From: Agromyces italicus DSM 16388
GTDB taxonomy: Bacteria; Actinomycetota; Actinomycetes; Actinomycetales; Microbacteriaceae
Direction of reading: 5' to 3'
Assembly: GCF_000421545.1 (NCBI RefSeq)
Contig: NZ_ATXF01000006.1
Location: 124,001-188,000 of the forward strand
DNA length: 64,000 nt
Below are positions 1-64,000 of this stretch, in pieces (position 1 is the first letter of the stretch; the number at the start of each line of letters is the position of its first letter). The position numbers were made by a program, and so were the translations under genes. Under the pieces are notes generated by a model. It worked only from the letters and a program-made list of their open reading frames with translations, did no database searches and was not told where the DNA came from.

Positions 1-1
1 G

Positions 2-109
2 CTCGGCGAACGCCCGGTGGGTTCGGTGCTCGAACGCGCCGGGTTCCTGAGCGACGAGCAGCAGGCGGCGATCCGCCACGGCAACGCCCGCCGATTCCTC
101 GCGATCTGA
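2..109 (+). CDS. C-terminal end of a probable amidohydrolase (partial)
   Basis: Only the last 35 codons are present; the 5' part lies outside the window. The frame ends at TGA 107-109. The visible tail reads through the motif GNARRFLAI, which resembles the closing strand of amidohydrolase family 2 proteins, where an NA-R motif follows the last helix. The next gene, 86 bp downstream on the same strand, is kynureninase, so an aminocarboxymuconate-type decarboxylase or another tryptophan-degradation amidohydrolase is possible. Too little is visible to fix the substrate. Confidence 0.45.
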   Translation, partial: LGERPVGSVLERAGFLSDEQQAAIRHGNARRFLAI

Positions 110-195
110 GCAGGGCGTCCGCACCGCGGGCGCCCCGCCCGGCCCTCCTCGCCCTTCCACGCCCTTCCTCCGCCCCAGACCCAGGAGACCCGCAC

Positions 196-1533
196 ATGAG
201 CCTTGCGACATCCGCCCCCGACGCGATCGACCGCGCGACCTGCGCCGCGCTCGACGCGGCCGACCCGCTCGCCCGCTTCCGCGAGCGCTTCGCGCTGCCC
301 GAGGGTGTCGTCTACCTCGACGGCAACTCGCTCGGGGCACTGCCACGCGCGACGCCCGAGCACCTCCAGCGGGTCATCACCGAGGAGTGGGGAACGGGAC
401 TCATCCGCAGCTGGAACGACGCCGGCTGGTTCGACAAGCCCACCGCACTCGGCGACCGCATCGCCCCGCTCGTCGGCGCCGCCCCCGGCGAGGTCGTGCT
501 CGGCGACTCGACCTCGGCGAGTCTCTTCCAGGTGGTGACAGCCGCCGCGCGGCTCCGGCCGGGGCGCCGGGCCATCGTCTCGGAGCGCGCCAACTTCCCG
601 ACCGACCTGTACGTGCTCGAGTCGGTGCAGGAGCTCCTCGGCGAACCCGGCCGACCCCTCGAACGCCGGCTGATCGACGACGACGGCCCCACCCTCGACG
701 AGGTGCTCGACGACGACGTCGCGGTCGTCGTGCTCACCCACGTGAACTACCGCACCGGGCGCATGTTCGACCTGGCCGAGGTGACGAGGCGAGTGCACGA
801 GGCCGGCGCGCTCATGGTGTGGGACCTCTGCCACAGCGTCGGCGCGGTGCCGGTCGAACTCAACGCCGCCGGGGCCGACTTCGCGATCGGCTGCACCTAC
901 AAGTACCTGAACGGCGGGCCCGGCTCGCCCTCGTTCATCTGGGCCGCGGCCCGCCACCATGGCGTCGCCCGACCGCCGCTCACGGGCTGGCACGGCCACG
1001 CCCGCCCCTTCGACTTCACCGTCGGCTACGAGCCCGCCGACGGCATCACGCGATTCCGCGTCGGCACCCCGCAGCTGCTCGCGGTCGCCGGGCTCGAGGC
1101 GAGCCTCGACCTCTGGGCCGAGGTCGATCTGGCCGAGCTCAGGGAGAAGAGCCTGCGGCTGACCGAGCTGTTCATCTGCCTCGTCGACACGAGACTCGCC
1201 GAGTGGGGCATCGAGGTCGTGACGCCGCGGCAGTCGGCGCAGCGCGGCAGCCAGGTCGCGCTGCGAGCGGGCGGCGGGGCACGCGTCGGGGGCGGGGCGC
1301 TCCGGCCCGGCGACGGCGCACTCACCCCCGGCGACGGCTACGCCCTCATGCAGGCGCTCATCGAGCGCGGGGTGATCGGCGACTTCCGCGCGCCCGACCT
1401 CATGCGCTTCGGCTTCGCCCCCCTCTACGTCACGCACACCGACGTGTGGGACGCGGTCGCGGCGCTCGAGGACCTGCTCAGGAGCGGGAGCTGGCGCGAG
1501 CCCCGCTTCGCGCGACGTGGGGCGGTCACCTGA
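196..1533 (+). CDS. kynU: Kynureninase, PLP-dependent
   Basis: Hydrolyses kynurenine or 3-hydroxykynurenine to anthranilate or 3-hydroxyanthranilate plus alanine in tryptophan catabolism; cytoplasmic. The 445-residue protein shows the family landmarks in order: YLDGNSLGALP near residue 40, the SWNDAGWFD segment near 72, SERANFPTDLYV near 129, and the PLP-lysine segment CTYKYLNGGPGS with Lys236. The ATG at 196 follows AGGAG. Length is about 25 residues above the usual size because of a glycine-rich, repeat-like insertion near residues 355-380 (GGGARVGGGA, then PGDGALTPGDG). The upstream partial gene may belong to the same catabolic unit, and a PucR-type regulator follows. Family assignment is firm. 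Confidence 0.95.
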   Translation: MSLATSAPDAIDRATCAALDAADPLARFRERFALPEGVVYLDGNSLGALPRATPEHLQRVITEEWGTGLIRSWNDAGWFDKPTALGDRIAPLVGAAPGEVVLGDSTSASLFQVVTAAARLRPGRRAIVSERANFPTDLYVLESVQELLGEPGRPLERRLIDDDGPTLDEVLDDDVAVVVLTHVNYRTGRMFDLAEVTRRVHEAGALMVWDLCHSVGAVPVELNAAGADFAIGCTYKYLNGGPGSPSFIWAAARHHGVARPPLTGWHGHARPFDFTVGYEPADGITRFRVGTPQLLAVAGLEASLDLWAEVDLAELREKSLRLTELFICLVDTRLAEWGIEVVTPRQSAQRGSQVALRAGGGARVGGGALRPGDGALTPGDGYALMQALIERGVIGDFRAPDLMRFGFAPLYVTHTDVWDAVAALEDLLRSGSWREPRFARRGAVT

Positions 1534-1589
1534 CCTCCAGCCAGCGATCGCGGCATCACGCAACATTCAACGGATGTCACGGGGCCGAT

Positions 1590-1627
1590 GTGTACACTCA
1601 GGGCATCATGTTCGCCGGCGTGTACAC
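1590..1627. promoter_or_regulatory. Twin GTGTACAC palindromes, candidate operator
   Basis: The perfect 8-bp palindrome GTGTACAC occurs at 1590-1597 and again at 1620-1627, exactly 30 bp (about three helical turns) apart, in the kynU to PucR intergenic space and 68-105 bp before the PucR start. Two identical palindromes in phase fit a dimer-pair operator. Binding of the neighbouring PucR protein is inference. Confidence 0.45.
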
Positions 1628-1694
1628 CACCTCGCCGGTCGAGTAGGCTCCGTCGGGGCTGACTCGTGACCACCCGGGAACACCGAGGAGCCCC

Positions 1695-3257
1695 GTGAAG
1701 CCCACCGTGCAGACCCTGCTCGCCAACCCCGAGCTCGGCCTCGGCCTGCTGACCGCCGCCGATACCCTGCCCGACGGTGCGCTCGACGCCCCGGTCGTGT
1801 GGGCCCACAGTTCCGACCTCGCCGACCCGACGCCGTTCCTCGACGCCGGCCACGTGCTGCTGACGACCGGCACCCAGTTCGCCGAGGGCGTCGTGGGCGA
1901 CGACAGCGGCGACGCAGGGTTCGCCGAGGCCTACGTCCGGCGACTCCGCGAGCGGGGCATCGCGGCGCTCGGCTTCGGCACCGAGGTGATCCGCGCCGGC
2001 ACCCCCGAGACGCTCGTCGCGGCGTGCCTCGACCAGGGCCTGCCGCTCTTCGAAGTGCCCTACCGCACCCCGTTCATCGCGATCGCGCGCACCGTCGCCG
2101 ACCTCATCGCCGAAGACGCCTACGCCAGGCAGGCCTGGGCGCTCTCCGCGCAACGGGCGATCTCGCTCGCGGCCCTCCGCCCCGACGGGCTCTCGGCCAC
2201 CCTCGCCGAACTCTCGCACCGCCTCGGCGCCTGGGTCGGACTCGTCGACGCGACCGGGTCGCTCGACCGCGAGGCCCCCGAGGGCGGGCTCACGCAGCCC
2301 GCGCTCGGCGAGGTCGTCGGCGAGGCCCGCTCGATGCTGCGCCGCGGCCAGCGGGCGAGCCGCACCCTGCTCGCCGCCGAGTCGACCGACGCGCCCCAGC
2401 GCATGACCCTGCAGACCCTCGGCGGCGGCGGCGCCCTCCGCGGCGTGCTCGCGATCGGCGATTCGGCCGAGCTCGACCAGGCCGGCCGTGAGGTCGTCAC
2501 CTCGGTGATCGCGCTCGCGGGGCTCGCGCTCGAGCAGAACCGCGACCTCGACCGCGCACGCGGTCACCTGCGATCGGGGCTGCTGAGCGGCATCCTCGCC
2601 GGCGACACCGCGCTCGCCGAGCGCGTCTCGGCGGAGATGTGGGGGCCGCTGCCCGAGCCGCCGCTGCGCATCATGGTGACGGATGCCCCTCTCACCCAGG
2701 CGGATCGCCTCACCGAGCTCCTCGAACTCCGCGTCGAGGAGCGCGGCGGGCGACTGTTCTTCGGCCGCGACGACGAGCAGTACGTGCTCGTCGTCGAGGA
2801 GTCCGACGCCCCGCTCGCCGAGGAGCTCGCGGCCGAGTTCGAACTGCCCGTCGGCGTCTCCGACCCGGTCGGCGGGGGCGCCGTCGCGCAGGCGCACGAG
2901 CAGGCGCTGCGCGCCCTCGACCGGGCCCGTGAGAGCGGAGCCGGCGTCGTGAACTTCGACGAGATCAGCCGTCAGGGCGTGCTCGCGTTCCTCGCCCGCA
3001 CCGACGCGCGCGCCGTCGCCCTCGCAACCCTCGCCCCGCTCACCGAGCACGACGAGGCGAGCGGCACCTCGCTCGTCGCGACGACTCGCACCTGGCTCGA
3101 GCACGGCGGGCAGTTCGACGCGACCGCCCAGGCGCTCGGCGTGCACCGGCACACCGTGCGCAGCCGCATCGCCCTCGCCGAGCGGCTGCTCGGGCGCGAC
3201 CTCTCGGGGTTCCACGCCCGCGCCGACCTCTGGGCCGCCCTCCTCGCCGTCGAATAG
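1695..3257 (+). CDS. PucR-family transcriptional regulator
   Basis: A 520-residue regulator. The N-terminal part (about 8-125) matches the PucR sensory domain, with a VWAHSSDLADPTPFLDAG-like segment and LLTTGTQF. The centre is a GGDEF-like, GAF-poor linker typical of the family. The C-terminus (about 455-518) is the PucR/CdaR helix-turn-helix: LEHGGQFDATAQALGVHRHT and then VRSRIALAERLLGRDL. GTG at 1695 is preceded by GAGGAG at a short spacing. PucR-like proteins control purine and amino-acid catabolism genes. Its position behind kynU suggests a role in that unit or self-control through the twin palindromes upstream. The effector is unknown. Confidence 0.85.
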   Translation: MKPTVQTLLANPELGLGLLTAADTLPDGALDAPVVWAHSSDLADPTPFLDAGHVLLTTGTQFAEGVVGDDSGDAGFAEAYVRRLRERGIAALGFGTEVIRAGTPETLVAACLDQGLPLFEVPYRTPFIAIARTVADLIAEDAYARQAWALSAQRAISLAALRPDGLSATLAELSHRLGAWVGLVDATGSLDREAPEGGLTQPALGEVVGEARSMLRRGQRASRTLLAAESTDAPQRMTLQTLGGGGALRGVLAIGDSAELDQAGREVVTSVIALAGLALEQNRDLDRARGHLRSGLLSGILAGDTALAERVSAEMWGPLPEPPLRIMVTDAPLTQADRLTELLELRVEERGGRLFFGRDDEQYVLVVEESDAPLAEELAAEFELPVGVSDPVGGGAVAQAHEQALRALDRARESGAGVVNFDEISRQGVLAFLARTDARAVALATLAPLTEHDEASGTSLVATTRTWLEHGGQFDATAQALGVHRHTVRSRIALAERLLGRDLSGFHARADLWAALLAVE

Positions 3258-3267
3258 CGCCCGACCC

Positions 3268-3331
3268 CCACACGCACCCCGCACCCCGCACCCCGCACCC
3301 GCACCCGCGCCCGCGCCCGCACCCGCACCCA
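3268..3331. repeat. C-rich low-complexity array between convergent genes
   Basis: Tandem CACCCCG units give way to CCCGCA/CCCGCG hexamers in the gap between the convergent PucR regulator and the GH1 gene. No gene is visible in this 181-bp gap. It probably grew by slippage; I see no clear hairpin terminator in it. Confidence 0.6.
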
Positions 3332-3438
3332 CCACAATTTCGGCGATCGCCGCGGTTTCGGGCCGCTCGGGGCCCAGCCTCCGAGGTTGTGGCGAACCCC
3401 GAGGTCGTGGCGCGAGCGCGGCCGAGCGACAGACGGGG

Positions 3439-4863
3439 TCAGTGGGGCTGGGCGGCGATGAGGTCGCGGTACCAGACGAACGAGTCCTTGCGGGTGCGGC
3501 CGCCCGTCTCGAAGTCGACGTGCACGAGGCCGAAGCGCTGGGTGTAACCCTGCGCCCACTCGAAGTTGTCCATGAGCGACCACGCGAAGTAGCCCCGAAC
3601 GTCGACCCCCTGCTCGATCGCGGCGGCGACGGCCCGAACATGCCCGTCGAGGTAGGCGATGCGCTCGGCGTCGTGCACGGCGAGTCCGCCGTCGGATGCC
3701 TCGACCACCTCGTCGACGAACGACGCCCCGTTCTCGGTGATGACGACGGGCGGCAGCGCGTCGCCGTAGTCGCGACGCAGGCCGACGAGTAGCTCGGTGA
3801 ACGCGCCCGGCACGATCGGCCAGTCGAAGCCCGTGAGCGGCGTACCGTCGGGCGGCGCAACCGGCTCGAACGGGAGCCCGGCGGCGGCGAACTCCGAGTC
3901 GGCGCCCGGCGCCGCCACGTACGTCGGGTTGTAGAAGTTCACCCCGTAGAAGTCGAGCGGCGCCGAGAGCAGGTCGAGGTCGCCGACCTCGAGCCCGGGG
4001 AACTCCTCGAGACCGAACCCAGACAAGTCGGGGTAGGCGCCGGTGAGCACCGGATCGGCGAAGATGCGGTTGTAAATGAGGTCGAAGGCGCCCGCCGCCA
4101 CGAGGTCGGCCGCCGAGTCGCCGGCCGGCACGACGAGGGTGTGGTTGTTCGTGATGCCGACCTCGACCGAGGGCGCGGCCGCCCTGATGGCGGCAACCGC
4201 GAGCCCGTGCCCGAGCAACTGGTGGTGCACGGTCGGCAGCGCCCCGAGCATGAGCTGATGCCCGGGCGCCTGCGAACCGAGCGCGTACCCCTCGAGTGTC
4301 GTCATCGCCGGTTCGTTGAGGGTGATCCAGCGGCCGACGCGGTCACCCAGCCGCTCGAGCACGAGCCCGACGTAGTCTGCGAACCGCGACGCCGTGTCAC
4401 GCACGAGCCAGCCGCCGGCGTCTTCGAGTGGCTGCGGCAGATCCCAGTGGTACAGGGTCGGCAGCGGGGCGATGCCAGCTTCTGCGAGCGCGTCGACGAG
4501 GCGCTCGTAGTAGTCGAGGCCTGCGGCGTTCGCGGGCCCCGTGCCGGCCGGCTGCACGCGCGGCCAGGCGATCGAGAAGCGGTAGTCGCTCGCGCCGAGT
4601 TCGGCGAGCAGTGCCACGTCGTCGCGGAATCTCAGGTAGCTGTCGGCTGCGACGAGCGCGTTCGAGCCGTCGATCACCCGGCCCGGTTCCGCGGTGAAGG
4701 TGTCCCAGATGCTCGGCCCGCGCCCCGCGGCATCCGTGGCGCCCTCGATCTGGAACGCGGCCGTCGCCGCTCCCCACCGGAAGCCCGCGGGCAGCCGCAG
4801 CGCGGACTCGGCCTCGGCGGCCGACCCGGCCGTCGTCGCACGCGTGGTCGGGGCATCCTGCAT
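3439..4863 (-). CDS. GH1 beta-glucosidase
   Basis: A 474-residue glycoside hydrolase family 1 enzyme that should cleave beta-glucosides such as cellobiose in the cytoplasm by a retaining mechanism. The N-terminal GH1 signature FRWGAATAAFQIEG lies near residue 28. The acid/base glutamate is Glu184 in TLNEPA and the nucleophile is Glu377 in ITENGA. The closing segment WSLMDNFEWAQGY is also present. The start chosen is ATG at 4863 (MQDAP); the open frame runs far upstream but only antisense to other genes. No transporter gene is adjacent, so substrate supply is unclear. No signal peptide is visible. Confidence 0.95.
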   Translation of the reverse strand: MQDAPTTRATTAGSAAEAESALRLPAGFRWGAATAAFQIEGATDAAGRGPSIWDTFTAEPGRVIDGSNALVAADSYLRFRDDVALLAELGASDYRFSIAWPRVQPAGTGPANAAGLDYYERLVDALAEAGIAPLPTLYHWDLPQPLEDAGGWLVRDTASRFADYVGLVLERLGDRVGRWITLNEPAMTTLEGYALGSQAPGHQLMLGALPTVHHQLLGHGLAVAAIRAAAPSVEVGITNNHTLVVPAGDSAADLVAAGAFDLIYNRIFADPVLTGAYPDLSGFGLEEFPGLEVGDLDLLSAPLDFYGVNFYNPTYVAAPGADSEFAAAGLPFEPVAPPDGTPLTGFDWPIVPGAFTELLVGLRRDYGDALPPVVITENGASFVDEVVEASDGGLAVHDAERIAYLDGHVRAVAAAIEQGVDVRGYFAWSLMDNFEWAQGYTQRFGLVHVDFETGGRTRKDSFVWYRDLIAAQPH

Positions 4864-5022
4864 CGTGAACCTCACTGTTCGTCGCTTCGTCGCTTCGTCG
4901 CGAACTGGGACGCTTGACCCAGTTCGACCCACCCTAGCGGGCCGAGCTCGGACTGGGAAGGCCGCCGCCCCTTCCCGCACGCCGCGCCCGCGCGTACGCT
5001 GTAACCGTCGAAGGAGGCTCCG

Positions 5023-5211
5023 ATGAATGCGACGGTCGGCGAACGCCTCGTCATCCACGGCAAACAGGTCGGCCAGTCCGGCCGGCACGGCGAGATCCTC
5101 GAGGTGCGCGGCGAGAACGGCGGGCCGCCCTATCTCGTCCGCTTCGACGACGGCCACGAGACCCTGCTCTACCCCGGCGCCGACTGCGAGATCGAGCACG
5201 CCGAGCAGTGA
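5023..5211 (+). CDS. DUF1918 small protein
   Basis: A 62-residue protein preceded by a strong AAGGAGG ribosome site. It shows the DUF1918 pattern: GERLVIHGKQVGQSGRHGEI near the N-terminus, then GPPYLVRFDDGHETLLYPG near the middle, typical of a small SH3-like beta-barrel found widely in actinobacteria. Function is not established. It sits divergently from the GH1 gene and 24 bp before an SGNH esterase gene on the same strand. Confidence 0.85.
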   Translation: MNATVGERLVIHGKQVGQSGRHGEILEVRGENGGPPYLVRFDDGHETLLYPGADCEIEHAEQ

Positions 5212-5235
5212 GTTCGGCGCGCTAGCGTTGAGGGC

Positions 5236-6006
5236 ATGTTCCACTCCTACGCGGCCATCGGCGACAGCTTCACCGAGGGCGTCGGCGACGAGCTGCCCGA
5301 CGGCAGCGTGCGCGGCTGGGCCGACTTCGTGGCGCTCGGCCTCGCGCAGCACGCGCACGAGCCGATCGGCTACGCGAACCTCGCGATCCGCGGGCGCAAG
5401 CTCGGCCCGATCATCGACGAGCAGCTCGACGCGGCGATCGCGCTGAAGCCCGAGCTGCTGAGCTTCAACGGCGGCGGCAACGACATGCTGCGCCCCCGCA
5501 TGGACGAGCAGGCGACGGCGATCCGCTTCCGCGACGCGATCCACCGCATCCGCGAGGCGGGCATCCACGTGCTCATGCTGAGCGGAGCGAACCCGACCGA
5601 GCACCTGCCGATGGGCAGGGTCTTCGACTCGCGCGGTGCGCGCCTCACCGCCGCGCTCGTCGACCTCGGCACGCTCGAGGGCGTCACGTTCGTCGACAAC
5701 TTCAACGACCGGGGGCTCCGCGACATCCGATACTGGTCGCCCGACAAGCTGCACCTCAACGCGCTCGGCCACGCGCGCGTCGCGTCGAACGTGCTCACCG
5801 CGCTCGAGGTGCCGGTGCCGCCCGAGTGGGGCGTCGCCGAGGTCGCCGCCGCGCCTCCCGGGCCGCGCAGCCGCAACACCGCCGCGTACTACCGTGAGTT
5901 CGTGCTGCCGTGGATCGGACGCCGGCTCACCGGCCGCTCCTCGGGCGACGGACGGGCCGCGAAGCGGGCGACGCTCGAGGCGCTCGACGCCCACGCGACG
6001 CGCTGA
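5236..6006 (+). CDS. SGNH/GDSL-family hydrolase
   Basis: A 256-residue esterase- or lipase-type enzyme. Block I is IGDSFTEGVGD near residue 6 with the catalytic serine. Block III is GGGNDML near residue 79. Block V is DKLHLNALGH near residue 172, giving the Asp-His pair. There is no signal peptide, so it is probably cytoplasmic. The C-terminal 60 residues extend beyond the fold (RNTAAYYREFVLPWIGRRL). It may be cotranscribed with the DUF1918 gene 24 bp upstream. The natural ester substrate cannot be read from sequence. Confidence 0.9.
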   Translation: MFHSYAAIGDSFTEGVGDELPDGSVRGWADFVALGLAQHAHEPIGYANLAIRGRKLGPIIDEQLDAAIALKPELLSFNGGGNDMLRPRMDEQATAIRFRDAIHRIREAGIHVLMLSGANPTEHLPMGRVFDSRGARLTAALVDLGTLEGVTFVDNFNDRGLRDIRYWSPDKLHLNALGHARVASNVLTALEVPVPPEWGVAEVAAAPPGPRSRNTAAYYREFVLPWIGRRLTGRSSGDGRAAKRATLEALDAHATR

Positions 6007-6021
6007 GGCCGGGCGTCGGCC

Positions 6022-6516
6022 CTACGCCCCCAGCACGTCGGCGACGAACGCCCGGGTGCGCCGCGCGAGCCCTTCGATGCGCTCGAGCTCGTGGGTGCTC
6101 GGCATGACCTCCGACGGTGCAGGGGGGCGGCCGAGCCGCACCGTCTCCTGGCAGGCGAGGTCGCCGCAGATGTAGGTGCCGACGCTATCGCCGCGAGCGC
6201 CCGCCGCGCCGCCGCGACGGGCCGAGAACAGCGTGACCTGGTCGCCCGGCTGGTGGGTGTGGCACAGGTTGCAGACGGCGGCCCGGTGGCGCGAGCCCGT
6301 GCGCTCGGCGCTGCGCAGCACGACGCCCGCGGGCGCGCCGTCGAGTTCGGTGACGAGGTAGCCGCGCGAGGCGATGCGCGGGTCGCGCCACGCGAACGCG
6401 TCGAGGTGCGCCCATTCGGTGACGAAGAACTTCACCGGCAGCGAGAGATGTTCGAGCTCGGATGCCTCGGCGTTGCCGAGTGCCGCCCGAACCTCGGACT
6501 CGACCAGCGGCTGCAT
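6022..6516 (-). CDS. FBP-domain (treble-clef zinc) protein
   Basis: A 164-residue protein of the actinobacterial FBP_C family, related to the FusB/elongation-factor-G-binding fold. Four cysteines form the treble-clef zinc site: CNLC near residue 83 and CGDLAC near 118. The conserved FFVTEWAHLDAFAWRDPR block lies near residue 31. ATG at 6516 follows GAGGGGAGCCGC. In fusidic-acid-resistant firmicutes FusB-like proteins rescue EF-G from ribosomes; whether this one does so is inference from the fold. Confidence 0.8.
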   Translation of the reverse strand: MQPLVESEVRAALGNAEASELEHLSLPVKFFVTEWAHLDAFAWRDPRIASRGYLVTELDGAPAGVVLRSAERTGSRHRAAVCNLCHTHQPGDQVTLFSARRGGAAGARGDSVGTYICGDLACQETVRLGRPPAPSEVMPSTHELERIEGLARRTRAFVADVLGA

Positions 6517-6570
6517 GCGGCTCCCCTCGTACGACTCCCCCAGTCTACGAAGCGGGCCGGGTGAGCGCGT

Positions 6571-7434
6571 TCAGCTGGCGGCCTCCCTGCTGTTCGACCA
6601 CTCGTCGAAGGTCATCGGATCGGGCGCCGGCGGGTCGATGAGTACGAGTTCCCAGGTGACGCCGTCGCTCTCGGGCGACCACGAGATCACGACCACGTCG
6701 CGCTCCCCGGTGCCGTCGGGCCGGTGCGCGCCGAGCTCGGAGGCGGCGTACTGCACCACGATGCCGTGCTCCTCGAAGCGCGCACGCGAGGCGCACTCGC
6801 CGCGCTCGACGAGGCTCGTGCCGACGGGGACGACCGAGAGGCAGACCTGGTCGACCCCGTTGAGGTAGGCCCAGAAGCCGCGCCCGAACACCTCGTCGAT
6901 GCGGCGAACCGTGTCGGCCTGCGCCCCGAGCGCGACCGTGAGGCTCTCGTCGTCGGGGCGCTGCGGGCGGTCGAACACCGCGAGTCCCCGCTCGGGTGCC
7001 GTGAGGTTGACGACCGCGACCCCGCCGACGACCGCGAACCCCGCGATCACGGCCCCGATGGCGAGCCCGCTCGTGACGCGGGTGCCGAGTCGGCCCCATC
7101 GAGGTCGGGTTGCGGATGCCACGGGGTGCCCTGCGGCCGACTGGGAACCCGCCTCCGCACCGAGCGGGTGGTCGGCGTCGACGCCGAGGTCGGCCGGGTC
7201 GCCCCCGGTTTTCGCCCGCTCGGACGCCTCGCCGGGCCGCCGTTCGTCGGGCCTCGGCTCCTCGGCGCGGGCCGGGAGCGCCGCGCGCTCGCGCTCATCG
7301 GCCCGCTGCGCGAGTTCGGCCTCGAGCGACTCGAGCTCGTCGGCGGCACCCGAGGCGTAGCCGTCGGGAGTGCCGTAGACGATCCGGCGCAGGGCGTCGG
7401 CCCGCGCCTCGAGTTCCGCGTCGTCGCTCGTCAA
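6571..7434 (-). CDS. Hypothetical single-pass membrane protein
   Basis: A 287-residue protein of unrecognised family. I chose TTG at 7434 because GGAGGGG lies just upstream and the protein then begins with a sensible acidic helix (TSDDAELEARADALRRIVYG). Residues up to about 95 are charged and coiled-coil-like, followed by a low-complexity linker. One transmembrane segment (LAIGAVIAGFAVVGGVAVV) lies near residue 130, and an extracytoplasmic domain of about 150 residues follows. The outer domain contains FGRGFWAYLNGVDQVCLSVV and an ISWSPESDGVTWELVLI segment. The layout suggests an anchored sensor or envelope protein; function unknown. Confidence 0.75.
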   Translation of the reverse strand: MTSDDAELEARADALRRIVYGTPDGYASGAADELESLEAELAQRADERERAALPARAEEPRPDERRPGEASERAKTGGDPADLGVDADHPLGAEAGSQSAAGHPVASATRPRWGRLGTRVTSGLAIGAVIAGFAVVGGVAVVNLTAPERGLAVFDRPQRPDDESLTVALGAQADTVRRIDEVFGRGFWAYLNGVDQVCLSVVPVGTSLVERGECASRARFEEHGIVVQYAASELGAHRPDGTGERDVVVISWSPESDGVTWELVLIDPPAPDPMTFDEWSNSREAAS

Positions 7435-7531
7435 GGCCCCTCCGCTGCCGACGCTAGTCCGCGGAAGACCGTTCGAACAGTCCCCCGTCCGCGGCATCCC
7501 GGCAGCTGCGCGTCAGCGTGCCGCGCGCGCC

Positions 7532-8881
7532 TCAGAAGGCGGGTCGGGGTCGATCGTCGGCGAGCGGGTGCCACCCTTCGGGCCCACGGTCGTAGGCGTG
7601 GGCCGGTCCGTCGGCGATGAGCCGACCGAGCGCCGCGAGGAACCGGTCGACGTCGTCGGCCGAGGAGCCCGCGCCGAGGCTCGCCCGCAGCCCGTTCGCG
7701 CGGCTCGCGACGCGCTCGAAGAACGGGTGCGCGCAGAACCGGCCGGCCCGCACCGAGATGCCGTGCTCGGCGCCGAGCGCCGCGGCGAGCAGCCCGACCG
7801 AGCCGCGCTCGAGCTCGATCGTTGCGATGCCGAGCCGATCGTCGGCGTCGTCGAATCCGCGCACGACGCGCACGCCGCGCTGCGCCGCGAGCCCGGCGTG
7901 CAGTCGTTCGGTGAGCGCCCGCTCGTGCCGGTCGCGGGCGGCGTCGCCGAGCCGCTCGAATTCGCCGAGTGCTCGGGCGATCGCGGCGATGCCGATGACG
8001 TTCGGAGTGCCGGCCTCGTGGCGGGCGACGCCCTGCTTCCACGCGACGCGGTCGAGTGCGACCGACTCGACGGCGCCGCCGCCGGCGAGATACGCGGGAG
8101 CGGCGTCGAGCCAGTCGGCGCGGCCGATGAGGGCGCCCGCACCGAAGGGCGCGTAGGCCTTGTGCCCCGAGAAGGCGAGGTAGTCGATGCCGGATGCCTC
8201 GAGCGAGACCCTGCGGTGCGGCAGCAGTTGCGCGGCGTCGACGGCGAGCCGGGCGCCGTGCGCATGCGCGAGCGCGGCGAGCCGGTCGATCGGCAGCACC
8301 TCGCCGGTGACGTTCGAGGCGCCCGTCACGGTGAGGAGGGCCACGGGGCGTCGGGCGAGTTCGGCGTCCAGCACCTCGAGGGTCTCGGTGACCGTGGGGC
8401 GGGCGACGACGACCCGGCGTGCGCCGCCCCGCCAGGGCAGCAGGTTCGCGTGGTGCTCGAGGTCGAGCACGACGGTGTCGCCCGGCACTGCGGCCGCGAG
8501 AAGGTTGAGCGCGTCGGTCGTGTTGCGGGTGAAGACGACGAGGTCGTCGTCGCGCGCGCCGATGTGCCTGGCGACGGTCGCGCGCGCGGCCTCGACGAGG
8601 GCGGTGGTCTGCTGCGAGGGGTACCCGGTGCCGCGGTGCACGCTCGCGTAATAGGGCAGCACCTCGGCGACGTGCGCGGCGACGGCCGCGAGCGCGGGCG
8701 CCGAAGCGGCGATGTCGAGGTTCACGTGGCGCACGAAGCCGCCGCCGAGCACCGGCACCTCGAGCTCGGCGTCGACGAGCCGCGCGAGCGGGCCGAGGGG
8801 GCGCTGCTCCGCGGCCTCCGCCATCGCCGCCGGCTCCGACGTGCGCGCGATGCGGGCGGCGGTCGACTCGGTGGCGATCAC
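7532..8881 (-). CDS. Class V aminotransferase / SufS-like PLP enzyme
   Basis: A 449-residue fold-type I PLP enzyme of the cysteine desulfurase/selenocysteine lyase group. Visible landmarks are YYASVHRGTGYPSQQ near residue 77, LEHHANLLPWR near 140, the aspartate-containing VDAAQLLPHR near 212, and the PLP-lysine motif FSGHKAYAPFGAGAL near 233. GTG at 8881 follows GAGGAGAG. There are no Suf or Isc partners beside it, so it may serve cysteine or thiol metabolism other than Fe-S assembly. The 457-bp space upstream (8882-9338) holds the 31-bp tandem repeat and no gene. Confidence 0.88.
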   Translation of the reverse strand: MIATESTAARIARTSEPAAMAEAAEQRPLGPLARLVDAELEVPVLGGGFVRHVNLDIAASAPALAAVAAHVAEVLPYYASVHRGTGYPSQQTTALVEAARATVARHIGARDDDLVVFTRNTTDALNLLAAAVPGDTVVLDLEHHANLLPWRGGARRVVVARPTVTETLEVLDAELARRPVALLTVTGASNVTGEVLPIDRLAALAHAHGARLAVDAAQLLPHRRVSLEASGIDYLAFSGHKAYAPFGAGALIGRADWLDAAPAYLAGGGAVESVALDRVAWKQGVARHEAGTPNVIGIAAIARALGEFERLGDAARDRHERALTERLHAGLAAQRGVRVVRGFDDADDRLGIATIELERGSVGLLAAALGAEHGISVRAGRFCAHPFFERVASRANGLRASLGAGSSADDVDRFLAALGRLIADGPAHAYDRGPEGWHPLADDRPRPAF

Positions 8882-9138
8882 AGGGCTCTCCTCGGTGCGT
8901 GGTCTCGTCGACGCTACGGATGCCCCCTCGCCGCCTCAACCCTCGGCGACGCGGGCCGTCACGGCGCGCAACAATCGGACACACGGACGGGCGAGACGGG
9001 CGCCGCCGAGCGAGCCCTGCTGTGCGGGTCGGGGCTGCGCGTCGTACCCCGGGAGATCGTGGTCGTACGGTCAGGGCGGCTTCGGCCGTGCGCTCGAGTG
9101 GCCGCCGCCCCGGGGGTCCCCTCTCCACATGGTGTGGT

Positions 9139-9253
9139 CATGTGGTCAAGTGGCCGCCCAACGTGTGGCCATGTGGTCAAGTGGCCGCCCAACGTGTGGC
9201 CATGTGGTCAAGTGGCCGCCCAATGTGTGGCCATGTGGTCAAGTGGCCGCCCC
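9139..9253. repeat. 31-bp tandem repeat, 3.7 copies
   Basis: A unit beginning CATGTGGTCAAGTGGCCGCC and ending near CCAACGTGTGGC repeats with period exactly 31 bp, starting at 9139, 9170, 9201 and 9232. Copies differ at only one or two bases (for example CAATGTGTGG in the third). It lies in the 457-bp gap upstream of the SufS-like gene. There are no spacers, so it is not CRISPR. Each unit contains several TGGTCA/TGTGG words. The rest of the 8882-9338 gap shows no gene. Confidence 0.9.
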
Positions 9254-9338
9254 GCTCGAAGGGTGATCTCCCGCTCCCCGTGCGGCTTCGAGGTGCTTCC
9301 GCTCGGCGGTCGGCTTCGAGGTGCTCTCGGCGGTCGAC

Positions 9339-10358
9339 TCAGCGGGCGAGCGCAGCTGCCGGGGCGGTCGCACCCCAGCCGAGTGCGGGCGCGACCTCGC
9401 GGGCGACGAGTTCGATCGAGCGCAGCACGAGCTCGTGAGGCGGGTCGACCGAGTGCACCTGGAACGCGACCTCGCTCGCCTGCGCGGCCACCGCGTCGCG
9501 CGAGAGCGACTCGATCACCTCGTCGGCGGTGCCGACGTGCGTGTCGTAGGCGGCGATGAGGTCGTCGAGGGAGTCGCCGGCGGGCGGCTGCCCCATGCGG
9601 GTGAAGCCGACGGCGGCGCGACGCAGCCCGATCTCGGCGTACCGCCTGGCCTCCTCGCGCGAGTCGGCGACGAAGAGGGTGCGCGACGCGACGATGCGCG
9701 GCGGCACGCCGTGCGGCAACGCCTCGAGATAGGCGTCGACGACCGGCCGCTGAATGTCCGACAGGCTCGCGTGCGGAGCATCCGTCGCTCTCGGCTGGGT
9801 GCGCGAGAGCATGAGGCCGTGACCGGCGCGACCGGCGCGCGTGCCGCCGAACGGCGAGAACGTCGCCTGCCAGACGCGGCCCAGCAGGTCGCGGCCGGGC
9901 GGCTGCAGCCGGTTCGCGTCATCGCCGAGCGCGCCGCCCCCGAGCGCCGCGACGAGGGCGTCGATCTTCTCGTCGAAGACCCGGCCCCGCTCCTCCGAGC
10001 GTTCTCCGAAAGCGAGGAAGGAGGCGGGCGTCGAGCCCGAGCCGAGTCCGAGCTCGGCTCGGCCGCCCGAGACGAGGTCGAGCACGACCGCGTCCTCAGC
10101 GACCCGCACCGGGTTCTCGAGGGGCAGCGTCACGACCCCCGTGCCGAGCCGGATGCGCGAGGTCTGCGCGGCGACGTTCGCGAGGAACACGAACGGCGAC
10201 GGTAGCCCGCCCTCCGCAGCGTGGAAGTGGTGCTGCGCGACCCAGGCCGAGTCGAAACCGTGTCGTTCGGCGGCGACGATCTGCTCGGTCGCGATGCGGT
10301 AGCGCTCGGCGGCGCCGGCATCGTCGAGCAGGCGAGTGAAGAACCCGATGCGGGTCAC
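9339..10358 (-). CDS. LLM-class flavin-dependent oxidoreductase (luciferase-like)
   Basis: A 339-residue TIM-barrel flavin monooxygenase. The N-terminus MTRIGFFTRLLDDA, the AERHGFDSAWVAQHHFHA segment near residue 30, GTGVVTLPLENPVRVAEDA near 70 and the glycine-rich GGRAELGLGSGS near 95 are typical of bacterial luciferase-like reductases. GTG at 10358 overlaps the stop of the upstream gene by 4 bp (GTGA), so the two are translationally coupled. FMNH2-dependent oxidation of a small sulfur or nitrogen compound is likely; the substrate is unknown. Confidence 0.88.
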   Translation of the reverse strand: MTRIGFFTRLLDDAGAAERYRIATEQIVAAERHGFDSAWVAQHHFHAAEGGLPSPFVFLANVAAQTSRIRLGTGVVTLPLENPVRVAEDAVVLDLVSGGRAELGLGSGSTPASFLAFGERSEERGRVFDEKIDALVAALGGGALGDDANRLQPPGRDLLGRVWQATFSPFGGTRAGRAGHGLMLSRTQPRATDAPHASLSDIQRPVVDAYLEALPHGVPPRIVASRTLFVADSREEARRYAEIGLRRAAVGFTRMGQPPAGDSLDDLIAAYDTHVGTADEVIESLSRDAVAAQASEVAFQVHSVDPPHELVLRSIELVAREVAPALGWGATAPAAALAR

Positions 10359-11761
10359 GCGAGGGCGACCTTTCCCGAGGAGACGAGCGACGACACGTGC
10401 ACGTTCTCGGGGCGGGCGAGGCCGAGGTGGTCGCGCAGCGTCTCGCCCTCGTACTCGGTCGGGAACACCCCGCGTCGCTGCAACTCGGGGACGACCCCGA
10501 GGGCGAAGGCGTCGAACTGGGCGGGCTGGATAGCGGAGAGCACATTGAAGCCGTCGACGGCGCCCGCATCGCCCCAGGCCTCGAACTCGGTCGCGATGTC
10601 CTCCGCGGTGCCGACGATCATCGAGGCGTTCACGGAGGCGGCGACGACGAGGTGGCGCAGCGTCGGCGGACGCTCGCCCGAGGGGTTCCGCCCGGTGCGC
10701 TCGGCGACGATCTCCACGAGTTCCTGCCCTGGCGCGCTGAACTCGGCGACGATCGCGGGAGTGACCGCACGATCGGGCGACAGCCCCGAGACATCCACCC
10801 CCAGGAGGGCCGAGAGCTGGGCCAGTGAACGATTCGCGGGAAACGCCGCGGGCGGGCCGTCGGGCCAGTCCTCGGCGATCTGCACGAGTTCGCTCAACTC
10901 GTCGGCGATCGACTGGGCGTGGGCGCGGGTCTCCCCCACGATCGGCAGCACGGGCGCGATGACCTTCAGGGTGCGGTCGTCGCGGCCCGACTCGAAGGCG
11001 AGCGCCCGCAGCTCCTCGCGCACCTGCACGGCGTGCTCGAGATCGCTCACCGCGACGAGCGCGAGGTCGGCGTTCTGCGCGGCGAACAGGCGCGAACGCG
11101 GCGAGGTGCCCGCGTGCACGATCGGCAGGTGCCCCTGCACGGGCCGTGCGACGTTGAGCGGCCCCGTCACGCTCAGGTGCCGGCCCGCGAAGTCCGTGGC
11201 GTGCAGCTTCGCCGGGTCGATGAACACGCCCGCCGCGGCATCCGCGACGATGGCGTCGTCTTCGAAGGAGTCCCAGAGCTGTCGCAGCACCTGCTCGAAC
11301 TCGACCGCACGGTCGTGGCGGGACTCGTTCGCGGCGTGGGCGTCGCGGCCGTGGTTGCCCGCTGCCCGCGGTTCGGCGCCGGTCACGAGGTTGAGCCCCG
11401 CTCGACCGCCGCTCAACAGGTCGATCGACGCCGTTGCCCGGGCCAGCGTGTACGGGTCGGCGTAGCTCGTGTCGGCCGTCGCGATGAGGCCGATGCGTTC
11501 GGTGACGCCCGCGAGGAAGGTGACGGCCGACAACGGGTCGACGCGGGCGACGAGGTACGGGTCGCGGTATTCGAGGTCGGGGCCGGTCGAGAGCCAGTCG
11601 CCGAAGAAGAGGTAGTCGAGCCGCGCCCGTTCGGCGACCTCGGCGGCGCGGCGGAGCACCGCGGCATCCCCGCGCGGATCGCGGTGCGCACCCGGGTACC
11701 GCCAACCGGAGGGGTACGCGCCGATCGCCCTGATCATCGCGCCGATGATGAGTCGTGTCAT
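10355..11761 (-). CDS. NtaA/SnaA/DszA-type FMN-dependent monooxygenase
   Basis: A 468-residue flavin monooxygenase of the NtaA/SnaA/DszA/SoxA group. Evidence is the RLIIGAMIRAIGAYPSGWRY start, the RLDYLFFGDWLSTGPDL block near residue 46, SGGRAGLNLVTGAEPRAAGN near 116, and a GHLPIVHAGTSPRS segment near 215 that marks this subgroup. ATG at 11761 is preceded by GGGAGG. With the overlapping downstream LLM enzyme it forms a two-enzyme unit that could oxidise a sulfonated, chelating or heterocyclic compound. No flavin reductase gene is adjacent, so FMNH2 would have to come from elsewhere. Confidence 0.88.
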   Translation of the reverse strand: MTRLIIGAMIRAIGAYPSGWRYPGAHRDPRGDAAVLRRAAEVAERARLDYLFFGDWLSTGPDLEYRDPYLVARVDPLSAVTFLAGVTERIGLIATADTSYADPYTLARATASIDLLSGGRAGLNLVTGAEPRAAGNHGRDAHAANESRHDRAVEFEQVLRQLWDSFEDDAIVADAAAGVFIDPAKLHATDFAGRHLSVTGPLNVARPVQGHLPIVHAGTSPRSRLFAAQNADLALVAVSDLEHAVQVREELRALAFESGRDDRTLKVIAPVLPIVGETRAHAQSIADELSELVQIAEDWPDGPPAAFPANRSLAQLSALLGVDVSGLSPDRAVTPAIVAEFSAPGQELVEIVAERTGRNPSGERPPTLRHLVVAASVNASMIVGTAEDIATEFEAWGDAGAVDGFNVLSAIQPAQFDAFALGVVPELQRRGVFPTEYEGETLRDHLGLARPENVHVSSLVSSGKVALA

Positions 11762-11875
11762 GTTCGACCTCCCGGCAACCGACGCTAGAGACGGCGGTCG
11801 GATGCCGCGAGCCCGCCTGTCACACGGGGGAATCCGAGGTCATACGGGGTCATCCCGAACGTCGCATGACGCTCG

Positions 11876-12058
11876 TCAGATGCTCGCCCGCTGCGTCACG
11901 AGCGGGCACTCGAACGGATCCCGTTCGCCGAGCCCCACCCGGTTGATGTACCGGAACACGATCGCGTACGAGCGCCACAGCGCCAATTCGGTGAAATCGC
12001 TGTTGGGGTTCGACCTGACGGGCGGCGCCGCCGGCCGGGTCCCGGATGCCTCGTGCAT
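11876..12058 (-). CDS. Possible small hypothetical protein
   Basis: A 60-codon frame with LWRSYAIVFRYINRVGLGER and FECPLVTQRASI toward its end. It is the only plausible reading of the 340-bp gap 11762-12102, which otherwise shows nothing I recognise. Codon third positions are mixed and no clear ribosome site is seen, so this may be a remnant at the edge of the accessory island. Confidence 0.3.
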   Translation of the reverse strand: MHEASGTRPAAPPVRSNPNSDFTELALWRSYAIVFRYINRVGLGERDPFECPLVTQRASI

Positions 12059-12102
12059 GAGGCCGTGCTCCCAGCCCGCGCCCGGCGGCGGCGCGAATCA
12101 GT

Positions 12103-12561
12103 TCATCGGTAGCTCGAGCTGTGGGGGTCGAAGCTGATGCGGTTCGCCAGCTTCACGATCGCTGCGGCGCGATCGGACTCCTTCTCGGCGAGCCGCACGC
12201 GCTCGAGGTCACGCGAACGACGGCGCGACGCGACCTGCGTCCCGATGTCGGCGAGTATCTCCCCGATCCGCTGCGCGAGCCCGGACTCGAGCTCGAGCAG
12301 ATTCGTGTTGCCGATGAGCAGCCGGCGGTCGGCGGCCATCAGCGTGATGCCCGGGTAGCCGTCGGCGGCCAGTTGTTCGGTGAGGCCCGCCGCGGCGAGC
12401 ATCTCGAGTTCGAGCGGGTCGGGACGCCGTGAGAAGACGGCGGTCACGACGTACCGTTCGGGGGCCCCGGGCGTGCCGAGCGAGGCGGGCAGTTCGCTCG
12501 CCAGGACGTGGTCGATCGCGAACGGCCCGAGGGTCGAGACATCCGCGTCGGCGCTGATCAT
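12103..12561 (-). CDS. Hypothetical protein, family duplicated nearby
   Basis: A 152-residue protein with no recognised domain. Residues 20-90 look globular (FAIDHVLASELPASLG, then ERYVVTAVFSRRPDPLELEM). Residues 100-152 form a long charged helix (SGLAQRIGEILADIGTQVAS and LERVRLAEKESDRAAAIVKL) that is probably a coiled coil. ATG at 12561 overlaps the stop of the upstream small gene by 4 bp. Pieces of this same gene recur at 16107-16166, 17510-17573 and, in the same strand orientation as here, 17574-17648, so it belongs to the sequence that was copied during rearrangement of this island. Function unknown. Confidence 0.65.
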   Translation of the reverse strand: MISADADVSTLGPFAIDHVLASELPASLGTPGAPERYVVTAVFSRRPDPLELEMLAAAGLTEQLAADGYPGITLMAADRRLLIGNTNLLELESGLAQRIGEILADIGTQVASRRRSRDLERVRLAEKESDRAAAIVKLANRISFDPHSSSYR

Positions 12562-12743
12562 GATGCCATCACCTCGGCGGGTCGCCAGTAGGCCGCCGCG
12601 CTGTCGACCCAGCGGTTCGGATTCGAGGGGTTCGCCTCGAAGTGCGCCCAGAAGGCTGCGGTCCGGCGGTGCTCTGCGGTTTGGACCGTGACGCGCACGT
12701 CTTCTACCAGGGGTGGGCGGGTGGCTCCTCGTGCAGCGTTCAT
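12558..12743 (-). CDS. Hypothetical small protein upstream of 12103 gene
   Basis: A 61-residue protein with the segment FWAHFEANPSNPNRWVDSAA in its second half. Its stop overlaps the ATG of the following gene by 4 bp (ATGA), which is the main reason to accept both as real and coupled. It starts 36 bp inside the left inverted repeat of the membrane-protein cassette, on the opposite strand. No family recognised. Confidence 0.55.
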   Translation of the reverse strand: MNAARGATRPPLVEDVRVTVQTAEHRRTAAFWAHFEANPSNPNRWVDSAAAYWRPAEVMAS

Positions 12744-12778
12744 GATCGGACGTTACGCCTCGAACATGTGTGCTCATG

Positions 12779-12906
12779 CAGGTTCGAGCGCGCGGACTCA
12801 CCAGAGATCTCATGAGGTCGTCCGTTCATGCGCCCCGAGAAGGTCGCGCTCCACGCCGACGTAGTTTGTAGCTCTCAGCTGGCACAATTTGTGCTAGCTT
12901 CACGAC
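12779..12906. repeat. Left inverted repeat of the membrane/GntR cassette
   Basis: The outer 41 bp (12779-12819) match the reverse complement of 14508-14548 with one mismatch. After a short insertion, a second conserved block at 12878-12906 surrounds the palindrome GCACAATTTGTGC (12882-12894). This copy also serves as the upstream region of the membrane-protein gene at 12928 and probably holds its promoter and operator. Confidence 0.85.
12882..12894. promoter_or_regulatory. GCACAATTTGTGC palindrome, candidate GntR operator
   Basis: A perfect palindrome lies 34 bp before the membrane-protein start, within a wider TTGTG...CACAA arrangement (12890-12911). The same 13-mer, reverse complemented, lies at 14458-14470 behind gntR. 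YtrA-type GntR proteins usually repress their own operon through such sites; binding here is inferred. Confidence 0.5.
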
Positions 12907-12927
12907 ACAACCAATCGAGAGAAGAAC

Positions 12928-13977
12928 ATGGACCGACTCACCGACCTCCTCGGGCACCCCGGCATCCTGATCGCCGCGCTGTTCTCCCTGCCGCTCTTCA
13001 ACCTCGGCGTGGCGGCGTTCCTCACCTGGCTCCTGCTCGCGTTCCGACGCGCACGGTCGGCTCCGCCCGTGGCATCCGATCGATTCACCGACACCGTCGC
13101 CGGTCGATACCGACCCGAAGTGCTCACCCTCTCGATCGGTGCGATCGCCGTGATCGTCATCTACGCCGTCGAGAACATCGTGCGCGGCTACGTGCTTCAC
13201 CTCGTCGACATCGTCGAGTGGTGGCAGTATGCGACGCCCGTATTCGCGGTATTCCTGGTCGTGCTCCTCCTGCTCGTCGTGATCGCGCTCCGACGGCGTG
13301 CGCCCGAGACCACGAGCCGCTCGACGCTTCGCCGCACATGGTCGAGTTTCGGGTCCCGTGCAGCGCTCATCGGTACAGGCGGGGTGGCGATCCTCCTCGT
13401 CGCGACGACCTTCGGCGCAGGACTGGCATCGTCGGCAGACGACCGTCGCCGCTTCATCTACCTCTCGATTCCGGTGCCGAACACCGACATCTCCTCACTT
13501 CAACTGTGGTTCTACGGCTGGTCCTTCGGGGTGCCCGTGCTGGTGTGCACCGCACTGCTCATCACCGGCACCTGGGCTGTGCTGCACGTCAGCGCCATTC
13601 GGCCGTTCATGCGCGCAGAGACGGTCGCTCCCGAGTCGGCCGAGCGCAGTGGCATCGCGACCGGCACCGCACTCCTCGCCGCGGCGGGCATGCTCCTCGC
13701 CCTCGGCGGCGCCTGGCGGTTCATCGCCCGCTCGGGCACGGCCTCGAAACTCGGGGTCGGCGACGACCCGACGATGTACGACGTGATCTGGAAGTATGCC
13801 GAGCTGGCGGCCCTCGCCGGATGGCTCGCGCCGGTCGCCGAGATCATCGGCTTCGTCCTCCTGCTGCTCGTGGCGAGCCGGTTGAACCGCGGCCGCGCGC
13901 GGCACGGCGACGCTTCGACGTCTTCGGCCGCGACCGACGCGTCGGTCGACGACCTCCTCTCGGGTGCACGGCGATGA
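12928..13977 (+). CDS. Seven-helix membrane protein, cassette gene 1
   Basis: A 349-residue integral membrane protein of unrecognised family. Seven hydrophobic segments can be read, near residues 10-40, 52-78, 95-118, 145-170, 190-215, 232-255 and 285-312. An RRRA-type basic loop follows the third helix and a short polar C-terminus ends the protein. The start at 12928 follows GAGAGAAG. The stop overlaps the start of the GntR gene by 4 bp, so the two form one transcriptional and translational unit. In actinobacteria YtrA-type regulators often sit beside ABC or DUF membrane proteins. No ATPase gene is present, so this is not an ABC exporter by itself. Confidence 0.8.
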   Translation: MDRLTDLLGHPGILIAALFSLPLFNLGVAAFLTWLLLAFRRARSAPPVASDRFTDTVAGRYRPEVLTLSIGAIAVIVIYAVENIVRGYVLHLVDIVEWWQYATPVFAVFLVVLLLLVVIALRRRAPETTSRSTLRRTWSSFGSRAALIGTGGVAILLVATTFGAGLASSADDRRRFIYLSIPVPNTDISSLQLWFYGWSFGVPVLVCTALLITGTWAVLHVSAIRPFMRAETVAPESAERSGIATGTALLAAAGMLLALGGAWRFIARSGTASKLGVGDDPTMYDVIWKYAELAALAGWLAPVAEIIGFVLLLLVASRLNRGRARHGDASTSSAATDASVDDLLSGARR

Positions 13978-14363
13978 CACCTTCGCAGCCCAACGAAGCG
14001 AACGCGGCGAACACGGCGACGGCCGCGACGGATATCGCGCAGCAGTTCCGGGGCATGATCGCGTCGGGTCAACTCGGCTCCGGCGAGCGCCTGCCGACCG
14101 TGCGGCAGACCGCCGCCGATCTCGGCGTCGCACCGGGTACCGCGGCTCGCGCGTACAAGCTGCTCGAGCAGGAGGGCCTCGTCGTCGCACGCACCGGCGC
14201 GGGCACCCGGGTCGCCGACGGGGCGGGCGCCCTTCCCGGCGGGATCGTGCGTCGCCTTCGTGAACTCGTCACCGCGAGCGAGGCCGCCGGCGCCTCGCCC
14301 GACGACATCGCCACTGCGTTCCGCGCGATCTGGCAGGCATCGCGGGCTGACGCCCGCGACTGA
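13974..14363 (+). CDS. GntR-family regulator (YtrA-like)
   Basis: A 129-residue short GntR protein: winged helix at residues 18-85 (IAQQFRGMIASGQLGSGERL, PTVRQTAADLGVAPGTAARA, then GLVVARTGAGTRV) and a brief helical tail (about 88-129) instead of a full effector domain, as in YtrA-type regulators. ATG at 13974 overlaps the membrane-protein stop (ATGA). It probably represses its own two-gene unit through the GCACAATTTGTGC palindrome upstream of 12928. The second palindrome, behind it, would let it also act on the far side of the cassette. Confidence 0.9.
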   Translation: MTPSQPNEANAANTATAATDIAQQFRGMIASGQLGSGERLPTVRQTAADLGVAPGTAARAYKLLEQEGLVVARTGAGTRVADGAGALPGGIVRRLRELVTASEAAGASPDDIATAFRAIWQASRADARD

Positions 14364-14436
14364 CCGGCGCAGCAATGGCTGCCGCCCCGAGCTCAGGGGG
14401 CGGGCGCGCCTCGCCGCCGCCCCCGGGTTACCGGCG
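14363..14436. repeat. 74-bp direct repeat, copy 1
   Basis: Identical to 17648-17721. In the second location it encodes the last codons of the DUF2809 gene; here it lies just behind gntR with no coding role. It runs from ACCGGCGCAGCAATGG to GTTACCGGCG. The copy suggests that DNA from the DUF2809 gene end was duplicated when the island formed. Confidence 0.85.
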
Positions 14437-14445
14437 CGTCGGTGG

Positions 14446-14548
14446 CTCGTGAAACTCGCACAAATTGTGCCAGTCAAGCGATACAGAATACGCCGGGTGC
14501 GGAGCGCGACCTCATGAGATCTCTGGTGAGTCCGCGCCCTCGAACCTG
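14446..14548. repeat. Right inverted repeat of the membrane/GntR cassette
   Basis: The outer 41 bp (14508-14548) are the inverse of 12779-12819, with 40 of 41 bases matching. The inner block contains GCACAAATTGTGC (14458-14470), flanked by TTCAC-like and CTGG words as on the left. If the left copy holds a promoter, this one would point leftward, antisense to gntR. Confidence 0.85.
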
Positions 14549-14639
14549 GGTTCTGGGTATCTGTCTAGGTGACGTAGCTGGTTTCGTGGATGAAACCGGC
14601 CGTTCGGTAGACGCTGTCGACAGTCTGGGGAACGTGGGC

Positions 14640-14970
14640 CGCGGTTGCGGATCAACTCAGCCTTGGACAGCGAGTTCAATGCCTCGGCGTGAGTGGCGAG
14701 CTCTGTATTTCGCAAGTCGATCAGGCGACCGCCGGCGGGAATCGGACAAACACCACACATCTTCGGGAACGCGGCTTCAGAGCTGATCCGCGTGCTATTG
14801 TCGCCGGCGGTGATGAGCATCTCCGCGGCGATGTCGAGCCTCTTCCCGACAGCATCGACGAGCTGAGACGCCGCGGCCCTGGCCTGCATCTTAAGATGTC
14901 CGCTGTGGATCTTGATCTCCTCGTGCAAATCGAGCCCGCGTCGCGCGAGCGATCCGAGGACGTGCCGCAC
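14640..14970 (-). pseudogene. IS110-family transposase remnant
   Basis: A reading frame with clear similarity to the C-terminal half of IS110 transposases: an HVLGSLARR-HEEIK block, VDAVGKRLDIAAEMLITAGD, then SEAAFPKMCGVCPIPAG. After CPIPAG the normal RHRLNRGG core is missing. A short tail AEALNSLSKAELIR resembles the family's last helix, so an internal deletion has occurred. The N-terminal DEDD catalytic half is absent and an in-frame TGA lies upstream of 14970. The element is dead. The remaining 14364-15062 sequence has only repeats. Confidence 0.7.
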
Positions 14971-15062
14971 GCCGCATCAGGGCCCGTCAAGGAAGCGGCA
15001 GATGAGAGTTGAGCGCATGCCACGACGAGCTTGAAGTCGGTGAGATGGGCGGTGTAGCAAGG

Positions 15063-15311
15063 TCAGCCGGAGGCGCCGCGGCGCTTCCTCAGCACTATGG
15101 CGAGGTTCCTGAAGAAGAGGCTGGCCGTAACGATGGTGAGTGCAACCAACAGCAGCGCGGCGCTCAGCATGATCCCGCCCATCCCCGAGTTACCCGCTGA
15201 TCGATCCGCCGCGTCGACGGCGTTCGCGAATTCTGCACGCACGAGGAGAAGCCCGCCGAATAGAACCACGGACGTGGCACCCCAGATGCTCAGTTTCATG
15301 GCATCAGTCAT
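15063..15311 (-). CDS. Small two-helix membrane protein
   Basis: An 82-residue protein with a first hydrophobic segment at about 8-25 (IWGATSVVLFGGLLLVRA) and a second at about 46-68 (GIMLSAALLLVALTIVTASL), followed by a basic tail. It lies 28 bp downstream of the DUF2599 gene on the same strand and may be cotranscribed with it. Codon third positions are less G/C than in the core genes. Family unknown. Confidence 0.6.
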   Translation of the reverse strand: MTDAMKLSIWGATSVVLFGGLLLVRAEFANAVDAADRSAGNSGMGGIMLSAALLLVALTIVTASLFFRNLAIVLRKRRGASG

Positions 15312-15339
15312 CTTTCACTCCGCTCCATGGACGCTTCAG

Positions 15340-15903
15340 TTAGGGGTTGCACTGGGCGGCAACGGTGGCAGGGTAGCCAACGTTCGGTCGCCACGAGTCC
15401 AGGTTCCACGGACGCTTGTCCCACGCATTCGCAATATGACAGACAAGCTGGTCGCGCCACTTCTGCCCTTCATACGTGCTTGATACCAGAGGCTTGTACT
15501 CGTTGTCGTAGACCGCCTGGGCAGCGTTGACGCAAACCGTGCGCGGTGCTGAAGTGCTGCGGTACACAGCCACCGTTGTCCCCTGCGAGACGCCCTTCAC
15601 CACGGCACTACTCAGGCACGGGCCAGCTGCCGCCGGAGCGACCATGTTCGCGTTCGCGTTCGACGATCGGAACTCATCGAGAAGCTCAAGGTATTCCGCG
15701 ACGGCTGCAGGATCATCGGGCGGGGGCGTCAACGAACCGATCCCAGCCGAGCCAGCAGCACCAAGGTCGAATGGTCGCACCGAGACCGGTGCGACCTTGG
15801 GTACAGCTGTTGGTTCTGCCTGAGCAGCCATAGCCGGTGCGCCTAGAGCGGCTGCCAAGCCAATGGTGAACCCGACCAACTTCAACACACCTGCATGTCG
15901 CAT
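15340..15903 (-). CDS. Secreted DUF2599-domain protein
   Basis: A 187-residue exported protein. ATG at 15903 gives an N-terminal signal peptide (basic start, hydrophobic LVGFTIGLAAALGAPAMA, cleavage near AMAAQA at residue 27). The C-terminal 80 residues match DUF2599: a W-RDQLVCHIANAWDKRPWNL block followed by SWRP and the terminal CNP. Cysteines in CHI and CNP are the conserved pair. The role of DUF2599 proteins is not established. The gene sits between IS remnants with more A/T in codons than the core, so it probably arrived with the island. Confidence 0.8.
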   Translation of the reverse strand: MRHAGVLKLVGFTIGLAAALGAPAMAAQAEPTAVPKVAPVSVRPFDLGAAGSAGIGSLTPPPDDPAAVAEYLELLDEFRSSNANANMVAPAAAGPCLSSAVVKGVSQGTTVAVYRSTSAPRTVCVNAAQAVYDNEYKPLVSSTYEGQKWRDQLVCHIANAWDKRPWNLDSWRPNVGYPATVAAQCNP

Positions 15904-16174
15904 GACTCCTCCGAACGTTTGCAGGTCCCCCGCACGGGGTAGCCACCGGATGGCGAAACCACTCGATGCCCTCGGCTGCCCCGACACTCCCATAGCCAGT
16001 CGACTTATCGCAAGTCATCTGTTCGGAGGACCGCCCCAAGACGCCGGCGCGATCGAACTGACAGACCGCCCCCAGGTGAGGCTCCAAATGCTCGCCCTCG
16101 CCTGCTCATCGGCAACACGAATCTGCACGAGCTCGAGTCCGGGCTCGCGCAGCGGATCGGGGAGATTGGCTATG

Positions 16175-16303
16175 TGAACCGGCCTGGGTTTCTCGGAGGG
16201 CATGATCTAACCAAGGAGAATCATGCCTGCTGTGAAGAAGTACGACGAGGAGACCCAGAAGCGTGCGGTCCGGATGTTCCTGGATCGGGTCGCTGAGGGA
16301 GGG
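16175..16303 (+). pseudogene. IS3-family left end and orfA fragment
   Basis: TGAACCGGCCTGGGTTTC at 16175 looks like an IS3-type terminus. AAGGAG then leads to ATG at 16223, and 27 codons read MPAVKKYDEETQKRAVRMFL and then DRVAEGG, the usual start of an IS3 orfA helix-turn-helix protein. Homology stops near 16303 where IS21 sequence begins on the opposite strand. Confidence 0.75.
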
Positions 16304-16309
16304 ATCCGG

Positions 16310-17358
16310 CCGATCAGCCGCGCCGGGACCGAGTACTTCGCCATCCGGACCGTGAGCAGACTCGAACGGTCCACCCGGGGATGCAACTGCAGGCCGGGAT
16401 CGAACCGTTCGAACGGCAGCGCCGCCAGGAGCGGTTGCTCCACCGTGAAGTCCTCACCGACGGTCCGGATACGAGTGTTGATGCGGCGGCTGCTGTCGCG
16501 GGCGTCCCAGCCGCGGATCTGTTCGTTCAGTTGCGCGAGCGAATCGACTTGGGGCATCGGTGACAGCCAGGTCCGGCGGAACCGGCCGACCTCGCCCTCG
16601 ACACCGCCCTTCTCATGTGCGCCCTCGATCCCGGGTTGGCAGTAGAATGCGTCGAACCCGTAGTGCGAGCGGAACAGCACCCACCGGTCGTTCTCGACCC
16701 GGCTTCGTCCCTTCCCGTAGACGACGGACTGCACTGCGGCGGTCAGGTTGTCGTACTTGATGTGCTTGGTCGGGATGCCGCCGATCTCCTCGAACGCGTC
16801 GATGTGGCCTTCGAGGAACGCTTCCTGCGACTGCGTCGAGTAGACCCGGTGCACGGCTTTGCCCGAGTGTGAGAGGCGGAACGTGAACATGTGGCACTTC
16901 GTTTTCACCCCGGCCAGGATCACCCACACTTCACCGAAGTCGACTTCGGCTTCCTGCCCGGGGGCGTGCTCTTGCGGGACGAACACTTCGACCCGGCGGC
17001 CGCCATCGACGTCGATCTCGGCGCGGCGAATCCGGACGTAGTCTCGGACCGTCGAGTACGACAGATCCCTCGCCCCGTGCTCGTCAGCCAGACGTGCGAG
17101 GATCCGCGTGGCGGTGTGACGTTGCTTTCGTGGCGCGTCCAGATCCTGCGTCAGCATCGCGTCGATGACCGGTTTGAAGGGGTCCAGCTTCGGCGCCATC
17201 CGAACGGGTGTCTTCCGCGGCGGCGGCTCGGCCTGGGCCAGCGCCAACCGGACCGTGTCCCGGCCGACTTGGTACTTCCGCGCTAACGCGCGGATGCTCA
17301 ACGACTCGACTCGCGCATCGCGTCGGATGCGTGCGAACAGGTCCACGCGACTTCCCAT
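16310..17358 (-). pseudogene. istA: IstA transposase (IS21), C-terminally truncated
   Basis: About 350 residues of an IS21-family transposase. An N-terminal helix-turn-helix (LSIRALARKYQVGRDTVRLA) is followed by the DDE catalytic core: AEVDFGEVWVI, IKYDNLTAAV and the glutamate in EKGGVEGEVGRF. The C-terminus breaks at VPARLIGR near 16310 and continues only as antisense IS3 sequence, so roughly the last 100 residues are lost. No istB helper ATPase gene follows. Catalytic residues are intact but the protein is truncated and unpartnered. Confidence 0.85.
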
Positions 17359-17412
17359 CTGACCACCTCAGCTCCGCGCCCTCGAAAATGAGAGCACGAC
17401 AACCGTCGAGGG

Positions 17413-17502
17413 TGGTCCTGAATCAAACCGTCACAACACACCGGCAATCAGCGAGATGGTCCTGAATCAAGCCGTCATGCCGGTCCTGAATCAAGCTGTC
17501 AT
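17413..17502. repeat. Three 22-bp repeats at the IS21 end
   Basis: GGTCCTGAATCAA followed by RCYGTCAY occurs at 17413-17434, 17457-17478 and 17481-17502, all in the same direction, next to the CATAGTCA terminus. IS21-family elements carry such multiple transposase-binding repeats at their ends. Confidence 0.8.
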
Positions 17503-17573
17503 AGTCAGGAGATGCTCGCCGACATCGGGACGCAGGTCGCGTCGCGCCGTAGCTCGCGGGACCTCGAGCGCGT

Positions 17574-17648
17574 GCAGATTCGTGTTGCCGATGAGCAGCC
17601 GGCGGTCGGCGGCCATCAGCGTGATGCCCGGGTAGCCGTCGGCGGCCA
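17574..17648. repeat. 75-bp direct repeat of 12297-12371
   Basis: Identical to an internal piece of the 12103-12561 gene in the same orientation on the window. It encodes, on the minus strand, ADGYPGITLMAADRRLLIGN. It abuts the other direct repeat (17648-17721) exactly at base 17648, and abuts an oppositely oriented piece of the same gene at 17573. Confidence 0.85.
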
Positions 17649-17677
17649 CCGGCGCAGCAATGGCTGCCGCCCCGAGC

Positions 17678-18100
17678 TCAGGGGGCGGGCGCGCCTCGCC
17701 GCCGCCCCCGGGTTACCGGCGACCGTGCGAGCGACACGATCCCGATCAGCAGCAGCGCGCCGAGGATGTACCCGACGAAGTCGAGCGGATCGAACGAGCT
17801 GCCGAACACGAACCGCAGGAGCGGCACCGCATCGACGAGACGGGCCGGGAGCCTGGCGAGCTGCAACAGCTCGACCGCGCCGGCGACGCCGAACCCGGCC
17901 GTCGCGACGGCCCAGCCGGGCAGCCGCGGCCACGCGATCGCGATCGCGAGTCCGGCGAGGCACGCATACAGCGCGCTCCCCGCGAGGTCGACCGCGACCG
18001 TGCGATCGGGCAGCTGCAGGGCGAGGCCCATGAGCAGCACGAGCACAGCGGTCGCGGCGAACGTCAGTCGCAGACGCCGGTCACCCGCCAGGCGGGTCAC
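17678..18100 (-). CDS. DUF2809 membrane protein
   Basis: A 140-residue membrane protein with four hydrophobic segments. The DUF2809 hallmark VELLQLARLPARLVDAVP lies near residue 76, followed by FGSSFDPLDFVGYILGALLL. GTG at 18100 overlaps the helicase stop by 4 bp (GTGA), so it is translated behind the helicase. The last dozen codons (TRGRRRGAPAP) lie in the 74-bp repeat also found behind gntR. The present C-terminus may therefore be original and the other copy derived, or the reverse. Function of the family is unknown. Confidence 0.78.
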   Translation of the reverse strand: MTRLAGDRRLRLTFAATAVLVLLMGLALQLPDRTVAVDLAGSALYACLAGLAIAIAWPRLPGWAVATAGFGVAGAVELLQLARLPARLVDAVPLLRFVFGSSFDPLDFVGYILGALLLIGIVSLARSPVTRGRRRGAPAP

Positions 18101-20088
18101 TCGTCGCGCGGACCCTTGTGCCGGGGCTTGCGCGCCGGGCGGTCGTCGCCCGAATCCTCGGCGCGGTCGGCATGCTCGTCACGAGGCGGCCGGTCGTCTC
18201 GGGCGTTCCCGCCATCACGAGGCGGCCGGTCGTCTCGGGCGTACCGGTCATCACGACGCGGGCGGTCGTCGCGCTGGTACCGCGACCCTCCGCCGCGGCC
18301 GTCGCGGTCGCTCCGGCGCGGGGCACCGCGATCGGGCCGCAGCTCGATGAGTCGACCCGAGATGCGGGTGCCGGCGAGGCGCTCGAGGGTCTCACGGGGC
18401 AGGTCGGCGGGCAGTTCGACGAGTGAGAACTCGGGCTTGATCTGAATCGCGCCGAAGTCGTCGCGACTGAGGCCGCCCTCGTTCGCGAGCGCGCCGACGA
18501 TCTGGCGCGGCTCGACCCGGTGGCGTCGGCCGACGGCGATGCGGTAGGTCGCCATGGGCACTCCGCTGCCGCGTGGGCGGCGCGCCGGTCGGTCGTCGCG
18601 GTCGTAGCGGTCACCATACCGGTCGCCGCTGCGCCCCCGGTCGTGGCGTTCGCCGCTGCGCCCCCGGTCGTCGCGGCCCCGGTCGTCACGCCCCCGCTCG
18701 CGGTCGAAGCGCGCGGGCCGTTCGGGCTCGGGCTCGAGCAGCAGCGGCGACTCGCCCTGGGCGACCACGGCGAGCGCGGCGGCCACGTCGACCTCGGGCA
18801 CGTCGTGGTGGCGCAGGTAGTGGGCGATGATGTCGCGGAATCCCTCGATGCGCTCGTTCTGCTCGAGCGCCGCGGTGATGCGGTCGTCGAAGCGGGCGAG
18901 ACGGGTCACGTTGACGTCGTCGACGCTCGGCAGCGTCATCGGGGTCATCGGCTGCTTCGTCGTCTTCTCGATGCGCGCGAGAAGGCTCCGCTCGCGGGGC
19001 GTGACGAAGCTGATCGCGTCGCCCGTGCGGCCGGCGCGGCCGGTGCGGCCGATGCGGTGCACGTACGGCTCGGGGTCGGTCGGGATGTCGAAGTTGACGA
19101 CGTGCGAGATGCGCTCGACGTCGAGGCCGCGGGCGGCGACATCCGTGGCGACGAGGATGTCGAGCTTGCCGTTCTTCAACTGCTCGACGGTGCGCTCGCG
19201 CTGGGCCTGGGCGACGTCGCCGTTGATTGCGGCGGCCGCGTACCCGCGGGCGCGCAGCTTCTCGGCGAGCTCTTCGGTCACGTTCTTCGTGCGGACGAAG
19301 ATGATCATGCCCTCGAAGTTCTCGACCTCGAGGATGCGGGTGAGCGCGTCGACCTTCTGCGCGTACGAGACGATCAGCGACCGCTGCGTGATGTTCGCCG
19401 AGGTCTGCGTCTTCGTCTTGACGGTGATCTCTTCGGGGTCGTGCAGGTACTGCTTCGACATGCGGCGGATCGCCGCCGGCATGGTCGCCGAGAACAGGGC
19501 GACCTGCTTGTCGTCGGGCGTGTCGGCGAGGATCGTCTCGACGTCTTCGGCGAAGCCCATCTTGAGCATCTCGTCGGCCTCGTCGAGCACGAGGTACTTG
19601 AGCTCCGTGAGGTCGAGGGTGCCCTTGTCGAGGTGGTCCATGATGCGGCCGGGCGTGCCGACGACGATGTGCACGCCGCGGCGCAGCGCCGAGAGCTGCA
19701 CGCCGTAGCCCTGCCCGCCGTAGACGGGGAGGATGTGCACGCCCTTCAGATGCGCGGCGTACTTCTCGAACGCCTCGCAGACCTGGAGTGCGAGTTCGCG
19801 GGTGGGGGCGAGCACGAGCGCCTGCGGCGTCTTCTGCGAGAGGTCGAGCCGGGCGAGGATGGGGAGCGCGAACGCGGCGGTCTTGCCGGTGCCGGTCTGG
19901 GCGAGGCCGACGACGTCGCGCCCCTCGAGCAGGGTCGGGATGGTCGCGGCCTGGATCGCGGAGGGGGTCTCGTAGCCGACGTCGTCGAGCGCCTTGAGCA
20001 CCGCCCCGTCGAGACCGAGGTCTGCGAATGTCGTCGCGGCGGGCTCAGCGGGAGCCGCGTCCGGGGCGGGAAGTTCTTCAGAAGTCAC
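18097..20088 (-). CDS. deaD: DEAD-box RNA helicase (DeaD/CsdA type)
   Basis: A 663-residue RNA helicase for ribosome assembly, cold adaptation or mRNA turnover. The Q motif begins at FADLGLDGAVLKALDDVGYE. Walker A is AQTGTGKTAAF, followed by PTRELALQV, TPGRIMDHL, DEADEML, SATMP and HRIGRTGRAGRTGD. A DbpA-like RNA-binding domain follows (AVGRRHRVEPRQIVGALANE, about residues 505-580). Two arginine/aspartate-rich tracts (about 450-500 and 585-663), full of RDDRG-like repeats, are typical of actinobacterial members and probably bind RNA. Start is GTG at 20088. DUF2809 follows with a 4-bp overlap. Confidence 0.95.
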   Translation of the reverse strand: MTSEELPAPDAAPAEPAATTFADLGLDGAVLKALDDVGYETPSAIQAATIPTLLEGRDVVGLAQTGTGKTAAFALPILARLDLSQKTPQALVLAPTRELALQVCEAFEKYAAHLKGVHILPVYGGQGYGVQLSALRRGVHIVVGTPGRIMDHLDKGTLDLTELKYLVLDEADEMLKMGFAEDVETILADTPDDKQVALFSATMPAAIRRMSKQYLHDPEEITVKTKTQTSANITQRSLIVSYAQKVDALTRILEVENFEGMIIFVRTKNVTEELAEKLRARGYAAAAINGDVAQAQRERTVEQLKNGKLDILVATDVAARGLDVERISHVVNFDIPTDPEPYVHRIGRTGRAGRTGDAISFVTPRERSLLARIEKTTKQPMTPMTLPSVDDVNVTRLARFDDRITAALEQNERIEGFRDIIAHYLRHHDVPEVDVAAALAVVAQGESPLLLEPEPERPARFDRERGRDDRGRDDRGRSGERHDRGRSGDRYGDRYDRDDRPARRPRGSGVPMATYRIAVGRRHRVEPRQIVGALANEGGLSRDDFGAIQIKPEFSLVELPADLPRETLERLAGTRISGRLIELRPDRGAPRRSDRDGRGGGSRYQRDDRPRRDDRYARDDRPPRDGGNARDDRPPRDEHADRAEDSGDDRPARKPRHKGPRDE

Positions 20089-20180
20089 GCTTCAGGGTAG
20101 TCCCCGGTGCTGTGAAAGGCCCGGTGGATGCCGCGGGGCGCCGCCGAGACGCACAGGGGGGCGACCCGTGGTCGGCTCCG

Positions 20181-20741
20181 TCAGCCCTTGGGCTTCTTCG
20201 GCCCCTGACCGCGGCCGGGGTGGTCGTCGTCGGACTCGGGCTCGGGCTCGGGCTCGGGCTCGGTAACGGGATCGTCGTCGGGTTGGTCGGCGGGCTCGTC
20301 GGCGGCGGGCTCGTCGGCGACGGGCTCGTCGGCGACGGGCTCGGCGGGGCCCGATGCGGGATCGGGGGGTGCGGGCGTCGCCGTGGGCAGCACGGGCGGG
20401 AACGCCGTCGAACTCGCCGGGGCACTCGGCGTCGGTCGGGGCGTCTCGAGCTCCGAAGCGGCCTCGGTGCCCGCTGCGCCACCGCCCGCCTGGATGACGG
20501 CGACGCCGCCGGCGATGATCCCGACCGAGAGGAGCGCCGCCGCCCCCGTGAGGGCGACGGCGGAGTGCGCCGCCGTCCAGGCCCTGACGCCGGAGACCGC
20601 AGGGGCCGATCGGCGTGCGAACGCATCGACCGTCGCCGAGAGGCGTGCCGCGACCGCCGCGACCGGTGAGGCGGGCGTCGTGCGCGGCGCAGCGCGGCGG
20701 CCTCGCGGGCGCGGGCGGCCCTCGCCCGATCCGTCGCTCAC
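20181..20741 (-). CDS. Hypothetical membrane protein with Pro/Glu-rich tail
   Basis: A 186-residue protein. Basic N-terminus (GRPRPRGRRAAPRTTPAS), one hydrophobic helix near residues 60-85 (AVALTGAAALLSVGIIAGGV), then a long extracytoplasmic tail of low complexity: PTPSAPAS, repeated PVADEP units and a PEPEPEPES run, closing with GRGQGPKKPKG. The tail resembles cell-wall-spanning linkers of actinobacterial surface proteins, but there is no sorting motif or folded domain. GTG start at 20741 with a weak GAGGTGA upstream. Confidence 0.68.
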   Translation of the reverse strand: MSDGSGEGRPRPRGRRAAPRTTPASPVAAVAARLSATVDAFARRSAPAVSGVRAWTAAHSAVALTGAAALLSVGIIAGGVAVIQAGGGAAGTEAASELETPRPTPSAPASSTAFPPVLPTATPAPPDPASGPAEPVADEPVADEPAADEPADQPDDDPVTEPEPEPEPESDDDHPGRGQGPKKPKG

Positions 20742-20861
20742 CTCGACCTCGATTCGTCAGCGGCCGCCCGCACTCGGGGGCCACGTTCGAGGATAGAGGT
20801 CGACGCCGTCGCGCGCACCCGCCCGCGGAGGTGGCGCGGGCTCGGCGTCGACGGCGCGAGG

Positions 20862-21191
20862 TCAGGCGTTGACGATGAGCGCGTAGATCAGGGTGCCGAA
20901 CTGCTCGAGCAGCACCATCGAGCCGACCGTGGTGCCGATGGCGCCGTAGACCCGGGTGGCTCCGCCTCGCAGGCAGGCGACGACGCCGACCGCGACGGCG
21001 GTGAGGGCGAGCACCACCGCGATGGCGGTCATGACGAACGAGACCGTCGAGAGCGAGGTGTAGTCGCCGGATCGGATGAAGGCGGCGTTGATGAAGATGC
21101 TCGCGAAGTCGATGAGGACGAGCACGATGCCGAGCACGAACGCGACGACGCCGATCGCTTCGGTCTTGGAGGTGGGCGTGGCGGCGGTCAT
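20862..21191 (-). CDS. Small membrane protein
   Basis: A 109-residue protein with three hydrophobic segments, near residues 12-38 (AIGVVAFVLGIVLVLIDFAS), 50-76 (VSFVMTAIAVVLALTAVAVG) and 82-107. ATG at 21191 is the first start. It reads away from the divergent MFS operon; the shared 89-bp space holds the 16-bp palindrome. No recognised family. Confidence 0.75.
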   Translation of the reverse strand: MTAATPTSKTEAIGVVAFVLGIVLVLIDFASIFINAAFIRSGDYTSLSTVSFVMTAIAVVLALTAVAVGVVACLRGGATRVYGAIGTTVGSMVLLEQFGTLIYALIVNA

Positions 21192-21247
21192 GGGGCCACC
21201 CTAGCTGCGGCGTCGACACCGCGAGCGATCTGTTAGCATTCACGAAG

Positions 21248-21263
21248 ATTTCAACGTTGAAAT
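21248..21263. promoter_or_regulatory. Perfect 16-bp palindrome, candidate LacI operator
   Basis: ATTTCAACGTTGAAAT lies 18 bp before the MFS start and is notably A/T-rich in this genome. LacI-family repressors bind even-length palindromes with a central CG of this kind. The last gene of the operon behind it encodes such a repressor, so autoregulation is the simple reading. Confidence 0.65.
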
Positions 21264-21280
21264 AGAACCCCCAGAGGACG

Positions 21281-22657
21281 ATGACCACCCGAACCCCACC
21301 TCGCGGCCTCCCGACCGCCGGCACCGCGACCGCCCCTGCGCTCGGCCCCCGCACCTGGGCCGCGATCATCCTCGTCGGCCTCGTCGGCCAGCTCGCCTGG
21401 GTGATCGAGAACATGTACCTCAACCTGTTCGTCTACGAGACGATCTCGACCGACCCCGCCGTGATCGCGTGGATGGTCGCGGCGAGCGCCATCGCAGCGA
21501 CCGTCGCGACCCTCATCGTCGGCGCCTGGTCCGACCGGTTCGGCCGCCGCCGCGAACTCATCGCGGGCGGGTACCTCGTCTGGGGTGCGGTGACGGCGAC
21601 CTTCGGCCTCGTCGGCGCACCGGATGCCGCGGCGGAGGCCGCCCCCGTGCTCATCGGGGGCGTCGTCGCGATCATCGCGCTCGACTGCGTCATGAGCTTC
21701 ATCGGCTCGGGCGCGAACGACGCGGCCTTCGCCGCCTGGGTCACCGACTCGACCGTGCCCGCGAACCGCGGCCGGGTCGACGGATGGCTCGCGACGATGC
21801 CGCTCGTCGCGATGCTGCTCGTCTTCGTGCTGCTCGACCCGATGACGCAGGCCGGGCAGTGGCCGGCCTTCTTCGCCCTGGTCGGCGGCGTCACCGCCGC
21901 GACGGGGGTCGCCGCCTGGTTCCTCGTCCGCGACCGCGGCGTCGCACCCCGCGAACAGCACGTGCTGCGTGCGGTCGTCGACGGTCTCCGCCCCTCGACC
22001 GTCCGGCGCGAGCCGGTGCTCTTCCTCACCCTCGCGATCTGGTGCGTGATCGGCATCAGCTCGCAGATCTTCATTCCGTTCGTGCTCATCTACCTGCGCT
22101 ACTCGCTCGCACTCGAGGCCTCCGCGATCGCGCTCGGCATCGTGCTCATCCTGGCCTCGGCGCTCAGCGTCGTCGGCGGGCGCGTGATGGATCGGATCGG
22201 CAAGGAGCGGTTCCTGCTGCCGGCCGTCGGCGTCTTCGTCGCGGGGCTGGTCGCGATGGCCTTCGTGCGCGACTTCGCCTGGGTGATCGTCGCCGCGACG
22301 TTCATGATGGCCGGCATGATGGCCTCGATCGCCGCCGTCTCGGCGATGACGCGCGACGCCACCCCCGCCGACCGGGCCGGCGGCGTGCAGGGCGCCCGCA
22401 TGATCTTGGCGGTCATGCTGCCGATGGTGATCGGCCCGGCGATCGGCGCCGCCGTCATCTCGGGCGCGGCGCACAGCTACGTCGAGCTCGGGCAGGAGCG
22501 CCCCGTGCCCGGCCCCGAGATCTTCCCGGTCGCGGCCCTCGTGCTCATCGCCGTGCCCGTGCTGGTCGCGCTCCGCGCACGCGTGCTGCGTCGCGCGACC
22601 GCGCGCGCCACCGCCGCCGACACCGCGGCCGACACCCATGGGGAGCCCCGCGCATGA
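21281..22657 (+). CDS. MFS transporter, sugar operon
   Basis: A 458-residue major facilitator with about twelve hydrophobic segments. The loop after helix 2 carries the family motif GAWSDRFGRRRELIAGGYLV, and helix 1 has WVIENMYLNLFVYETIS. First gene of an operon with GH2, DUF2804 and LacI; its stop overlaps the GH2 start by 4 bp. It most likely imports the glycoside that the GH2 enzyme hydrolyses, though the substrate cannot be read from sequence. AGAGGACG precedes ATG 21281, and a 16-bp palindrome lies just upstream of that. Confidence 0.9.
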   Translation: MTTRTPPRGLPTAGTATAPALGPRTWAAIILVGLVGQLAWVIENMYLNLFVYETISTDPAVIAWMVAASAIAATVATLIVGAWSDRFGRRRELIAGGYLVWGAVTATFGLVGAPDAAAEAAPVLIGGVVAIIALDCVMSFIGSGANDAAFAAWVTDSTVPANRGRVDGWLATMPLVAMLLVFVLLDPMTQAGQWPAFFALVGGVTAATGVAAWFLVRDRGVAPREQHVLRAVVDGLRPSTVRREPVLFLTLAIWCVIGISSQIFIPFVLIYLRYSLALEASAIALGIVLILASALSVVGGRVMDRIGKERFLLPAVGVFVAGLVAMAFVRDFAWVIVAATFMMAGMMASIAAVSAMTRDATPADRAGGVQGARMILAVMLPMVIGPAIGAAVISGAAHSYVELGQERPVPGPEIFPVAALVLIAVPVLVALRARVLRRATARATAADTAADTHGEPRA

Positions 22658-24519
22658 GCCGCCGCACCCCCTGGGCCGAGACCCTCGATCCCGACGCCGT
22701 GCTGCCCGAGTACCCGCGCCCGCAGCTCGCCCGCGACAGCCACCTGAACCTCAACGGCTGGTGGGAGCACGCGTTCGCCGCCGACGACCGGCGGCCGACC
22801 GCGTGGGACGGCCGAATCCTCGTGCCCTTCTCCCCCGAGGCCGAGCTCTCGGGAGTCGGGCGTCAGCTCCGGCCCGGCGAGCACCTCTGGTACCGGCGCA
22901 CCGTTCGGCTGCCCGAGGGGTTCCTCGTGGGACGGGTGCTGCTGCACTTCGGCGCGGTCGACCAGCGCTGCCGGGTCTTCGTCGACGGGGTCGAACTCGG
23001 CGCGCACGAGGGCGGCTACCTGCCGTTCTCGATCGACGTGACCGAGGCCCTCGCCGACGGCGAGCCGCACGATCTGACGGTCGACGTCGTCGACCCGAGC
23101 GACACCTCGACCCACTCGCGCGGCAAGCAGTCGCTGAAGCGCGGGGGCATCTGGTACACCGCGCAGTCGGGCATCTGGCAGTCCGTCTGGATGGAGTCGG
23201 TGCCTGCGCTGCACGTGCGGGCGCTCGATCTCCGCCCGAGACTCGACGCCGAGGCGATCGAGGTCGTCGTCGAGGCATCCGTGCCCGATGACCCCGCCGC
23301 GGGCGAGCCGCCGAGCGACGGCATCCCTCCCCTCGCGACCGTCATCGTGCGCGCCGAGGGCCGCGAGCTCGCCCGGGCCGAGGGCCCGGCGGGGCGCCCG
23401 CTCACGGTCCCGCTGCCCGGAGCCCGCCGGTGGAGCCCCGACGACCCCTTCCTCCACGACGTCGAGGTGCGCCTCGGCGACGACGTCGTGCAGAGCTACG
23501 TCGGCATGCGCTCGGTCGGCGTCGCCCCCGACGCGTTCGGCCGGCCGCGGCTCATGCTGAACGGCGAGCCGGTCTTCCACGCGGCGGTGCTCGACCAGGG
23601 CTACTGGCCCGAGGGCCTCTACACGCCGCCGTCCGACGAGGCGATGGTGCACGACCTCCGCAGCATGAAGGAGCTCGGCTTCAACGCGGTGCGCAAGCAC
23701 ATCAAGATCGAGCCGCTGCGCTGGTATCACCACTGCGACCGGCTCGGCCTCCTCGTCTGGCAGGACATGGTGAACGGCGGCCGCCGCTACAACCCGGCGG
23801 TCATCACGCTGCCGGTGAAGCTGCCGGTGCGTCTCGACGACCGCAGGCACCGGCTGTTCGGCCGGCAGGATGCCGCGGGGCGCGCCGAGTTCACCGCCGA
23901 GCTCGAGGAGACGGTGCGGCTGCTGAAGAACTCGCCGAGCGTCGTCGTGTGGGTGCCGTTCAACGAGGGGTGGGGGCAGTTCGACGCGCTCGCAGCCGTC
24001 GACCGGATCCGGGCGATCGACCCCGACCGGGTCGTCGACCACGCCAGCGGGTGGCACAACCAGCGCGGCGGCGACCTCGAGAGCCTGCACGTGTACTTCC
24101 GGAAGCTGAAGCCGAAGCGCGGCTGGGGCCGCGACGGGCGCGCGGTCGTCGTCTCCGAGTACGGCGGGTACAGCCTGCGCGTGCCCGGGCACGAGTTCGG
24201 GCCGAAGGAGTTCGGCTACCGTCGCTATCGCTCGATCGACGCGCTCACCGACGGTTTCGTCGAGCTGCATCGTGCCGAGGTGCTGCCCGCGATCGCGGCC
24301 GGGCTCTCGGGCGTCGTGTACACGCAGCTGTCCGACGTCGAGGACGAGCTCAACGGTCTGCTCACCGCCGACCGCACCGTCGTCAAGGTCGACCCCGGCC
24401 GCGTGCGCGGCGTCATCGGCGAGCTGTTCGCCGCGTTCGACCAGGTCACGGCGCCGGCCGCGGCATCCCCCGCCTCGACCTCGCCGACCTCGCCGGCGCC
24501 CACCCGTCCCACCCGCTGA
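22654..24519 (+). CDS. Glycoside hydrolase family 2 enzyme
   Basis: A 621-residue GH2-type enzyme. The jelly-roll sugar-binding domain covers about 1-190 (LNLNGWWEHAF, GEHLWYRRTVRLPEG, KRGGIWYTAQSGIWQSVW). A beta-sandwich follows to about 300, then the TIM barrel with LGFNAVRKHIKIEPLRWYHH near 345, the acid/base glutamate in VWVPFNEGWGQF and the nucleophile glutamate in VVVSEYGGYSL. There is no signal peptide, so it acts on imported substrate. ATGA overlap with the MFS gene. A proline/threonine-rich tail (SPTSPAPTRPTR) ends next to a 10-bp tandem repeat and may have grown by slippage. Beta-glucuronidase-, galactosidase- or mannosidase-type activity is possible. Confidence 0.92.
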   Translation: MSRRTPWAETLDPDAVLPEYPRPQLARDSHLNLNGWWEHAFAADDRRPTAWDGRILVPFSPEAELSGVGRQLRPGEHLWYRRTVRLPEGFLVGRVLLHFGAVDQRCRVFVDGVELGAHEGGYLPFSIDVTEALADGEPHDLTVDVVDPSDTSTHSRGKQSLKRGGIWYTAQSGIWQSVWMESVPALHVRALDLRPRLDAEAIEVVVEASVPDDPAAGEPPSDGIPPLATVIVRAEGRELARAEGPAGRPLTVPLPGARRWSPDDPFLHDVEVRLGDDVVQSYVGMRSVGVAPDAFGRPRLMLNGEPVFHAAVLDQGYWPEGLYTPPSDEAMVHDLRSMKELGFNAVRKHIKIEPLRWYHHCDRLGLLVWQDMVNGGRRYNPAVITLPVKLPVRLDDRRHRLFGRQDAAGRAEFTAELEETVRLLKNSPSVVVWVPFNEGWGQFDALAAVDRIRAIDPDRVVDHASGWHNQRGGDLESLHVYFRKLKPKRGWGRDGRAVVVSEYGGYSLRVPGHEFGPKEFGYRRYRSIDALTDGFVELHRAEVLPAIAAGLSGVVYTQLSDVEDELNGLLTADRTVVKVDPGRVRGVIGELFAAFDQVTAPAAASPASTSPTSPAPTRPTR

Positions 24520-24521
24520 CC

Positions 24522-24593
24522 CGGCCCACCCGGCCCACCCGAGCCCACCCGAGCCCACCCGAGCCCACCCGAGCCCACCCGAGCCCACCCGAG
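24522..24593. repeat. 10-bp tandem repeat GAGCCCACCC
   Basis: Five exact GAGCCCACCC units (24541-24590) are preceded by two CGGCCCACCC variants. They fill the 85-bp gap between the GH2 stop and the DUF2804 start. A pure pyrimidine-biased spacer like this may affect coupling between the two genes. Confidence 0.85.
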
Positions 24594-24604
24594 AACGGAA
24601 CCCC

Positions 24605-25630
24605 ATGGCCCGCACGATCGTCGAGCGCGAGCTCACCGCCCCCGTCGCCCTCTGCGGGCCCGACGGCCGCCTGAACCCCGACGCCGTCGGCTGGACGCGA
24701 ACGCCGCTGCACGACACCTCGGGCATCGACGGCCGCCGCGTGTGGGGAAGGAACAAGCGGTGGGAGTACTGGGCGATCACGACGCCGACCCACATCGTCG
24801 CGCTGACGGTCTCGTCGATCGATTACGCGGCGGTGCACGCGATCCTCGTGCACGACCGCCGCGACGGTTCGACGATCGACCGTTCGGCGATCGCGCCGCT
24901 CGGCGGGAGCGCGACCCTGCCCGCCTCGCTCGGCGACGGGCCGGCACGAACGCGCACGAAGGCGATCGAGATCGACCTCGATGAGCTCGCCGACGGCTCG
25001 GGCACGCGCCTGCGGGGCCGCGCCGAGGGCGTGCGCTTCGACATCATCGCGCACCGGCCCGCCGGGCACGAGAGCCTCGGCGTCGTGGTGCCCTGGTCGA
25101 GCCGTCGCTTCCAGTACACGGTGAAGGATGTCGCGCGCCCCGCGACAGGTTGGCTCGAGGTCGGCGACCGGCCCGTCGAGCGCATCGAGCTGCCCGAGGG
25201 CGAGAGCTGGGCGGTGCTCGACCACGGTCGCGGGCGCTGGCCGTACAAGATGATCTGGAACTGGGGCGCCGCCTCGGGCGTCGTCGACGGCCGCACGATC
25301 GGCCTTCAGCTCGGCGGCAGGTGGACCGACGGCACCGGCTCGACCGAGAACGCCGTCGTCGTCGACGGCCGCCTGCACAAGATCAGCGAGGAGCTCGACT
25401 GGGAGTACGACGAGAGCGACTGGCTCGCCCCGTGGCGCATCCACGGCGAGCACGCCGAACTGCGGTTCGAGCCGTTCTGGGATCGGGTGAGCGCGACCGA
25501 GCTCGTCGTGTTCGGCTCGCACGGGCACCAGTGCTTCGGCCACTACTCGGGCTGGGTCGACGCCGACGGCGAACGCATCGAGGTGACGGGCCTGCTCGGC
25601 TGGGCCGAGGACGTCAGGAACCGCTGGTGA
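24605..25630 (+). CDS. DUF2804 protein
   Basis: A 341-residue protein of the DUF2804 family, which probably adopts a lipocalin-like or carbohydrate-active beta fold. Hallmarks are ELTAPVALCGPDGRLNPDAV at the start, GRNKRWEYWAITTPTHIVAL near residue 47, VVVPWSSRRFQYTVKD near 160 and GRWPYKMIWNWGAASG near 210. Function of the family is not settled. Placement between a GH2 enzyme and a LacI repressor suggests sugar handling. Its stop overlaps the LacI GTG by 4 bp. The ribosome site is weak (GAGAACGGAACCCC). Confidence 0.85.
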   Translation: MARTIVERELTAPVALCGPDGRLNPDAVGWTRTPLHDTSGIDGRRVWGRNKRWEYWAITTPTHIVALTVSSIDYAAVHAILVHDRRDGSTIDRSAIAPLGGSATLPASLGDGPARTRTKAIEIDLDELADGSGTRLRGRAEGVRFDIIAHRPAGHESLGVVVPWSSRRFQYTVKDVARPATGWLEVGDRPVERIELPEGESWAVLDHGRGRWPYKMIWNWGAASGVVDGRTIGLQLGGRWTDGTGSTENAVVVDGRLHKISEELDWEYDESDWLAPWRIHGEHAELRFEPFWDRVSATELVVFGSHGHQCFGHYSGWVDADGERIEVTGLLGWAEDVRNRW

Positions 25631-26688
25631 GCGGACGGGGTCCGACCCTCAAGGACGTCGCGGCAATCGCCGGCGTCTCGTACCGCACTGTGTCGAACGT
25701 CATCACTGCGCGAGTGCCCGTGAGCGAGGCGACACGCGAGCGCGTCGAGGCCGCGATCGCCGAACTCGGCTACCGGCCGCAGCTCGCGGCGCGCCAGCTC
25801 CGGGTGGGACGCAGCAACCTGATCACCCTCTCGGTGCCGTTCCTCTCGCTGCCGTACTTCGCCGAGCTCGCGCACGCCGTCGTCGGCGCAGCCGAGCGGG
25901 TCGGCTACGACGTCGTCGTCGACGAGACCCACGGCGACCCCGAACGCGAGCTCCGCGCGGCGGCGGGGTTCCAGACCCTCCTCACCGACGGCATCCTGCT
26001 GAGCCCCATGTCGCTCGGCGACGCACAACTGGCCGACGCCCGCGGGCGCACGCCGCTCGTCGTGCTCGGCGAGCGGATCCGCGCCGCGCGCGTCGACCGC
26101 GTCGTCGTCGACAGCGTCAACTCCTCGCGTGATGCGGCAGCGCACCTCATCGCCTCGGGTCGCCGCACCCTCGGCTTCCTGGGCGTGGTGCCGGATGCCT
26201 CGTCGGGCGCCGCGGCCGCAGACCTCCGCCTCGAAGGGTTCCGATCTGCGCTGCGCGCGGCCGGGCTCGAGGCGAAGCCGCAGCACCTCCTCGAGGTGTC
26301 GCCGTGGGACCCTGCGTCGCCCGTCGGCGACTACTCGCGCGAGGAGGGGTACGCCCGGGTGCGCGCACTGCTCGCGAGCCGCGGGGGCGACGGCGCGCTC
26401 GACGGGCTCGACGGGCTCGTCTGCGCGAACGACCTGCTCGCGATCGGCGCGCTGCGCGCCCTCCGCGAGGCCGGCATCGAGGTGCCAGGTCGGGTCGCCG
26501 TCGTCGGCTGGGACGACTCGCCCGAATCGGCGTTCGCCGCACCGTCGCTGACGAGCGTCGCCCCGGATCTCACCGAGCTCGCGCGTCTCGCCGTGGCATC
26601 CGTGCTGCGCCTCGTCGACGACCCGCACTCGCCGCCGCGCGTCGAGCAGGCCCCGTACCGGCTCGTCGTCCGCGAATCGGCGCCGTAG
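25627..26688 (+). CDS. LacI-family repressor of the GH2 operon
   Basis: A 353-residue regulator. The N-terminal helix-turn-helix and hinge helix read TLKDVAAIAGVSYRTVSNVI and ERVEAAIAELGYRPQLAARQ (residues 6-58). The periplasmic-binding-like sensor follows (NLITLSVPFLSLPYFAELAH, later DGLVCANDLLAIGALRAL and VAVVGWDDSPES). GTG at 25627 overlaps the DUF2804 stop by 4 bp. As the last gene of the MFS-GH2-DUF2804 unit, it most likely represses that unit through the palindrome at 21248 and is relieved by the imported glycoside. Confidence 0.92.
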   Translation: MSGRGPTLKDVAAIAGVSYRTVSNVITARVPVSEATRERVEAAIAELGYRPQLAARQLRVGRSNLITLSVPFLSLPYFAELAHAVVGAAERVGYDVVVDETHGDPERELRAAAGFQTLLTDGILLSPMSLGDAQLADARGRTPLVVLGERIRAARVDRVVVDSVNSSRDAAAHLIASGRRTLGFLGVVPDASSGAAAADLRLEGFRSALRAAGLEAKPQHLLEVSPWDPASPVGDYSREEGYARVRALLASRGGDGALDGLDGLVCANDLLAIGALRALREAGIEVPGRVAVVGWDDSPESAFAAPSLTSVAPDLTELARLAVASVLRLVDDPHSPPRVEQAPYRLVVRESAP

Positions 26689-26782
26689 CGAGGCATCCCG
26701 CCCGTTCGCGAACCACTGGCCCCCACCGGCTACGCTGCACCCAGGGGGCGCCGTTGCGGCGCCGTGACGAGGGGACCGCACC

Positions 26783-27409
26783 GTGAACGAACAGAAGCCG
26801 CCACGTGATCAGTGGAAGCGTGCGACCGAGATCGTCGGCGTCTTCCTGCTGTCCATCACGGCAGTGCTGACCGCGTGGTGCGGGTTCGAGTCGTCGAAAT
26901 GGGGCGGCGAGATGTCGATCGCGTTCAGCCAGGCGTCGAGCGCCCGCATCGCAGCCGCATCGGCCGACGGTGCCGCACGCGACGCGCGGACGTTCGACCT
27001 CACCATCTACGGGGCCTATGTCGAGGCGACGGGCGACGGCAACCAGGAGCTCGCCGACTACATCAGCGACCGCTTCACGCCCGAGTTCCGCACCGCGTAC
27101 GACGCCTGGGTCGCCGACGGCCAGGTCGAGAACGGCCCGTTCGCCCGCCCCGAGTACGTGCCCCCGGGCACCGCCGAGGCCGCGGCGGCGAGCGCCCGGG
27201 CCGACGCGAAGTTCGACGAGGCGCTCGAGAACAATGCGCGCGGCGATCGCTACTCGCTGCTCACCGTGCTCTTCGCACTCGTGCTGTTCCTCACCGCGAT
27301 GTCGCAGCGCGAGAACCCGGTATGGGTCACGCGCACCCTGCTCGGCCTCGCGCTCGTCGTCGCCGTCGTCGGCATCGTCATCATGTCGACGTTCCCGGTG
27401 ATCATCTGA
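26783..27409 (+). CDS. Hypothetical membrane protein
   Basis: A 208-residue protein with an N-terminal transmembrane helix (about 18-38, IVGVFLLSITAVLTAWCGFE), a helical extramembrane region (about 45-150) and two C-terminal helices (about 158-175 and 183-205). This hairpin-with-domain layout resembles DUF4337-like proteins, but I cannot assign it firmly. GTG at 26783 is preceded by GAGGGG. It stands alone downstream of the LacI gene. Confidence 0.72.
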   Translation: MNEQKPPRDQWKRATEIVGVFLLSITAVLTAWCGFESSKWGGEMSIAFSQASSARIAAASADGAARDARTFDLTIYGAYVEATGDGNQELADYISDRFTPEFRTAYDAWVADGQVENGPFARPEYVPPGTAEAAAASARADAKFDEALENNARGDRYSLLTVLFALVLFLTAMSQRENPVWVTRTLLGLALVVAVVGIVIMSTFPVII

Positions 27410-27476
27410 GCGGGTGCGGACTCTTCTCGAGCAACAGGCGATGCGCCGCTCTTCGAGGTACGGCAAGTAGCCGCAT

Positions 27477-27534
27477 CTTGCAGGATGAGCGCGATGACAG
27501 GGCTGGTGAGAGGCCTGTCGAACCGCTCATCCTG
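27477..27534. repeat. CAGGATGAGCG inverted repeat
   Basis: CTTGCAGGATGAGCG (27477-27491) faces CGCTCATCCTG (27524-27534), an 11-bp stem. The same arms, longer and perfect, recur at 39044-39106. The rest of the 299-bp gap 27410-27708 holds no gene. It may act as a terminator for the membrane-protein gene. Confidence 0.7.
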
Positions 27535-27708
27535 AATTCTGCGGGGCGAATGCCGTCGTCGCTGCCGTCACCGCGCACGCGTCGGCGCTGAGGAGCGATC
27601 GCGACACGAACGACGACCTCGGGCCCCGTTCACCTTCCGGCCACGACCGCGCCACGTCGCACTCCTACCGTTGCGTCCAGACAGATCACCTCTGAAAGGA
27701 CCAGCTGC

Positions 27709-29643
27709 ATGGCTTCCGCCTCCCTGCCGGCGAGACGAGCGCTCATCTCGCTCGTCGGCGCCGGTGTCGCACTCACCGCCTTCCTGTACGTGCCGCCGGC
27801 GCACGCGGCCGGGGGCTCGCTGAGCCTAGATGCCACGACGATCGCCGCCGACAAGACGGTCGAGATCACCTTCGACGCGGGCGAGGCGGTGCACGAGCGC
27901 AACTGGATCGGCATCTACCGCGACGGGGTGATACCCGGGGGTCCCTCCTCGCTCGACTGGCGCTACGTGCCCGAGCCGAGCGGCCAGGTCTCATGGGGGC
28001 CGTCCGCGCGCGACGGCTGGACGCAGAACACCGCGACCATGGGCGCCGGAGACTACGACGTCTACCTGCTCGAGGACGACGGCTACGGTGTGCTCGCCGG
28101 CCCGGTCGATCTCACCGTCACCGGCGAACCGACCGAGCCGACGACGCCGCCCGCCGATCCGAAGCCCGAGGTCGACGGGGTGAGCGAGCTCGACGTGCTC
28201 GCCTTCAACGTCTGGCACGGCGGAACGCAGATCCCGAACGGTGCGCAGGAGATCGCCGACATCATCCGCGAGACCGACGCCGACGTCACGTTCATGCCCG
28301 AGGTGGGGCAGGCGCCCGCGCAGGTCGCCGAGCTGCTCGGCTACGAGCACCTCATCGCGACCGACACCGGCGTGGTGTCGCGCTACCCGATCATCTCGAG
28401 CGACACGATCGACCGCTGGTGGACGAAGGCCGTGATCGACGTCAACGGCACCGAGGTCGTCGTGTACGGCGGCCACCTCGAGTACCGCTGGTACACCACC
28501 TACCTGCCGCGCGGCTACGGCGGCGAGATCCGCGGCGACTGGCCGGCCGGTTGGGGCACCTGGAACAAGCTGGATGCCCCGGTGACCGACGTCGAGCAGA
28601 TCCTCGCCGCGAACCTGCAGTCCGGGAGGCCGGCGACCGCGGCCGACCTCGTCGAGGACATCGCCGCCGAGCGCGCGGCCGGCCGGATCGCGATCGTCGG
28701 CGGCGACTTCAACGAGCCCTCGGCGCAGGACTGGACTGCGGCGACGGCCGGGCTTCAAGACCACAACGGCGTCGTGATCCCGTGGCAGACCACGCAGACC
28801 CTGCTCGACGGCGGACTCGTCGACGCGTACCGCGAGGTGCACCCCGACCCGGTCGCGAACCCCGGCATCACCTGGCCGTCCGACAACGAGCGCTTCCCGA
28901 CCTCGTCGCTGACCTGGGCGCCCGAGGCCGACGAGCGCGACCGCATCGACTACATCTTCGCGACCCCCGACGAGCGGCTCGCGATCGACGATGCCGCCGT
29001 CGTCGGCCCGCAGTCGAGCATCGTGCGCGACGAGCGCGTCGACGACGACAGCGCCGACGAGATCCTCACGCCCGACGCCGTCTGGCCGAGCGACCACAAG
29101 GCCGTCCTCGCCGAGTTCCGCGTCTGCGACGAGGGATGCGGCACGACCGAGCCGGCGACGCCCGCCATCGAGCTCGGCGCCAGGTCCGTCGTCGCGGGCG
29201 CGACGGTGGCCGTGTCGGGCAGCGGCTTCGGGCCCGAGGCCGAACTGCGCGTCGAACTGCACTCGACGCCGGTGGTGCTCGGCACGGCGACGACCGACGA
29301 GGCAGGTGCGTTCCGGTCCACGATGACGATCCCCGCCGACACCGCACCCGGCGAGCACTCCCTCGTCGTGATCGGCGCCGACGGCACCGAGGTCTCGGCG
29401 GCGCTCACCGTGACCGCCGCGCCCGACGGCGGCGGCGAGACCCCCGGCGACTGGAGCGGCACCCCCGGCGAGGGCGGCTCCGGTGACGCGGACCCCGGTG
29501 CCGGGTCGGACACGGGCTCGGAGCCGAGCAGCCTCGCCAGCACCGGGGCGAACGTGCTGCCCTTCGCAATCGGGGGCGCCGTACTGCTGGGCCTCGGCGT
29601 CGTGCTGATGCTCGCGCGTCGCCGCCGCAATCAGGCCGGGTAG
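27709..29643 (+). CDS. Sortase-anchored EEP-family phosphatase/nuclease
   Basis: A 644-residue surface protein. It starts with a signal peptide (about 1-33, ending AHAAGG), followed by a beta-sandwich domain (about 35-135, with HERNWIGIYRDGVIPGG). The endonuclease/exonuclease/phosphatase domain spans about 155-475: LAFNVWHGG, FMPEVGQ, GGDFNEPS and WPSDHKAVLAEF carry the metal and catalytic Asn, Glu, Asp and His residues. An Ig-like domain (about 485-565) and a Gly/Asp/Ser linker follow. The C-terminus is LASTGAN, a hydrophobic helix and RRRR, an LAxTG-type sorting signal as used by class E sortases. The substrate may be extracellular nucleic acid or a phosphoester. AAAGGA precedes ATG 27709. 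Confidence 0.9.
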   Translation: MASASLPARRALISLVGAGVALTAFLYVPPAHAAGGSLSLDATTIAADKTVEITFDAGEAVHERNWIGIYRDGVIPGGPSSLDWRYVPEPSGQVSWGPSARDGWTQNTATMGAGDYDVYLLEDDGYGVLAGPVDLTVTGEPTEPTTPPADPKPEVDGVSELDVLAFNVWHGGTQIPNGAQEIADIIRETDADVTFMPEVGQAPAQVAELLGYEHLIATDTGVVSRYPIISSDTIDRWWTKAVIDVNGTEVVVYGGHLEYRWYTTYLPRGYGGEIRGDWPAGWGTWNKLDAPVTDVEQILAANLQSGRPATAADLVEDIAAERAAGRIAIVGGDFNEPSAQDWTAATAGLQDHNGVVIPWQTTQTLLDGGLVDAYREVHPDPVANPGITWPSDNERFPTSSLTWAPEADERDRIDYIFATPDERLAIDDAAVVGPQSSIVRDERVDDDSADEILTPDAVWPSDHKAVLAEFRVCDEGCGTTEPATPAIELGARSVVAGATVAVSGSGFGPEAELRVELHSTPVVLGTATTDEAGAFRSTMTIPADTAPGEHSLVVIGADGTEVSAALTVTAAPDGGGETPGDWSGTPGEGGSGDADPGAGSDTGSEPSSLASTGANVLPFAIGGAVLLGLGVVLMLARRRRNQAG

Positions 29644-29653
29644 ACCGCAACGA

Positions 29654-29692
29654 CGAGACGCCGGCATGGAGTGACACCATGCCGGCGTCTCG
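29654..29692 (+). terminator. Hairpin behind the EEP surface-protein gene
   Basis: A 16-bp perfect stem (29654-29669 with 29677-29692, core GACGCCGGCATG) and a 7-nt loop lie 11 bp after the stop. There is no U-run, which is common in high-GC actinobacteria. Confidence 0.75.
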
Positions 29693-29714
29693 CGCTGCAC
29701 CCGAGAGACACGAA

Positions 29715-29740
29715 AAGCCCGGAACTCTCGTTCCGGGCTT
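29715..29740 (-). terminator. Terminator of the tRNA-Met transcript
   Basis: AAGCCCGGAAC and GTTCCGGGCTT form an 11-bp stem with a TCTC loop. Reading on the minus strand it follows the tRNA 3' end and is trailed by TTTTCG. Confidence 0.8.
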
Positions 29741-29741
29741 C

Positions 29742-29818
29742 TGGTAGCGAGGGCGGGACTCGAACCCGCGACACCACGATTATGAGCCGTGTGCTCTAAC
29801 CACCTGAGCTACCCCGCC
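29742..29818 (-). tRNA. tRNA-Met (CAT)
   Basis: Full cloverleaf: acceptor GGCGGGG with CCTCGCT, D-stem GCTC/GAGC, anticodon loop CTCATAA with CAT, T-arm GCGGG-TTCGAGT-CCCGC, and an encoded CCA end (29742-29744). The C1-A72 mismatch typical of initiator tRNA is absent, so it is an elongator Met. A lysidine-modified Ile tRNA cannot be wholly excluded. Confidence 0.93.
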
Positions 29819-29863
29819 GGGAGGCTTCGAGTCGAAGCGTGAACGCCACGAACCGAGAACCAG

Positions 29864-29935
<72 letters not shown>

Positions 29936-30009
29936 GTGTGCCGCATTCGGCAACCGTACGAGGATATCACCTCTCAGCGGGTGCTTCGAACCACTGCCAC
30001 GAGGGCGGA

Positions 30010-31884
30010 TCACCAGCCCGGGGCGGCGACGCCGGGCAGGCGCCACGCACCGAACGCGGGCCCGTCGGCGCGCGCCGTCACGACGTCGGTCGATGGCGCA
30101 TCGGATGCCTCGAGCCGCACCTCTCCGAACGCGACGAGCCGCTCGCCGACGCCGCCGGAGCGCGTGCCGAAGGGCAGGCCGGACAGCCGGGCCGCCGCCG
30201 CCGAGCGCGCGGCCACGACGAGCACCGACTCCTCGGCCGACTCGCGCACGAACGCGACGAGCTCGTCGGTGACCGCGAGCCAGCGCATGCCGCCGCTCGC
30301 GAGCACCTCGTGCGAGCGCCGCAGCTCGACGAGCCGGCGGTACGCGTCGAGCACGGGCGCGACCGAGGCATCCTGTTCGGTGCCCCAGGGCATCGGCGTG
30401 CGCGAGGCCTCGCCGTCCTCGCCGGTGAGTCCGAACTCGTCGCCGGCCCACACCACGGGGATTCCGGGCATCGTGACCGCGAGGCCGAAGCCGACGGGAA
30501 CGGTGCCGGAGCGCGCATGCGTCGCGAAGCGCGGGGTGTCGTGCGTGTCGAGGGCGTTCATGCCGCCGAGTCGGGTGCGCCACGGGTAGCCCGCCGCGAA
30601 GCGCAGGTGCGCCTCGACGAATTGCCGTCCGGTGTACGCGGGCACCTGCGCGAGCGCGAAGCCGATGCCGCCGCCGGCAGGGCTGCCGGGCGCCTGCAGC
30701 CAGCTCCAGAGCGGCCGGGTGAACGGGGTGTAGCTCATCGCTCCGTGCCACGCGTCGCCCTGGAAGTCGCTCGCGCCGTCGTTCGTCGACTCGCCGAGCA
30801 GGATCGTGTCGGGGTTCACCGCGAGCATCGTGCGCCGGATCGCCCGGCGCACTTCGGCGTTCAGGTCGACGCCGCCGAGACGGCCGGTCATGTTCGCGAC
30901 GTCGATGCGCCAGCCGTCGAGCCCGAACGGCGCCCGCAGGTACTTCGCGACGATCGAGTCGGGGCCGTCGACGAACCGGCGCCGCAGCTCGTGCGACGAC
31001 CAGTCGAACTTCGGCAGGCTCGGCACGCCGAGCCACGACTCGTACCCGTTCGGCGCCGTGTCGTCGAAGTAGTAGAACTCGCGCTCGGGCGAGGCCGGCT
31101 CGGCCTGCGCGGTGCGGAACCACTCGTGCGCGTCGCCCGAGTGGTTCGAGGTCAGGTCGCCGATGACACGGATGCCACGGGCATGCGCCGCCTCGACGAG
31201 GCGCACCAGTGCGTCGTCGCCGCCGAGGAGCTCGTCGACGTGATCGAAGGTCGAGGCGTCGTAGCGGTGGTTCGATCGCGCCGGGAACACCGGGGTCAGG
31301 TACAAGAGGTTCACGCCGAGGCCCGAGAGGTGGTCGAGCCTCTCGCGCACCCCGTCGAGATCGCCGCCGAAGAACTGCGCCGAACGACCGGGCGGCTCGG
31401 GGTCGAGCGCGTCGCCCCACTCCGCGGGGATCGCCCACTCGGGCGTCGCTCGCGCGTCGGCCGCCGCCGAACGCGCGAAGCGGTCGGGGAACACCTGGTA
31501 CAGCACACTGCCCGCGATCCACTCGGGAGCCGGGTCGTGCGCGACGATCCTGAAGTCGTCGTCGTCGCGCGTCTCGATCGCCGACAGCCCCAGCTGGTTC
31601 AGCCAGTGCTGGCGCCCGTCGACGCCGACGAGCAGCCAGCGGTAGCCGTGCACGGGGTTCTCGACCTCGACGCTCGCCTCCCACCAGCTCCAGCCGTCGC
31701 CGACCTCGGCTATGCGCGCCGCCTCGTCGAAGCGCGGCTCGCGGTTCGGGTTCGACCGGGTGCCGACCCAGGCGAGCGGGCCGAAGCTCTCGGGCACCCG
31801 CAGCCGAACGCGCACGGTCTCGCCGAGCGCGGGACTCTGCGTCGAGACGTGCAGCGGCGATCCGTCGTGATGGGGGCTCAGCAT
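30010..31884 (-). CDS. GH13 alpha-glucan hydrolase (maltodextrin glucosidase-like)
   Basis: A 624-residue GH13 enzyme with an N-terminal beta domain (about 1-110), like neopullulanase or maltodextrin glucosidase. The barrel starts at GSVLYQVFPDRFARS. Region I is DLTSNHSG, region II is GWRIDVAN with the nucleophile Asp, region III is LLGES with the acid Glu, and region IV is ALDTHDTPR. A C-terminal beta domain ends the protein. There is no signal peptide, so it should act on maltodextrins taken up by the MalEFG system encoded about 1 kb away on the same strand. ATG at 31884 is the first start. Confidence 0.92.
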   Translation of the reverse strand: MLSPHHDGSPLHVSTQSPALGETVRVRLRVPESFGPLAWVGTRSNPNREPRFDEAARIAEVGDGWSWWEASVEVENPVHGYRWLLVGVDGRQHWLNQLGLSAIETRDDDDFRIVAHDPAPEWIAGSVLYQVFPDRFARSAAADARATPEWAIPAEWGDALDPEPPGRSAQFFGGDLDGVRERLDHLSGLGVNLLYLTPVFPARSNHRYDASTFDHVDELLGGDDALVRLVEAAHARGIRVIGDLTSNHSGDAHEWFRTAQAEPASPEREFYYFDDTAPNGYESWLGVPSLPKFDWSSHELRRRFVDGPDSIVAKYLRAPFGLDGWRIDVANMTGRLGGVDLNAEVRRAIRRTMLAVNPDTILLGESTNDGASDFQGDAWHGAMSYTPFTRPLWSWLQAPGSPAGGGIGFALAQVPAYTGRQFVEAHLRFAAGYPWRTRLGGMNALDTHDTPRFATHARSGTVPVGFGLAVTMPGIPVVWAGDEFGLTGEDGEASRTPMPWGTEQDASVAPVLDAYRRLVELRRSHEVLASGGMRWLAVTDELVAFVRESAEESVLVVAARSAAAARLSGLPFGTRSGGVGERLVAFGEVRLEASDAPSTDVVTARADGPAFGAWRLPGVAAPGW

Positions 31885-32000
31885 GGGGTCATCCTCTCGT
31901 GGAGCGGCGACATCGTCGCGCGCGTGAGCGAGCGCAGGGTCGGGGCGGCGCTGTTGCAGAATGGAGCGGCGGCCGCGACCGCGACGCGAAGGGAGCGACC

Positions 32001-32948
32001 GTGACCACAGGGTTCGAGTTGATCGCGAACGACGGCGGACTCGCCGCGTTCGCGGAGGCCAACGGCTGGGAGTACCGCGCCGTCGGCGACCCGCCTGCCC
32101 TCGGCGACGGTCTCTGGGAGCGGGTGTCGAACGGCACCGCGTACGACAAGGTCATCGCCGACGGATGGCAGTCCGGTCATCTGCGCGGCGGCACCCGGAC
32201 CGCCCGGTCCGTGCGCATGAAGTCGGGCGTCCGAGTGACGACGAGCGTGAGCGCGACCGCGAGCGGCATCGACGTCGGGTACCTCGCGATCGACCTGCCG
32301 CGGCAACTGCCGAACATGATCCTCGACGCCGGCAGCAACGACGGACTGCTCGGCTCGAGCCTCGCGCGCCCGCCGAAGGAGAACCAGCGGCTCTCGCTCG
32401 AAGGAGACTTCGACCGGCACTTCCGCCTCTACGTGCCGAAGGGTTACGAGCGCGACGCGCTCTACGTCTTCACGCCCGACCTGATGGCGCTGCTCATCGA
32501 CGAGACCGGCGACCTCGACGTCGAGGTGCGCGACAACCTGCTCATCGTCATGAAGCCGGGCGGCTTCGCCTGGGCCGACCCCGCGACGTGGCAGCGGTTC
32601 GACCGCATCCGCGCGGTCGTCGGCGCGAAGTTCCACGACCGCACCGACCTGTACGTCGACGAGCGGGTGCCGGGTGCCGAGACGCCCGCATCGCGGATGG
32701 CGGCGGTCGCCGCGGGCGGCGCGGCGGTCGCCCGGGCGACACCCGGGGTTCCCAGTGCGACGGGCACCGCCGCCCAGCACACGGTCGCCCCCGCCGGTCG
32801 CCGCCTTCGCCGCAAGCTGGACCGCGCCACCGCGATCGGCCTCGGGTTCGGCATCGGCGGCGTGGTGATCGCCATCGCCGCGGTCGTCGTGCCGCTGATC
32901 GTCATCGCCGCGTCGGGCATGCAACCCGGCGAATCCGTCTCGTTCTGA
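32001..32948 (+). CDS. Hypothetical protein with C-terminal membrane helix
   Basis: A 315-residue protein. The first about 210 residues look cytoplasmic and globular, with FEREFRLY-like elements (GDFDRHFRLYVPKGYERDAL near 135) and VRDNLLIVMKPGGFAW near 175. A linker rich in Ala and Thr leads to one transmembrane segment near residues 280-308 (GLGFGIGGVVIAIAAVVVPL). GTG at 32001 follows AAGGGAG. It is divergent from the GH13 gene. The family resembles uncharacterised actinobacterial proteins of similar layout; no function is assigned. Confidence 0.73.
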   Translation: MTTGFELIANDGGLAAFAEANGWEYRAVGDPPALGDGLWERVSNGTAYDKVIADGWQSGHLRGGTRTARSVRMKSGVRVTTSVSATASGIDVGYLAIDLPRQLPNMILDAGSNDGLLGSSLARPPKENQRLSLEGDFDRHFRLYVPKGYERDALYVFTPDLMALLIDETGDLDVEVRDNLLIVMKPGGFAWADPATWQRFDRIRAVVGAKFHDRTDLYVDERVPGAETPASRMAAVAAGGAAVARATPGVPSATGTAAQHTVAPAGRRLRRKLDRATAIGLGFGIGGVVIAIAAVVVPLIVIAASGMQPGESVSF

Positions 32949-33045
32949 GCCGGCGCCCCGAGGCCTGCCGGGTGGTCCCGCAGGCGCGTCGTCTGCGCGG
33001 CTCAGCCGCGTAGACGCGTCGTCTCGGCAGCGCTTCTGCAACGCC

Positions 33046-34032
33046 CTACTTCACCGCGCCGGCGGTCAGCCCGCCGACGATGTACTTCTGGAGGAAGAGG
33101 AACAGCGCGACGACCGGCAGCGCCGACATCACGGCCCCGGCCGAGAAGGCGCTCCAGTCGGCGTAGCGGGGGTTCGACACGAGCTTCGTGAGGCCGACGG
33201 CGAGCGTCTGCTTCTCGGTGTCGATAAGCAGCACGGATGCCACGACGAACTCGTTCACCGAGGCGATGAACGACAGCAGCGCGACCACCGCGAGGATCGG
33301 CGCCACGAGCCGCAGGATGATCGTGAAGAAGATGCGCGCGTGCCCGGCCCCGTCGATCTTGGCGGCCTCGTCGATCGACGAGGGCACCGTGTTGAAGAAG
33401 CCGTACATGAGATACGTGTTCACGCCGAGCGCGCCGCCGAGGTAGACCATGATCAGCCCGAGGTGCGTGTTCAGGCCGATCGCAGGGAACAGGTCGCCGA
33501 TCGTCGACATGAGCAGGAAGATCGCGACCACGGCCAGCAACTGCGGGAACATCTGCACGACGACGATCGAGATGAGCCCGAACCGGCGTCCGGTGAACCG
33601 CATACGCGAGAAGGAATATGCGGCGAGCGCCCCGAGGAACACCGTGCACACCGCGGTCGTCCCGGCGATGATCATCGTGTTCGCGAACCAGGTCGAGAAC
33701 GGCACCTGCGGGTCGGAGAGGATCCGCACGTAGCTGTCGAACCCGATCTTCGAGAACAGCGCGTTCGAGCCGGTCAGGGTGCCGTTGGGGTTCAGCGACG
33801 ACGAGACCACGAAGACGATCGGGAACAGCGAGAAGACCACCATCACGACGCCGACGATGTGTCGCCAGCCGGTCGCCGCGAACCAGCGGCCGAAGTCGAA
33901 CGGGCGCTTGGGCAGCACCAGCGGCGCGTCGCCCCGTGAGGAGAACGCCCGCGTCGAGGCATCCGTCATCTCTTCGATCTCGCCCACGGCGAGACCCACG
34001 CCCGTGCCGGGCACCACCTTGCGAGCGGCCAT
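33046..34032 (-). CDS. malG: Maltose/maltodextrin ABC permease MalG
   Basis: A 328-residue inner-membrane permease of the carbohydrate ABC family. About six helices are visible, and the EAA loop that contacts the ATPase reads SIDEAAKIDGAGHARIFFTI near residue 220. The conserved C-terminus ends FLQKYIVGGLTAGAVK. Its ATG shares a base with the malF stop (TGATG), so it is translationally coupled. There is no MalK ATPase gene in the window; as in many actinobacteria a shared MsiK-type ATPase elsewhere probably energises the system. Confidence 0.93.
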   Translation of the reverse strand: MAARKVVPGTGVGLAVGEIEEMTDASTRAFSSRGDAPLVLPKRPFDFGRWFAATGWRHIVGVVMVVFSLFPIVFVVSSSLNPNGTLTGSNALFSKIGFDSYVRILSDPQVPFSTWFANTMIIAGTTAVCTVFLGALAAYSFSRMRFTGRRFGLISIVVVQMFPQLLAVVAIFLLMSTIGDLFPAIGLNTHLGLIMVYLGGALGVNTYLMYGFFNTVPSSIDEAAKIDGAGHARIFFTIILRLVAPILAVVALLSFIASVNEFVVASVLLIDTEKQTLAVGLTKLVSNPRYADWSAFSAGAVMSALPVVALFLFLQKYIVGGLTAGAVK

Positions 34033-35654
34033 CAGTTCAGCTCCTCGAGGCTCTTGGTTCGGCGGAACGCGATGATCGAGATCACCGCGACCACGATGAA
34101 GATGATGATCGAGTAGGCGCTCGCGAGACCGTAGTCACGGGTCTGACCGGTGAACGCGACCTTGTAGACCATCGTGATCAGGATGTCGGTGAACCCGACC
34201 GGGATCGGCGCGTTCGAGTCGCGCGGCCCGCCGTCGGTGAGCATGTAGATCGTGTTGAAGTTGTTGAAGTTGAAGGCGAACGAGGCGATCAGCAGCGGCG
34301 CGACGGTGACGAGCAGGAGCGGCAGCTTGATCAGGCGGAAGATCGCCCACGGCTTCGCGCCGTCGACCTTCGCGGCCTCCTGGATGTCGTCGGGGATCGA
34401 CTGGAGCGCCCCCATGCACACGAGGAACATGTAAGGGAAGCCGAGCCACAGGTTCACGATGAGGATCGAGACCTTCGCGAGCAGGGGGTCGGTCAGCCAC
34501 GGTATGGACGCCCCGCCGAACAGCACCTGGTTGATGAAGCCGAAGCTCTCGTTCATCATGCCCGCCCAGACGAGCGCCGACAGGAACGAGGGGATCGCGT
34601 ACGGCAGGATCATCAGCACGCGGTAGATCTTGCGGCCCCGCATGCGCAGGTCGTTGAAGACGATCGCGAGGAAGAGGCCGAGGAAGAAGGTCGATGCGAC
34701 CGAGACGAGCGCGAACGCGAAGGTCCACGCGGTCACGTAGAGCAGGGGGCCCGCGAGGCGTGTGTCGGTGACGGCGCGCACGAAGTTGTCGAAGCCGACC
34801 GTGATCTGCCAGCCGGGCAGCAGCTGCTCGCCGCCTTCGGCGGTGAACGCGCCGACGCCGGTGTCGGAGTAGACCGTGCCGGTCGAGAGGTCGGTCATGG
34901 TGCCGGCGGCCTCGTCGTACTCGAGCGTCGAGACGTACAGGTAGCCGCTCGACCCGTCGGGCGTGCGGATCGCGCCGTCGTTCGGGTCGTCGGAGGCGGG
35001 CACCGCGAGCGCGGTCACCTCGTCGGTGCGCTCGAGCACGTCGGCGAACTGGAGCGTGTTCCAGCCGTCGGCCGAGACGGCGACGTCGCCGTCGAACTCG
35101 GCCCCGGATGCCTCGGCGAGCGGTTCTTCGTTGGTGCCGACGAGGGCGTCGCCCTCGGGGTCGGTGACGAGCAGCCCGAGCTCGCCGCCGCGCTCGACGA
35201 CGGTGACGGGGTAGGCGGGCGAGTCCTCGACGCGCTCGAGCGACGAAGCCATGAGCGAGGAGACGGCCTGCTCCTTCGAGCCATTGTGGCCCGTGCCGTA
35301 GTTCGTGAAGGCGATGTACCCCGTGTAGAGGAGCACGAACACCTGGAACACGACGAGGAAGATGACCCCCGGCGTGAGGTACTTCGCGGGGAGCCTGCGG
35401 CGTGAGAAGTAGATCCAGTTCACGAGCGCCGTGACGGCGGCGACGATGACGAGCACCGCCCACTGCTCGTGCAGCGCGAGCACGAACACGGCGTACAGCG
35501 CGAGCGCGTCGACCAGGCCGAGCGCCAGCAGCTTCACGAGCAGCACCTTGATGCCGCCGGAGGCCTGTTCGGCGATGCCCGCAGCGCGACGCTGCTGCTT
35601 CGTCTGCTTCGGCGGCGCGTCCTCGCGGACGTCCTCCTCGGTCGCAATGCTCAT
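34032..35654 (-). CDS. malF: Maltose/maltodextrin ABC permease MalF
   Basis: A 540-residue permease. A cytoplasmic N-terminus of about 30 residues is followed by three close helices, then a large extracytoplasmic insertion (about 105-270, containing NYGTGHNGSKEQAVSSLMAS), as in MalF proteins with a P2-like loop. The remaining helices follow, with the EAA loop DDIQEAAKVDGAKPWAIFRL near residue 435. It sits between malE (122 bp upstream, separated by a strong hairpin) and malG (overlapping). Partner of MalG in the membrane channel. Confidence 0.93.
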   Translation of the reverse strand: MSIATEEDVREDAPPKQTKQQRRAAGIAEQASGGIKVLLVKLLALGLVDALALYAVFVLALHEQWAVLVIVAAVTALVNWIYFSRRRLPAKYLTPGVIFLVVFQVFVLLYTGYIAFTNYGTGHNGSKEQAVSSLMASSLERVEDSPAYPVTVVERGGELGLLVTDPEGDALVGTNEEPLAEASGAEFDGDVAVSADGWNTLQFADVLERTDEVTALAVPASDDPNDGAIRTPDGSSGYLYVSTLEYDEAAGTMTDLSTGTVYSDTGVGAFTAEGGEQLLPGWQITVGFDNFVRAVTDTRLAGPLLYVTAWTFAFALVSVASTFFLGLFLAIVFNDLRMRGRKIYRVLMILPYAIPSFLSALVWAGMMNESFGFINQVLFGGASIPWLTDPLLAKVSILIVNLWLGFPYMFLVCMGALQSIPDDIQEAAKVDGAKPWAIFRLIKLPLLLVTVAPLLIASFAFNFNNFNTIYMLTDGGPRDSNAPIPVGFTDILITMVYKVAFTGQTRDYGLASAYSIIIFIVVAVISIIAFRRTKSLEELN

Positions 35655-35687
35655 GTGCCTGTCTTTCTCATCTTCGTCGCCGGAAAG

Positions 35688-35771
35688 CCGGTGGTCGAGC
35701 AGGCCCGCCAGGGCCGTATCGAGACCTGGTGACCAGGTCTCGATACGCGCTTCGCGCTACTCGACCACCGG
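35688..35771. repeat. Nested hairpin between malE and malF
   Basis: Outer arms CCGGTGGTCGAG (35688-35699) and CTCGACCACCGG (35760-35771) enclose a perfect 31-nt palindrome (35716-35746: GTATCGAGACCTGGT, one base, then its complement). It sits after the malE stop and before malF, where such a structure can stabilise malE mRNA or attenuate malFG. It belongs to the TCTCGA/ATCGAGAC repeat family of this window. Confidence 0.85.
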
Positions 35772-35776
35772 AAGGT

Positions 35777-37012
35777 TCAACCGGCGTCGATCGCCGCCTG
35801 CACGTCGGCGGCGAGCTTCTGCCACGTGGCGACCGGGTCGGCACCGTTGATGATGTCGGCCTCGGCGATGCCCCAGTACTGCCAGACCTTGCCCATCGCG
35901 GGGATGGCGGGCATCGGGACGGCGTCGGCACCGACGGCGGCGAAGCCCTCGATGATCGGGTCGCTCGACGCGGTCTCGGCGGCGCCGGAGTTCGCGGGGA
36001 GGATGTTGCCGGCCTCGAACAGCTCGAGCTGGGTCTCTTCGCTGCCCAGGTAGTTCACGAGGAAGTCGTTCGCGGCGACCTTGTTCTTCGATTCTGCGGA
36101 GACGAAGAAGCCCTTGACGCCGGCGAACGGCTGGGTGGGGTCGCCGGTGGGGCTCGGTGCCGGGTCGATCGCGACGTTGATGCCGGCGTCGACGGCAGCG
36201 CCGACGTTCCACGGGCCGGTCAGCCAGAAGGCCGACTTGCCGGTGAGGAAGCTGTCCTTCGCGATGTCGCCGTCGATGTCGGTGTTGAACGCCTTGGTGC
36301 CGTTCTTGCCCTGCGTGCCGAGCCACGCCGCGAAGGCCTCGCCGCCGGCGTTGCCGAGTTGGAGGTCGTCGGCGTTGTAGCCGTTCTCGTCGCTGCCGAA
36401 GACGGGGGCGCCGAACGCGGTCTGGAAGGGGTACAGGTGGTACGGGTTGCCCTCGGCGCCCTGCTCGACGACGAACGGCTGGGTGAGGCCGGCCGCGGTG
36501 CCCTTGGCGAGCATGTCGTCGAAGCTCGTCGCGGCCTCTGGGATGAGGTCGGCGTTGCGGAGCACCGCGATGTTCTCGACCGCGTAGGGGAGCATGTACG
36601 TGGTGCCCTCGTAGGTCGAGGCATCCACGGCGACCTTCAGGTAGTCGGCGGCGGAGTCGCCGAGCTCGATCGGGGCGACGACGCCGTTGGTCGAGAGCTC
36701 GCCGAGCCAGTCGTGGGCGCCCATGGTGATGTCGGGACCCTTGCCGGTCGGCACCTGCTGGATGAAGTCGTCCTTGATGTCGGCGTTGTCCTTGCCGACG
36801 AGCTTGACCTCGACGCCGCTTTCGTCCTGGTAGGCCTTGGCCGCGCCCTTCAGCGCGTCGACGCGCTCGGCGTCGACCCAGACGGTCAGCGTGCTGCTCG
36901 CACTCGACTCGGTGTCGGAACCGCCGTCGGCACCCGCGCAACCGGCGAGACCGAGCGTTGCGACGACCGCGACCGCACCGGCCGCAAGGAGGCTCTTCCT
37001 GTTCACCCTCAT
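35777..37012 (-). CDS. malE: Maltose/maltodextrin-binding lipoprotein MalE
   Basis: A 411-residue extracellular solute-binding protein family 1 member, tethered as a lipoprotein. ATG at 37012 follows AAGGACACACCA and gives the leader MRVNRKSLLAAGAVAVVATL with the lipobox LAGC. Family features include TLTVWVDAERVDALKGAAKA near residue 43, the EVKLVGKDNADIKDDFIQQV region and FLTGKSAFWLTGPWNVGA near 245. First gene of malEFG. The divergent GH13 alpha-glucosidase shares its 242-bp control region, which holds two LacI-type boxes. Confidence 0.94.
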   Translation of the reverse strand: MRVNRKSLLAAGAVAVVATLGLAGCAGADGGSDTESSASSTLTVWVDAERVDALKGAAKAYQDESGVEVKLVGKDNADIKDDFIQQVPTGKGPDITMGAHDWLGELSTNGVVAPIELGDSAADYLKVAVDASTYEGTTYMLPYAVENIAVLRNADLIPEAATSFDDMLAKGTAAGLTQPFVVEQGAEGNPYHLYPFQTAFGAPVFGSDENGYNADDLQLGNAGGEAFAAWLGTQGKNGTKAFNTDIDGDIAKDSFLTGKSAFWLTGPWNVGAAVDAGINVAIDPAPSPTGDPTQPFAGVKGFFVSAESKNKVAANDFLVNYLGSEETQLELFEAGNILPANSGAAETASSDPIIEGFAAVGADAVPMPAIPAMGKVWQYWGIAEADIINGADPVATWQKLAADVQAAIDAG

Positions 37013-37110
37013 TGGTGTGTCCTTCTCAGTGTGCGTGAGATCGGCGCCTTCGCCCAGTGGCTCGAATCGCACACCGTACCCGAAAGGCCGTTCTTCCTGT
37101 GTCACTCGCG

Positions 37111-37125
37111 ATTGCAAGCGATTAC
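37111..37125. promoter_or_regulatory. MalR-type operator, site 1
   Basis: ATTGCAAGCGATTAC lies 98 bp before the malE start in the malE/alpha-glucosidase divergent region. It matches 13 of 15 bases of the site in front of the LacI gene at 44896 and is of the LacI-family CAAGCG type. Confidence 0.65.
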
Positions 37126-37207
37126 AGGTATACCCTGCTTTCCGTCTCACACCAAACCGGCCGAGCGCGATCGATATCGGTTCGTGACCATCCAGCATCA
37201 TGCGAAA

Positions 37208-37222
37208 TCTGCAAGCGTTTCC
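37208..37222. promoter_or_regulatory. MalR-type operator, site 2
   Basis: TCTGCAAGCGTTTCC lies 32 bp before the alpha-glucosidase ATG and shares TGCAAGCG plus TT and C with site 1. The position suits repression of the alpha-glucosidase promoter. Confidence 0.6.
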
Positions 37223-37254
37223 ACGCGGTATCGAGATGTCGTACAGTTTCCGTC

Positions 37255-38949
37255 ATGACTTCCGAATGGTGGCGCACCGCCGCGATCTACCAGATCTACC
37301 CCCGCTCCTTCGCCGACGCGAACGGTGACGGCATGGGCGACCTGGCCGGCATCACGGCCCGCCTCGGCGAGCTGGCCGAGCTCGGCATCGACGCGATCTG
37401 GCTCTCGCCGTTCTACACCTCGCCCCAGCGCGACGCCGGCTACGACGTCGCCGACTACTGCGACATCGACCCGCTCTTCGGCACTCTCGCCGACTTCGAC
37501 GCCATGGTCGAAGAAGCGCACACCCGAGGCATCCGAGTCATCGTCGACCTCGTTCCGAACCATTCGAGCGACCGGCACGCCTGGTTCGAGGCCGCCCTCG
37601 CCGCGCCCGCGGGCAGTGCCGAGCGCGCCCGCTACCTCTTCCGCGACGGCCACGGCGAGGGCGGCGAGCTGCCCCCGAACAACTGGGAGTCGGTCTTCGG
37701 CGGCCCCGCGTGGACCCGCATCACCGAGCCCGACGGCACGCCCGGCCAGTGGTTCCTCCACCTCTTCGACTCCTCGCAGCCCGACTTCGACTGGACCAAC
37801 GAGGAGGTCCGCGAGGAGTTCCGCCGCATCCTGCGCTTCTGGCTCGACCGCGGCGTCGACGGATTCCGGGTGGACGTCGCGCACGGCATGGTCAAGGCCG
37901 AGGGCCTGCCCGACTGGACCCCGCCCGCCGAGGGCGGCAGCATGGGCGGCGCGGGGGGCGTCGGCGGTGCCGGCGTCGCCCTCGAGCCCGCCATCTCGAC
38001 CGAGCCCGGCGACCGCGCCCCCTACTGGGGCCAGGAGGGCGTGCACGAGATCTACCGCGACTGGCGGGCACTGCTCGACACCTACCCGGGCGAGCGCATC
38101 CTCGCCGCCGAGGCGTGGGTCGACCCGCTGTCGCAGGTCGCGAAGTGGGTGCGCCCCGACGAGATGCACCAGGCCTTCAACTTCGCCTACCTCGAGACCC
38201 CGTGGCAGGCCGACGCCCTGCGCCGGGTGATCGACGACTCGATCGACGCCTTCGCGGCCGTCGGCGCCCCGTCGACCTGGGTGCTCTCGAACCACGACGT
38301 CGTGCGCCACGCCACCCGCCTCGCGCTCACCGAGCCGAACCCGCAGGGCCACGGCGTCGGCCCCCGCACCCCCGGCCTCGGCGACCCCGCGACCGGACTC
38401 CGCCGCGCCCGCGCGGCGACCGCGCTCATGCTCGCCCTGCCCGGCTCGGCGTACCTCTACCAGGGCGAAGAACTCGGCCTGCCCGAGGTCGTCGAGCTGC
38501 CCGACGACGCCCGCCAGGACCCGACCTGGTTCCGCACGAACGGCGAGCGGTACGGTCGCGACGGATGCCGCGTGCCGCTGCCCTGGACGGCCTCCGCGCC
38601 GTCGTACGGCTTCGGCCCCACGGATGCCGCGTGGCTCCCCCAGCCCGCATCGTGGGCGTCGTTCGCGCGCGACGCGCAGCGCGGGGCCTCGGGATCGACG
38701 CTCTCGCTCTACCGGGCGCTCCTCGCCGGGCGCCGCACGCACGGCCTCGCCTCCGGCTCGCTCGAGTGGCTGGCCGGATCGACCGCCGAAGTGCTGTCGT
38801 TCCGCAACGGCGACGTCAACGTCGTGGCGAACACCGGCTCGGCGCCCGTGGCCCTGCCCGCGCGCGAGGTGCTGCTCGCGAGCGGCCCGCTCGACGAGGC
38901 ATCCGCCCTGCTGCCCGGCGACACCACCGTCTGGCTGCGCGCCGCCTGA
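37255..38949 (+). CDS. aglA: GH13 alpha-glucosidase
   Basis: A 564-residue GH13 exo-enzyme of the oligo-1,6-glucosidase/alpha-glucosidase group that releases glucose from imported maltose or maltodextrin in the cytoplasm. It starts TSEWWRTAAIYQIYPRSFAD. Catalytic regions: DLVPNHSS, GFRVDVAHG with the nucleophile Asp, LAAEAWVD with the acid Glu, and LSNHDVVRH. ATG at 37255 is 242 bp from the divergent malE start, and two LacI-type boxes lie between. A glycine-rich insert (GGAGGVGGAG) sits after the region II motif. The gene symbol follows actinobacterial usage. Confidence 0.92.
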   Translation: MTSEWWRTAAIYQIYPRSFADANGDGMGDLAGITARLGELAELGIDAIWLSPFYTSPQRDAGYDVADYCDIDPLFGTLADFDAMVEEAHTRGIRVIVDLVPNHSSDRHAWFEAALAAPAGSAERARYLFRDGHGEGGELPPNNWESVFGGPAWTRITEPDGTPGQWFLHLFDSSQPDFDWTNEEVREEFRRILRFWLDRGVDGFRVDVAHGMVKAEGLPDWTPPAEGGSMGGAGGVGGAGVALEPAISTEPGDRAPYWGQEGVHEIYRDWRALLDTYPGERILAAEAWVDPLSQVAKWVRPDEMHQAFNFAYLETPWQADALRRVIDDSIDAFAAVGAPSTWVLSNHDVVRHATRLALTEPNPQGHGVGPRTPGLGDPATGLRRARAATALMLALPGSAYLYQGEELGLPEVVELPDDARQDPTWFRTNGERYGRDGCRVPLPWTASAPSYGFGPTDAAWLPQPASWASFARDAQRGASGSTLSLYRALLAGRRTHGLASGSLEWLAGSTAEVLSFRNGDVNVVANTGSAPVALPAREVLLASGPLDEASALLPGDTTVWLRAA

Positions 38950-38959
38950 CCGGGCGCGG

Positions 38960-39043
38960 TCTGCCGCTCGCGTGCGCTCGCGTGCGCTTGCCGCTTGCGT
39001 GCGCTTGCCGCTCGCGTGCGCTTGCCGCTCGCGCTCGCGTGCG
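38960..39043. repeat. 17-bp tandem repeat
   Basis: Degenerate copies of CCGCTCGCGTGCGCTTG repeat about five times directly after the alpha-glucosidase gene and run into the hairpin at 39044. Low-complexity expansion of a GC-rich spacer; no gene. Confidence 0.8.
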
Positions 39044-39106
39044 CTTGCAGGATGAGCGGGTCACCGCCCCCGTATTTTCGAGGTGCCGACCCGCTCATCC
39101 TGCAAG
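39044..39106. terminator. 19-bp hairpin between convergent genes (bidirectional)
   Basis: CTTGCAGGATGAGCGGGTC (39044-39062) pairs perfectly with 39088-39106. It separates the alpha-glucosidase from the convergent endonuclease-like gene, whose stop is at 39113. The arms match the repeat at 27477 and, weakly, 40209-40270, so a mobile or conserved repeat doubles here as a bidirectional terminator. Confidence 0.75.
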
Positions 39107-39112
39107 TGGGCC

Positions 39113-40141
39113 TCAGCGAGCGGCGAACTGCGCGGCGAGCGGCGCGTCGTCGTACCGGCCGAGCCGCTTCAACGACATGCCGAGCCCGTCCGAGGGCGTG
39201 CTCCGCGCGCCCCATCGATGCGCTCCGCGCGCGATGAGCTCGAGGATTCCGCGGCTCGTGACCTCCCACTCGTCGACGACCATGGTGTAACTGAGTCGGA
39301 GCACGAGGTACCCGCGCATCGCGAGTTCGAAGTCGCGGCGCCGGTCGTTCTCGAACTCGACCGGCCCTGAATGGAATTGCGAACCGTCGACCTCGATCAC
39401 GAGCCGTTCGCCCACGAGCAGATCGACCCGGCCGACCGGCGGAAGCGACACCTGGGTGCGATGCCGGATGTTCCGCGCGCGCAGCAGCAGCCGGACCTTC
39501 GTCTCGATCCCCGACTCCGACCCTTCGGCACAACGGTCGAGGATGCGCCGACGACCCGGGCTCGCTGAGGCGCGGATCTCGTCGAGCCGGACCTCACCGC
39601 GGGCGAGTGCCGAATCGATCGTCGTGATCGCGGCATCGCGGTCGGTGCAGTGCAGCATCTCGGCGAGTGCGACCGCGAGCGGGTCTCGCCCGCTCCGGAT
39701 CGGCGGGTCCGATCGGTAGTGCACGCAGACGCGATCCTTCTTCGCGTCGAGCGGGGCGAGGGCGGGAGCCCGGATCGCGGCGTTCGCGACAGCGCCCTCC
39801 GTCGGGCGGGTCGGCGTCGGATCCGCCGGCGTCGGCGACTTCAGGCGTGCGGCCGAACGATGCACCCGGACATGCAGCAGCTCGTCGCCGTCCTCCCACA
39901 GCCCATGGATCTTCGCGATGGATGCCGCGGTCGCAGCCCCTCCGACGCGAACCGCCCGCACGATATCGGCCGGTGCATCGGGCACCGCGTACCAGCGCTG
40001 ACGAACGCGAATCACCGAGCCCGCGGCGACCGCAGAGCCCACCTGCTCGCGCCGGATTCCCACGGCGTCGAGCTCGCGCGCAGGCACGGCGCCGCCGTTC
40101 CGTCGAATCCAGTTGGCGACCGCTCGAGTCTCGTTGCTCAT
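39113..40141 (-). CDS. AbiEi-like N-domain plus DUF559 endonuclease-like protein
   Basis: A 342-residue protein. The N-terminal region (about 1-75) is a winged-helix of the AbiEi-antitoxin type (VANWIRRNGGAVPARELDAV, VRVGGAATAASIAKIHGLWE). The C-terminal about 100 residues are DUF559-like, with a PDDEXK pattern: GRVDLLVGERLVIEVDGSQF, where Asp and Glu-x-Asp are candidate metal ligands, then RRRDFELAMRGYLVLRLSY. The ATG at 40141 is used. No toxin partner is adjacent, so it is an orphan. A second, more distant protein of similar plan lies at 46902-47879. DNA cleavage or repair is possible. Confidence 0.8.
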   Translation of the reverse strand: MSNETRAVANWIRRNGGAVPARELDAVGIRREQVGSAVAAGSVIRVRQRWYAVPDAPADIVRAVRVGGAATAASIAKIHGLWEDGDELLHVRVHRSAARLKSPTPADPTPTRPTEGAVANAAIRAPALAPLDAKKDRVCVHYRSDPPIRSGRDPLAVALAEMLHCTDRDAAITTIDSALARGEVRLDEIRASASPGRRRILDRCAEGSESGIETKVRLLLRARNIRHRTQVSLPPVGRVDLLVGERLVIEVDGSQFHSGPVEFENDRRRDFELAMRGYLVLRLSYTMVVDEWEVTSRGILELIARGAHRWGARSTPSDGLGMSLKRLGRYDDAPLAAQFAAR

Positions 40142-40322
40142 CCCTCGAGTCTCGCGGCTCCGCGCCGCGAGGCGGGCCGCTGGCCGGGAACTGTGGAGAA
40201 CCGGCGCGACATGCAGGACTCTCCGATCGGCACTGCCCCCACAGCCCCTGCCGCCCCGCTCGTCCTGCAAGTTCTATCGGCAGGGCCGGCGAGACTCCCC
40301 TGCCCCGCAGGGCGCCCCGGCG

Positions 40323-42245
40323 TCAGTTGGTGTTGGCGTACAGCCACTCGAGCGGGTCGACCCACTCGCCGTCCATGCCGCCGATGCGGATCTCGAAGTG
40401 GAGGTGCGGGCCCGTCGACATACCGGTGTTGCCGGTCTCGCCGATGACATCGCCGACCTCGACGGTCTCGCCGATCTCGAAGAGACGCGATCCCTCGATC
40501 ATGTGCGCGTAGACGCTCGCGATGGTCTGGCCGTCGATCTCGTGCTCGATCATGATGACCGTGCCGAGCGATCCGCCCGCGTCGGTCGACTCGACCACGA
40601 CGCCGTCGGCGACGGCCTGGATGTCGGCGCCGTAGCCCGGGTTGAAGTCCTGCCCGTGGTGGTCGCTCGAACAGCCCGCGCAGTCGCGGTAGCCGTAGCG
40701 GTCGCCGATGTGCACGCCGACGGCGAAGGGCCACTGCACGGTGCCGGCCGGGTTGTTCGTGAACGTCGCCTCGGCACGGATGCCCGCGGCCTCGGCGTAC
40801 TCCTCGATGGTCTGCGTCTTGTAGCCCTCGCTCTCGACGCCCTGAGCGAGCACTCCGTCGTTGATCTGCACGCGCTGGCCGTCGATCGTGGTCGTCGTCG
40901 CGCCCTCGAGCGCCATCGCCTGCACTTCGGCGTGCGTGAGCAGCGACATCGAGGGCACCGAGGTGGCGACGGCGAGCATCGCCGCGAAGCCCATCGCGAC
41001 GACGCTGGCGATGCTGCGGGTGCGATTGCGGCGCCGGGCCGGGCGAACCGGCTGCGAGGCGGATGCCACAGGGCGGGCGCCGGCCGCGGCCGTGCGGCCG
41101 GTGACGCGCGACGAGCCGCCTGCGGCGCGACGGGCGGATGCCGCGGGGTGGGACTCGGGGCCGTCGCCGATGTTCGCGCGCCGGGAGGCGGGCTGTGCCG
41201 CGTACGCCTCGGCCTCGGCACCGGCGGCGGCGATCATCGCGGCGAGGTCGTCGCTCTCCGCGACGCCGCCGCGCGGGGCGGCGGGGGTCTCGCTCGCGCC
41301 GGCGAGCGGTTCGGGCCGCGACATCGGCACGACGATCGGTTCGGTGCGCGGCCCGGCCGCGGCGGCGGTGATGAGCGAGGCGAAGTCGGCCGAGGCCGAT
41401 GCGGCGGCGGCCGCGGTGGCGGCTCCGCCGGTGATCTGAGCGGGCCCGGGCGCGGGCGCGGCAGCGACCTCGGGCTGCGGCTTCGCACCGAAACGACCCT
41501 TGGCGGCCTTGGCCGGCTTCTCAGCCTTGCGGCCGCCCTTCTCCGCTTTGCGGTCGCGCGCTCCGCGGTCGGCACGACCCGACCGGCGGCCGGTGTCGGC
41601 GAGGTCGGCCGCGCCCTCGTCGCCGAGCCCGGCGAAGAGATCGTCGAAACCGGCGTGCTCCGATGCCGCGGGCGTGGGCGCGACCGCGTGCGGCGCGACC
41701 GCGGGCGATTCGACCGCGTGCGGTTGGGACCTGCGTGCGGGGGCGACGGGCGCCTCGGCGGGCTGGGCGCCCGCGGACATGACGGAGGCCGAGCGGCGGG
41801 CAACCGGGTGGTCGATCGGCTCGGCCTCGAAGGGCGCTGCAGGGGTGGAACGGAGTGTCTGCCGGGTTTCGGCGACGGGCGACGGGGTCGGGGCTTTCGA
41901 GCCCGAGAACAACTCGTCGAAGCTGGGATGGACCGGCCGCGGCTCTGCCGCGAGCTGGGCCGGCGCGTGTGGGGCCGGGGCCGGCTGCGGGGGCACGTGT
42001 TGTGCCGGCACCTGGTGAACCGGGGCCTGCTGCGCCGACGCCTGCTGCACCCACGGGGCCTGCGCCGAGGCATCCGCACCGGTGGCCGGCGCGGGCGCCC
42101 GAAGAGCGCCGCTCGCCAGCTCTGCCTGCCGTGCCGCCTCGGTCTCGAGTTCGCGCAGCTCGCGACGGGTCAGGGGTCGCCCGGGCCGCACTTCAGCGCG
42201 GGTGCCTGGCGTTGATCCGTCGGGCACGAGGGGGGACTCGAGCAC
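40323..42245 (-). CDS. M23-family peptidoglycan peptidase
   Basis: A 640-residue cell-wall endopeptidase. A very long disordered N-terminus (1-400) is rich in Ala, Pro and charged residues, with HPSFDELFSG and HAGFDDLFAGLGDE motifs repeated near residues 107 and 205. A transmembrane helix near 410 (IASVVAMGFAAMLAVATSVP) anchors it. The C-terminal lysostaphin-like domain (about 500-635) has the zinc ligands in HHGQDFNPG and GPHLHFEI. It should cut peptide bridges outside the membrane; the repeated FDDLF-type motifs may recruit it to a cytoplasmic partner. GTG start at 42245. Confidence 0.88.
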   Translation of the reverse strand: MLESPLVPDGSTPGTRAEVRPGRPLTRRELRELETEAARQAELASGALRAPAPATGADASAQAPWVQQASAQQAPVHQVPAQHVPPQPAPAPHAPAQLAAEPRPVHPSFDELFSGSKAPTPSPVAETRQTLRSTPAAPFEAEPIDHPVARRSASVMSAGAQPAEAPVAPARRSQPHAVESPAVAPHAVAPTPAASEHAGFDDLFAGLGDEGAADLADTGRRSGRADRGARDRKAEKGGRKAEKPAKAAKGRFGAKPQPEVAAAPAPGPAQITGGAATAAAAASASADFASLITAAAAGPRTEPIVVPMSRPEPLAGASETPAAPRGGVAESDDLAAMIAAAGAEAEAYAAQPASRRANIGDGPESHPAASARRAAGGSSRVTGRTAAAGARPVASASQPVRPARRRNRTRSIASVVAMGFAAMLAVATSVPSMSLLTHAEVQAMALEGATTTTIDGQRVQINDGVLAQGVESEGYKTQTIEEYAEAAGIRAEATFTNNPAGTVQWPFAVGVHIGDRYGYRDCAGCSSDHHGQDFNPGYGADIQAVADGVVVESTDAGGSLGTVIMIEHEIDGQTIASVYAHMIEGSRLFEIGETVEVGDVIGETGNTGMSTGPHLHFEIRIGGMDGEWVDPLEWLYANTN

Positions 42246-42425
42246 GTGTAGGGGCTTTCGGCGTCGGGGGCGAGGGTTCTGTCGGAGGAGGTGCTCACCC
42301 CGACGGCACGCGCCGAGGTAACAGGTTGGTAAAGACTACCCGGAATCATCGGTGAACGCCACGCGAATCAGCGGAGACCGGCGGGTGAACGGCCGAATTC
42401 CGCGTCGTCACCGCCGACGCGTTCG

Positions 42426-43340
42426 TCAGGTTCCCGCGCCGGCCGCGGCGAGCGCGGCGACGAGCTCCTCGTAGAGTCCGGGCGCGGCGGCGACGACGAG
42501 TTCTTCGCCCTCGCGCCCTCCGCGCGCGCCGCCGACGACCGCGCCCGCCTCCCGCGCGATGAGCGCCCCGGCGGCGTGATCCCACGGCGCGAGCCCGCGC
42601 TCGTAGAACGCGTCGAGCCTGCCTGCGGCGAGCGCGCTCATCTCGAGGGCCGCCGAGCCGTTGCGCCGCACATCGCGCACCTGCGGGAGCACCGCGAGCA
42701 GCACCTCGGCCTGTTCTCGCCGGCGCTCCGCCGAGTACCCGAAGCCGGTGCCGACGAGTGCGCGTGCGAGCGGTACGCCCGTGTTGACCTGGAGCGCCTG
42801 CGGCGCCGACTCCGCCGACGCTGCCGACCCTACCGACCCCGCCGACGCCGCCGACGCCGCCCGGGGCAGCATCCCGCCCACGACACCCCCGCTCACCCGT
42901 GCTCCCCCGCCTGCGCTGGCCTCGAAGACCTCACCCGTCGACCCGTTCACGACGACCCCGACGAGGGCGTGCCAGCTCGACGGCTCGGCCGGACCCTCGA
43001 CGACGGCGATGCTCACCGCCCAGCTCGGCAGCCCGTAGAGGAAGTTCACGGTGCCGTCGATCGGGTCGACGACCCAGGTGAGCCCGCTCGTCCCGACGCG
43101 GGCGGTGTCCTCCTCGCCGAGGATGCCGTCGTCGGGCCGCGCGGCGAGGATCCGCTCGCGGATGAGCGCCTCGGTGTCACGATCGGTCGCGGTGACGATG
43201 TCGGTCGGCGTCGACTTGGTCGCAGCGACCTCGACTCCCGCGAGCCGGGCCGCGGCCGCGAACTCCGCGGCCTGTACGGCGATGTCGCGCGCGAGCGCGA
43301 GCAGTTGAACGAGATCGACGGATGCCACGTGCCCGGTCAT
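42426..43340 (-). CDS. Inositol monophosphatase family protein
   Basis: A 304-residue Mg-dependent phosphatase of the inositol monophosphatase/SuhB fold. The metal-binding motifs are GILGEEDTAR near residue 72 and VVDPIDGTVNFLYGLPSWAV near 91. The C-terminal motif is LAPWDHAAGALIAREAGAVV near 250. An Ala/Ser-rich stretch (about 158-182, AASAASAGSVGSAASAESA) is an unusual insertion in a loop. It may dephosphorylate inositol phosphate for mycothiol or phosphoinositide synthesis; substrate not certain. tRNA-Tyr follows upstream on the same strand. Confidence 0.9.
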   Translation of the reverse strand: MTGHVASVDLVQLLALARDIAVQAAEFAAAARLAGVEVAATKSTPTDIVTATDRDTEALIRERILAARPDDGILGEEDTARVGTSGLTWVVDPIDGTVNFLYGLPSWAVSIAVVEGPAEPSSWHALVGVVVNGSTGEVFEASAGGGARVSGGVVGGMLPRAASAASAGSVGSAASAESAPQALQVNTGVPLARALVGTGFGYSAERRREQAEVLLAVLPQVRDVRRNGSAALEMSALAAGRLDAFYERGLAPWDHAAGALIAREAGAVVGGARGGREGEELVVAAAPGLYEELVAALAAAGAGT

Positions 43341-43456
43341 GCCCTCAAGCTAGCGCGGCTGGCCCGCGCACGCCCGCGCGATCGGCACCGGAACGCCATC
43401 GGATCCACCACCGGAACGCCACCGGAACCGCCCGAACCAGCACCTCATGAAACCAC

Positions 43457-43481
43457 GAAAACCCCGGCGAACCGGGGCTTT
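43457..43481 (-). terminator. Terminator of tRNA-Tyr
   Basis: GCCCCGG and CCGGGGT form a short stem with a TTCG loop followed by TTTT on the minus strand, three bases after the encoded CCA end. Confidence 0.8.
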
Positions 43482-43484
43482 CAC

Positions 43485-43569
43485 TGGTGGCGAGTGAGGG
43501 ATTCGAACCCCCGAATGCTGAGCAGTCTGATTTACAGTCAGATCCCTTTGGCCGCTTGGGTAACTCGCC
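43485..43569 (-). tRNA. tRNA-Tyr (GTA)
   Basis: A class II tRNA of 85 nt: acceptor GGCGAGT with ACTCGCC, anticodon loop TGTAAAT with GTA, a long variable arm, T-arm GGGGG-TTCGAAT-CCCTC and encoded CCA (43485-43487). Confidence 0.95.
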
Positions 43570-43666
43570 GTCGCACCCGACCACGTTCTGCACACAACCG
43601 GGGGCCTGTCAAGGATACCCGCCGAGGCCGCGTGGAAGAAATCGACGGGCGAACTCGCCCCGGGGC

Positions 43667-44545
43667 TCAGTTCGACGCTCGCCACCACGGCATCTCGGCC
43701 GTGTCGTTCTGGTCGCGCGGGTCGCCGGCATCGGCCGACGCATCGGGCGACACCTCGGTCGGCGCAGCGTTCCGCCGCTGCCCGTGGGTCGACAGCCACC
43801 CCTGGTGCCCCTGCGGCGCGGTCGCCTGCGCCTGCACCGGCACCGGCTCGGTGCGCGGCTCCCGCGCATCCCGCCCACTCCCGCGCCCGCCTCGCGAGCT
43901 CTGCTCGCGGTCCCACTCCTCGCGGGCGCGGGCCCGCTCGTCGAGCGCGGCCTGCTCGGCGCGCGCCTGCTCGGCACGCGTCCATGCGGCTCGCTCGCGC
44001 GAGACTCGGGCGGGCTCCGAACGGCGTTCCTCGGCGGCGGGGCGCGGCCCCCCGCGCAGGCCCGCCCGCTGGATGACCCGCTGGATCGTGAGTCCGCGCT
44101 GGTTCGGCGAGGCGACGAAGCGGATCTCACGCAGACCCTGATCCTGCGCGGCCGACTCGAAGATGAAATGGCCGTAGTTGAAGATGCGGCCGATGAGCGG
44201 CTTGTGCACCGAGATGTCGAGGATTCGGGCGATCGGCATCGTCGCGATGCGCTGGGAGAGGATGCCATGAACCCGGAACACCCGCATGTTGGTGATGACG
44301 AAACGGTCCATGCGTCGCTGAAGAATGCGCCAGCCGCCGTGCAGAACGAGGAAGATCGAACCGAGCAGCGGCACCCAGTACCACTGCGACGGCAGCCACG
44401 CGAGCAGGAGGAGCACGGGCACCGCGGCCGCCATCTCGAGCGCGGCGAACACGTTCGACGCCCAGTGCTTGTGCACCTCGTCGACCACCACCTCGCCGTC
44501 GTCGGCGATGAGGTGCCGCTCGATGTGCGGATCGAACAGGCTCAC
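43667..44545 (-). CDS. PH-domain membrane protein
   Basis: A 292-residue protein. Two helices lie near residues 30-75 (ALEMAAAVPVLLLLAWLPSQ and WVPLLGSIFLVLHGGW). They are followed by a bacterial PH domain (about 75-155): MDRFVITNMRVFRVHGILSQ, then IARILDISVHKPLIGRIFNY and FIFESAAQDQGLREIRF. The rest is a disordered, charged tail rich in Arg and Glu ending near the tRNA gene. GTG at 44545 follows GGAG. Such proteins may sense or shape the membrane; function unknown. A small protein is encoded 18 bp upstream on the same strand. Confidence 0.8.
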   Translation of the reverse strand: MSLFDPHIERHLIADDGEVVVDEVHKHWASNVFAALEMAAAVPVLLLLAWLPSQWYWVPLLGSIFLVLHGGWRILQRRMDRFVITNMRVFRVHGILSQRIATMPIARILDISVHKPLIGRIFNYGHFIFESAAQDQGLREIRFVASPNQRGLTIQRVIQRAGLRGGPRPAAEERRSEPARVSRERAAWTRAEQARAEQAALDERARAREEWDREQSSRGGRGSGRDAREPRTEPVPVQAQATAPQGHQGWLSTHGQRRNAAPTEVSPDASADAGDPRDQNDTAEMPWWRASN

Positions 44546-44563
44546 GGCATGCTCCGCTCGGGG

Positions 44564-44764
44564 CTAGGACGCGAGCGAGGTGAAGAACGTGCCGATCGAG
44601 GCCGCGGCGTTGAACACCGCATCGACGGCGCCCTGCACGGCGTTGGCGGCGTCTTCGGGGCGGGTGATCAGGTAGAAGGCGGCGAAGACCACGACGAGGC
44701 CCAGGACGATGCGCTTGACCCACTTCACGGCGGTGGTTCCCTTCGAGTGACGGATGGCGGGCAT
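44564..44764 (-). CDS. Small membrane-helix protein
   Basis: A 66-residue protein with one helix near residues 14-32 (WVKRIVLGLVVVFAAFYLIT) and an Ala-rich amphipathic tail (AVQGAVDAVFNAAASIGTFF). ATG at 44764 has AAGGGG upstream, which I prefer to a start 16 codons earlier. It lies just upstream of the PH-domain gene and is probably cotranscribed with it. No family recognised. Confidence 0.6.
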   Translation of the reverse strand: MPAIRHSKGTTAVKWVKRIVLGLVVVFAAFYLITRPEDAANAVQGAVDAVFNAAASIGTFFTSLAS

Positions 44765-44866
44765 GCCGACCACCCCTTTGGGCAAACCCTGACCAAGGCA
44801 TTCTTGCCCCAACCGGCCGCCCTGATCAACGCGCCGCGCCGTGAAGGAGCGGGTGCGAACGGTAGG

Positions 44867-44881
44867 ATTCCAAGCGGTTAC
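44867..44881. promoter_or_regulatory. MalR-type operator before the LacI gene
   Basis: ATTCCAAGCGGTTAC matches 13 of 15 bases of the site at 37111 and lies 15 bp before the chosen start at 44896. It links this repressor to the malE/alpha-glucosidase control region and suggests autoregulation. Confidence 0.65.
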
Positions 44882-44895
44882 GGGGAATGAGGGCC

Positions 44896-45915
44896 ATGGC
44901 CGGCATCGAAGAGGTCGCGAAACTCGCGGGGGTCTCCACCGCGACGGTGTCGCGCGCGCTCAGCGGCCGCGGCCACGTCTCGCCGGGTTCGAAGGCGAAG
45001 GTGCAGGATGCCGCGGCTCGCCTCGGCTACGTCGTCTCCTCGAACGCCTCCTCCCTGGCATCCGGGCGCACCCGCAACATCGGCGTCGTCGTGCCGTTCC
45101 TCAACCGCTGGTTCTTCTCCTCGGTGCTCGAGGGCGCCCAGCAGGCGCTGCTGCGCCGCGGCTACGACCTGACCCTCTACAACCTGTCGGGCGACGGGCA
45201 GGAGCGCTCGAGCGTGTTCGAGCACTTCCTGCTGCGTCAGCGCGTCGATGCGGTCATCGCCGTCTCGCTCGAGCTCACCGAGCACGAGGTCGCCCGGCTG
45301 CACGAGCTCGGCAAGCCGCTCGTCGGCGTCGGCGGCCCGATCCCCGGCGTGCGCACCCTCACGATCGACGACGTCGCCGTGGCGCGGCTCGCGACCGAGC
45401 ATCTCATCGGGCTCGGGCACCGGCGCATCGCCCACATCGGCGGCGACCTCGAGTTCGACGTCGACTTCCACCTGCCGACCAACCGGCGGCTCGGCTACGA
45501 GGGGGCGCTGCGCGACGCCGGCATCGAGCCCGATCCGAGCCTGTTCGCCCCGGCCGACTTCACGATCCGCGGCGGGTACCACGCGACGAAACAGCTGCTC
45601 GGAGCCCCCCACGACCGGCCGACCGCGATCTTCGCCGCCTCCGACGAGATGGCGATCGGCGCGACGCTCGCGGCCCGCGACCTCGGACTCGTCGTGCCGC
45701 GCGACGTCTCGATTGTCGGCATCGACGACCACGACCTCGCCGACTTCTTCGGCCTCACGACGGTCGCCCAGTTCCCCAGGCTCCAGGGCGAGCAGGCCGT
45801 CGACATCCTGATGGACGAGCTCGAGCCCCCCACCGTCGACGCGGCCACGCCGGCGGCGACCCAGCTCCCCTACGAGCTGCGGGTGCGTTCCTCGACGGCC
45901 CGCCCGCCCGAATAG
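44896..45915 (+). CDS. LacI-family repressor, likely MalR
   Basis: A 339-residue regulator. The helix-turn-helix reads IEEVAKLAGVSTATVSRALS, followed by hinge sequence AARLGYVVSSNASSLASGRT. The sensor domain starts NIGVVVPFLNRWFFSSVLEG and includes DRPTAIFAASDEMAIGATLA. I chose ATG at 44896 because GAATGAGGG sits at proper spacing; an in-frame ATG three codons earlier (44887) is possible. The operator upstream nearly matches the boxes between malE and the alpha-glucosidase, 7.5 kb away, so it probably represses maltodextrin uptake genes and itself. Ligand unproven. Confidence 0.9.
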   Translation: MAGIEEVAKLAGVSTATVSRALSGRGHVSPGSKAKVQDAAARLGYVVSSNASSLASGRTRNIGVVVPFLNRWFFSSVLEGAQQALLRRGYDLTLYNLSGDGQERSSVFEHFLLRQRVDAVIAVSLELTEHEVARLHELGKPLVGVGGPIPGVRTLTIDDVAVARLATEHLIGLGHRRIAHIGGDLEFDVDFHLPTNRRLGYEGALRDAGIEPDPSLFAPADFTIRGGYHATKQLLGAPHDRPTAIFAASDEMAIGATLAARDLGLVVPRDVSIVGIDDHDLADFFGLTTVAQFPRLQGEQAVDILMDELEPPTVDAATPAATQLPYELRVRSSTARPPE

Positions 45916-45925
45916 CGGCGTCCGT

Positions 45926-45990
45926 GGGTTGAGGAGCGAGCGCAGCGAGCGTCCCGAAACCCGAGTGCATTCCTGCCGGTTTCGAGACGG
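45926..45990. repeat. GGTTGAGGAGCGAGCG / TTTCGAGACGG repeat
   Basis: GGGTTGAGGAGCGAGCGCAG at 45926, then the opposite-facing GGTTTCGAGACGG at 45978. Part of a dispersed family also found at 56826, 58585, 61339 and 63631. It separates the LacI gene from yajQ. Confidence 0.8.
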
Positions 45991-46045
45991 CGCGCGCCCC
46001 GTGGCATCCGTTCGTCTGATTTCGCGCCTCGGTAGACTGGCTCGC

Positions 46046-46534
46046 ATGGCAGATTCAACGTTCGACATCGTGAGCAAGGTCGACCACATGGAGGCTGAGA
46101 ACGCCGTCAACCAGGCGCGGAAAGAGGTCGAGCAGCGCTACGACTTCAAGAACGTGGGCGCGTCGGTCGAGTGGAGCGGCGAGAAGATCCTCCTGAAGGC
46201 GCAGACCGACGAGCGGGTGAAGGCCGTGCTCGAGGTCGTCGAGTCGAAGTTCATCAAGCGCGGCATCACGCTGCGGTCGCTCGACTCGGGTGAGCCGTAC
46301 CCGTCGGGCAAGGAGTTCCGCATCGAGATCGCGCTGAAGAACGGCATCGACAGCGAGAACGCGAAGAAGATCTCGAAGATCATCCGCGACGAGGCGCCGA
46401 AGAGCGTCAAGAGCCAGATCCAGGGCGACGAGCTGCGCGTCTCGTCGAAGAGCCGCGACGACCTGCAGGCGACGATGGCGCTGCTCAAGGGCAAAGACCT
46501 CGAGGTCGCCCTGCAGTTCGTGAACTTCCGCTGA
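46046..46534 (+). CDS. yajQ: YajQ-family nucleotide-binding protein
   Basis: A 162-residue cytoplasmic protein with two ferredoxin-like folds. STFDIVSKVDHMEAENAVNQ at the start, QRYDFKNVGASVEWSGEKI near 30, and SSKSRDDLQATMALLKGKDL near the end are diagnostic. Some YajQ proteins bind cyclic di-GMP or tRNA and affect virulence or stress responses in other bacteria; the ligand here is unproven. ATG at 46046 is preceded only by repeat-like sequence, with no obvious ribosome site (GGTAGACTGGCTCGC), so translation may be weak or leaderless. Confidence 0.95.
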   Translation: MADSTFDIVSKVDHMEAENAVNQARKEVEQRYDFKNVGASVEWSGEKILLKAQTDERVKAVLEVVESKFIKRGITLRSLDSGEPYPSGKEFRIEIALKNGIDSENAKKISKIIRDEAPKSVKSQIQGDELRVSSKSRDDLQATMALLKGKDLEVALQFVNFR

Positions 46535-46540
46535 GCTCGC

Positions 46541-46901
46541 GGCCGCCCGGCCCGCGCCCGCGCGCCCAGCCCGCCGCCCGCCCTGCCCGCCGCCCGCCCT
46601 GCCCGCGGCCCACCCGCTCTGCCGCCCGCCCTGCCCGCCGCCACGAACTTTTGACGGCACACGTTGCCTGTGCGCGCCGAACGATCTGGCGTCAGGCGGC
46701 AAAGCGCCGTGGCGATGGCGCCGGCCCGGTACCCGCGTGGGGCGGCGGCGGCGCCACGCCAGGAGTGGACGGTGCGGCGCCACGCCAGGAGTGGGCGGTG
46801 CGGCGCCACGACTTTTTGACGGCACACGCTGCTTCGGCGAGTGCGGATGCCGATCGTGAGGCGTGAAAAGGTCGTGGCGGCAGGCGCGCGAAGCCCGGGG
46901 C
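46541..46901. repeat. GC-rich and 26-bp repeats, gene-free gap
   Basis: A 360-bp gap without a gene. 46541-46640 is a CCCGCCGCCCGCCCTG-type run. 46745-46815 holds a 26-bp unit containing GCCACGCCAGGAGTGG, repeated about 2.4 times. CACGAMTTTTTGACGGCACA-like words occur near 46640 and 46808, and a related word recurs near 48030. Confidence 0.7.
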
Positions 46902-47879
46902 TCAGAGGAGGGCGAGGCGTCGGGGGCCGGCGGGCAAGCCGAGACCGCGCAGCCGGTGCGCGAGCGGTTCGCCGGCCCACATATGCTGCCAACGCCACCT
47001 GTCGAATGCGCCGACCTGTCGCCGTAGCTCCAGCTCGCGCTCCTTCTCGTCGATGAGCGCCCGCACCCCGTCGGTCGTCGTCGTGGTCGACAGATACTTG
47101 CCGTCACCGTCTGCCTCGCCGACCGCCCCGTGGTCGGGCCAGTGGAAGTCGACGTAGGCGAACATGCCGGCCTCGGGCAGCCAGAATCGCTGTTGCTGAG
47201 CGGGCGTGGGGAATCCGAACTCCTCGAATCGGAGTTTGCTGCACGTCTCGAGCGGTGATCCTGAGAGCGACGATGCTCGCGAGAGCACCGCGAGCACCTT
47301 GCGACACCCGGGATACGGCGTGAGCCGATCATGTTCGGCGCGAAGGCGGTCGAGCGTCGTGCGTGGGACCGCGTTCGTCCACGGCATCGCGGCGACCGCG
47401 GCTTCGACCGCGACGAGTGCGGCGCCCAGCGTCGCGTGCCGGCACAGCTGGACGAGCGAATGCTCGATCGAGGTCACGACGAGCCCGCCGACCCGGGTGA
47501 GGGCGACGTCGTCGAGTCGGGCCACGCCCACCGTGCTGGAGCGACGGTACCCGTGGTCCGCCGGCGCGAGGACGAAGACCTGCTGCGGCCAGCCGCCGAT
47601 GATCGGCAGCCCGTGCAGCGCGATGGCCGAGTAGGAGGTGAAGATCGGGTTGCGCAGCGTCTCGGATGCCGCGTACACCTGCCTGCGGTGCGCCTCGGCC
47701 GCACGCTGTGCTGACGACCATGAGTCGGGGTCGGGCTGCGGCCGGCGGTAGACACCGCGGCGCACCCGTTCGAGACGCTGCGCGTGAACTTCGGTCTCGA
47801 GTTCGGACTGTCGTCCGGCAGCCCGTGCATCGCGCGCAAGCACGAAGCCATGTGACGTCGTCGGGAATTCGCTCGGCAT
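46902..47879 (-). CDS. AbiEi/DUF559-type orphan protein
   Basis: A 325-residue protein with the same overall plan as the 39113 gene but little sequence identity. The N-terminal helix-turn-helix-like region includes AQRLERVRRGVYRRPQPDPD near 28, then PIFTSYSAIALHGLPIIGGW near 75. The C-terminus has MFAYVDFHWPDHGAVGEADG near 255 and DEKERELELRRQVGAFDRWR, matching DUF559-like endonuclease ends. ATG at 47879 follows GAGGGTGTTCTG; a start 11 codons upstream is possible. No toxin partner. The 332-bp space upstream (47880-48212) holds no gene but has the purine tract. Confidence 0.72.
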   Translation of the reverse strand: MPSEFPTTSHGFVLARDARAAGRQSELETEVHAQRLERVRRGVYRRPQPDPDSWSSAQRAAEAHRRQVYAASETLRNPIFTSYSAIALHGLPIIGGWPQQVFVLAPADHGYRRSSTVGVARLDDVALTRVGGLVVTSIEHSLVQLCRHATLGAALVAVEAAVAAMPWTNAVPRTTLDRLRAEHDRLTPYPGCRKVLAVLSRASSLSGSPLETCSKLRFEEFGFPTPAQQQRFWLPEAGMFAYVDFHWPDHGAVGEADGDGKYLSTTTTTDGVRALIDEKERELELRRQVGAFDRWRWQHMWAGEPLAHRLRGLGLPAGPRRLALL

Positions 47880-48112
47880 CAGAACACCCTCGCGTGGGAT
47901 GCCGCCCCTCATCCTCGATCCACGGCGCACCCGTGGAAACTCCGCAGGCTCGGTTCCCTGTGGAGGACCACTCGCTCCGCGAGCGACATTGCGGGCGCCG
48001 CCGACGCGCCCAGGGTCCGTTGCGCTACCGCTACGACGTTTTGCCGCCACACAATGGTTCGAGCCGTCAGAAGTAGGGGCGTCTGCCGTCACACCGCAGT
48101 GGCGACGAACCC

Positions 48113-48210
48113 GAGAAGGAGAAGGAGGGGAAGGGGAAGGGGAAGGAGAAGGAGAAGGGGAAGGGGAAGGGGAAGGAGAAGGAGAGGGAGTAGAAGAAGG
48201 AGGAGGAGGG
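48113..48210. repeat. 98-nt purine tract (GGGAAG/GGAGAA)n
   Basis: 78 consecutive purines (48113-48190), one T, then 19 more purines, made of GGGAAG and GGAGAA words. It lies directly after the alpha/beta hydrolase stop, so the hydrolase mRNA would end in polypyrimidine. Mirror-symmetric parts could form triplex DNA. Confidence 0.95.
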
Positions 48211-48212
48211 CC

Positions 48213-49250
48213 TCAGCGGCGCGGGCCGTAGCCGCGCAGCCAGCGGGTGATGTCGGCGTAGGCGGCGGCACGCGCCGGGCCGCGCGACAGGAAGACGTCG
48301 TGCAGGGCGCCGTCGATGCGGGCCACGGTCACCGACGGGCCGAGCTTGAGCGCCCGCTGGGCGATCTCGTCGACGACGAGCACGCTGTCGCTCGAACGCA
48401 TCGCCTCGTCCCAACGGGGGAGGATCGTCGACCGCGCCGACAGCAGGGTGAGTACCGGCGCACCCACGTCGATGCCGGCGTCGACCGTCGCGTGCCCGGC
48501 CAAGATTGCCATGAGCCAGGCCGGCGACGTCGGGAACCCCCGATCTGGCCGCCACTCGTGGTCGTACTCCCACTCACCGCCCTGCTCGCGGGCGACGGCG
48601 CGTGTGTAGAAGCCGAGATCGACGTTCGGCAGCGGCGCGAGCGGGTGCACGCGCGCCCCGAGCTCCATCATCGGCGCGAGCGCCTGCCGGCCGACCTTGC
48701 TCAGCTGGAACTCGAGCCACGGACTGTTCAGCACGAGCGCCGCCGCACGCCCCGGGTGCCGCGCCGACCAGAGCGAGAGTGTGAGCCCTCCGGTCGAGTG
48801 CCCGAGCAGGATCAGCGGGCGGCCCGAGGCCGGGCCCGTGGCATCCGGTTGCCCCATCGCGGCGAGCGCGGCAGCGATGTCGGCATCGTAGGTGGCGAGG
48901 TCGGCGACGAACCCATGGGTCTGGCCGGGTCGTAGGCTGCGCCCGTACTTGCGCAGGTCGAGCGCGTAGAAGCGGGCGCCGAGACCGGCCCAGAACTCGG
49001 CGATTTCGCGGTTGAAGAAGTAGTCGCTCCAGCCGTGCACGTAGAGCACGTCGGCCCCGGATGCCGCGCCGCGCGCGAGCCGCGGCCGCCACCTCGGGCG
49101 ATACCGCACGAGGGTCGCGACAACGTCGCCCTCGTCGTCGCTGCCGAGCGGGAGGGTGAGCTGCTCGAAGCGGTCGCCGAGGAGGTCGGGGCGCCAGGTG
49201 GGCGGCTGGGCTGCATCAGCGGGGCGCACGCTCGCCTCGGTCTCCCCCAC
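48213..49250 (-). CDS. Alpha/beta hydrolase (lysophospholipase-like)
   Basis: A 345-residue hydrolase. The strand-turn segment DVLYVHGWSDYFFNREIAEF lies near residue 67. The nucleophile elbow is LLGHSTGGLTLSL near 148, and a late histidine (ARIDGALHDVFLSRGPAR) is near 320. The catalytic serine, an acid before it and the histidine are present. There is no signal peptide. It resembles monoacylglycerol lipase or lysophospholipase types. GTG at 49250 is preceded by GGGAGGCGGC. It lies just upstream of the Tad operon end on the same strand, but 86 bp and a change in codon style separate them. Confidence 0.88.
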   Translation of the reverse strand: MGETEASVRPADAAQPPTWRPDLLGDRFEQLTLPLGSDDEGDVVATLVRYRPRWRPRLARGAASGADVLYVHGWSDYFFNREIAEFWAGLGARFYALDLRKYGRSLRPGQTHGFVADLATYDADIAAALAAMGQPDATGPASGRPLILLGHSTGGLTLSLWSARHPGRAAALVLNSPWLEFQLSKVGRQALAPMMELGARVHPLAPLPNVDLGFYTRAVAREQGGEWEYDHEWRPDRGFPTSPAWLMAILAGHATVDAGIDVGAPVLTLLSARSTILPRWDEAMRSSDSVLVVDEIAQRALKLGPSVTVARIDGALHDVFLSRGPARAAAYADITRWLRGYGPRR

Positions 49251-49335
49251 GCCGCCTCCCCTCGTCGCGAAGCCAGCCTATCGAGCGTTGACCGGACCGC
49301 TGATGCAAGGCGCGACTGGGTTGCTCCTGGCTGGT

Positions 49336-50208
49336 TCAAGTGCGGTTGAATGCCTCAATCACGCCGACGACCGCCGGGGTCATGACCACGATGAACAACA
49401 CAGGGAGGAGGCAGAAGATCAGCGGGAAGAGGATCTTCACGGTGACCTTCTGCGCCTGCTCCTCGGCGCGCTGACGCCGCTTGAGCCGCATCTCGCTCGC
49501 CTGGACGCGCAGCACATCGCCGAGGGCGATGCCGTAGGCGTCGGCCTGTACGACAGCTCGCGAGAAGCGACGAAGATCTTCCGAGCTCGTCCGCTGTTCG
49601 AGTTCATGGAACGAATCCCGACGTGTCCGACCGATCGACATGTCCTGCAGTACACGCACGAGCTCCGCGGAGAGCGGACCTTTGCCGCCACGAGCGGACT
49701 TCGCCATCGCTGCATCGAACCCGAGGCCGGCTTCAACCGCGATCGTCATCTGATCGAGGGTATCCGGGAGTGCGACGGCGATGGCCTCCTGCCGGTCGTG
49801 CGCACGTGAATTGATGAGCACGTCGGGGAGAAAGAACGCGAGCACTGTAACGAGAATCGCGAGGAAGATCATGATCGGCTGCGGCCCTGACCGCGAGATC
49901 ACGAGCAAACTGAGCAGCACCGCAGTGATGGGCAGCAGGATCTTCCACACCGCCAGTGCGTTCGGTGTCCACCCGTTCGGACGGCCGGCGTAGACGATCT
50001 GCTTCTCGAGCCAACCGATGTACCCCTTCGGCGCGGCAGCGACCAGTCGAGAACCGATCGACCCCTGCTGCACCGGTCCGACTTGAGGCCCGACGGCCAC
50101 GCCTTCTTGCATCGGCTCCTGCTTGGCCGACTTGGGGAAGAGCAGGAAGACGAAGAGCCCGAAGCACACCGCAGTGACGACGGCGATGACGATTCCAAGG
50201 ATTTGCAT
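49336..50208 (-). CDS. tadC: Tad pilus inner-membrane protein TadC
   Basis: A 290-residue T2SF-fold protein. Three or four hydrophobic segments, including an N-terminal helix (GIVIAVVTAVCFGLFVFLLF) and a C-terminal one (ILFPLIFCLLPVLFIVVMTP). The GspF core reads IAVEAGLGFDAAMAKSARGG and RTSSEDLRRFSRAVVQADAY. With TadB it forms the platform beneath the pilus, driven by the CpaF ATPase. Last gene of the operon; its start is 1 base from the tadB stop. Confidence 0.9.
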   Translation of the reverse strand: MQILGIVIAVVTAVCFGLFVFLLFPKSAKQEPMQEGVAVGPQVGPVQQGSIGSRLVAAAPKGYIGWLEKQIVYAGRPNGWTPNALAVWKILLPITAVLLSLLVISRSGPQPIMIFLAILVTVLAFFLPDVLINSRAHDRQEAIAVALPDTLDQMTIAVEAGLGFDAAMAKSARGGKGPLSAELVRVLQDMSIGRTRRDSFHELEQRTSSEDLRRFSRAVVQADAYGIALGDVLRVQASEMRLKRRQRAEEQAQKVTVKILFPLIFCLLPVLFIVVMTPAVVGVIEAFNRT

Positions 50209-50209
50209 C

Positions 50210-51166
50210 TCAGAACTTCACCTTCACCGAGAAGCTCACCCAGACGGTACCGATGATGAGCAGGAGGAACGCCACGACCAGGGCGATGATGCCGATCGGG
50301 TTGGTGAAGAAGAACGAAACGTATCCCGGGTTCACGACGAGGAGGAAGAAGAAGACGCCGATAGGGAGGGCGACGAGCACGATCGCCGACAGACGGCCCT
50401 CCGCGCTCAGCGCCTTGACGTGACGGCGGATTTGATTGCGCTCGCGGATCGTGCGGCCGACCTGATCGAGCACCTCCGCGAGGTTTCCGCCGGTCTCCTG
50501 GTTGATCGCGATCGCTTGGGCGACCCATTCGAAGTCGGCGCTCTTCATGCGTTGCGCGGTGTTCGTGAGCGCCTCAGCGAGGTTACGACCGAGGCGGGTC
50601 TCGTTGACAACTCGAGCGAGCTCCTCACTCGTAGGTTCTTCGGCCTCGGTCGCCACCGCACCGAGAGTGCGGCTGAGCCCATGACCCGCACGCAACCCAC
50701 CCGCAAGCATCTGCACCGTGTCGTCGACCTGGTCGGCGAACTTCGCTTGACGTTGCGACGTGCGGAGCGAGAGCAGGAACTTCACGAGAAACGGGGTTGC
50801 CGCGCCGAAAACGACGGCGAGGATCAGCCAAAAACCGTTCGCGAGCCCGAGGAGCACACCGAGGAGCGCCATGACGCTCGTCGCCGATGCGACGAGGATG
50901 AGGAACCCCGAGCGCTCGGTCTTGATCCCGGCGAGTTCGAGTGCCTCGGGGCTGAACATGCCGCCGGAGCGGTTCGTCGTCGCAGAGTCGATCGCGGCGG
51001 TGGCCCGATCCGTGATCTTGGTGAGCGCGGAGACATGCTCTTCACCGGGCGCAAGGCGCCGGTCGCGCGCGACCCTCGGAGCGGGCGGTGCGATGACCAA
51101 GAAGACGAGAACGAGCAATGCGAGCAGACAGATTGCCACGCCGCCGACGATGAGGATCGGGCTCAT
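50210..51166 (-). CDS. tadB: Tad pilus inner-membrane protein TadB
   Basis: A 318-residue T2SF protein with hydrophobic segments near residues 4-28, 90-130 and 255-312. The GspF core includes MLAGGLRAGHGLSRTLGAVA and ADFEWVAQAIAINQETGGNL near residue 200, then LAEVLDQVGRTIRERNQIRR. It overlaps cpaF by 4 bp (ATGA) and is followed by tadC, so all three are coupled. With TadC it makes the inner-membrane platform. Confidence 0.92.
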   Translation of the reverse strand: MSPILIVGGVAICLLALLVLVFLVIAPPAPRVARDRRLAPGEEHVSALTKITDRATAAIDSATTNRSGGMFSPEALELAGIKTERSGFLILVASATSVMALLGVLLGLANGFWLILAVVFGAATPFLVKFLLSLRTSQRQAKFADQVDDTVQMLAGGLRAGHGLSRTLGAVATEAEEPTSEELARVVNETRLGRNLAEALTNTAQRMKSADFEWVAQAIAINQETGGNLAEVLDQVGRTIRERNQIRRHVKALSAEGRLSAIVLVALPIGVFFFLLVVNPGYVSFFFTNPIGIIALVVAFLLLIIGTVWVSFSVKVKF

Positions 51167-52671
51167 CGGATTTCTCCGAGCATCTCGATACGGTCGACCT
51201 GGAAGAGCGACATCGGCAGGACGATGCCATGGTCGGCGATCCGCTCGGCGAAGCGCGGCCGGACCCCGGTCGGGCCGAGGCGCCCGAGCAGCCGGCCCTC
51301 GTGATCGAAACCCGCGGAGTAGTCGAAGCTGAACGCATCCTGCAGGGTGATGATGTCGCCCTCCATGCCGTGCACCTCGGTAATGTGGGTGATGCGGCGT
51401 ACGCCGTCCTTGTGCCTGGTGATCTGGACGATGATGTCGATGGCCGAGGCGATCTGCTCACGAATCGCCCGCAGCGGGAGGTCCATTCCCGCCATGAGCA
51501 CGAGCGTCTCCATGCGGGAGACCGCGTCGCGGGGCGAGTTCGCGTGCAGCGTCGAGATCGACCCCTCGTGGCCGGTGTTCATCGCCTGCAGCATGTCGAG
51601 CGATTCGGCACCACGCACCTCGCCGACCACGATGCGGTCGGGGCGCATACGCAGTGAGTTGCGAACGAGGTCGCGGATCGTGATCTCGCCGCGACCCTCG
51701 ATGTTCGCCGGCCGTGACTCGAGCCGCACCACGTGCTCCTGCTGAAGCTGGAGCTCGACCGCGTCCTCGATCGTGATGATGCGTTCGTCACCTGGAATGA
51801 ACGCCGACAGTACATTGAGAAGCGTCGTCTTACCGGTACCTGTACCGCCCGAAACCAAGATGTTCAACTTCGCCCGAACAGCCGCGTCCAGGACCGTCGC
51901 TGACTCCCTCGACATGCTGCCGAAGTTGATGAGGTCGTGGACAGTGTAGGGAGTACCGGCGAACTTACGAATAGTCAGGGACGCCCCATCGACCGCGAGC
52001 GGCGGGATGATCGCGTTGACACGCGAGCCGTCTTCGAGTCGGGCATCGACAAGCGGCGATGATTCGTCGATACGGCGGCCAACCTTCGCGACGATCCGCT
52101 CGATCACCCGACGCAACTGGGGCTCACCGGTGAATCGGTGCGGCGACTCCTGCAGTCGACCATTGCGCTCGACATAGAGACGGTCGAATCGATTGACCAT
52201 GATCTCGCTCACGGTCGGGTCTGCGAGCAGAGGCTCGAGCGGCCCGTACCCCAGCACGTCGGCGCCGATATCCTCGATCAAGCGATTTCGTTCGGCGGTC
52301 GACAGCGCCAACTGTTCGCCCGCGACGATGTCGGCGAGTTCGGCACGCGCGAGGAGGTGGAGTTGCGCTTCGGTCAGGGAGGCGTCATTGAGGCGTGCAC
52401 CGATACGGCCGAAGAGTTCCTGGGCCGCCTTCTCCTTCACCGCGGACAAGGGGTCCACCGCTCCAGCTGGGCGCGGGTTCGCCACCCGGGGCGGAGTCTG
52501 CTGGAAGAACGTGGGCTCCGTTGCTGCCGTGGGGGGCTGCTCGGGCGGTGTCGGCGGAGTTTCGACATCGTCGTGCGCCAGCGATTCGGTGGGCTCCTGC
52601 ACAGCTGGCCCGAACGGTTCGGCGGTGTCTCGCTCACCGCGGAGGGCATTCAATCGCTCATTCAGGTTCAT
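51163..52671 (-). CDS. cpaF: Tad pilus secretion ATPase CpaF/TadA
   Basis: A 502-residue type IV pilus ATPase. An N-terminal Pro-rich segment (about 40-75) precedes the N-domain (about 95-200). Then come Walker [19 protein letters not shown] near 290, the Asp box [20 protein letters not shown], Walker [21 protein letters not shown] and the His box [18 protein letters not shown]. It powers assembly of Flp pili. ATG at 52671 overlaps the end of the cpaE gene by 14 bp; its own stop overlaps tadB by 4 bp. Confidence 0.95.
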
Positions 52672-53992
52672 TCGATCGCCGCCTTCTCTGGATCTTGCTG
52701 CGCTTCGGGAAAGCCTCGGGTGCGATGCGGAGCACGATCGATCGGATCGCCTTCGCCGCGGGGTCGCGCACGTCGTCGTGGATGAGCGGCACCCCCCGAT
52801 TCGAGGCGAGCAGCACCGCCGATGACTTGGGCACCTCGATGTCGACGGGCGCACCGATGATGTTCTCGACGTCCTTGATGGTGAGCCCGCTGTGCTTGTC
52901 GACTTGATTCAACACGATGTGTCGATTGCCGGGCATGAGTCCGAGTTTCGTGAGCAACTCGAACTCGGTGCGAGTGGCACGCAGGCTCGGCACACCCATG
53001 TTGGTCACGAAGACAGCATCGGTGACGTGCTCGAGAGTGACCAGCGTGTGCTCGCCGAGCCCCGGCGTCGTATCAATGACCACGAATCGGAAGGTCGATC
53101 GCAGCCTGCTGATGAGATCTGCGAGTGCGGCAGGCGCCACCTGATCTCCGAGTTCGGGCGACGGCGCGCTGGCGACGACGAAGAAGCCGTCTTCGTGTCT
53201 CGTGAGCGTCGTCTTCAGAACGAGTTCGTCGATCGCCGCGTCGGCGACGGCATCGACGATCGTCTTGTCCGGTTGGAGTGCGAGCGTAGCTGTGATATCG
53301 CCGAACTGCAGATCGGCGTCGACGAGTACCACCGAGTTCGGTGCGACCTCGGCGAGTCCGGTCGCGAGGTTGATCGCGATCGTCGTCTTGCCCTGTCCGC
53401 CCTTCGGGGCAACGACCGCGATGGCCTCCGTCGGGGCCCCGGCCTCGAGCGGTGGGAACTCCCACATCGGAGCCTCGGGTTCGACCTCGTCGCTCGCCGC
53501 GAGTTCGGCTGCGAGATCCGAATCGACGACTACTTCATCTGCGACCGCAGCGTCGATGAACGGGGCATCTTCGACCTCCACCGCAGCCGGAACGTCGAAG
53601 TCGTGCGACTCGGCATGCCCGTGCGCGACGAGCCACAAGGCGAGGCGATCGAGCAACCCCACTGTGGTCTCGTCAGTGGCGTCGGGGTTCAGTACGGCGT
53701 GGAGCGAGAGCTCATCCACCCAGTCTTCGAGGTCAGACCGCTGCTCTCGTACGACGATCAGCCCGAGGTTCGGATGCTTTGCGGTCAACGCGTCGACCAG
53801 TCCCCGGGTCTCTTCGTAGTTGAGCACAGGGCCGAGCATCGCGATCCGTGGCACGTCATTCACTCGGCTGACGACCGCTTCAGGGCCGAACGTCAGGAAC
53901 TCACCCGGGACCACGGCAAGCCGGTCGCCGAGCAGAGCCCGCAACCGGGTCTCGTACTCGGCGGATCGACTGACGAGCAGGTACGGGAGCAC
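52658..53992 (-). CDS. cpaE: Tad pilus localisation ATPase CpaE/TadZ
   Basis: A 444-residue protein with a receiver-like N-domain (about 1-160) and a ParA/MinD-type ATPase domain with the deviant Walker A PKGGQGKTTIAINLA near residue 213. LVDADLQFGDITATLALQPD follows near 240 and FVVIDTTPGLGEHTLVTLEH near 315. It marks the site of pilus assembly. GTG at 53992 shares a base with the CpaB stop (TAGTG). An acidic linker (about 155-185) joins the two domains. Confidence 0.9.
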   Translation of the reverse strand: MLPYLLVSRSAEYETRLRALLGDRLAVVPGEFLTFGPEAVVSRVNDVPRIAMLGPVLNYEETRGLVDALTAKHPNLGLIVVREQRSDLEDWVDELSLHAVLNPDATDETTVGLLDRLALWLVAHGHAESHDFDVPAAVEVEDAPFIDAAVADEVVVDSDLAAELAASDEVEPEAPMWEFPPLEAGAPTEAIAVVAPKGGQGKTTIAINLATGLAEVAPNSVVLVDADLQFGDITATLALQPDKTIVDAVADAAIDELVLKTTLTRHEDGFFVVASAPSPELGDQVAPAALADLISRLRSTFRFVVIDTTPGLGEHTLVTLEHVTDAVFVTNMGVPSLRATRTEFELLTKLGLMPGNRHIVLNQVDKHSGLTIKDVENIIGAPVDIEVPKSSAVLLASNRGVPLIHDDVRDPAAKAIRSIVLRIAPEAFPKRSKIQRRRRSNEPE

Positions 53993-54768
53993 TATCTGAG
54001 GTTGCTCTCATTTACCGGAGCGGAACCGGAGGTATCGGTCGCCTCGTTCTGCAGGGTTGCCCAAAGTCCGACGTAGGGGATGTAGTCACCCGCCTGCTCG
54101 TTCCCTTCCATCGCCCAGACCAGGCGCTCTGCATCGTGGGTCGCGAGCGCAACCGTGAGTAGAATCGTGTCGCCGCTCGTCTCACTCCCCTCCGAGGAGT
54201 CGCCGTCGCTCACGTTCTCGCCGATCTGCGCGTTGGTAACCAAGACGCCGTTGAACGAGAACTGGGACTCGGGTACGAAGGTCGGGGTACCGTCCTTTAT
54301 GTCGACTCCAGCTTCGTATTTCGTAACGACCAGACCGATCTTGCTGCCGGATCGAATCGCGCCTCCGACCATCCGCTGCACGGGGAGGGCGAAGCTGACC
54401 TCCTGCATCCCTGCCGGCACGTCCACGTCTCCACGTGAGGCCTTTTCGGCAGGGGACACGAACTGAGCCACGAGCAGTTGCTCTCCGACGAACACCTTGC
54501 CGTCGGCGACCAAGCCGTTGAGCTCGGAGAGCTTCGTCACGGCACCTTCAGGGATGTTTCGCTGCGGCGCGCTGTCGAGCTTGACAAAATCACCGACCGA
54601 CTCGCCCGGGGTGCCGCTGGGGATTTCCTCCGTGACGACGTAGACGTCAGCGAGCTCGGCGCCCTGCTGGGCGCGCGCATCGGCGCCTCTCACGTAGGTG
54701 ACAAGAAGGAACGCGCCGACGACTGTGAGGATGAGGGCGATGATCGCGCCGATGATTCGGGTCTTCAT
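53992..54768 (-). CDS. cpaB: Flp pilus assembly protein CpaB/RcpC
   Basis: A 258-residue protein with an N-terminal membrane helix (IIGAIIALILTVVGAFLLVT), an SAF domain (about 45-110: VYVVTEEIPSGTPGESVGDF) and an RcpC-type domain (about 115-235: QEVSFALPVQRMVGGAIRSG, DTILLTVALATHDAERLVWA). Exported toward the cell surface, it stabilises Flp pilus assembly in gram-negatives; actinobacterial versions work without the outer-membrane secretin, and none is encoded here. ATG at 54768 lies 40 bp from the tadG stop. Confidence 0.88.
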   Translation of the reverse strand: MKTRIIGAIIALILTVVGAFLLVTYVRGADARAQQGAELADVYVVTEEIPSGTPGESVGDFVKLDSAPQRNIPEGAVTKLSELNGLVADGKVFVGEQLLVAQFVSPAEKASRGDVDVPAGMQEVSFALPVQRMVGGAIRSGSKIGLVVTKYEAGVDIKDGTPTFVPESQFSFNGVLVTNAQIGENVSDGDSSEGSETSGDTILLTVALATHDAERLVWAMEGNEQAGDYIPYVGLWATLQNEATDTSGSAPVNESNLR

Positions 54769-54808
54769 GATGTTCGGGGTCTTTCAGGGCCGGGGTGAGG
54801 GTCGGGCA

Positions 54809-55840
54809 CTAGCTGATCAAGCTGACGGTGGTTGAGATATCTGTGCCGGGCACGGAACCGACCGGTACGTACTCCTGAAACTTCAGGAGTATTGCGCGGC
54901 AGTTGCCTGTGCAGTTCAAGTTGTCGACGTCTTGGTTCGTGTTGTCCCAAACGTTCGGGAGCCCGGTACCGGTACCGCCGAACATCCACGCGATGATCTC
55001 CACCTTCGCGTAGTGCTTGAGGTGGACAACGGCATTCTGGCCCGAGCCGCTCACCTTCGTGTCGAAAATCGGGACGTAGAGCGACTGCCCGACCAGCGAT
55101 TCGGTGAACAGCGCGTGGCAGAGCATGCCGTACTCGTTGTCGATGCCGTTGTTGCCGGTATTGCTCCCCGCGGTCGTGCCGTCATTGTTGACCTCCGAGA
55201 GGCAGCCGATCGGGTTGCCGTCATCGTCGAGCAGCGGGTCGAGCCATCCAAAGCCACCGGGCACATCGGGCTCAGTCGGATCGTTGTCCCGATCGCAGGG
55301 CTTGTTCCGGTCGAACCGCACCCAATGCTCGTCGTTATCCTCCGCGCCCGCCGCCCCGACCCCTCGCTCGAACTCGCACGATGAAAGTGCAAGGGGGATG
55401 GTGATGTCACCGGCTGCCCATCGAGCTGTCGCTGTGGCCGTCACTGGGCCGTTGTCTGTGACACCGATCACCGCCGCGAACGGGTGGAACGGTGAGGTCG
55501 TGCCGTCGACATTGAGCGTGCTCACGTCAATCCGCACGGTACGAGCGGAGCGATCGATCACCTGGTCGTCGATCGCGACGGCGTCGTCCTCCGAGTTGCC
55601 GTTCGCGAAGTTCGAGGCGATCGTCGTATCGCCATTCGTGGGGCAATGACTCACAGAGCACTTCGTGGCGACGGCAAGTGCCGCTGAATCCGCCGCATTC
55701 TGGAGCTGGGCACGCTCGTAGTACAGCATCCCGGTGTCGACGCCGATCGCAGCCATCCCGAAGATCGGCACCAACAGAATCGCAACGAGCACCGCGCTCG
55801 CACCGCGCTCCCGGCGCATCCGCTCCATCAACCGCCGCAT
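54809..55840 (-). CDS. tadG: TadG-type pseudopilin-like protein
   Basis: A 343-residue protein. The class III pilin-like N-terminus is [20 protein letters not shown] with a membrane helix, then [20 protein letters not shown] (Tad_N). The remainder is an extracellular region of about 270 residues with cysteine pairs (CSVSHC, CEFERG, CTGNC) that may form disulphides, and a [20 protein letters not shown] acidic stretch. No von Willebrand A motif is visible, unlike many TadG proteins. Its ATG at 55840 overlaps the tadE stop by 13 bp. Confidence 0.87.
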
Positions 55841-56241
55841 ATCATCTTGCTTTCTGCTGACAGCACCCGTTCGGGCGCGAGGAGCCAATTGAACCACCCG
55901 GTGAGCCCAGGCGCCTCCAGGGTGGCGACGGCCGTCACCGAGAGCGGTTCATCATCGGGATTCGTCGGTGCGCACTCCATCGACGTGAAGGTGATCGACG
56001 CGTCGGGGATGAGAGGTGCTGCGGCGAGGCCCTCCGCGATCGCCTCTGCCTCGGCGCCGGGCTCAGCCCAGTGAATCGCCATGGTGCGCGCCGCTTCGCG
56101 CGCCGCGTTGCCGAGCGAGACTTGCTGACCGAACGCCCATCCGAACTCGATGATCCCGAACACGACGGTGAGTAGGACGGGCAGGATCAGCGCGAACTCG
56201 ACTGCCGCCGCTCCGCGTTCACGTGCTCGATGCGTCGCCAT
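55828..56241 (-). CDS. tadE: TadE-type pseudopilin
   Basis: A 137-residue protein. N-terminal pilin-like signal [20 protein letters not shown] with a membrane helix and a type III leader cleaved at the Gly-Ala junction. [19 protein letters not shown] follows, as in TadE. The outer domain has two cysteines (MECAPTN and the terminal MICGG). ATG at 56241 follows AGAGGG. The prepilin peptidase at 57016 probably processes it. It may stabilise the pilus base. Confidence 0.88.
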
Positions 56242-56327
56242 GCGATGCCCTCTCATTGACGCACTCTTTGGTGCCACAGAGTGGCGAGCCGCTCTATGCG
56301 GTCCGCCACTCCGGTCGAAACCTCGCC

Positions 56328-56513
56328 TTAAGGAATCTGCTGTTCGACGGTCGTGAAAGCCCCAAGGATGTCCTGCCCCAGAAGGGCGACGACGCCGACG
56401 ATGACGGCAGCGATCAGGGCGACGATGAGGCCGTACTCGACCGCAGTCGCGCCCTCCTCTTCGGTACGGAGCGAGTTGACACGCGCCTGGAGACGCGAGA
56501 ATGCCTTCAGCAT
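56328..56513 (-). CDS. flp: Flp/Fap-type pilin
   Basis: A 61-residue major pilin. Leader [20 protein letters not shown], then cleavage before [20 protein letters not shown], the class IVb hydrophobic helix, and a short tail ([18 protein letters not shown]). ATG at 56513 follows GAAGAGGTCCATC. First gene of the operon; a 500-bp upstream region carries two CCCCA-N3-TGGGG sites and GGGGTACA palindromes. It assembles into adhesive pili after processing. Confidence 0.95.
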
Positions 56514-56624
56514 GATGGACCTCTTCGGGTAGTGGGACATCTGCACTCCCCGGTCGGGTGGTGCATCCGCCTGCAGGTACATGCGGTGACATGAAGGTAT
56601 CCACCGCATTCTGGGTGACCTATG

Positions 56625-56721
56625 CCCCACTTTGGGGGAGGCATCCGCGCCGATACGCAACGATTGGCTCAGATCGGGCGTTCTCGGCGCAACATGCGTG
56701 ATCGTGACCCCCAATCTGGGG
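56625..56721. promoter_or_regulatory. Two CCCCA-N3-TGGGG sites upstream of flp
   Basis: CCCCACTTTGGGG at 56625-56637 and CCCCAATCTGGGG at 56709-56721 share the inverted repeat CCCCA-N3-TGGGG, 84 bp (eight helical turns) apart and 110-210 bp upstream of the pilin start. Two identical sites in phase suggest a looping or paired regulator of the Tad operon. Confidence 0.6.
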
Positions 56722-56728
56722 GTTTAAC

Positions 56729-56786
56729 GGGGTACAGGTTTGGGGTACACACGTACCCTGCGATCGGGGTACAGATGTACCCCGAT
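56729..56786. promoter_or_regulatory. GGGGTACA palindrome cluster
   Basis: Three GGGGTACA words. The last is the perfect inverted repeat ATCGGGGTACA-GA-TGTACCCCGAT (56763-56786) and the middle is GGGTAC-N4-GTACCC (56743-56758). A lone half-site lies at 56729. Located between flp and the prepilin peptidase gene. Confidence 0.6.
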
Positions 56787-56825
56787 GCGGGGCGGGGGTC
56801 TCGATACGCTGGTGAGTTCGCTACG

Positions 56826-57000
56826 CCGCCGGATTTCGAGACAGTCGCTACGCTCCCTCCTCAACCCACTCGACCGCCGGGTTTCGAGACAGTCGCTACG
56901 CTCCCTCCTCAACCCACTCGACCACCGGATTTCGAGACAGTCGCTACGCTCCCTCCTCAACCCACTCGACCACCGGATTTCGAGACAGTCGCTGCACGAC
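56826..57000. repeat. 48-bp tandem repeat, four copies
   Basis: A unit starting CCGCCGGATTTCGAGACAGT and ending CCTCAACCCACTCGA repeats at 56826, 56874, 56922 and 56970 (last partial, altered). It lies in the 502-bp gap 56514-57015, which has no gene, and belongs to the TTTCGAGAC / CTCCTCAACC family dispersed in this window. No spacers, so not CRISPR. Confidence 0.92.
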
Positions 57001-57015
57001 CTCCTCAGCCCGCGC

Positions 57016-57666
57016 TCACCCCGCCAGCAGCACCGCCACGAGCGCCCCCGCGAGCATCGATGGCCCGAATGGAATCGACCCCCGCAACGTCACCCGTTTC
57101 AGCGCGAGCGCCACGAGCGAGGCCACGCCCCCGATCACGAACGCGGCGAGCAGGGCGACGAGCCAGGGCGACAGCCCGAACCAGCCGACGAGCAACCCGA
57201 TCACGAGTGCGAGTTTCACGTCGCCCATTCCCATCGACGACGGCGAGATGAGGGCGAGCACGAAGTAGGCGGCGAACATCGCCGCGGCACCGGCGAGCGC
57301 CCAGACGAGCCGCATCCACTCCCCGGCGACCCAGGTCGCCGGGATCAGCAGCACCGCCACCGCGGCGAGCGCCGGGAACACCACCGCGTTCGGCAGCCGC
57401 TTCTCGACGAGGTCGACGATCGAGAGCACGGTCGCGCCCGCGGCGAAGGCGAGCAGGGCCGGCAGCATCCAGTCGGGGCCGAAGCGCAGTCCGAGCAGGC
57501 CGAAGGTCACCGCGGTCGTCACTGCGGCGGCGAGGCGCAGGGCGGTGCGCCGAGGCATCCGCTCGCCAATGATCGAATGCACCGACCATGCGGCCAGCGG
57601 CCACCACCCGAGCGCGAACCCGGCGGCGGCGAGGGCGAGCGCGGTCAGCGGCGCGATCAGGGGCAT
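57016..57666 (-). CDS. Prepilin peptidase (A24 family, CpaA/TadV-like)
   Basis: A 216-residue membrane peptidase with six or more hydrophobic segments. The two catalytic aspartates of A24 enzymes appear in LSIVDLVEKRLPNAVVFPAL (near residue 84) and PSSMGMGDVKLALVIGLLVG (near 147, the GxGD motif). It lacks the N-terminal methylase domain, as in CpaA/TadV. It lies 502 bp upstream of flp on the same strand and probably cleaves the leaders of Flp, TadE and TadG. ATG at 57666 is the best start. Confidence 0.9.
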   Translation of the reverse strand: MPLIAPLTALALAAAGFALGWWPLAAWSVHSIIGERMPRRTALRLAAAVTTAVTFGLLGLRFGPDWMLPALLAFAAGATVLSIVDLVEKRLPNAVVFPALAAVAVLLIPATWVAGEWMRLVWALAGAAAMFAAYFVLALISPSSMGMGDVKLALVIGLLVGWFGLSPWLVALLAAFVIGGVASLVALALKRVTLRGSIPFGPSMLAGALVAVLLAG

Positions 57667-57739
57667 GGTGGAGAGCGTAGCGCCGCGCGGGCGCGCCGTC
57701 GCGCGCGTGTGCACAGGGCACGACGCAGCCGATTCGGCT

Positions 57740-58057
57740 TCAGAGCGCCTGACGCAGCTTCGACTCGAACCCTGGCAGGTCGTGCACGACGGTCTCACGA
57801 ATGATCGTGAGGTCGACCGAAGCGTACCCCTGCGCGATTCGGTTTTGGGTCGCCCAGATGACTTTCCAGTCGTCAGCGAAGACGCGGTCTCGAAAGCCAG
57901 AGCTTGTGGCCGCGATGGCCTCGATCGCCGCAGCCAATCTCAGGCTCACCGCATCGGCGATCGTCTCGTCATCGAGGTCGCCGCGCGCCAGATGTCGCTG
58001 AAGCGCGGCCAGGTGGTCGAGCGCGTCACCCACCAGTTCTGCGTCGGTGCGACTCAC
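57740..58057 (-). CDS. HepT-like protein, RX4H motif lost
   Basis: A 105-residue helical protein of the HepT/DUF86 family, toxin partner of MNT. The helix that should carry RX4HxY reads TQNRIAQGYASVDLTIIRE near residue 70: the motif arginine and histidine are both glutamine (Q-NRIA-Q-G-Y), while the tyrosine is kept. Codons CAA and CAG confirm this. The RNase activity of HepT depends on R and H, so this copy is probably not an RNase. GTG at 58057 overlaps the MNT stop (GTGA). Still a full-length, coupled gene. Confidence 0.85.
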   Translation of the reverse strand: MSRTDAELVGDALDHLAALQRHLARGDLDDETIADAVSLRLAAAIEAIAATSSGFRDRVFADDWKVIWATQNRIAQGYASVDLTIIRETVVHDLPGFESKLRQAL

Positions 58058-58542
58058 AAGGGCACCGCTTCGCTCAGCACCTGGTCTGCGACATTCGATC
58101 GTAGCGAGCGGGCCGGCACGACATCGACGTGTGTGCCGAGCAGTTCGGCGAGCTCGACCTCGAGCCGAGCGAGCGAGAACAACCCCGTACCCTCGTCGAG
58201 GTCGACGAGCAGGTCGACATCGGATCGGTCGTCATCGGTACCTCGAGCGACGCTGCCGAACACCCGCACGTTGCGGGCGCCATGATCGCCCGCGATCCGC
58301 ACCACCGACGACCGATTCGCGCCGAGTCGGCGACCGAGTTCCGACCGGCCGTGAAACCGGAGCAGGCGTGAGACCTCAGGCTGACTTCGCCCGATCGCCT
58401 CAGCGATCTCACGCTGCGAGAGCCCCGCCGCGGCGCCCGTGCGCACGGCGCCGACGAGTTGGGCTCGCGATCGACGATGAAGCTCATCGGCGCTCGCCGC
58501 CTCAGCGCGCAGTCGCGCCACAAGCTCAGCCGAGCCATCCAT
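58054..58542 (-). CDS. MNT nucleotidyltransferase antitoxin with HTH
   Basis: A 162-residue protein. The N-terminal helix-turn-helix (about 25-60: LSQREIAEAIGRSQPEVSRL) is fused to a minimal nucleotidyltransferase (about 75-160) with the canonical GSx10DxD motif: GSVARGTDDDRSDVDLLVD. In MNT/HepT systems the MNT enzyme adenylylates HepT at the motif tyrosine to silence it. ATG at 58542 lies immediately beside the palindrome GCAAGT-N6-ACTTGC, suggesting autoregulation by the fused HTH. The HepT partner overlaps by 4 bp. Confidence 0.9.
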   Translation of the reverse strand: MDGSAELVARLRAEAASADELHRRSRAQLVGAVRTGAAAGLSQREIAEAIGRSQPEVSRLLRFHGRSELGRRLGANRSSVVRIAGDHGARNVRVFGSVARGTDDDRSDVDLLVDLDEGTGLFSLARLEVELAELLGTHVDVVPARSLRSNVADQVLSEAVPL

Positions 58543-58545
58543 ATA

Positions 58546-58563
58546 GCAAGTACTATCACTTGC
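58546..58563. promoter_or_regulatory. GCAAGT-N6-ACTTGC operator at the MNT start
   Basis: An inverted repeat with 6-bp arms, starting 4 bp upstream of the MNT ATG and overlapping A/T-rich TAGTAC/TATATG promoter-like words. The HTH of the MNT protein is the likely binder (inference). Confidence 0.6.
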
Positions 58564-58584
58564 GTCCTGCGTGATGGAGGTGCC

Positions 58585-58702
58585 AGGTCGGGGTCTCGAG
58601 ACGCTCCGCTCCACGACCGGCGGGACCCGAGCTCCTCGACCCACGGGACCCGAGCTCCTCGACCGACGGGACCCGCCGCTACGCGACCGGCGAGACCCGC
58701 CG
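58585..58702. repeat. 23-24-bp degenerate tandem repeats
   Basis: CGGGACCCGAGCTCCTCGACC-like units start at 58621, 58644, 58667 and 58691 (later copies changed to CCGCTACGCGACC). They follow a GGGTCTCGAGACGCTCCGCT copy of the dispersed family at 58585 and run up to the FNR stop. Confidence 0.8.
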
Positions 58703-60085
58703 CTACGCGACCTCTCCGCGCGAGATGTCGACCATCTCATCGCGGGGCACGACCTTGACCCGCTTGCGGCCTTCGGCGCCGCCCAGCTCCTGCTCGTGCT
58801 CGTCGAGGCGGTGCCAGCCGTCGAGATCGGTCCAGCGGATTTCGCGCGACTCGAGCAACTCGATCACCGACTCCTCCGACGGCGACTCGGGCCGCCACCA
58901 GTTGCCGAGGTCGTTGATGACGTGCTTGATCGTCTCCATCGCGTCCGACTTGGTGTGGCCGATGAGGCCGACCGGGCCGCGCTTGATCCAGCCGGTCGCG
59001 TACACGCCGTACATCTGCCGCGCCTCGCCGGTCTCCTTGTCGCGCGTGAGCACCTGGCCCTCGTGGTTCGGGATGACGCCGAACTTCTTGTCGAACGGGA
59101 TGCCGGGCAGCGGCGACCCGAAGTAGCCGACCGCACGGTAGACCGCCTGGATGGGCAGTTCGCGGATCTCGCCGGTGCCGACGACCCCGCCGGCGCCGTC
59201 GGGGGCGGTGCGTTCCCAGCGGATGCCGCCCACGCGCCCGTTGCCGTCGTCGATGATCTCGAGCGGCTTGGCGAAGAAGTGCAGGTGCAGGCGACGGCTC
59301 GCCTCACCGACTTCGCGCTGGCGCCACTGGTTCAGCACCTTGTCGATGACGAAGACCTGCTTGTTGCCCGACACCGCTGCGCGGGCGGCGTCGTCGTAGT
59401 CGAAGTCCTCGTCGTAGACGATCATGTCGACGTCGCGCAGCTCGCCGAGCTCGCGCAGCTCGAGCGGCGTGAACTTCACCGAAGTCGGGCCGCGACGGCC
59501 GAACACGTGCACGTCGGTCACGGGCGACGCGGAGAGGCCGGCCGCGACGTTCGGGGGGATCTCGGTCGGCATCAGGTCTTCGACATGCTTCGCGAGGATG
59601 CGCGACACATCGAGCGCGACGTTGCCGTTGCCGATGACGGCCACTTCGCGCGCCTCGAGCGGCCACGTGCGCGGGAAGTCGGGGTGCCCGTCGAACCAGC
59701 TCACGAACTCGGCGGCCCCGTACGAGCCCTCGAGATCGATACCGGGGAGGTTGAGCGACGCGTCGCGAACCGCGCCGGTCGCGAAGATCACGGCGTTGTA
59801 GTGCTTCTTGAGGTCGTCGAGCGTGATGTCCTCACCGAAGCGCACGTTGCCGAAGATGCGGATGTCGCCGCGGTCGAGCACCTCGCGGAGGGCCGTGATG
59901 ATGCCCTTGATACGCGGGTGGTCGGGGGCGACGCCGTAGCGGACGAGCCCGTATGGCGCGGGGAGGTGATCGAACAGGTCGATCGACACGTCGAAGTTGC
60001 GCTCGGCCTTCAGCAGGATGTCGGCGGCGTAGATGCCGGCCGGGCCGGCCCCGACGATCGCCAGTCGCAGCTTGTTCCTCGTCAC
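58703..60085 (-). CDS. Ferredoxin/flavodoxin-NADP reductase (FprA-like)
   Basis: A 460-residue FAD enzyme of the adrenodoxin-reductase type. The FAD site is AIVGAGPAGIYAADILL near residue 7, NADPH binding is VAVIGNGNVALDVSRILAKH near 150, and the conserved block YATGWIKRGPVGLIGHTKSD lies near 365. It passes electrons between NADPH and ferredoxin. GTG at 60085 is preceded by GAGGAGAGAT, better than the GTG 4 codons earlier. The same strand carries the polyprenyl synthase upstream, 66 bp away. Confidence 0.93.
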   Translation of the reverse strand: MTRNKLRLAIVGAGPAGIYAADILLKAERNFDVSIDLFDHLPAPYGLVRYGVAPDHPRIKGIITALREVLDRGDIRIFGNVRFGEDITLDDLKKHYNAVIFATGAVRDASLNLPGIDLEGSYGAAEFVSWFDGHPDFPRTWPLEAREVAVIGNGNVALDVSRILAKHVEDLMPTEIPPNVAAGLSASPVTDVHVFGRRGPTSVKFTPLELRELGELRDVDMIVYDEDFDYDDAARAAVSGNKQVFVIDKVLNQWRQREVGEASRRLHLHFFAKPLEIIDDGNGRVGGIRWERTAPDGAGGVVGTGEIRELPIQAVYRAVGYFGSPLPGIPFDKKFGVIPNHEGQVLTRDKETGEARQMYGVYATGWIKRGPVGLIGHTKSDAMETIKHVINDLGNWWRPESPSEESVIELLESREIRWTDLDGWHRLDEHEQELGGAEGRKRVKVVPRDEMVDISRGEVA

Positions 60086-60151
60086 ATCTCTCCTCACTTC
60101 GAACCTTCGAACCTTCGGACCTCGGAGACGGCGTACGCGTCGGCGCCGCCG

Positions 60152-61285
60152 TCAGCTCTGCCGCTCGACGATCGTCTCGGCGAATCGCGTGAGCGCCTTC
60201 TTCACACTTCCTTCGGGCAGCGGGGCGAGCGCCTCGACCGCCTCGGCGGCCCAGCGGTGCGCCTCGGCGAGCGTCGCCCGGGTGGCCTCATGCTCGCGCA
60301 GCTCGGCGACGATCGCGTCGACCGTCGCGCGCGACGGCACGATGCGCGAGGCGAGCGTGTTCGTGTCGAGCGGGTCGCCGAGGTCGGCGGTCGCCGCGGT
60401 CACGGTGACCACGTCGCGCTCGATGCGGGCGAGCAGATCGGCGGATGCCTCGTCGGTCTTCGCCATCTCGGCGAGCCGCAGGAGCGGCAGCGTGACCACG
60501 CCCGCGCGCAGGTCGGTGCCGGGCACCTTGCCGGTCTCCTCGGGCTGCGGCGACAGATCGATCACGTCGTCGATGAGCTGGAACGCGACGCCGACCTTCT
60601 CGCCGAACTCGACGATGGGGGCCTCGTAGGCGGGGTCGGCTCCCGAGAACACCACGCCCGACTGCGCGGCCGCCGCGATGAGCGAGCCGGTCTTGTCGGC
60701 GAGCACCTGGATATAGTGCTCGATCGGATCGTCGGCCTCGGTCGGGCCGACGGTCTCGTGCAGCTGGCCGAGCACGAGCCGCTCGAAGGTGTCGGCCTGC
60801 ATGCGGATCGCCCGCTCGCCGAGGCTCGCCATCAACTGGCTGGCCCGGGCGAAGAGCAGGTCGCCGGTGAGGATGGCGACCGAGTTGCCCCACACCGCGT
60901 GCGCGGCCGGGACGCCGCGGCGACGGTCGGAGTCGTCCATGACGTCGTCGTGGTACAGCGAACCGAGGTGCGTGATCTCGATCGCCTCGGCGGCGGTGAT
61001 CACGTCGTCGGTCGCGCCCGCGCCGAGCTGGGCAGTCAGCAGGGTCAGCATCGGCCGCACCCGCTTGCCGCCGGCTTCGAGGAGATACCTCGTCGAGACG
61101 TCGGCGATGGAGTCGGCGAACTGCACCTCACTGACGAGTCCGGATTCGACGCGTTCGATGCCGGCGTCGATCGCCCGCGCCATGGCCTTGTCTGCTGCGG
61201 ACGCGAAGACCCGCTCGCTCAGACCCAGGTTGGCGGCGAGCGCGGAGCCGCGACGGGCGACCGGGTGGCTCGGATTCACGCTCAC
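60152..61285 (-). CDS. Polyprenyl diphosphate synthase (menaquinone side chain)
   Basis: A 377-residue trans-prenyltransferase. The first aspartate-rich motif is LYHDDVMDDSDRRRG near residue 112, the second is FQLIDDVIDLSPQPEETG near 240. GGKRVRPMLTLL near 72 and GDLLFARASQLM near 142 are also conserved. It makes the polyprenyl chain used for menaquinone; neighbours menG and menF on the same strand support that role. GTG at 61285 is the family-sized start. Chain length cannot be predicted reliably from sequence. Confidence 0.92.
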   Translation of the reverse strand: MSVNPSHPVARRGSALAANLGLSERVFASAADKAMARAIDAGIERVESGLVSEVQFADSIADVSTRYLLEAGGKRVRPMLTLLTAQLGAGATDDVITAAEAIEITHLGSLYHDDVMDDSDRRRGVPAAHAVWGNSVAILTGDLLFARASQLMASLGERAIRMQADTFERLVLGQLHETVGPTEADDPIEHYIQVLADKTGSLIAAAAQSGVVFSGADPAYEAPIVEFGEKVGVAFQLIDDVIDLSPQPEETGKVPGTDLRAGVVTLPLLRLAEMAKTDEASADLLARIERDVVTVTAATADLGDPLDTNTLASRIVPSRATVDAIVAELREHEATRATLAEAHRWAAEAVEALAPLPEGSVKKALTRFAETIVERQS

Positions 61286-61338
61286 CAGCCTACCGGTGCC
61301 CGCATGCGCGCTCGCATCAGCGATGCGTCACCCGAGCC

Positions 61339-61425
61339 GGTTGAGGAGCGAGCGCAGCGAGCGTCTCGAAACCGGCCGCGCGCACGCCCCAGGTTTCGAG
61401 ACGGCGCCGGCGCGCCTCCTCAACC
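61339..61425. repeat. GGTTGAGGAGCGAGCG inverted pair over menG stop
   Basis: The 35-bp copy at 61339-61373 (GGTTGAGGAGCGAGCGCAGC, ending TCTCGAAACC) faces an inverted copy at 61392-61425 (GGTTTCGAGACGG to CTCCTCAACC). The menG stop (61420-61422) lies inside the second copy. A strong stem may end menG transcription before the polyprenyl synthase gene. Confidence 0.85.
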
Positions 61426-62124
61426 AGCCTTGCGGGCGCGGTGCAGGGCGACGACGCCCATGGTGAGGTTGCGCCAGGCGACGTCGGTGTAGCCGGCCTC
61501 GCGGATCCAGGCGGCGAGCTCGGGCTGCGCCGGCCACGCGTTGATCGACTCGTTGAGGTATTCGTAGGCGGTGTCGTTCGAGCTCGAGAGCTTCACGAGC
61601 GGCGGCATCACGTAGCGCTGGTACACGCCGTAGCCGAACCGCACGAACGGCGTGGGCGGCGTCGAGAACTCGCAGATCACGAGCCGGCCGCCGGGCTTCG
61701 TGACGCGGAAGAACTCGGCGATCGCCAGCTTCGGCTCGTTGACGTTGCGCAGGCCGAACGAGATGGTGACGGCATCGAAGGCGTCGTCGTCGAAGGGCAG
61801 CTTCGTGGCATCCGCCTCGACGAAGACCAGGTTGGGCACCTGCGCCTGCCGGCGACGACCGACCTCGATCATGCCCGGCGAGAAGTCGGCGGCGACGACC
61901 GAGGCGCCCGACTTCGCGAGGCTCGCGCTCGAGGTGCCGGTGCCGGCGGCGACGTCGAGGATGCGCTCGCCCGGCTTCGGATCGACCGCGCGCGTCGTCG
62001 CGACCCGCCAGAGGGGGGCGTTGCCGACCGAGAGCACGGTGTTGGTGCGGTCGTACGCGGCGGCGACGCGATCGAACATCGCCGACACCTCGCGGGGGTC
62101 CTTGCCGAGGTCTGCGCGGGTCAT
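61420..62124 (-). CDS. menG: Demethylmenaquinone methyltransferase
   Basis: A 234-residue SAM-dependent methyltransferase of the UbiE/MenG family. Signatures are SAMFDRVAAAYDRTNTVLSV near residue 14, the SAM motif ILDVAAGTGTSSASLAKSG near 55, DAVTISFGLRNVNEPKLAIA near 118 and VICEFSTPPTPFVR near 150. It performs the last step of menaquinone synthesis. Its stop lies within a dispersed palindromic repeat. ATG or GTG start near 62124 with no upstream frame conflict. Confidence 0.94.
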   Translation of the reverse strand: MTRADLGKDPREVSAMFDRVAAAYDRTNTVLSVGNAPLWRVATTRAVDPKPGERILDVAAGTGTSSASLAKSGASVVAADFSPGMIEVGRRRQAQVPNLVFVEADATKLPFDDDAFDAVTISFGLRNVNEPKLAIAEFFRVTKPGGRLVICEFSTPPTPFVRFGYGVYQRYVMPPLVKLSSSNDTAYEYLNESINAWPAQPELAAWIREAGYTDVAWRNLTMGVVALHRARKAG

Positions 62125-62353
62125 CCCCCGATTCTACCGGGGCTCTCTCGCCGAGCGGCGGATCCCCTGACCACCCGGTCGCCGGCCCGAGCACCCCCTC
62201 TCCGGCGCCCCGACGCTGCGTCGACCTCCAGCCGAAACCAGGCGTGGTCGTATGGTCGTGTGGTCGCGCTCTCCAGACGTGCCACTCCCCCAGCCGCGCA
62301 TGCAGCGGAACTCAGTGAGGCGCAGCATCCCGCGATGCGCATGCAGAAGGCCG

Positions 62354-63598
62354 CTACCCGCCGAACGCCTCGACGATCGGCCGGAACTTCATGTCGGTCT
62401 CGGCGAGCTCGTCGGCGGGCACCGAATCGTGGACGATGCCGCAACCGGCATACGCCGTGACCGTGCCGTCGGGATCGACCTGTGCGCAGCGCAGCGCGAT
62501 CGCCCACTCGCCGTCGCCGTCGCCGTCGACCCACCCCACGGGGCCCGCATACCGCCCGCGGTCGAAGCCCTCGAGCTCGGCGATCGCGTGCAGCGCGATC
62601 TTGCGCGGCGTGCCCGCGACGGCGGCCGTCGGGTGCACGGCCTTCACGAGGTCGAGCGAGCTCGAACCGTCGCCAAGGGTGCCCTTGAGGTCGGTGGCGA
62701 GGTGCCACAGGTTCGGCAGCTGGAGGGTGAACGGTTCGGGGCTCGTGTCGAGGCGGGTCGTGTGCGGTTCGAGCCGCTGCACGGCGCTCGCGACGGCGAG
62801 CGCATGCTCGGCGAGGTTCTTCTCGCTCGCCGCGAGGGCAGCGGCATGGTCGCGGTCGGATGCCTCGCCGGCGCCCCGCGGCGCCGTTCCGGCCAGCACC
62901 CGCGCCGAAACGGTGCCGTGGTCGACCCGCACGAGCGTCTCGGGGCTCGCGCCGATGAGTCCGTCGACGGCGAAGACCCAGGTGTCGGGGTAATCCTCGG
63001 CGAGGCGGTTGATGGTCGCCCGCAGCCCGGCGTCGTCGCCCAACGTGCCGACGAGCTGGCGCGCGAGCACCGCCTTCTCGAATTCGCCGACATCGATGCG
63101 GCGCACCGCCTCGGCCACGGCCGACTCGTACGCCTCGGGCGGCAGCGAACCCGGCTCGAACGCGACCCGCGGAACCTGCCGCTTCGGTGCGGGCTCGGGG
63201 ACGGTCACCTCGGTGGGCGTCTCGAAGCCGATTCGCGTCACCCAGGCGCGACCGTCGCGGCGGCCGATGACGAGTTCGGGCACGATGAGCACGCTCGTCG
63301 CCTCCGACTCGTCGGCGAACCCGAACGCGCCGAACGCGACGAGGCCGGTGCCCGGCAGCCCGACCCGGTCGTCGATGTCGGCGTCGGCGGCGATCGAGGT
63401 CCACGCCGAGGCGGCGTCCTCGATGCGCGAGGGGCCCGACGATTCGACGCGCAGCACCTCGCCGAGTCCGACGATGCCCTCGCCGCGGCGCATCCAGACG
63501 AGCGGGTGGCGCGGGTCGGTGCGCGGAATCAGGGGTTCGGTCTCATCGACGGCCACCGTCCTGACGACGAGGCGCGCCGGGGCGTGCGTCTGACTCAC
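62354..63598 (-). CDS. menF: Isochorismate synthase (MenF-type)
   Basis: A 414-residue chorismate-binding enzyme that makes isochorismate for menaquinone (or siderophore) synthesis. The family core includes KAVLARQLVGTLGDDAGLRA, FAVDGLIGASPETLVRVDHG and GTLGDGSSSLDLVKAVHPTA with GTPRKIALHAIAELEGFDRG. The C-terminus has YAGPVGWVDGDGDGEWAIAL and CGIVHDSVPADELAETDMKF. GTG at 63598 is used. With menG and the polyprenyl synthase it supports a menaquinone role rather than a siderophore one. Confidence 0.93.
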   Translation of the reverse strand: MSQTHAPARLVVRTVAVDETEPLIPRTDPRHPLVWMRRGEGIVGLGEVLRVESSGPSRIEDAASAWTSIAADADIDDRVGLPGTGLVAFGAFGFADESEATSVLIVPELVIGRRDGRAWVTRIGFETPTEVTVPEPAPKRQVPRVAFEPGSLPPEAYESAVAEAVRRIDVGEFEKAVLARQLVGTLGDDAGLRATINRLAEDYPDTWVFAVDGLIGASPETLVRVDHGTVSARVLAGTAPRGAGEASDRDHAAALAASEKNLAEHALAVASAVQRLEPHTTRLDTSPEPFTLQLPNLWHLATDLKGTLGDGSSSLDLVKAVHPTAAVAGTPRKIALHAIAELEGFDRGRYAGPVGWVDGDGDGEWAIALRCAQVDPDGTVTAYAGCGIVHDSVPADELAETDMKFRPIVEAFGG

Positions 63599-63630
63599 CT
63601 CGCAAGCCTACGCTCGTGCGGCGGACCTGC

Positions 63631-63770
63631 GGGTTGAGGAGGGAGCGCAGCGACCGTCTCGAAACCCCGGGAACGGCCCACAGCGGGTTGAGGAGGGAGC
63701 GCAGCGACCGTCTCGAAACCCCGGGAACCGCCCACTCCGGATCTCGAGACGCTTCGCTCCTCGATCCACT
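63631..63770. repeat. 54-bp direct repeats of the GGTTGAGGAG family
   Basis: Two 54-bp copies (starting 63631 and 63685) of GGGTTGAGGAGGGAGCGCAG through GTCTCGAAACCCCGGG, then an inverted, divergent copy (CGGATCTCGAGACGCTTCGC) at about 63736. They fill the gap between menF and the PPK2 gene. Confidence 0.88.
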
Positions 63771-63777
63771 CAGACGC

Positions 63778-64000
63778 TCAGCTCGCCGCGAGACGCGCCC
63801 GCTGCTCGGCGACGTCGTAGTCGGCCACGGGCCACTCGAGCCCCATCGTCTCGAGCGCGTCGATGAGCAGGTGCTGCACCGCGAGCCGCGCGTACCACTT
63901 GTGGTCGGCGGGAACGACGAACCACGGGGCATCCGCCGTCGACGTTCGATCGAATGCCACCTGGTACGCCTCGCGGTACGCGGGCGCGAGCAGACGCTCG
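63778..64000 (-). CDS. PPK2-family polyphosphate kinase, C-terminal part
   Basis: The last 73 codons of a gene whose start lies beyond the window. The frame reads ERLLAPAYREAYQVAFDRTS and then TADAPWFVVPADHKWYARLA, the closing signature of class I/II PPK2 enzymes (APW, VPADHKWYAR). PPK2 transfers phosphate between polyphosphate and nucleotides. Class cannot be told without the Walker motifs. Confidence 0.85.
   Translation of the reverse strand, partial: ERLLAPAYREAYQVAFDRTSTADAPWFVVPADHKWYARLAVQHLLIDALETMGLEWPVADYDVAEQRARLAAS

Follow-up and report, generated by a model that had tools for sequence, protein, structure and literature searches.

The closest described counterpart of the locus reported here is the type VII HepT/MntA pair SO_3166/SO_3165 of Shewanella oneidensis. 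In this pair, either of the single substitutions R97G and H102A abolishes the toxicity of HepT (PMC4621449), MntA transfers AMP to Tyr104 of the RX4HXY motif (PMC7641770), and the promoter is bound and repressed by the MNT protein itself (PMC4621449, PMC7641770). A Legionella HEPN protein behaves differently: as described in PMC11586414, its R98A and H103A variants hardly lose RNase activity and remain toxic, and it uses a Mg2+ site, with Q44 and E47 required. In the DUF86 group of HEPN domains the motif is ‘mostly conserved (83%)’, and HEPN domains in fusion with MNT, in which the catalytic residues are typically missing, were proposed in 2013 to be domesticated (PMC3710099).

Here we analysed a stretch of 64,000 nucleotides from Agromyces italicus DSM 16388 (hereafter, the window) that encodes a HepT and an MNT. 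The pair shares with the Shewanella system the order MNT then HepT, the GSx10DxD site, the acceptor Tyr and the HEPN fold. It differs in that R and H of the motif are both Gln, the MNT carries an N-terminal helix-turn-helix (HTH), the HepT is shorter (105 aa), and an inferred leaderless promoter goes together with a single palindrome, located at the start codon. This looks like the lineage-specific disarming of an ordinary system and not like a new system type.

Features of the locus

The window HepT matches the Pfam HepT-like model with 44.1 bits (cutoff, 23.5), and its motif reads Q71-NRIA-Q76-G-Y78, that is, QX4QXY instead of RX4HXY, with only the Tyr retained (Table 1). The initial annotation had given this reading, with the codons CAA and CAG, correctly in both coordinates and residues, and the perfect GSx10DxD site that it described in the MNT is likewise present. 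Each of the two Gln codons is one base away from a codon for R or H. Both NCBIfam equivalog cutoffs of 60 bits are missed (NF047751, 20.9 bits; NF047752 (MntA), 44.4 bits), and in PADLOC the window MNT is matched by PDC-S09 models and the HepT by no model. Because RX4HXY fails in the HepT, we do not file the pair as a functional type VII system.

Table 1 Coordinates of the HepT/MNT pair, its motifs, its upstream elements and its neighbours in the window
Feature	Position	Strand	Remarks
Type IV leader (prepilin) peptidase gene, flanking	57016..57663	-	Pfam Peptidase_A24
hepT (DUF86/HEPN)	57740..58057	-	105 aa, GTG start; predicted five-helix HEPN fold
Y78, retained	57824..57826	-	Codon TAC; counterpart of AMPylated Tyr104 of Shewanella HepT
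Q76, replacing motif His	57830..57832	-	Codon CAG; codon reading and alignment
Q71, replacing motif Arg	57845..57847	-	Codon CAA; codon reading and alignment
HTH-MNT (MntA-type adenylyltransferase, N-terminal HTH)	58054..58542	-	162 aa, ATG at 58542; upstream of hepT, 4-bp overlap
GSx10DxD nucleotidyltransferase site, perfect, GSVARGTDDDRSDVD	58213..58257	-	
Helix-turn-helix, LSQREIAEAIGRSQPEVSRLL	58360..58422	-	About residues 41-61 of MNT; Pfam HTH matches
Putative operator, ATAGTACTTGCTAT	58543..58556	-	Adjoins MNT start codon
Inferred -10 element of leaderless promoter, TAGTAC	58550..58555	-	TAG[CT]AT in relatives
Pyridine nucleotide-disulphide oxidoreductase family gene, flanking	58703..60097	-	Pfam Pyr_redox_2

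Several Pfam HTH models match the window MNT weakly, HTH_IclR alone exceeding its cutoff (22.3 versus 22); the HTH of the relatives is GRSQPEVSRLL-like. We group such loci as an HTH-MNT/HepT clade of actinobacteria, defined in the present analysis by an HTH with SQPE[VI], the order MNT then hepT and a palindrome at the MNT start, all of which the window displays. A second pair in the same genome, on another contig (L001:1462-2297), combines an HTH_3-type MNT with a HepT that has a canonical RDVLTHRYF motif.

Catalytic motif among homologues

The closest HepT homologues beside an HTH-MNT come from the same genus, are 65–72% identical to the window HepT and read RNRIAHGY. Our locus table, centred on HepT and filled by HepT searches, contains 70 distinct HepTs: 43 beside an HTH-MNT, 26 beside another MNT and 1 without upstream DNA. 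The Q/Q motif was read in the window protein and in none of the other 69. Next to an HTH-MNT, an intact frame with RX4HXY is the rule (36/43), and Q/Q is again confined to the window (1/43); the suggestion that consistent Q/Q beside HTH-MNT would define a new subfamily therefore fell once homologues were compared, and a single motif loss is no basis for defining subfamilies. Among the loci read, no Q/Q subfamily was found in the genus (60 genomes), the family (398 genomes), the order (396 genomes, best 30 matches) or, among the matches listed, genome_contigs, and searches of viral_contigs and plasmids returned no relative of the window HepT. A loss conserved across lineages, by which a domesticated inactive HEPN partner would be recognized, is thus not what a count of one in 70 describes. 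The HTH that the MNT was said to have gained is indeed there; however, an HTH-MNT partners all 34 HepTs that score above 110 bits and have upstream DNA, intact HepTs included, so it is no gain of the window MNT.

Among the matches listed, Agromyces bracchium and A. luteolus (L015 and L016, at the same genomic site as the window) and Glaciibacter superstes (L017) share the HTH-MNT type and the palindrome, with HepTs of 70–71% identity; they differ in keeping RNRIAHGY and in having TAGTAT at -10. HepT/HTH-MNT loci with 60–61% identity to the window HepT also occur in two MAG records titled Bifidobacterium breve (L018 and L019), the contigs of which may be misbinned or mislabelled.

We aligned 37 HTH-clade HepTs, excluding six damaged or Tyr-less members. 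The only conserved columns that the window HepT breaks are R71 and H76, and this holds at conservation levels of 100%, 97%, 94% and 90% (12, 14, 18 and 22 columns, respectively); other aligned members break 0 to 3 columns at the 90% level. Because R and H are invariant in all 36 of the other aligned proteins, Q/Q does not represent loose variation. Two of the six excluded members, both with broken frames, also lack one of the two residues (R in L048, H in L053). For an earlier set of 23, the window showed 2 broken columns among 18 invariant ones in HepT and 0 among 19 in MNT. There is no clear acceleration in the window HepT (0.228 substitutions per site, versus 0.215 for L006 and 0.203 for L017); relative-rate counts across eight comparisons range from 7 versus 10 to 16 versus 7, and pairwise dN/dS is 0.09–0.22 with dS near saturation.

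Structure and catalytic precedents

An AF2 model of the window HepT (pLDDT 89.9) has as its best PDB match the Shewanella HepT (6m6u; Z 12.5, rmsd 2.7, 104 residues aligned); the Legionella HEPN follows with Z 8.9. HepT or HEPN entries make up 10 of the top 11 PDB rows (9 by title and 1ylm by PMC3710099), the remaining row, 1wty, having no such label. Because the arrangement of helical bundles can by itself give Z scores close to 12.5, assignment of the HEPN fold also draws on the Pfam match and on the run of HepT/HEPN entries in the top rows. Searching PDB sequences with the HepT sequence alone returned nothing useful. A HepT profile searched against PDB sequences matched the Shewanella HepT weakly (E 0.0024) and the Legionella HEPN over positions 60–91 only, and a further query, meant to bridge to the Mg2+ site of the Legionella HEPN, gave no match.

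On the Shewanella precedent, both the R97G and H102A mutants and the activity of MntA suggest that the window HepT has been disarmed as a toxin but could still be an AMPylation target. The initial annotation saw here a non-RNase HepT that keeps its Tyr beside an active MNT. Tyr78 is kept, the MNT gene is intact and, by analogy, the RNase is probably dead; however, the role that the claim gave to R and H is not universal, and the tolerance of the Legionella HEPN to R98A and H103A, described in PMC11586414, means that Q/Q alone does not prove inactivity.

Putative promoter and operator

A palindrome at the MNT start, searched for with the loose pattern TAGnAnnTnCTA, is present in 37 of the 44 loci examined, namely the window and 36 related loci (L032 has no upstream DNA for this count). 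Wherever the ATG follows directly, the relatives have TAG[CT]AT, 7 nt and then ATG (22/22, with L018 and L019 near-duplicates), and TGA precedes TAG[CT]AT in all of them except L017. This layout fits the extended -10 element TGNTANNNT, TANNNT and the leaderless starts that PMC3898074 describes for many Mycobacterium tuberculosis toxin–antitoxin genes. The T>C change in the window (TAGTAC) is unique among the 23 loci of the same layout. Other members differ at the palindrome centre (for example, TAGCACTTGCTA), so the substitution should affect the -10 element and not the operator. By eye, the -10 element lies in the first half of the palindrome in some clade members and in the second half in others.

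Allowing up to one mismatch, ATAGYANNTGCTAT matches its own genome at a single site, at the window operon, and the operator pattern revealed no wider regulon across that genome. With a single operator-like site in this genome, the most likely function of the HTH is autoregulation, which the Shewanella MNT also exerts. We found no description of this operator and leaderless layout for HTH-MNT genes of actinobacteria in the titles and passages of the open-access papers surveyed.

Lesions in HepT and MNT

Across the 69 distinct pairs with upstream DNA, inactivating lesions number nine in HepT and none in MNT, with coverage by the model limited to the nucleotidyltransferase domain in most of the 26 MNTs outside the clade. 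Six of the HepT lesions lie beside an HTH-MNT (6/43): the Q/Q motif of the window, a core deletion (L012), a stop (L038), a stop at the Tyr codon (L045), two stops with R to W (L048), and NRIAD in a shortened frame (L053). The other three lie beside other MNTs (3/26): a fragment (L011), H to R (L043) and a stop (L055). Lesions other than that of the window come from single assemblies each, and some may be sequencing errors; the ‘stops’ marked in L190 and L191 proved to be natural C-terminal stops and were excluded. At even odds, nine of nine lesions would fall in HepT with a probability of 0.5^9 = 0.002 (eight of eight without the window, 0.004). The asymmetry is conservative because the loci were fetched through HepT, which is a bias against damaged HepTs. 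It is expected for a toxin and its antitoxin, as an active HepT forbids the loss of MNT, and from these sequences it suggests that clade HepTs with an intact motif are working toxins.

The core deletion occurs in another species of the genus at the same site (L012, genome G007; L012:1474-1578): the HTH-MNT is intact and the HepT is a 34-residue frame in which an in-frame loss of the catalytic core has joined roughly the first 11 and roughly the last 23 residues. L041 and L049 show the opposite of the window case: R and H are kept, the acceptor Tyr is lost (Ser and Cys, respectively) and MNT is intact; these HepTs are possibly toxins that are neutralized without AMPylation.

Interpretation of the pair

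We conclude that the window pair is probably a degenerate derivative of a HepT/MntA (type VII) system from the actinobacterial HTH-MNT clade, the RNase of its HepT having been disarmed in the Agromyces lineage by R71Q and H76Q while the antitoxin gene stayed intact. In intact relatives, the leaderless promoter would yield HTH-MNT first, and this protein likely represses its own promoter through the palindrome that overlaps the -10 element and AMPylates the Tyr of RX4HXY, thereby blocking the RNase. In the window, DNA binding and AMP transfer by MNT would probably persist, the HepT target would, by analogy with Shewanella, probably no longer be toxic, and the promoter has probably weakened, which would reduce expression of the antitoxin. 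In favour of disarming are the breakage of the catalytic pair alone, the core loss in L012, the lesion asymmetry, the T>C change at -10, the Shewanella mutants, the structural match and RNRIAHGY in the nearest relatives. The 83% figure for DUF86 and the 2013 proposal of domesticated HEPN domains (PMC3710099) make this one more HEPN/MNT pair without the catalytic motif. It shares with the inactive HEPN–MNT fusions in that source the loss of the motif and the retention of the nucleotidyltransferase partner; unlike them, its genes are separate and Q/Q is found in one genome only. A literature search on degenerate toxins with a pseudogene theme gave no match in open-access sources.

Plain drift accounts poorly for how little else has changed, as the decay of a pseudogene predicts acceleration and further broken columns unless the loss is recent. 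Two active-site hits would also be odd for neutral decay: by our own arithmetic, the next invariant column to break would be the other catalytic one in 1 in 11 to 1 in 17 cases. The same pattern (2 catalytic columns of 22 lost, Tyr78 and the rest retained, and a low dN/dS without clear acceleration) is what selection would leave if it retained a non-catalytic HepT for AMPylation by its partner HTH-MNT, for example as a co-repressor or an AMP-loaded sensor, which would make the pair regulatory; MNT-fused HEPN domains have been read as domesticated (PMC3710099). We regard such exaptation as unlikely given a motif read in one genome only, the lone operator-like site, the lost -10 base and the complete loss of the HepT core in another species of the genus, and dN/dS, with dS near saturation, mostly reflects the period that preceded the change. 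A regulatory role may have been retained, conservation being the one positive argument for it; the view in the initial annotation of a regulatory pair in place of a toxin system is not upheld, because the putative operator occurs once in the genome, a -10 base kept in 22/22 relatives is lost and HepT is damaged recurrently beside an intact MNT. We would give still less credence to a version in which the dead HepT is a dedicated AMPylated effector of HTH-MNT, with Gln/Gln selected to remove the RNase and keep MNT docking and Tyr78 AMPylation.

The dispensability of the motif residues in the Legionella HEPN (PMC11586414) speaks against disarming and for a HepT whose toxicity persists by way of a different site, for instance a similar Mg2+ site, in a working toxin–antitoxin pair. 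The near-invariant Glu46 is present in the window HepT, and its match to Legionella E47, needed there together with Q44, is putative. Such residual toxicity is nevertheless very improbable, as the model is nearer to the Shewanella HepT than to the Legionella HEPN, either Shewanella mutation abolishes toxicity (PMC4621449) and R and H are otherwise invariant in undamaged aligned HTH-clade HepTs. An assembly or sequencing error at both codons, conceivable for a single assembly, is hardly credible, because the two substitutions are separate and differ in kind, the frame is otherwise clean, and genome completeness is 99.91% with contamination at 0.05%. The points against pure drift and those against a new role all fit a disarming that was recent and selected and left little time for drift. 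The pair would then be a clean natural case of HEPN/MNT decay that begins with the toxin, and together with its relatives it offers a testable promoter–operator design for HTH-MNT antitoxins. Should the dead HepT prove to be retained, a route from addiction module to regulator would have been caught with the two genes still separate; the dedicated-effector version, if true, would turn a toxin–antitoxin module into an AMP-dependent autoregulatory switch.

Genomic setting

The genes that flank the pair encode a prepilin peptidase and an oxidoreductase that is probably a ferredoxin–NADP reductase. Their orthologues lie on one contig in 58 of 60 genomes of the genus, 22 bases to 6.8 kb apart, and five of these 58 (that of the window, G007, G011, G053 and G057) carry a HepT/MNT pair between them. 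In the other 53, a search for remnants of the pair (tblastn, E 0.05) found none. G038 carries its pair away from this site, and G013, with the reductase that scores highest against that of the window, has a cupin gene there instead (L183:363-692). With the cupin gene in G013 and gaps of up to 6.8 kb in other species, the interval is a small variable spot. Two tandem arrays flank the stretch of prepilin peptidase and HepT/MNT genes, one on each side: 3.8 copies of 48 bp at 56829-57011, overlapping no recognized gene, and 4.5 copies of 23 bp at 58606-58712.
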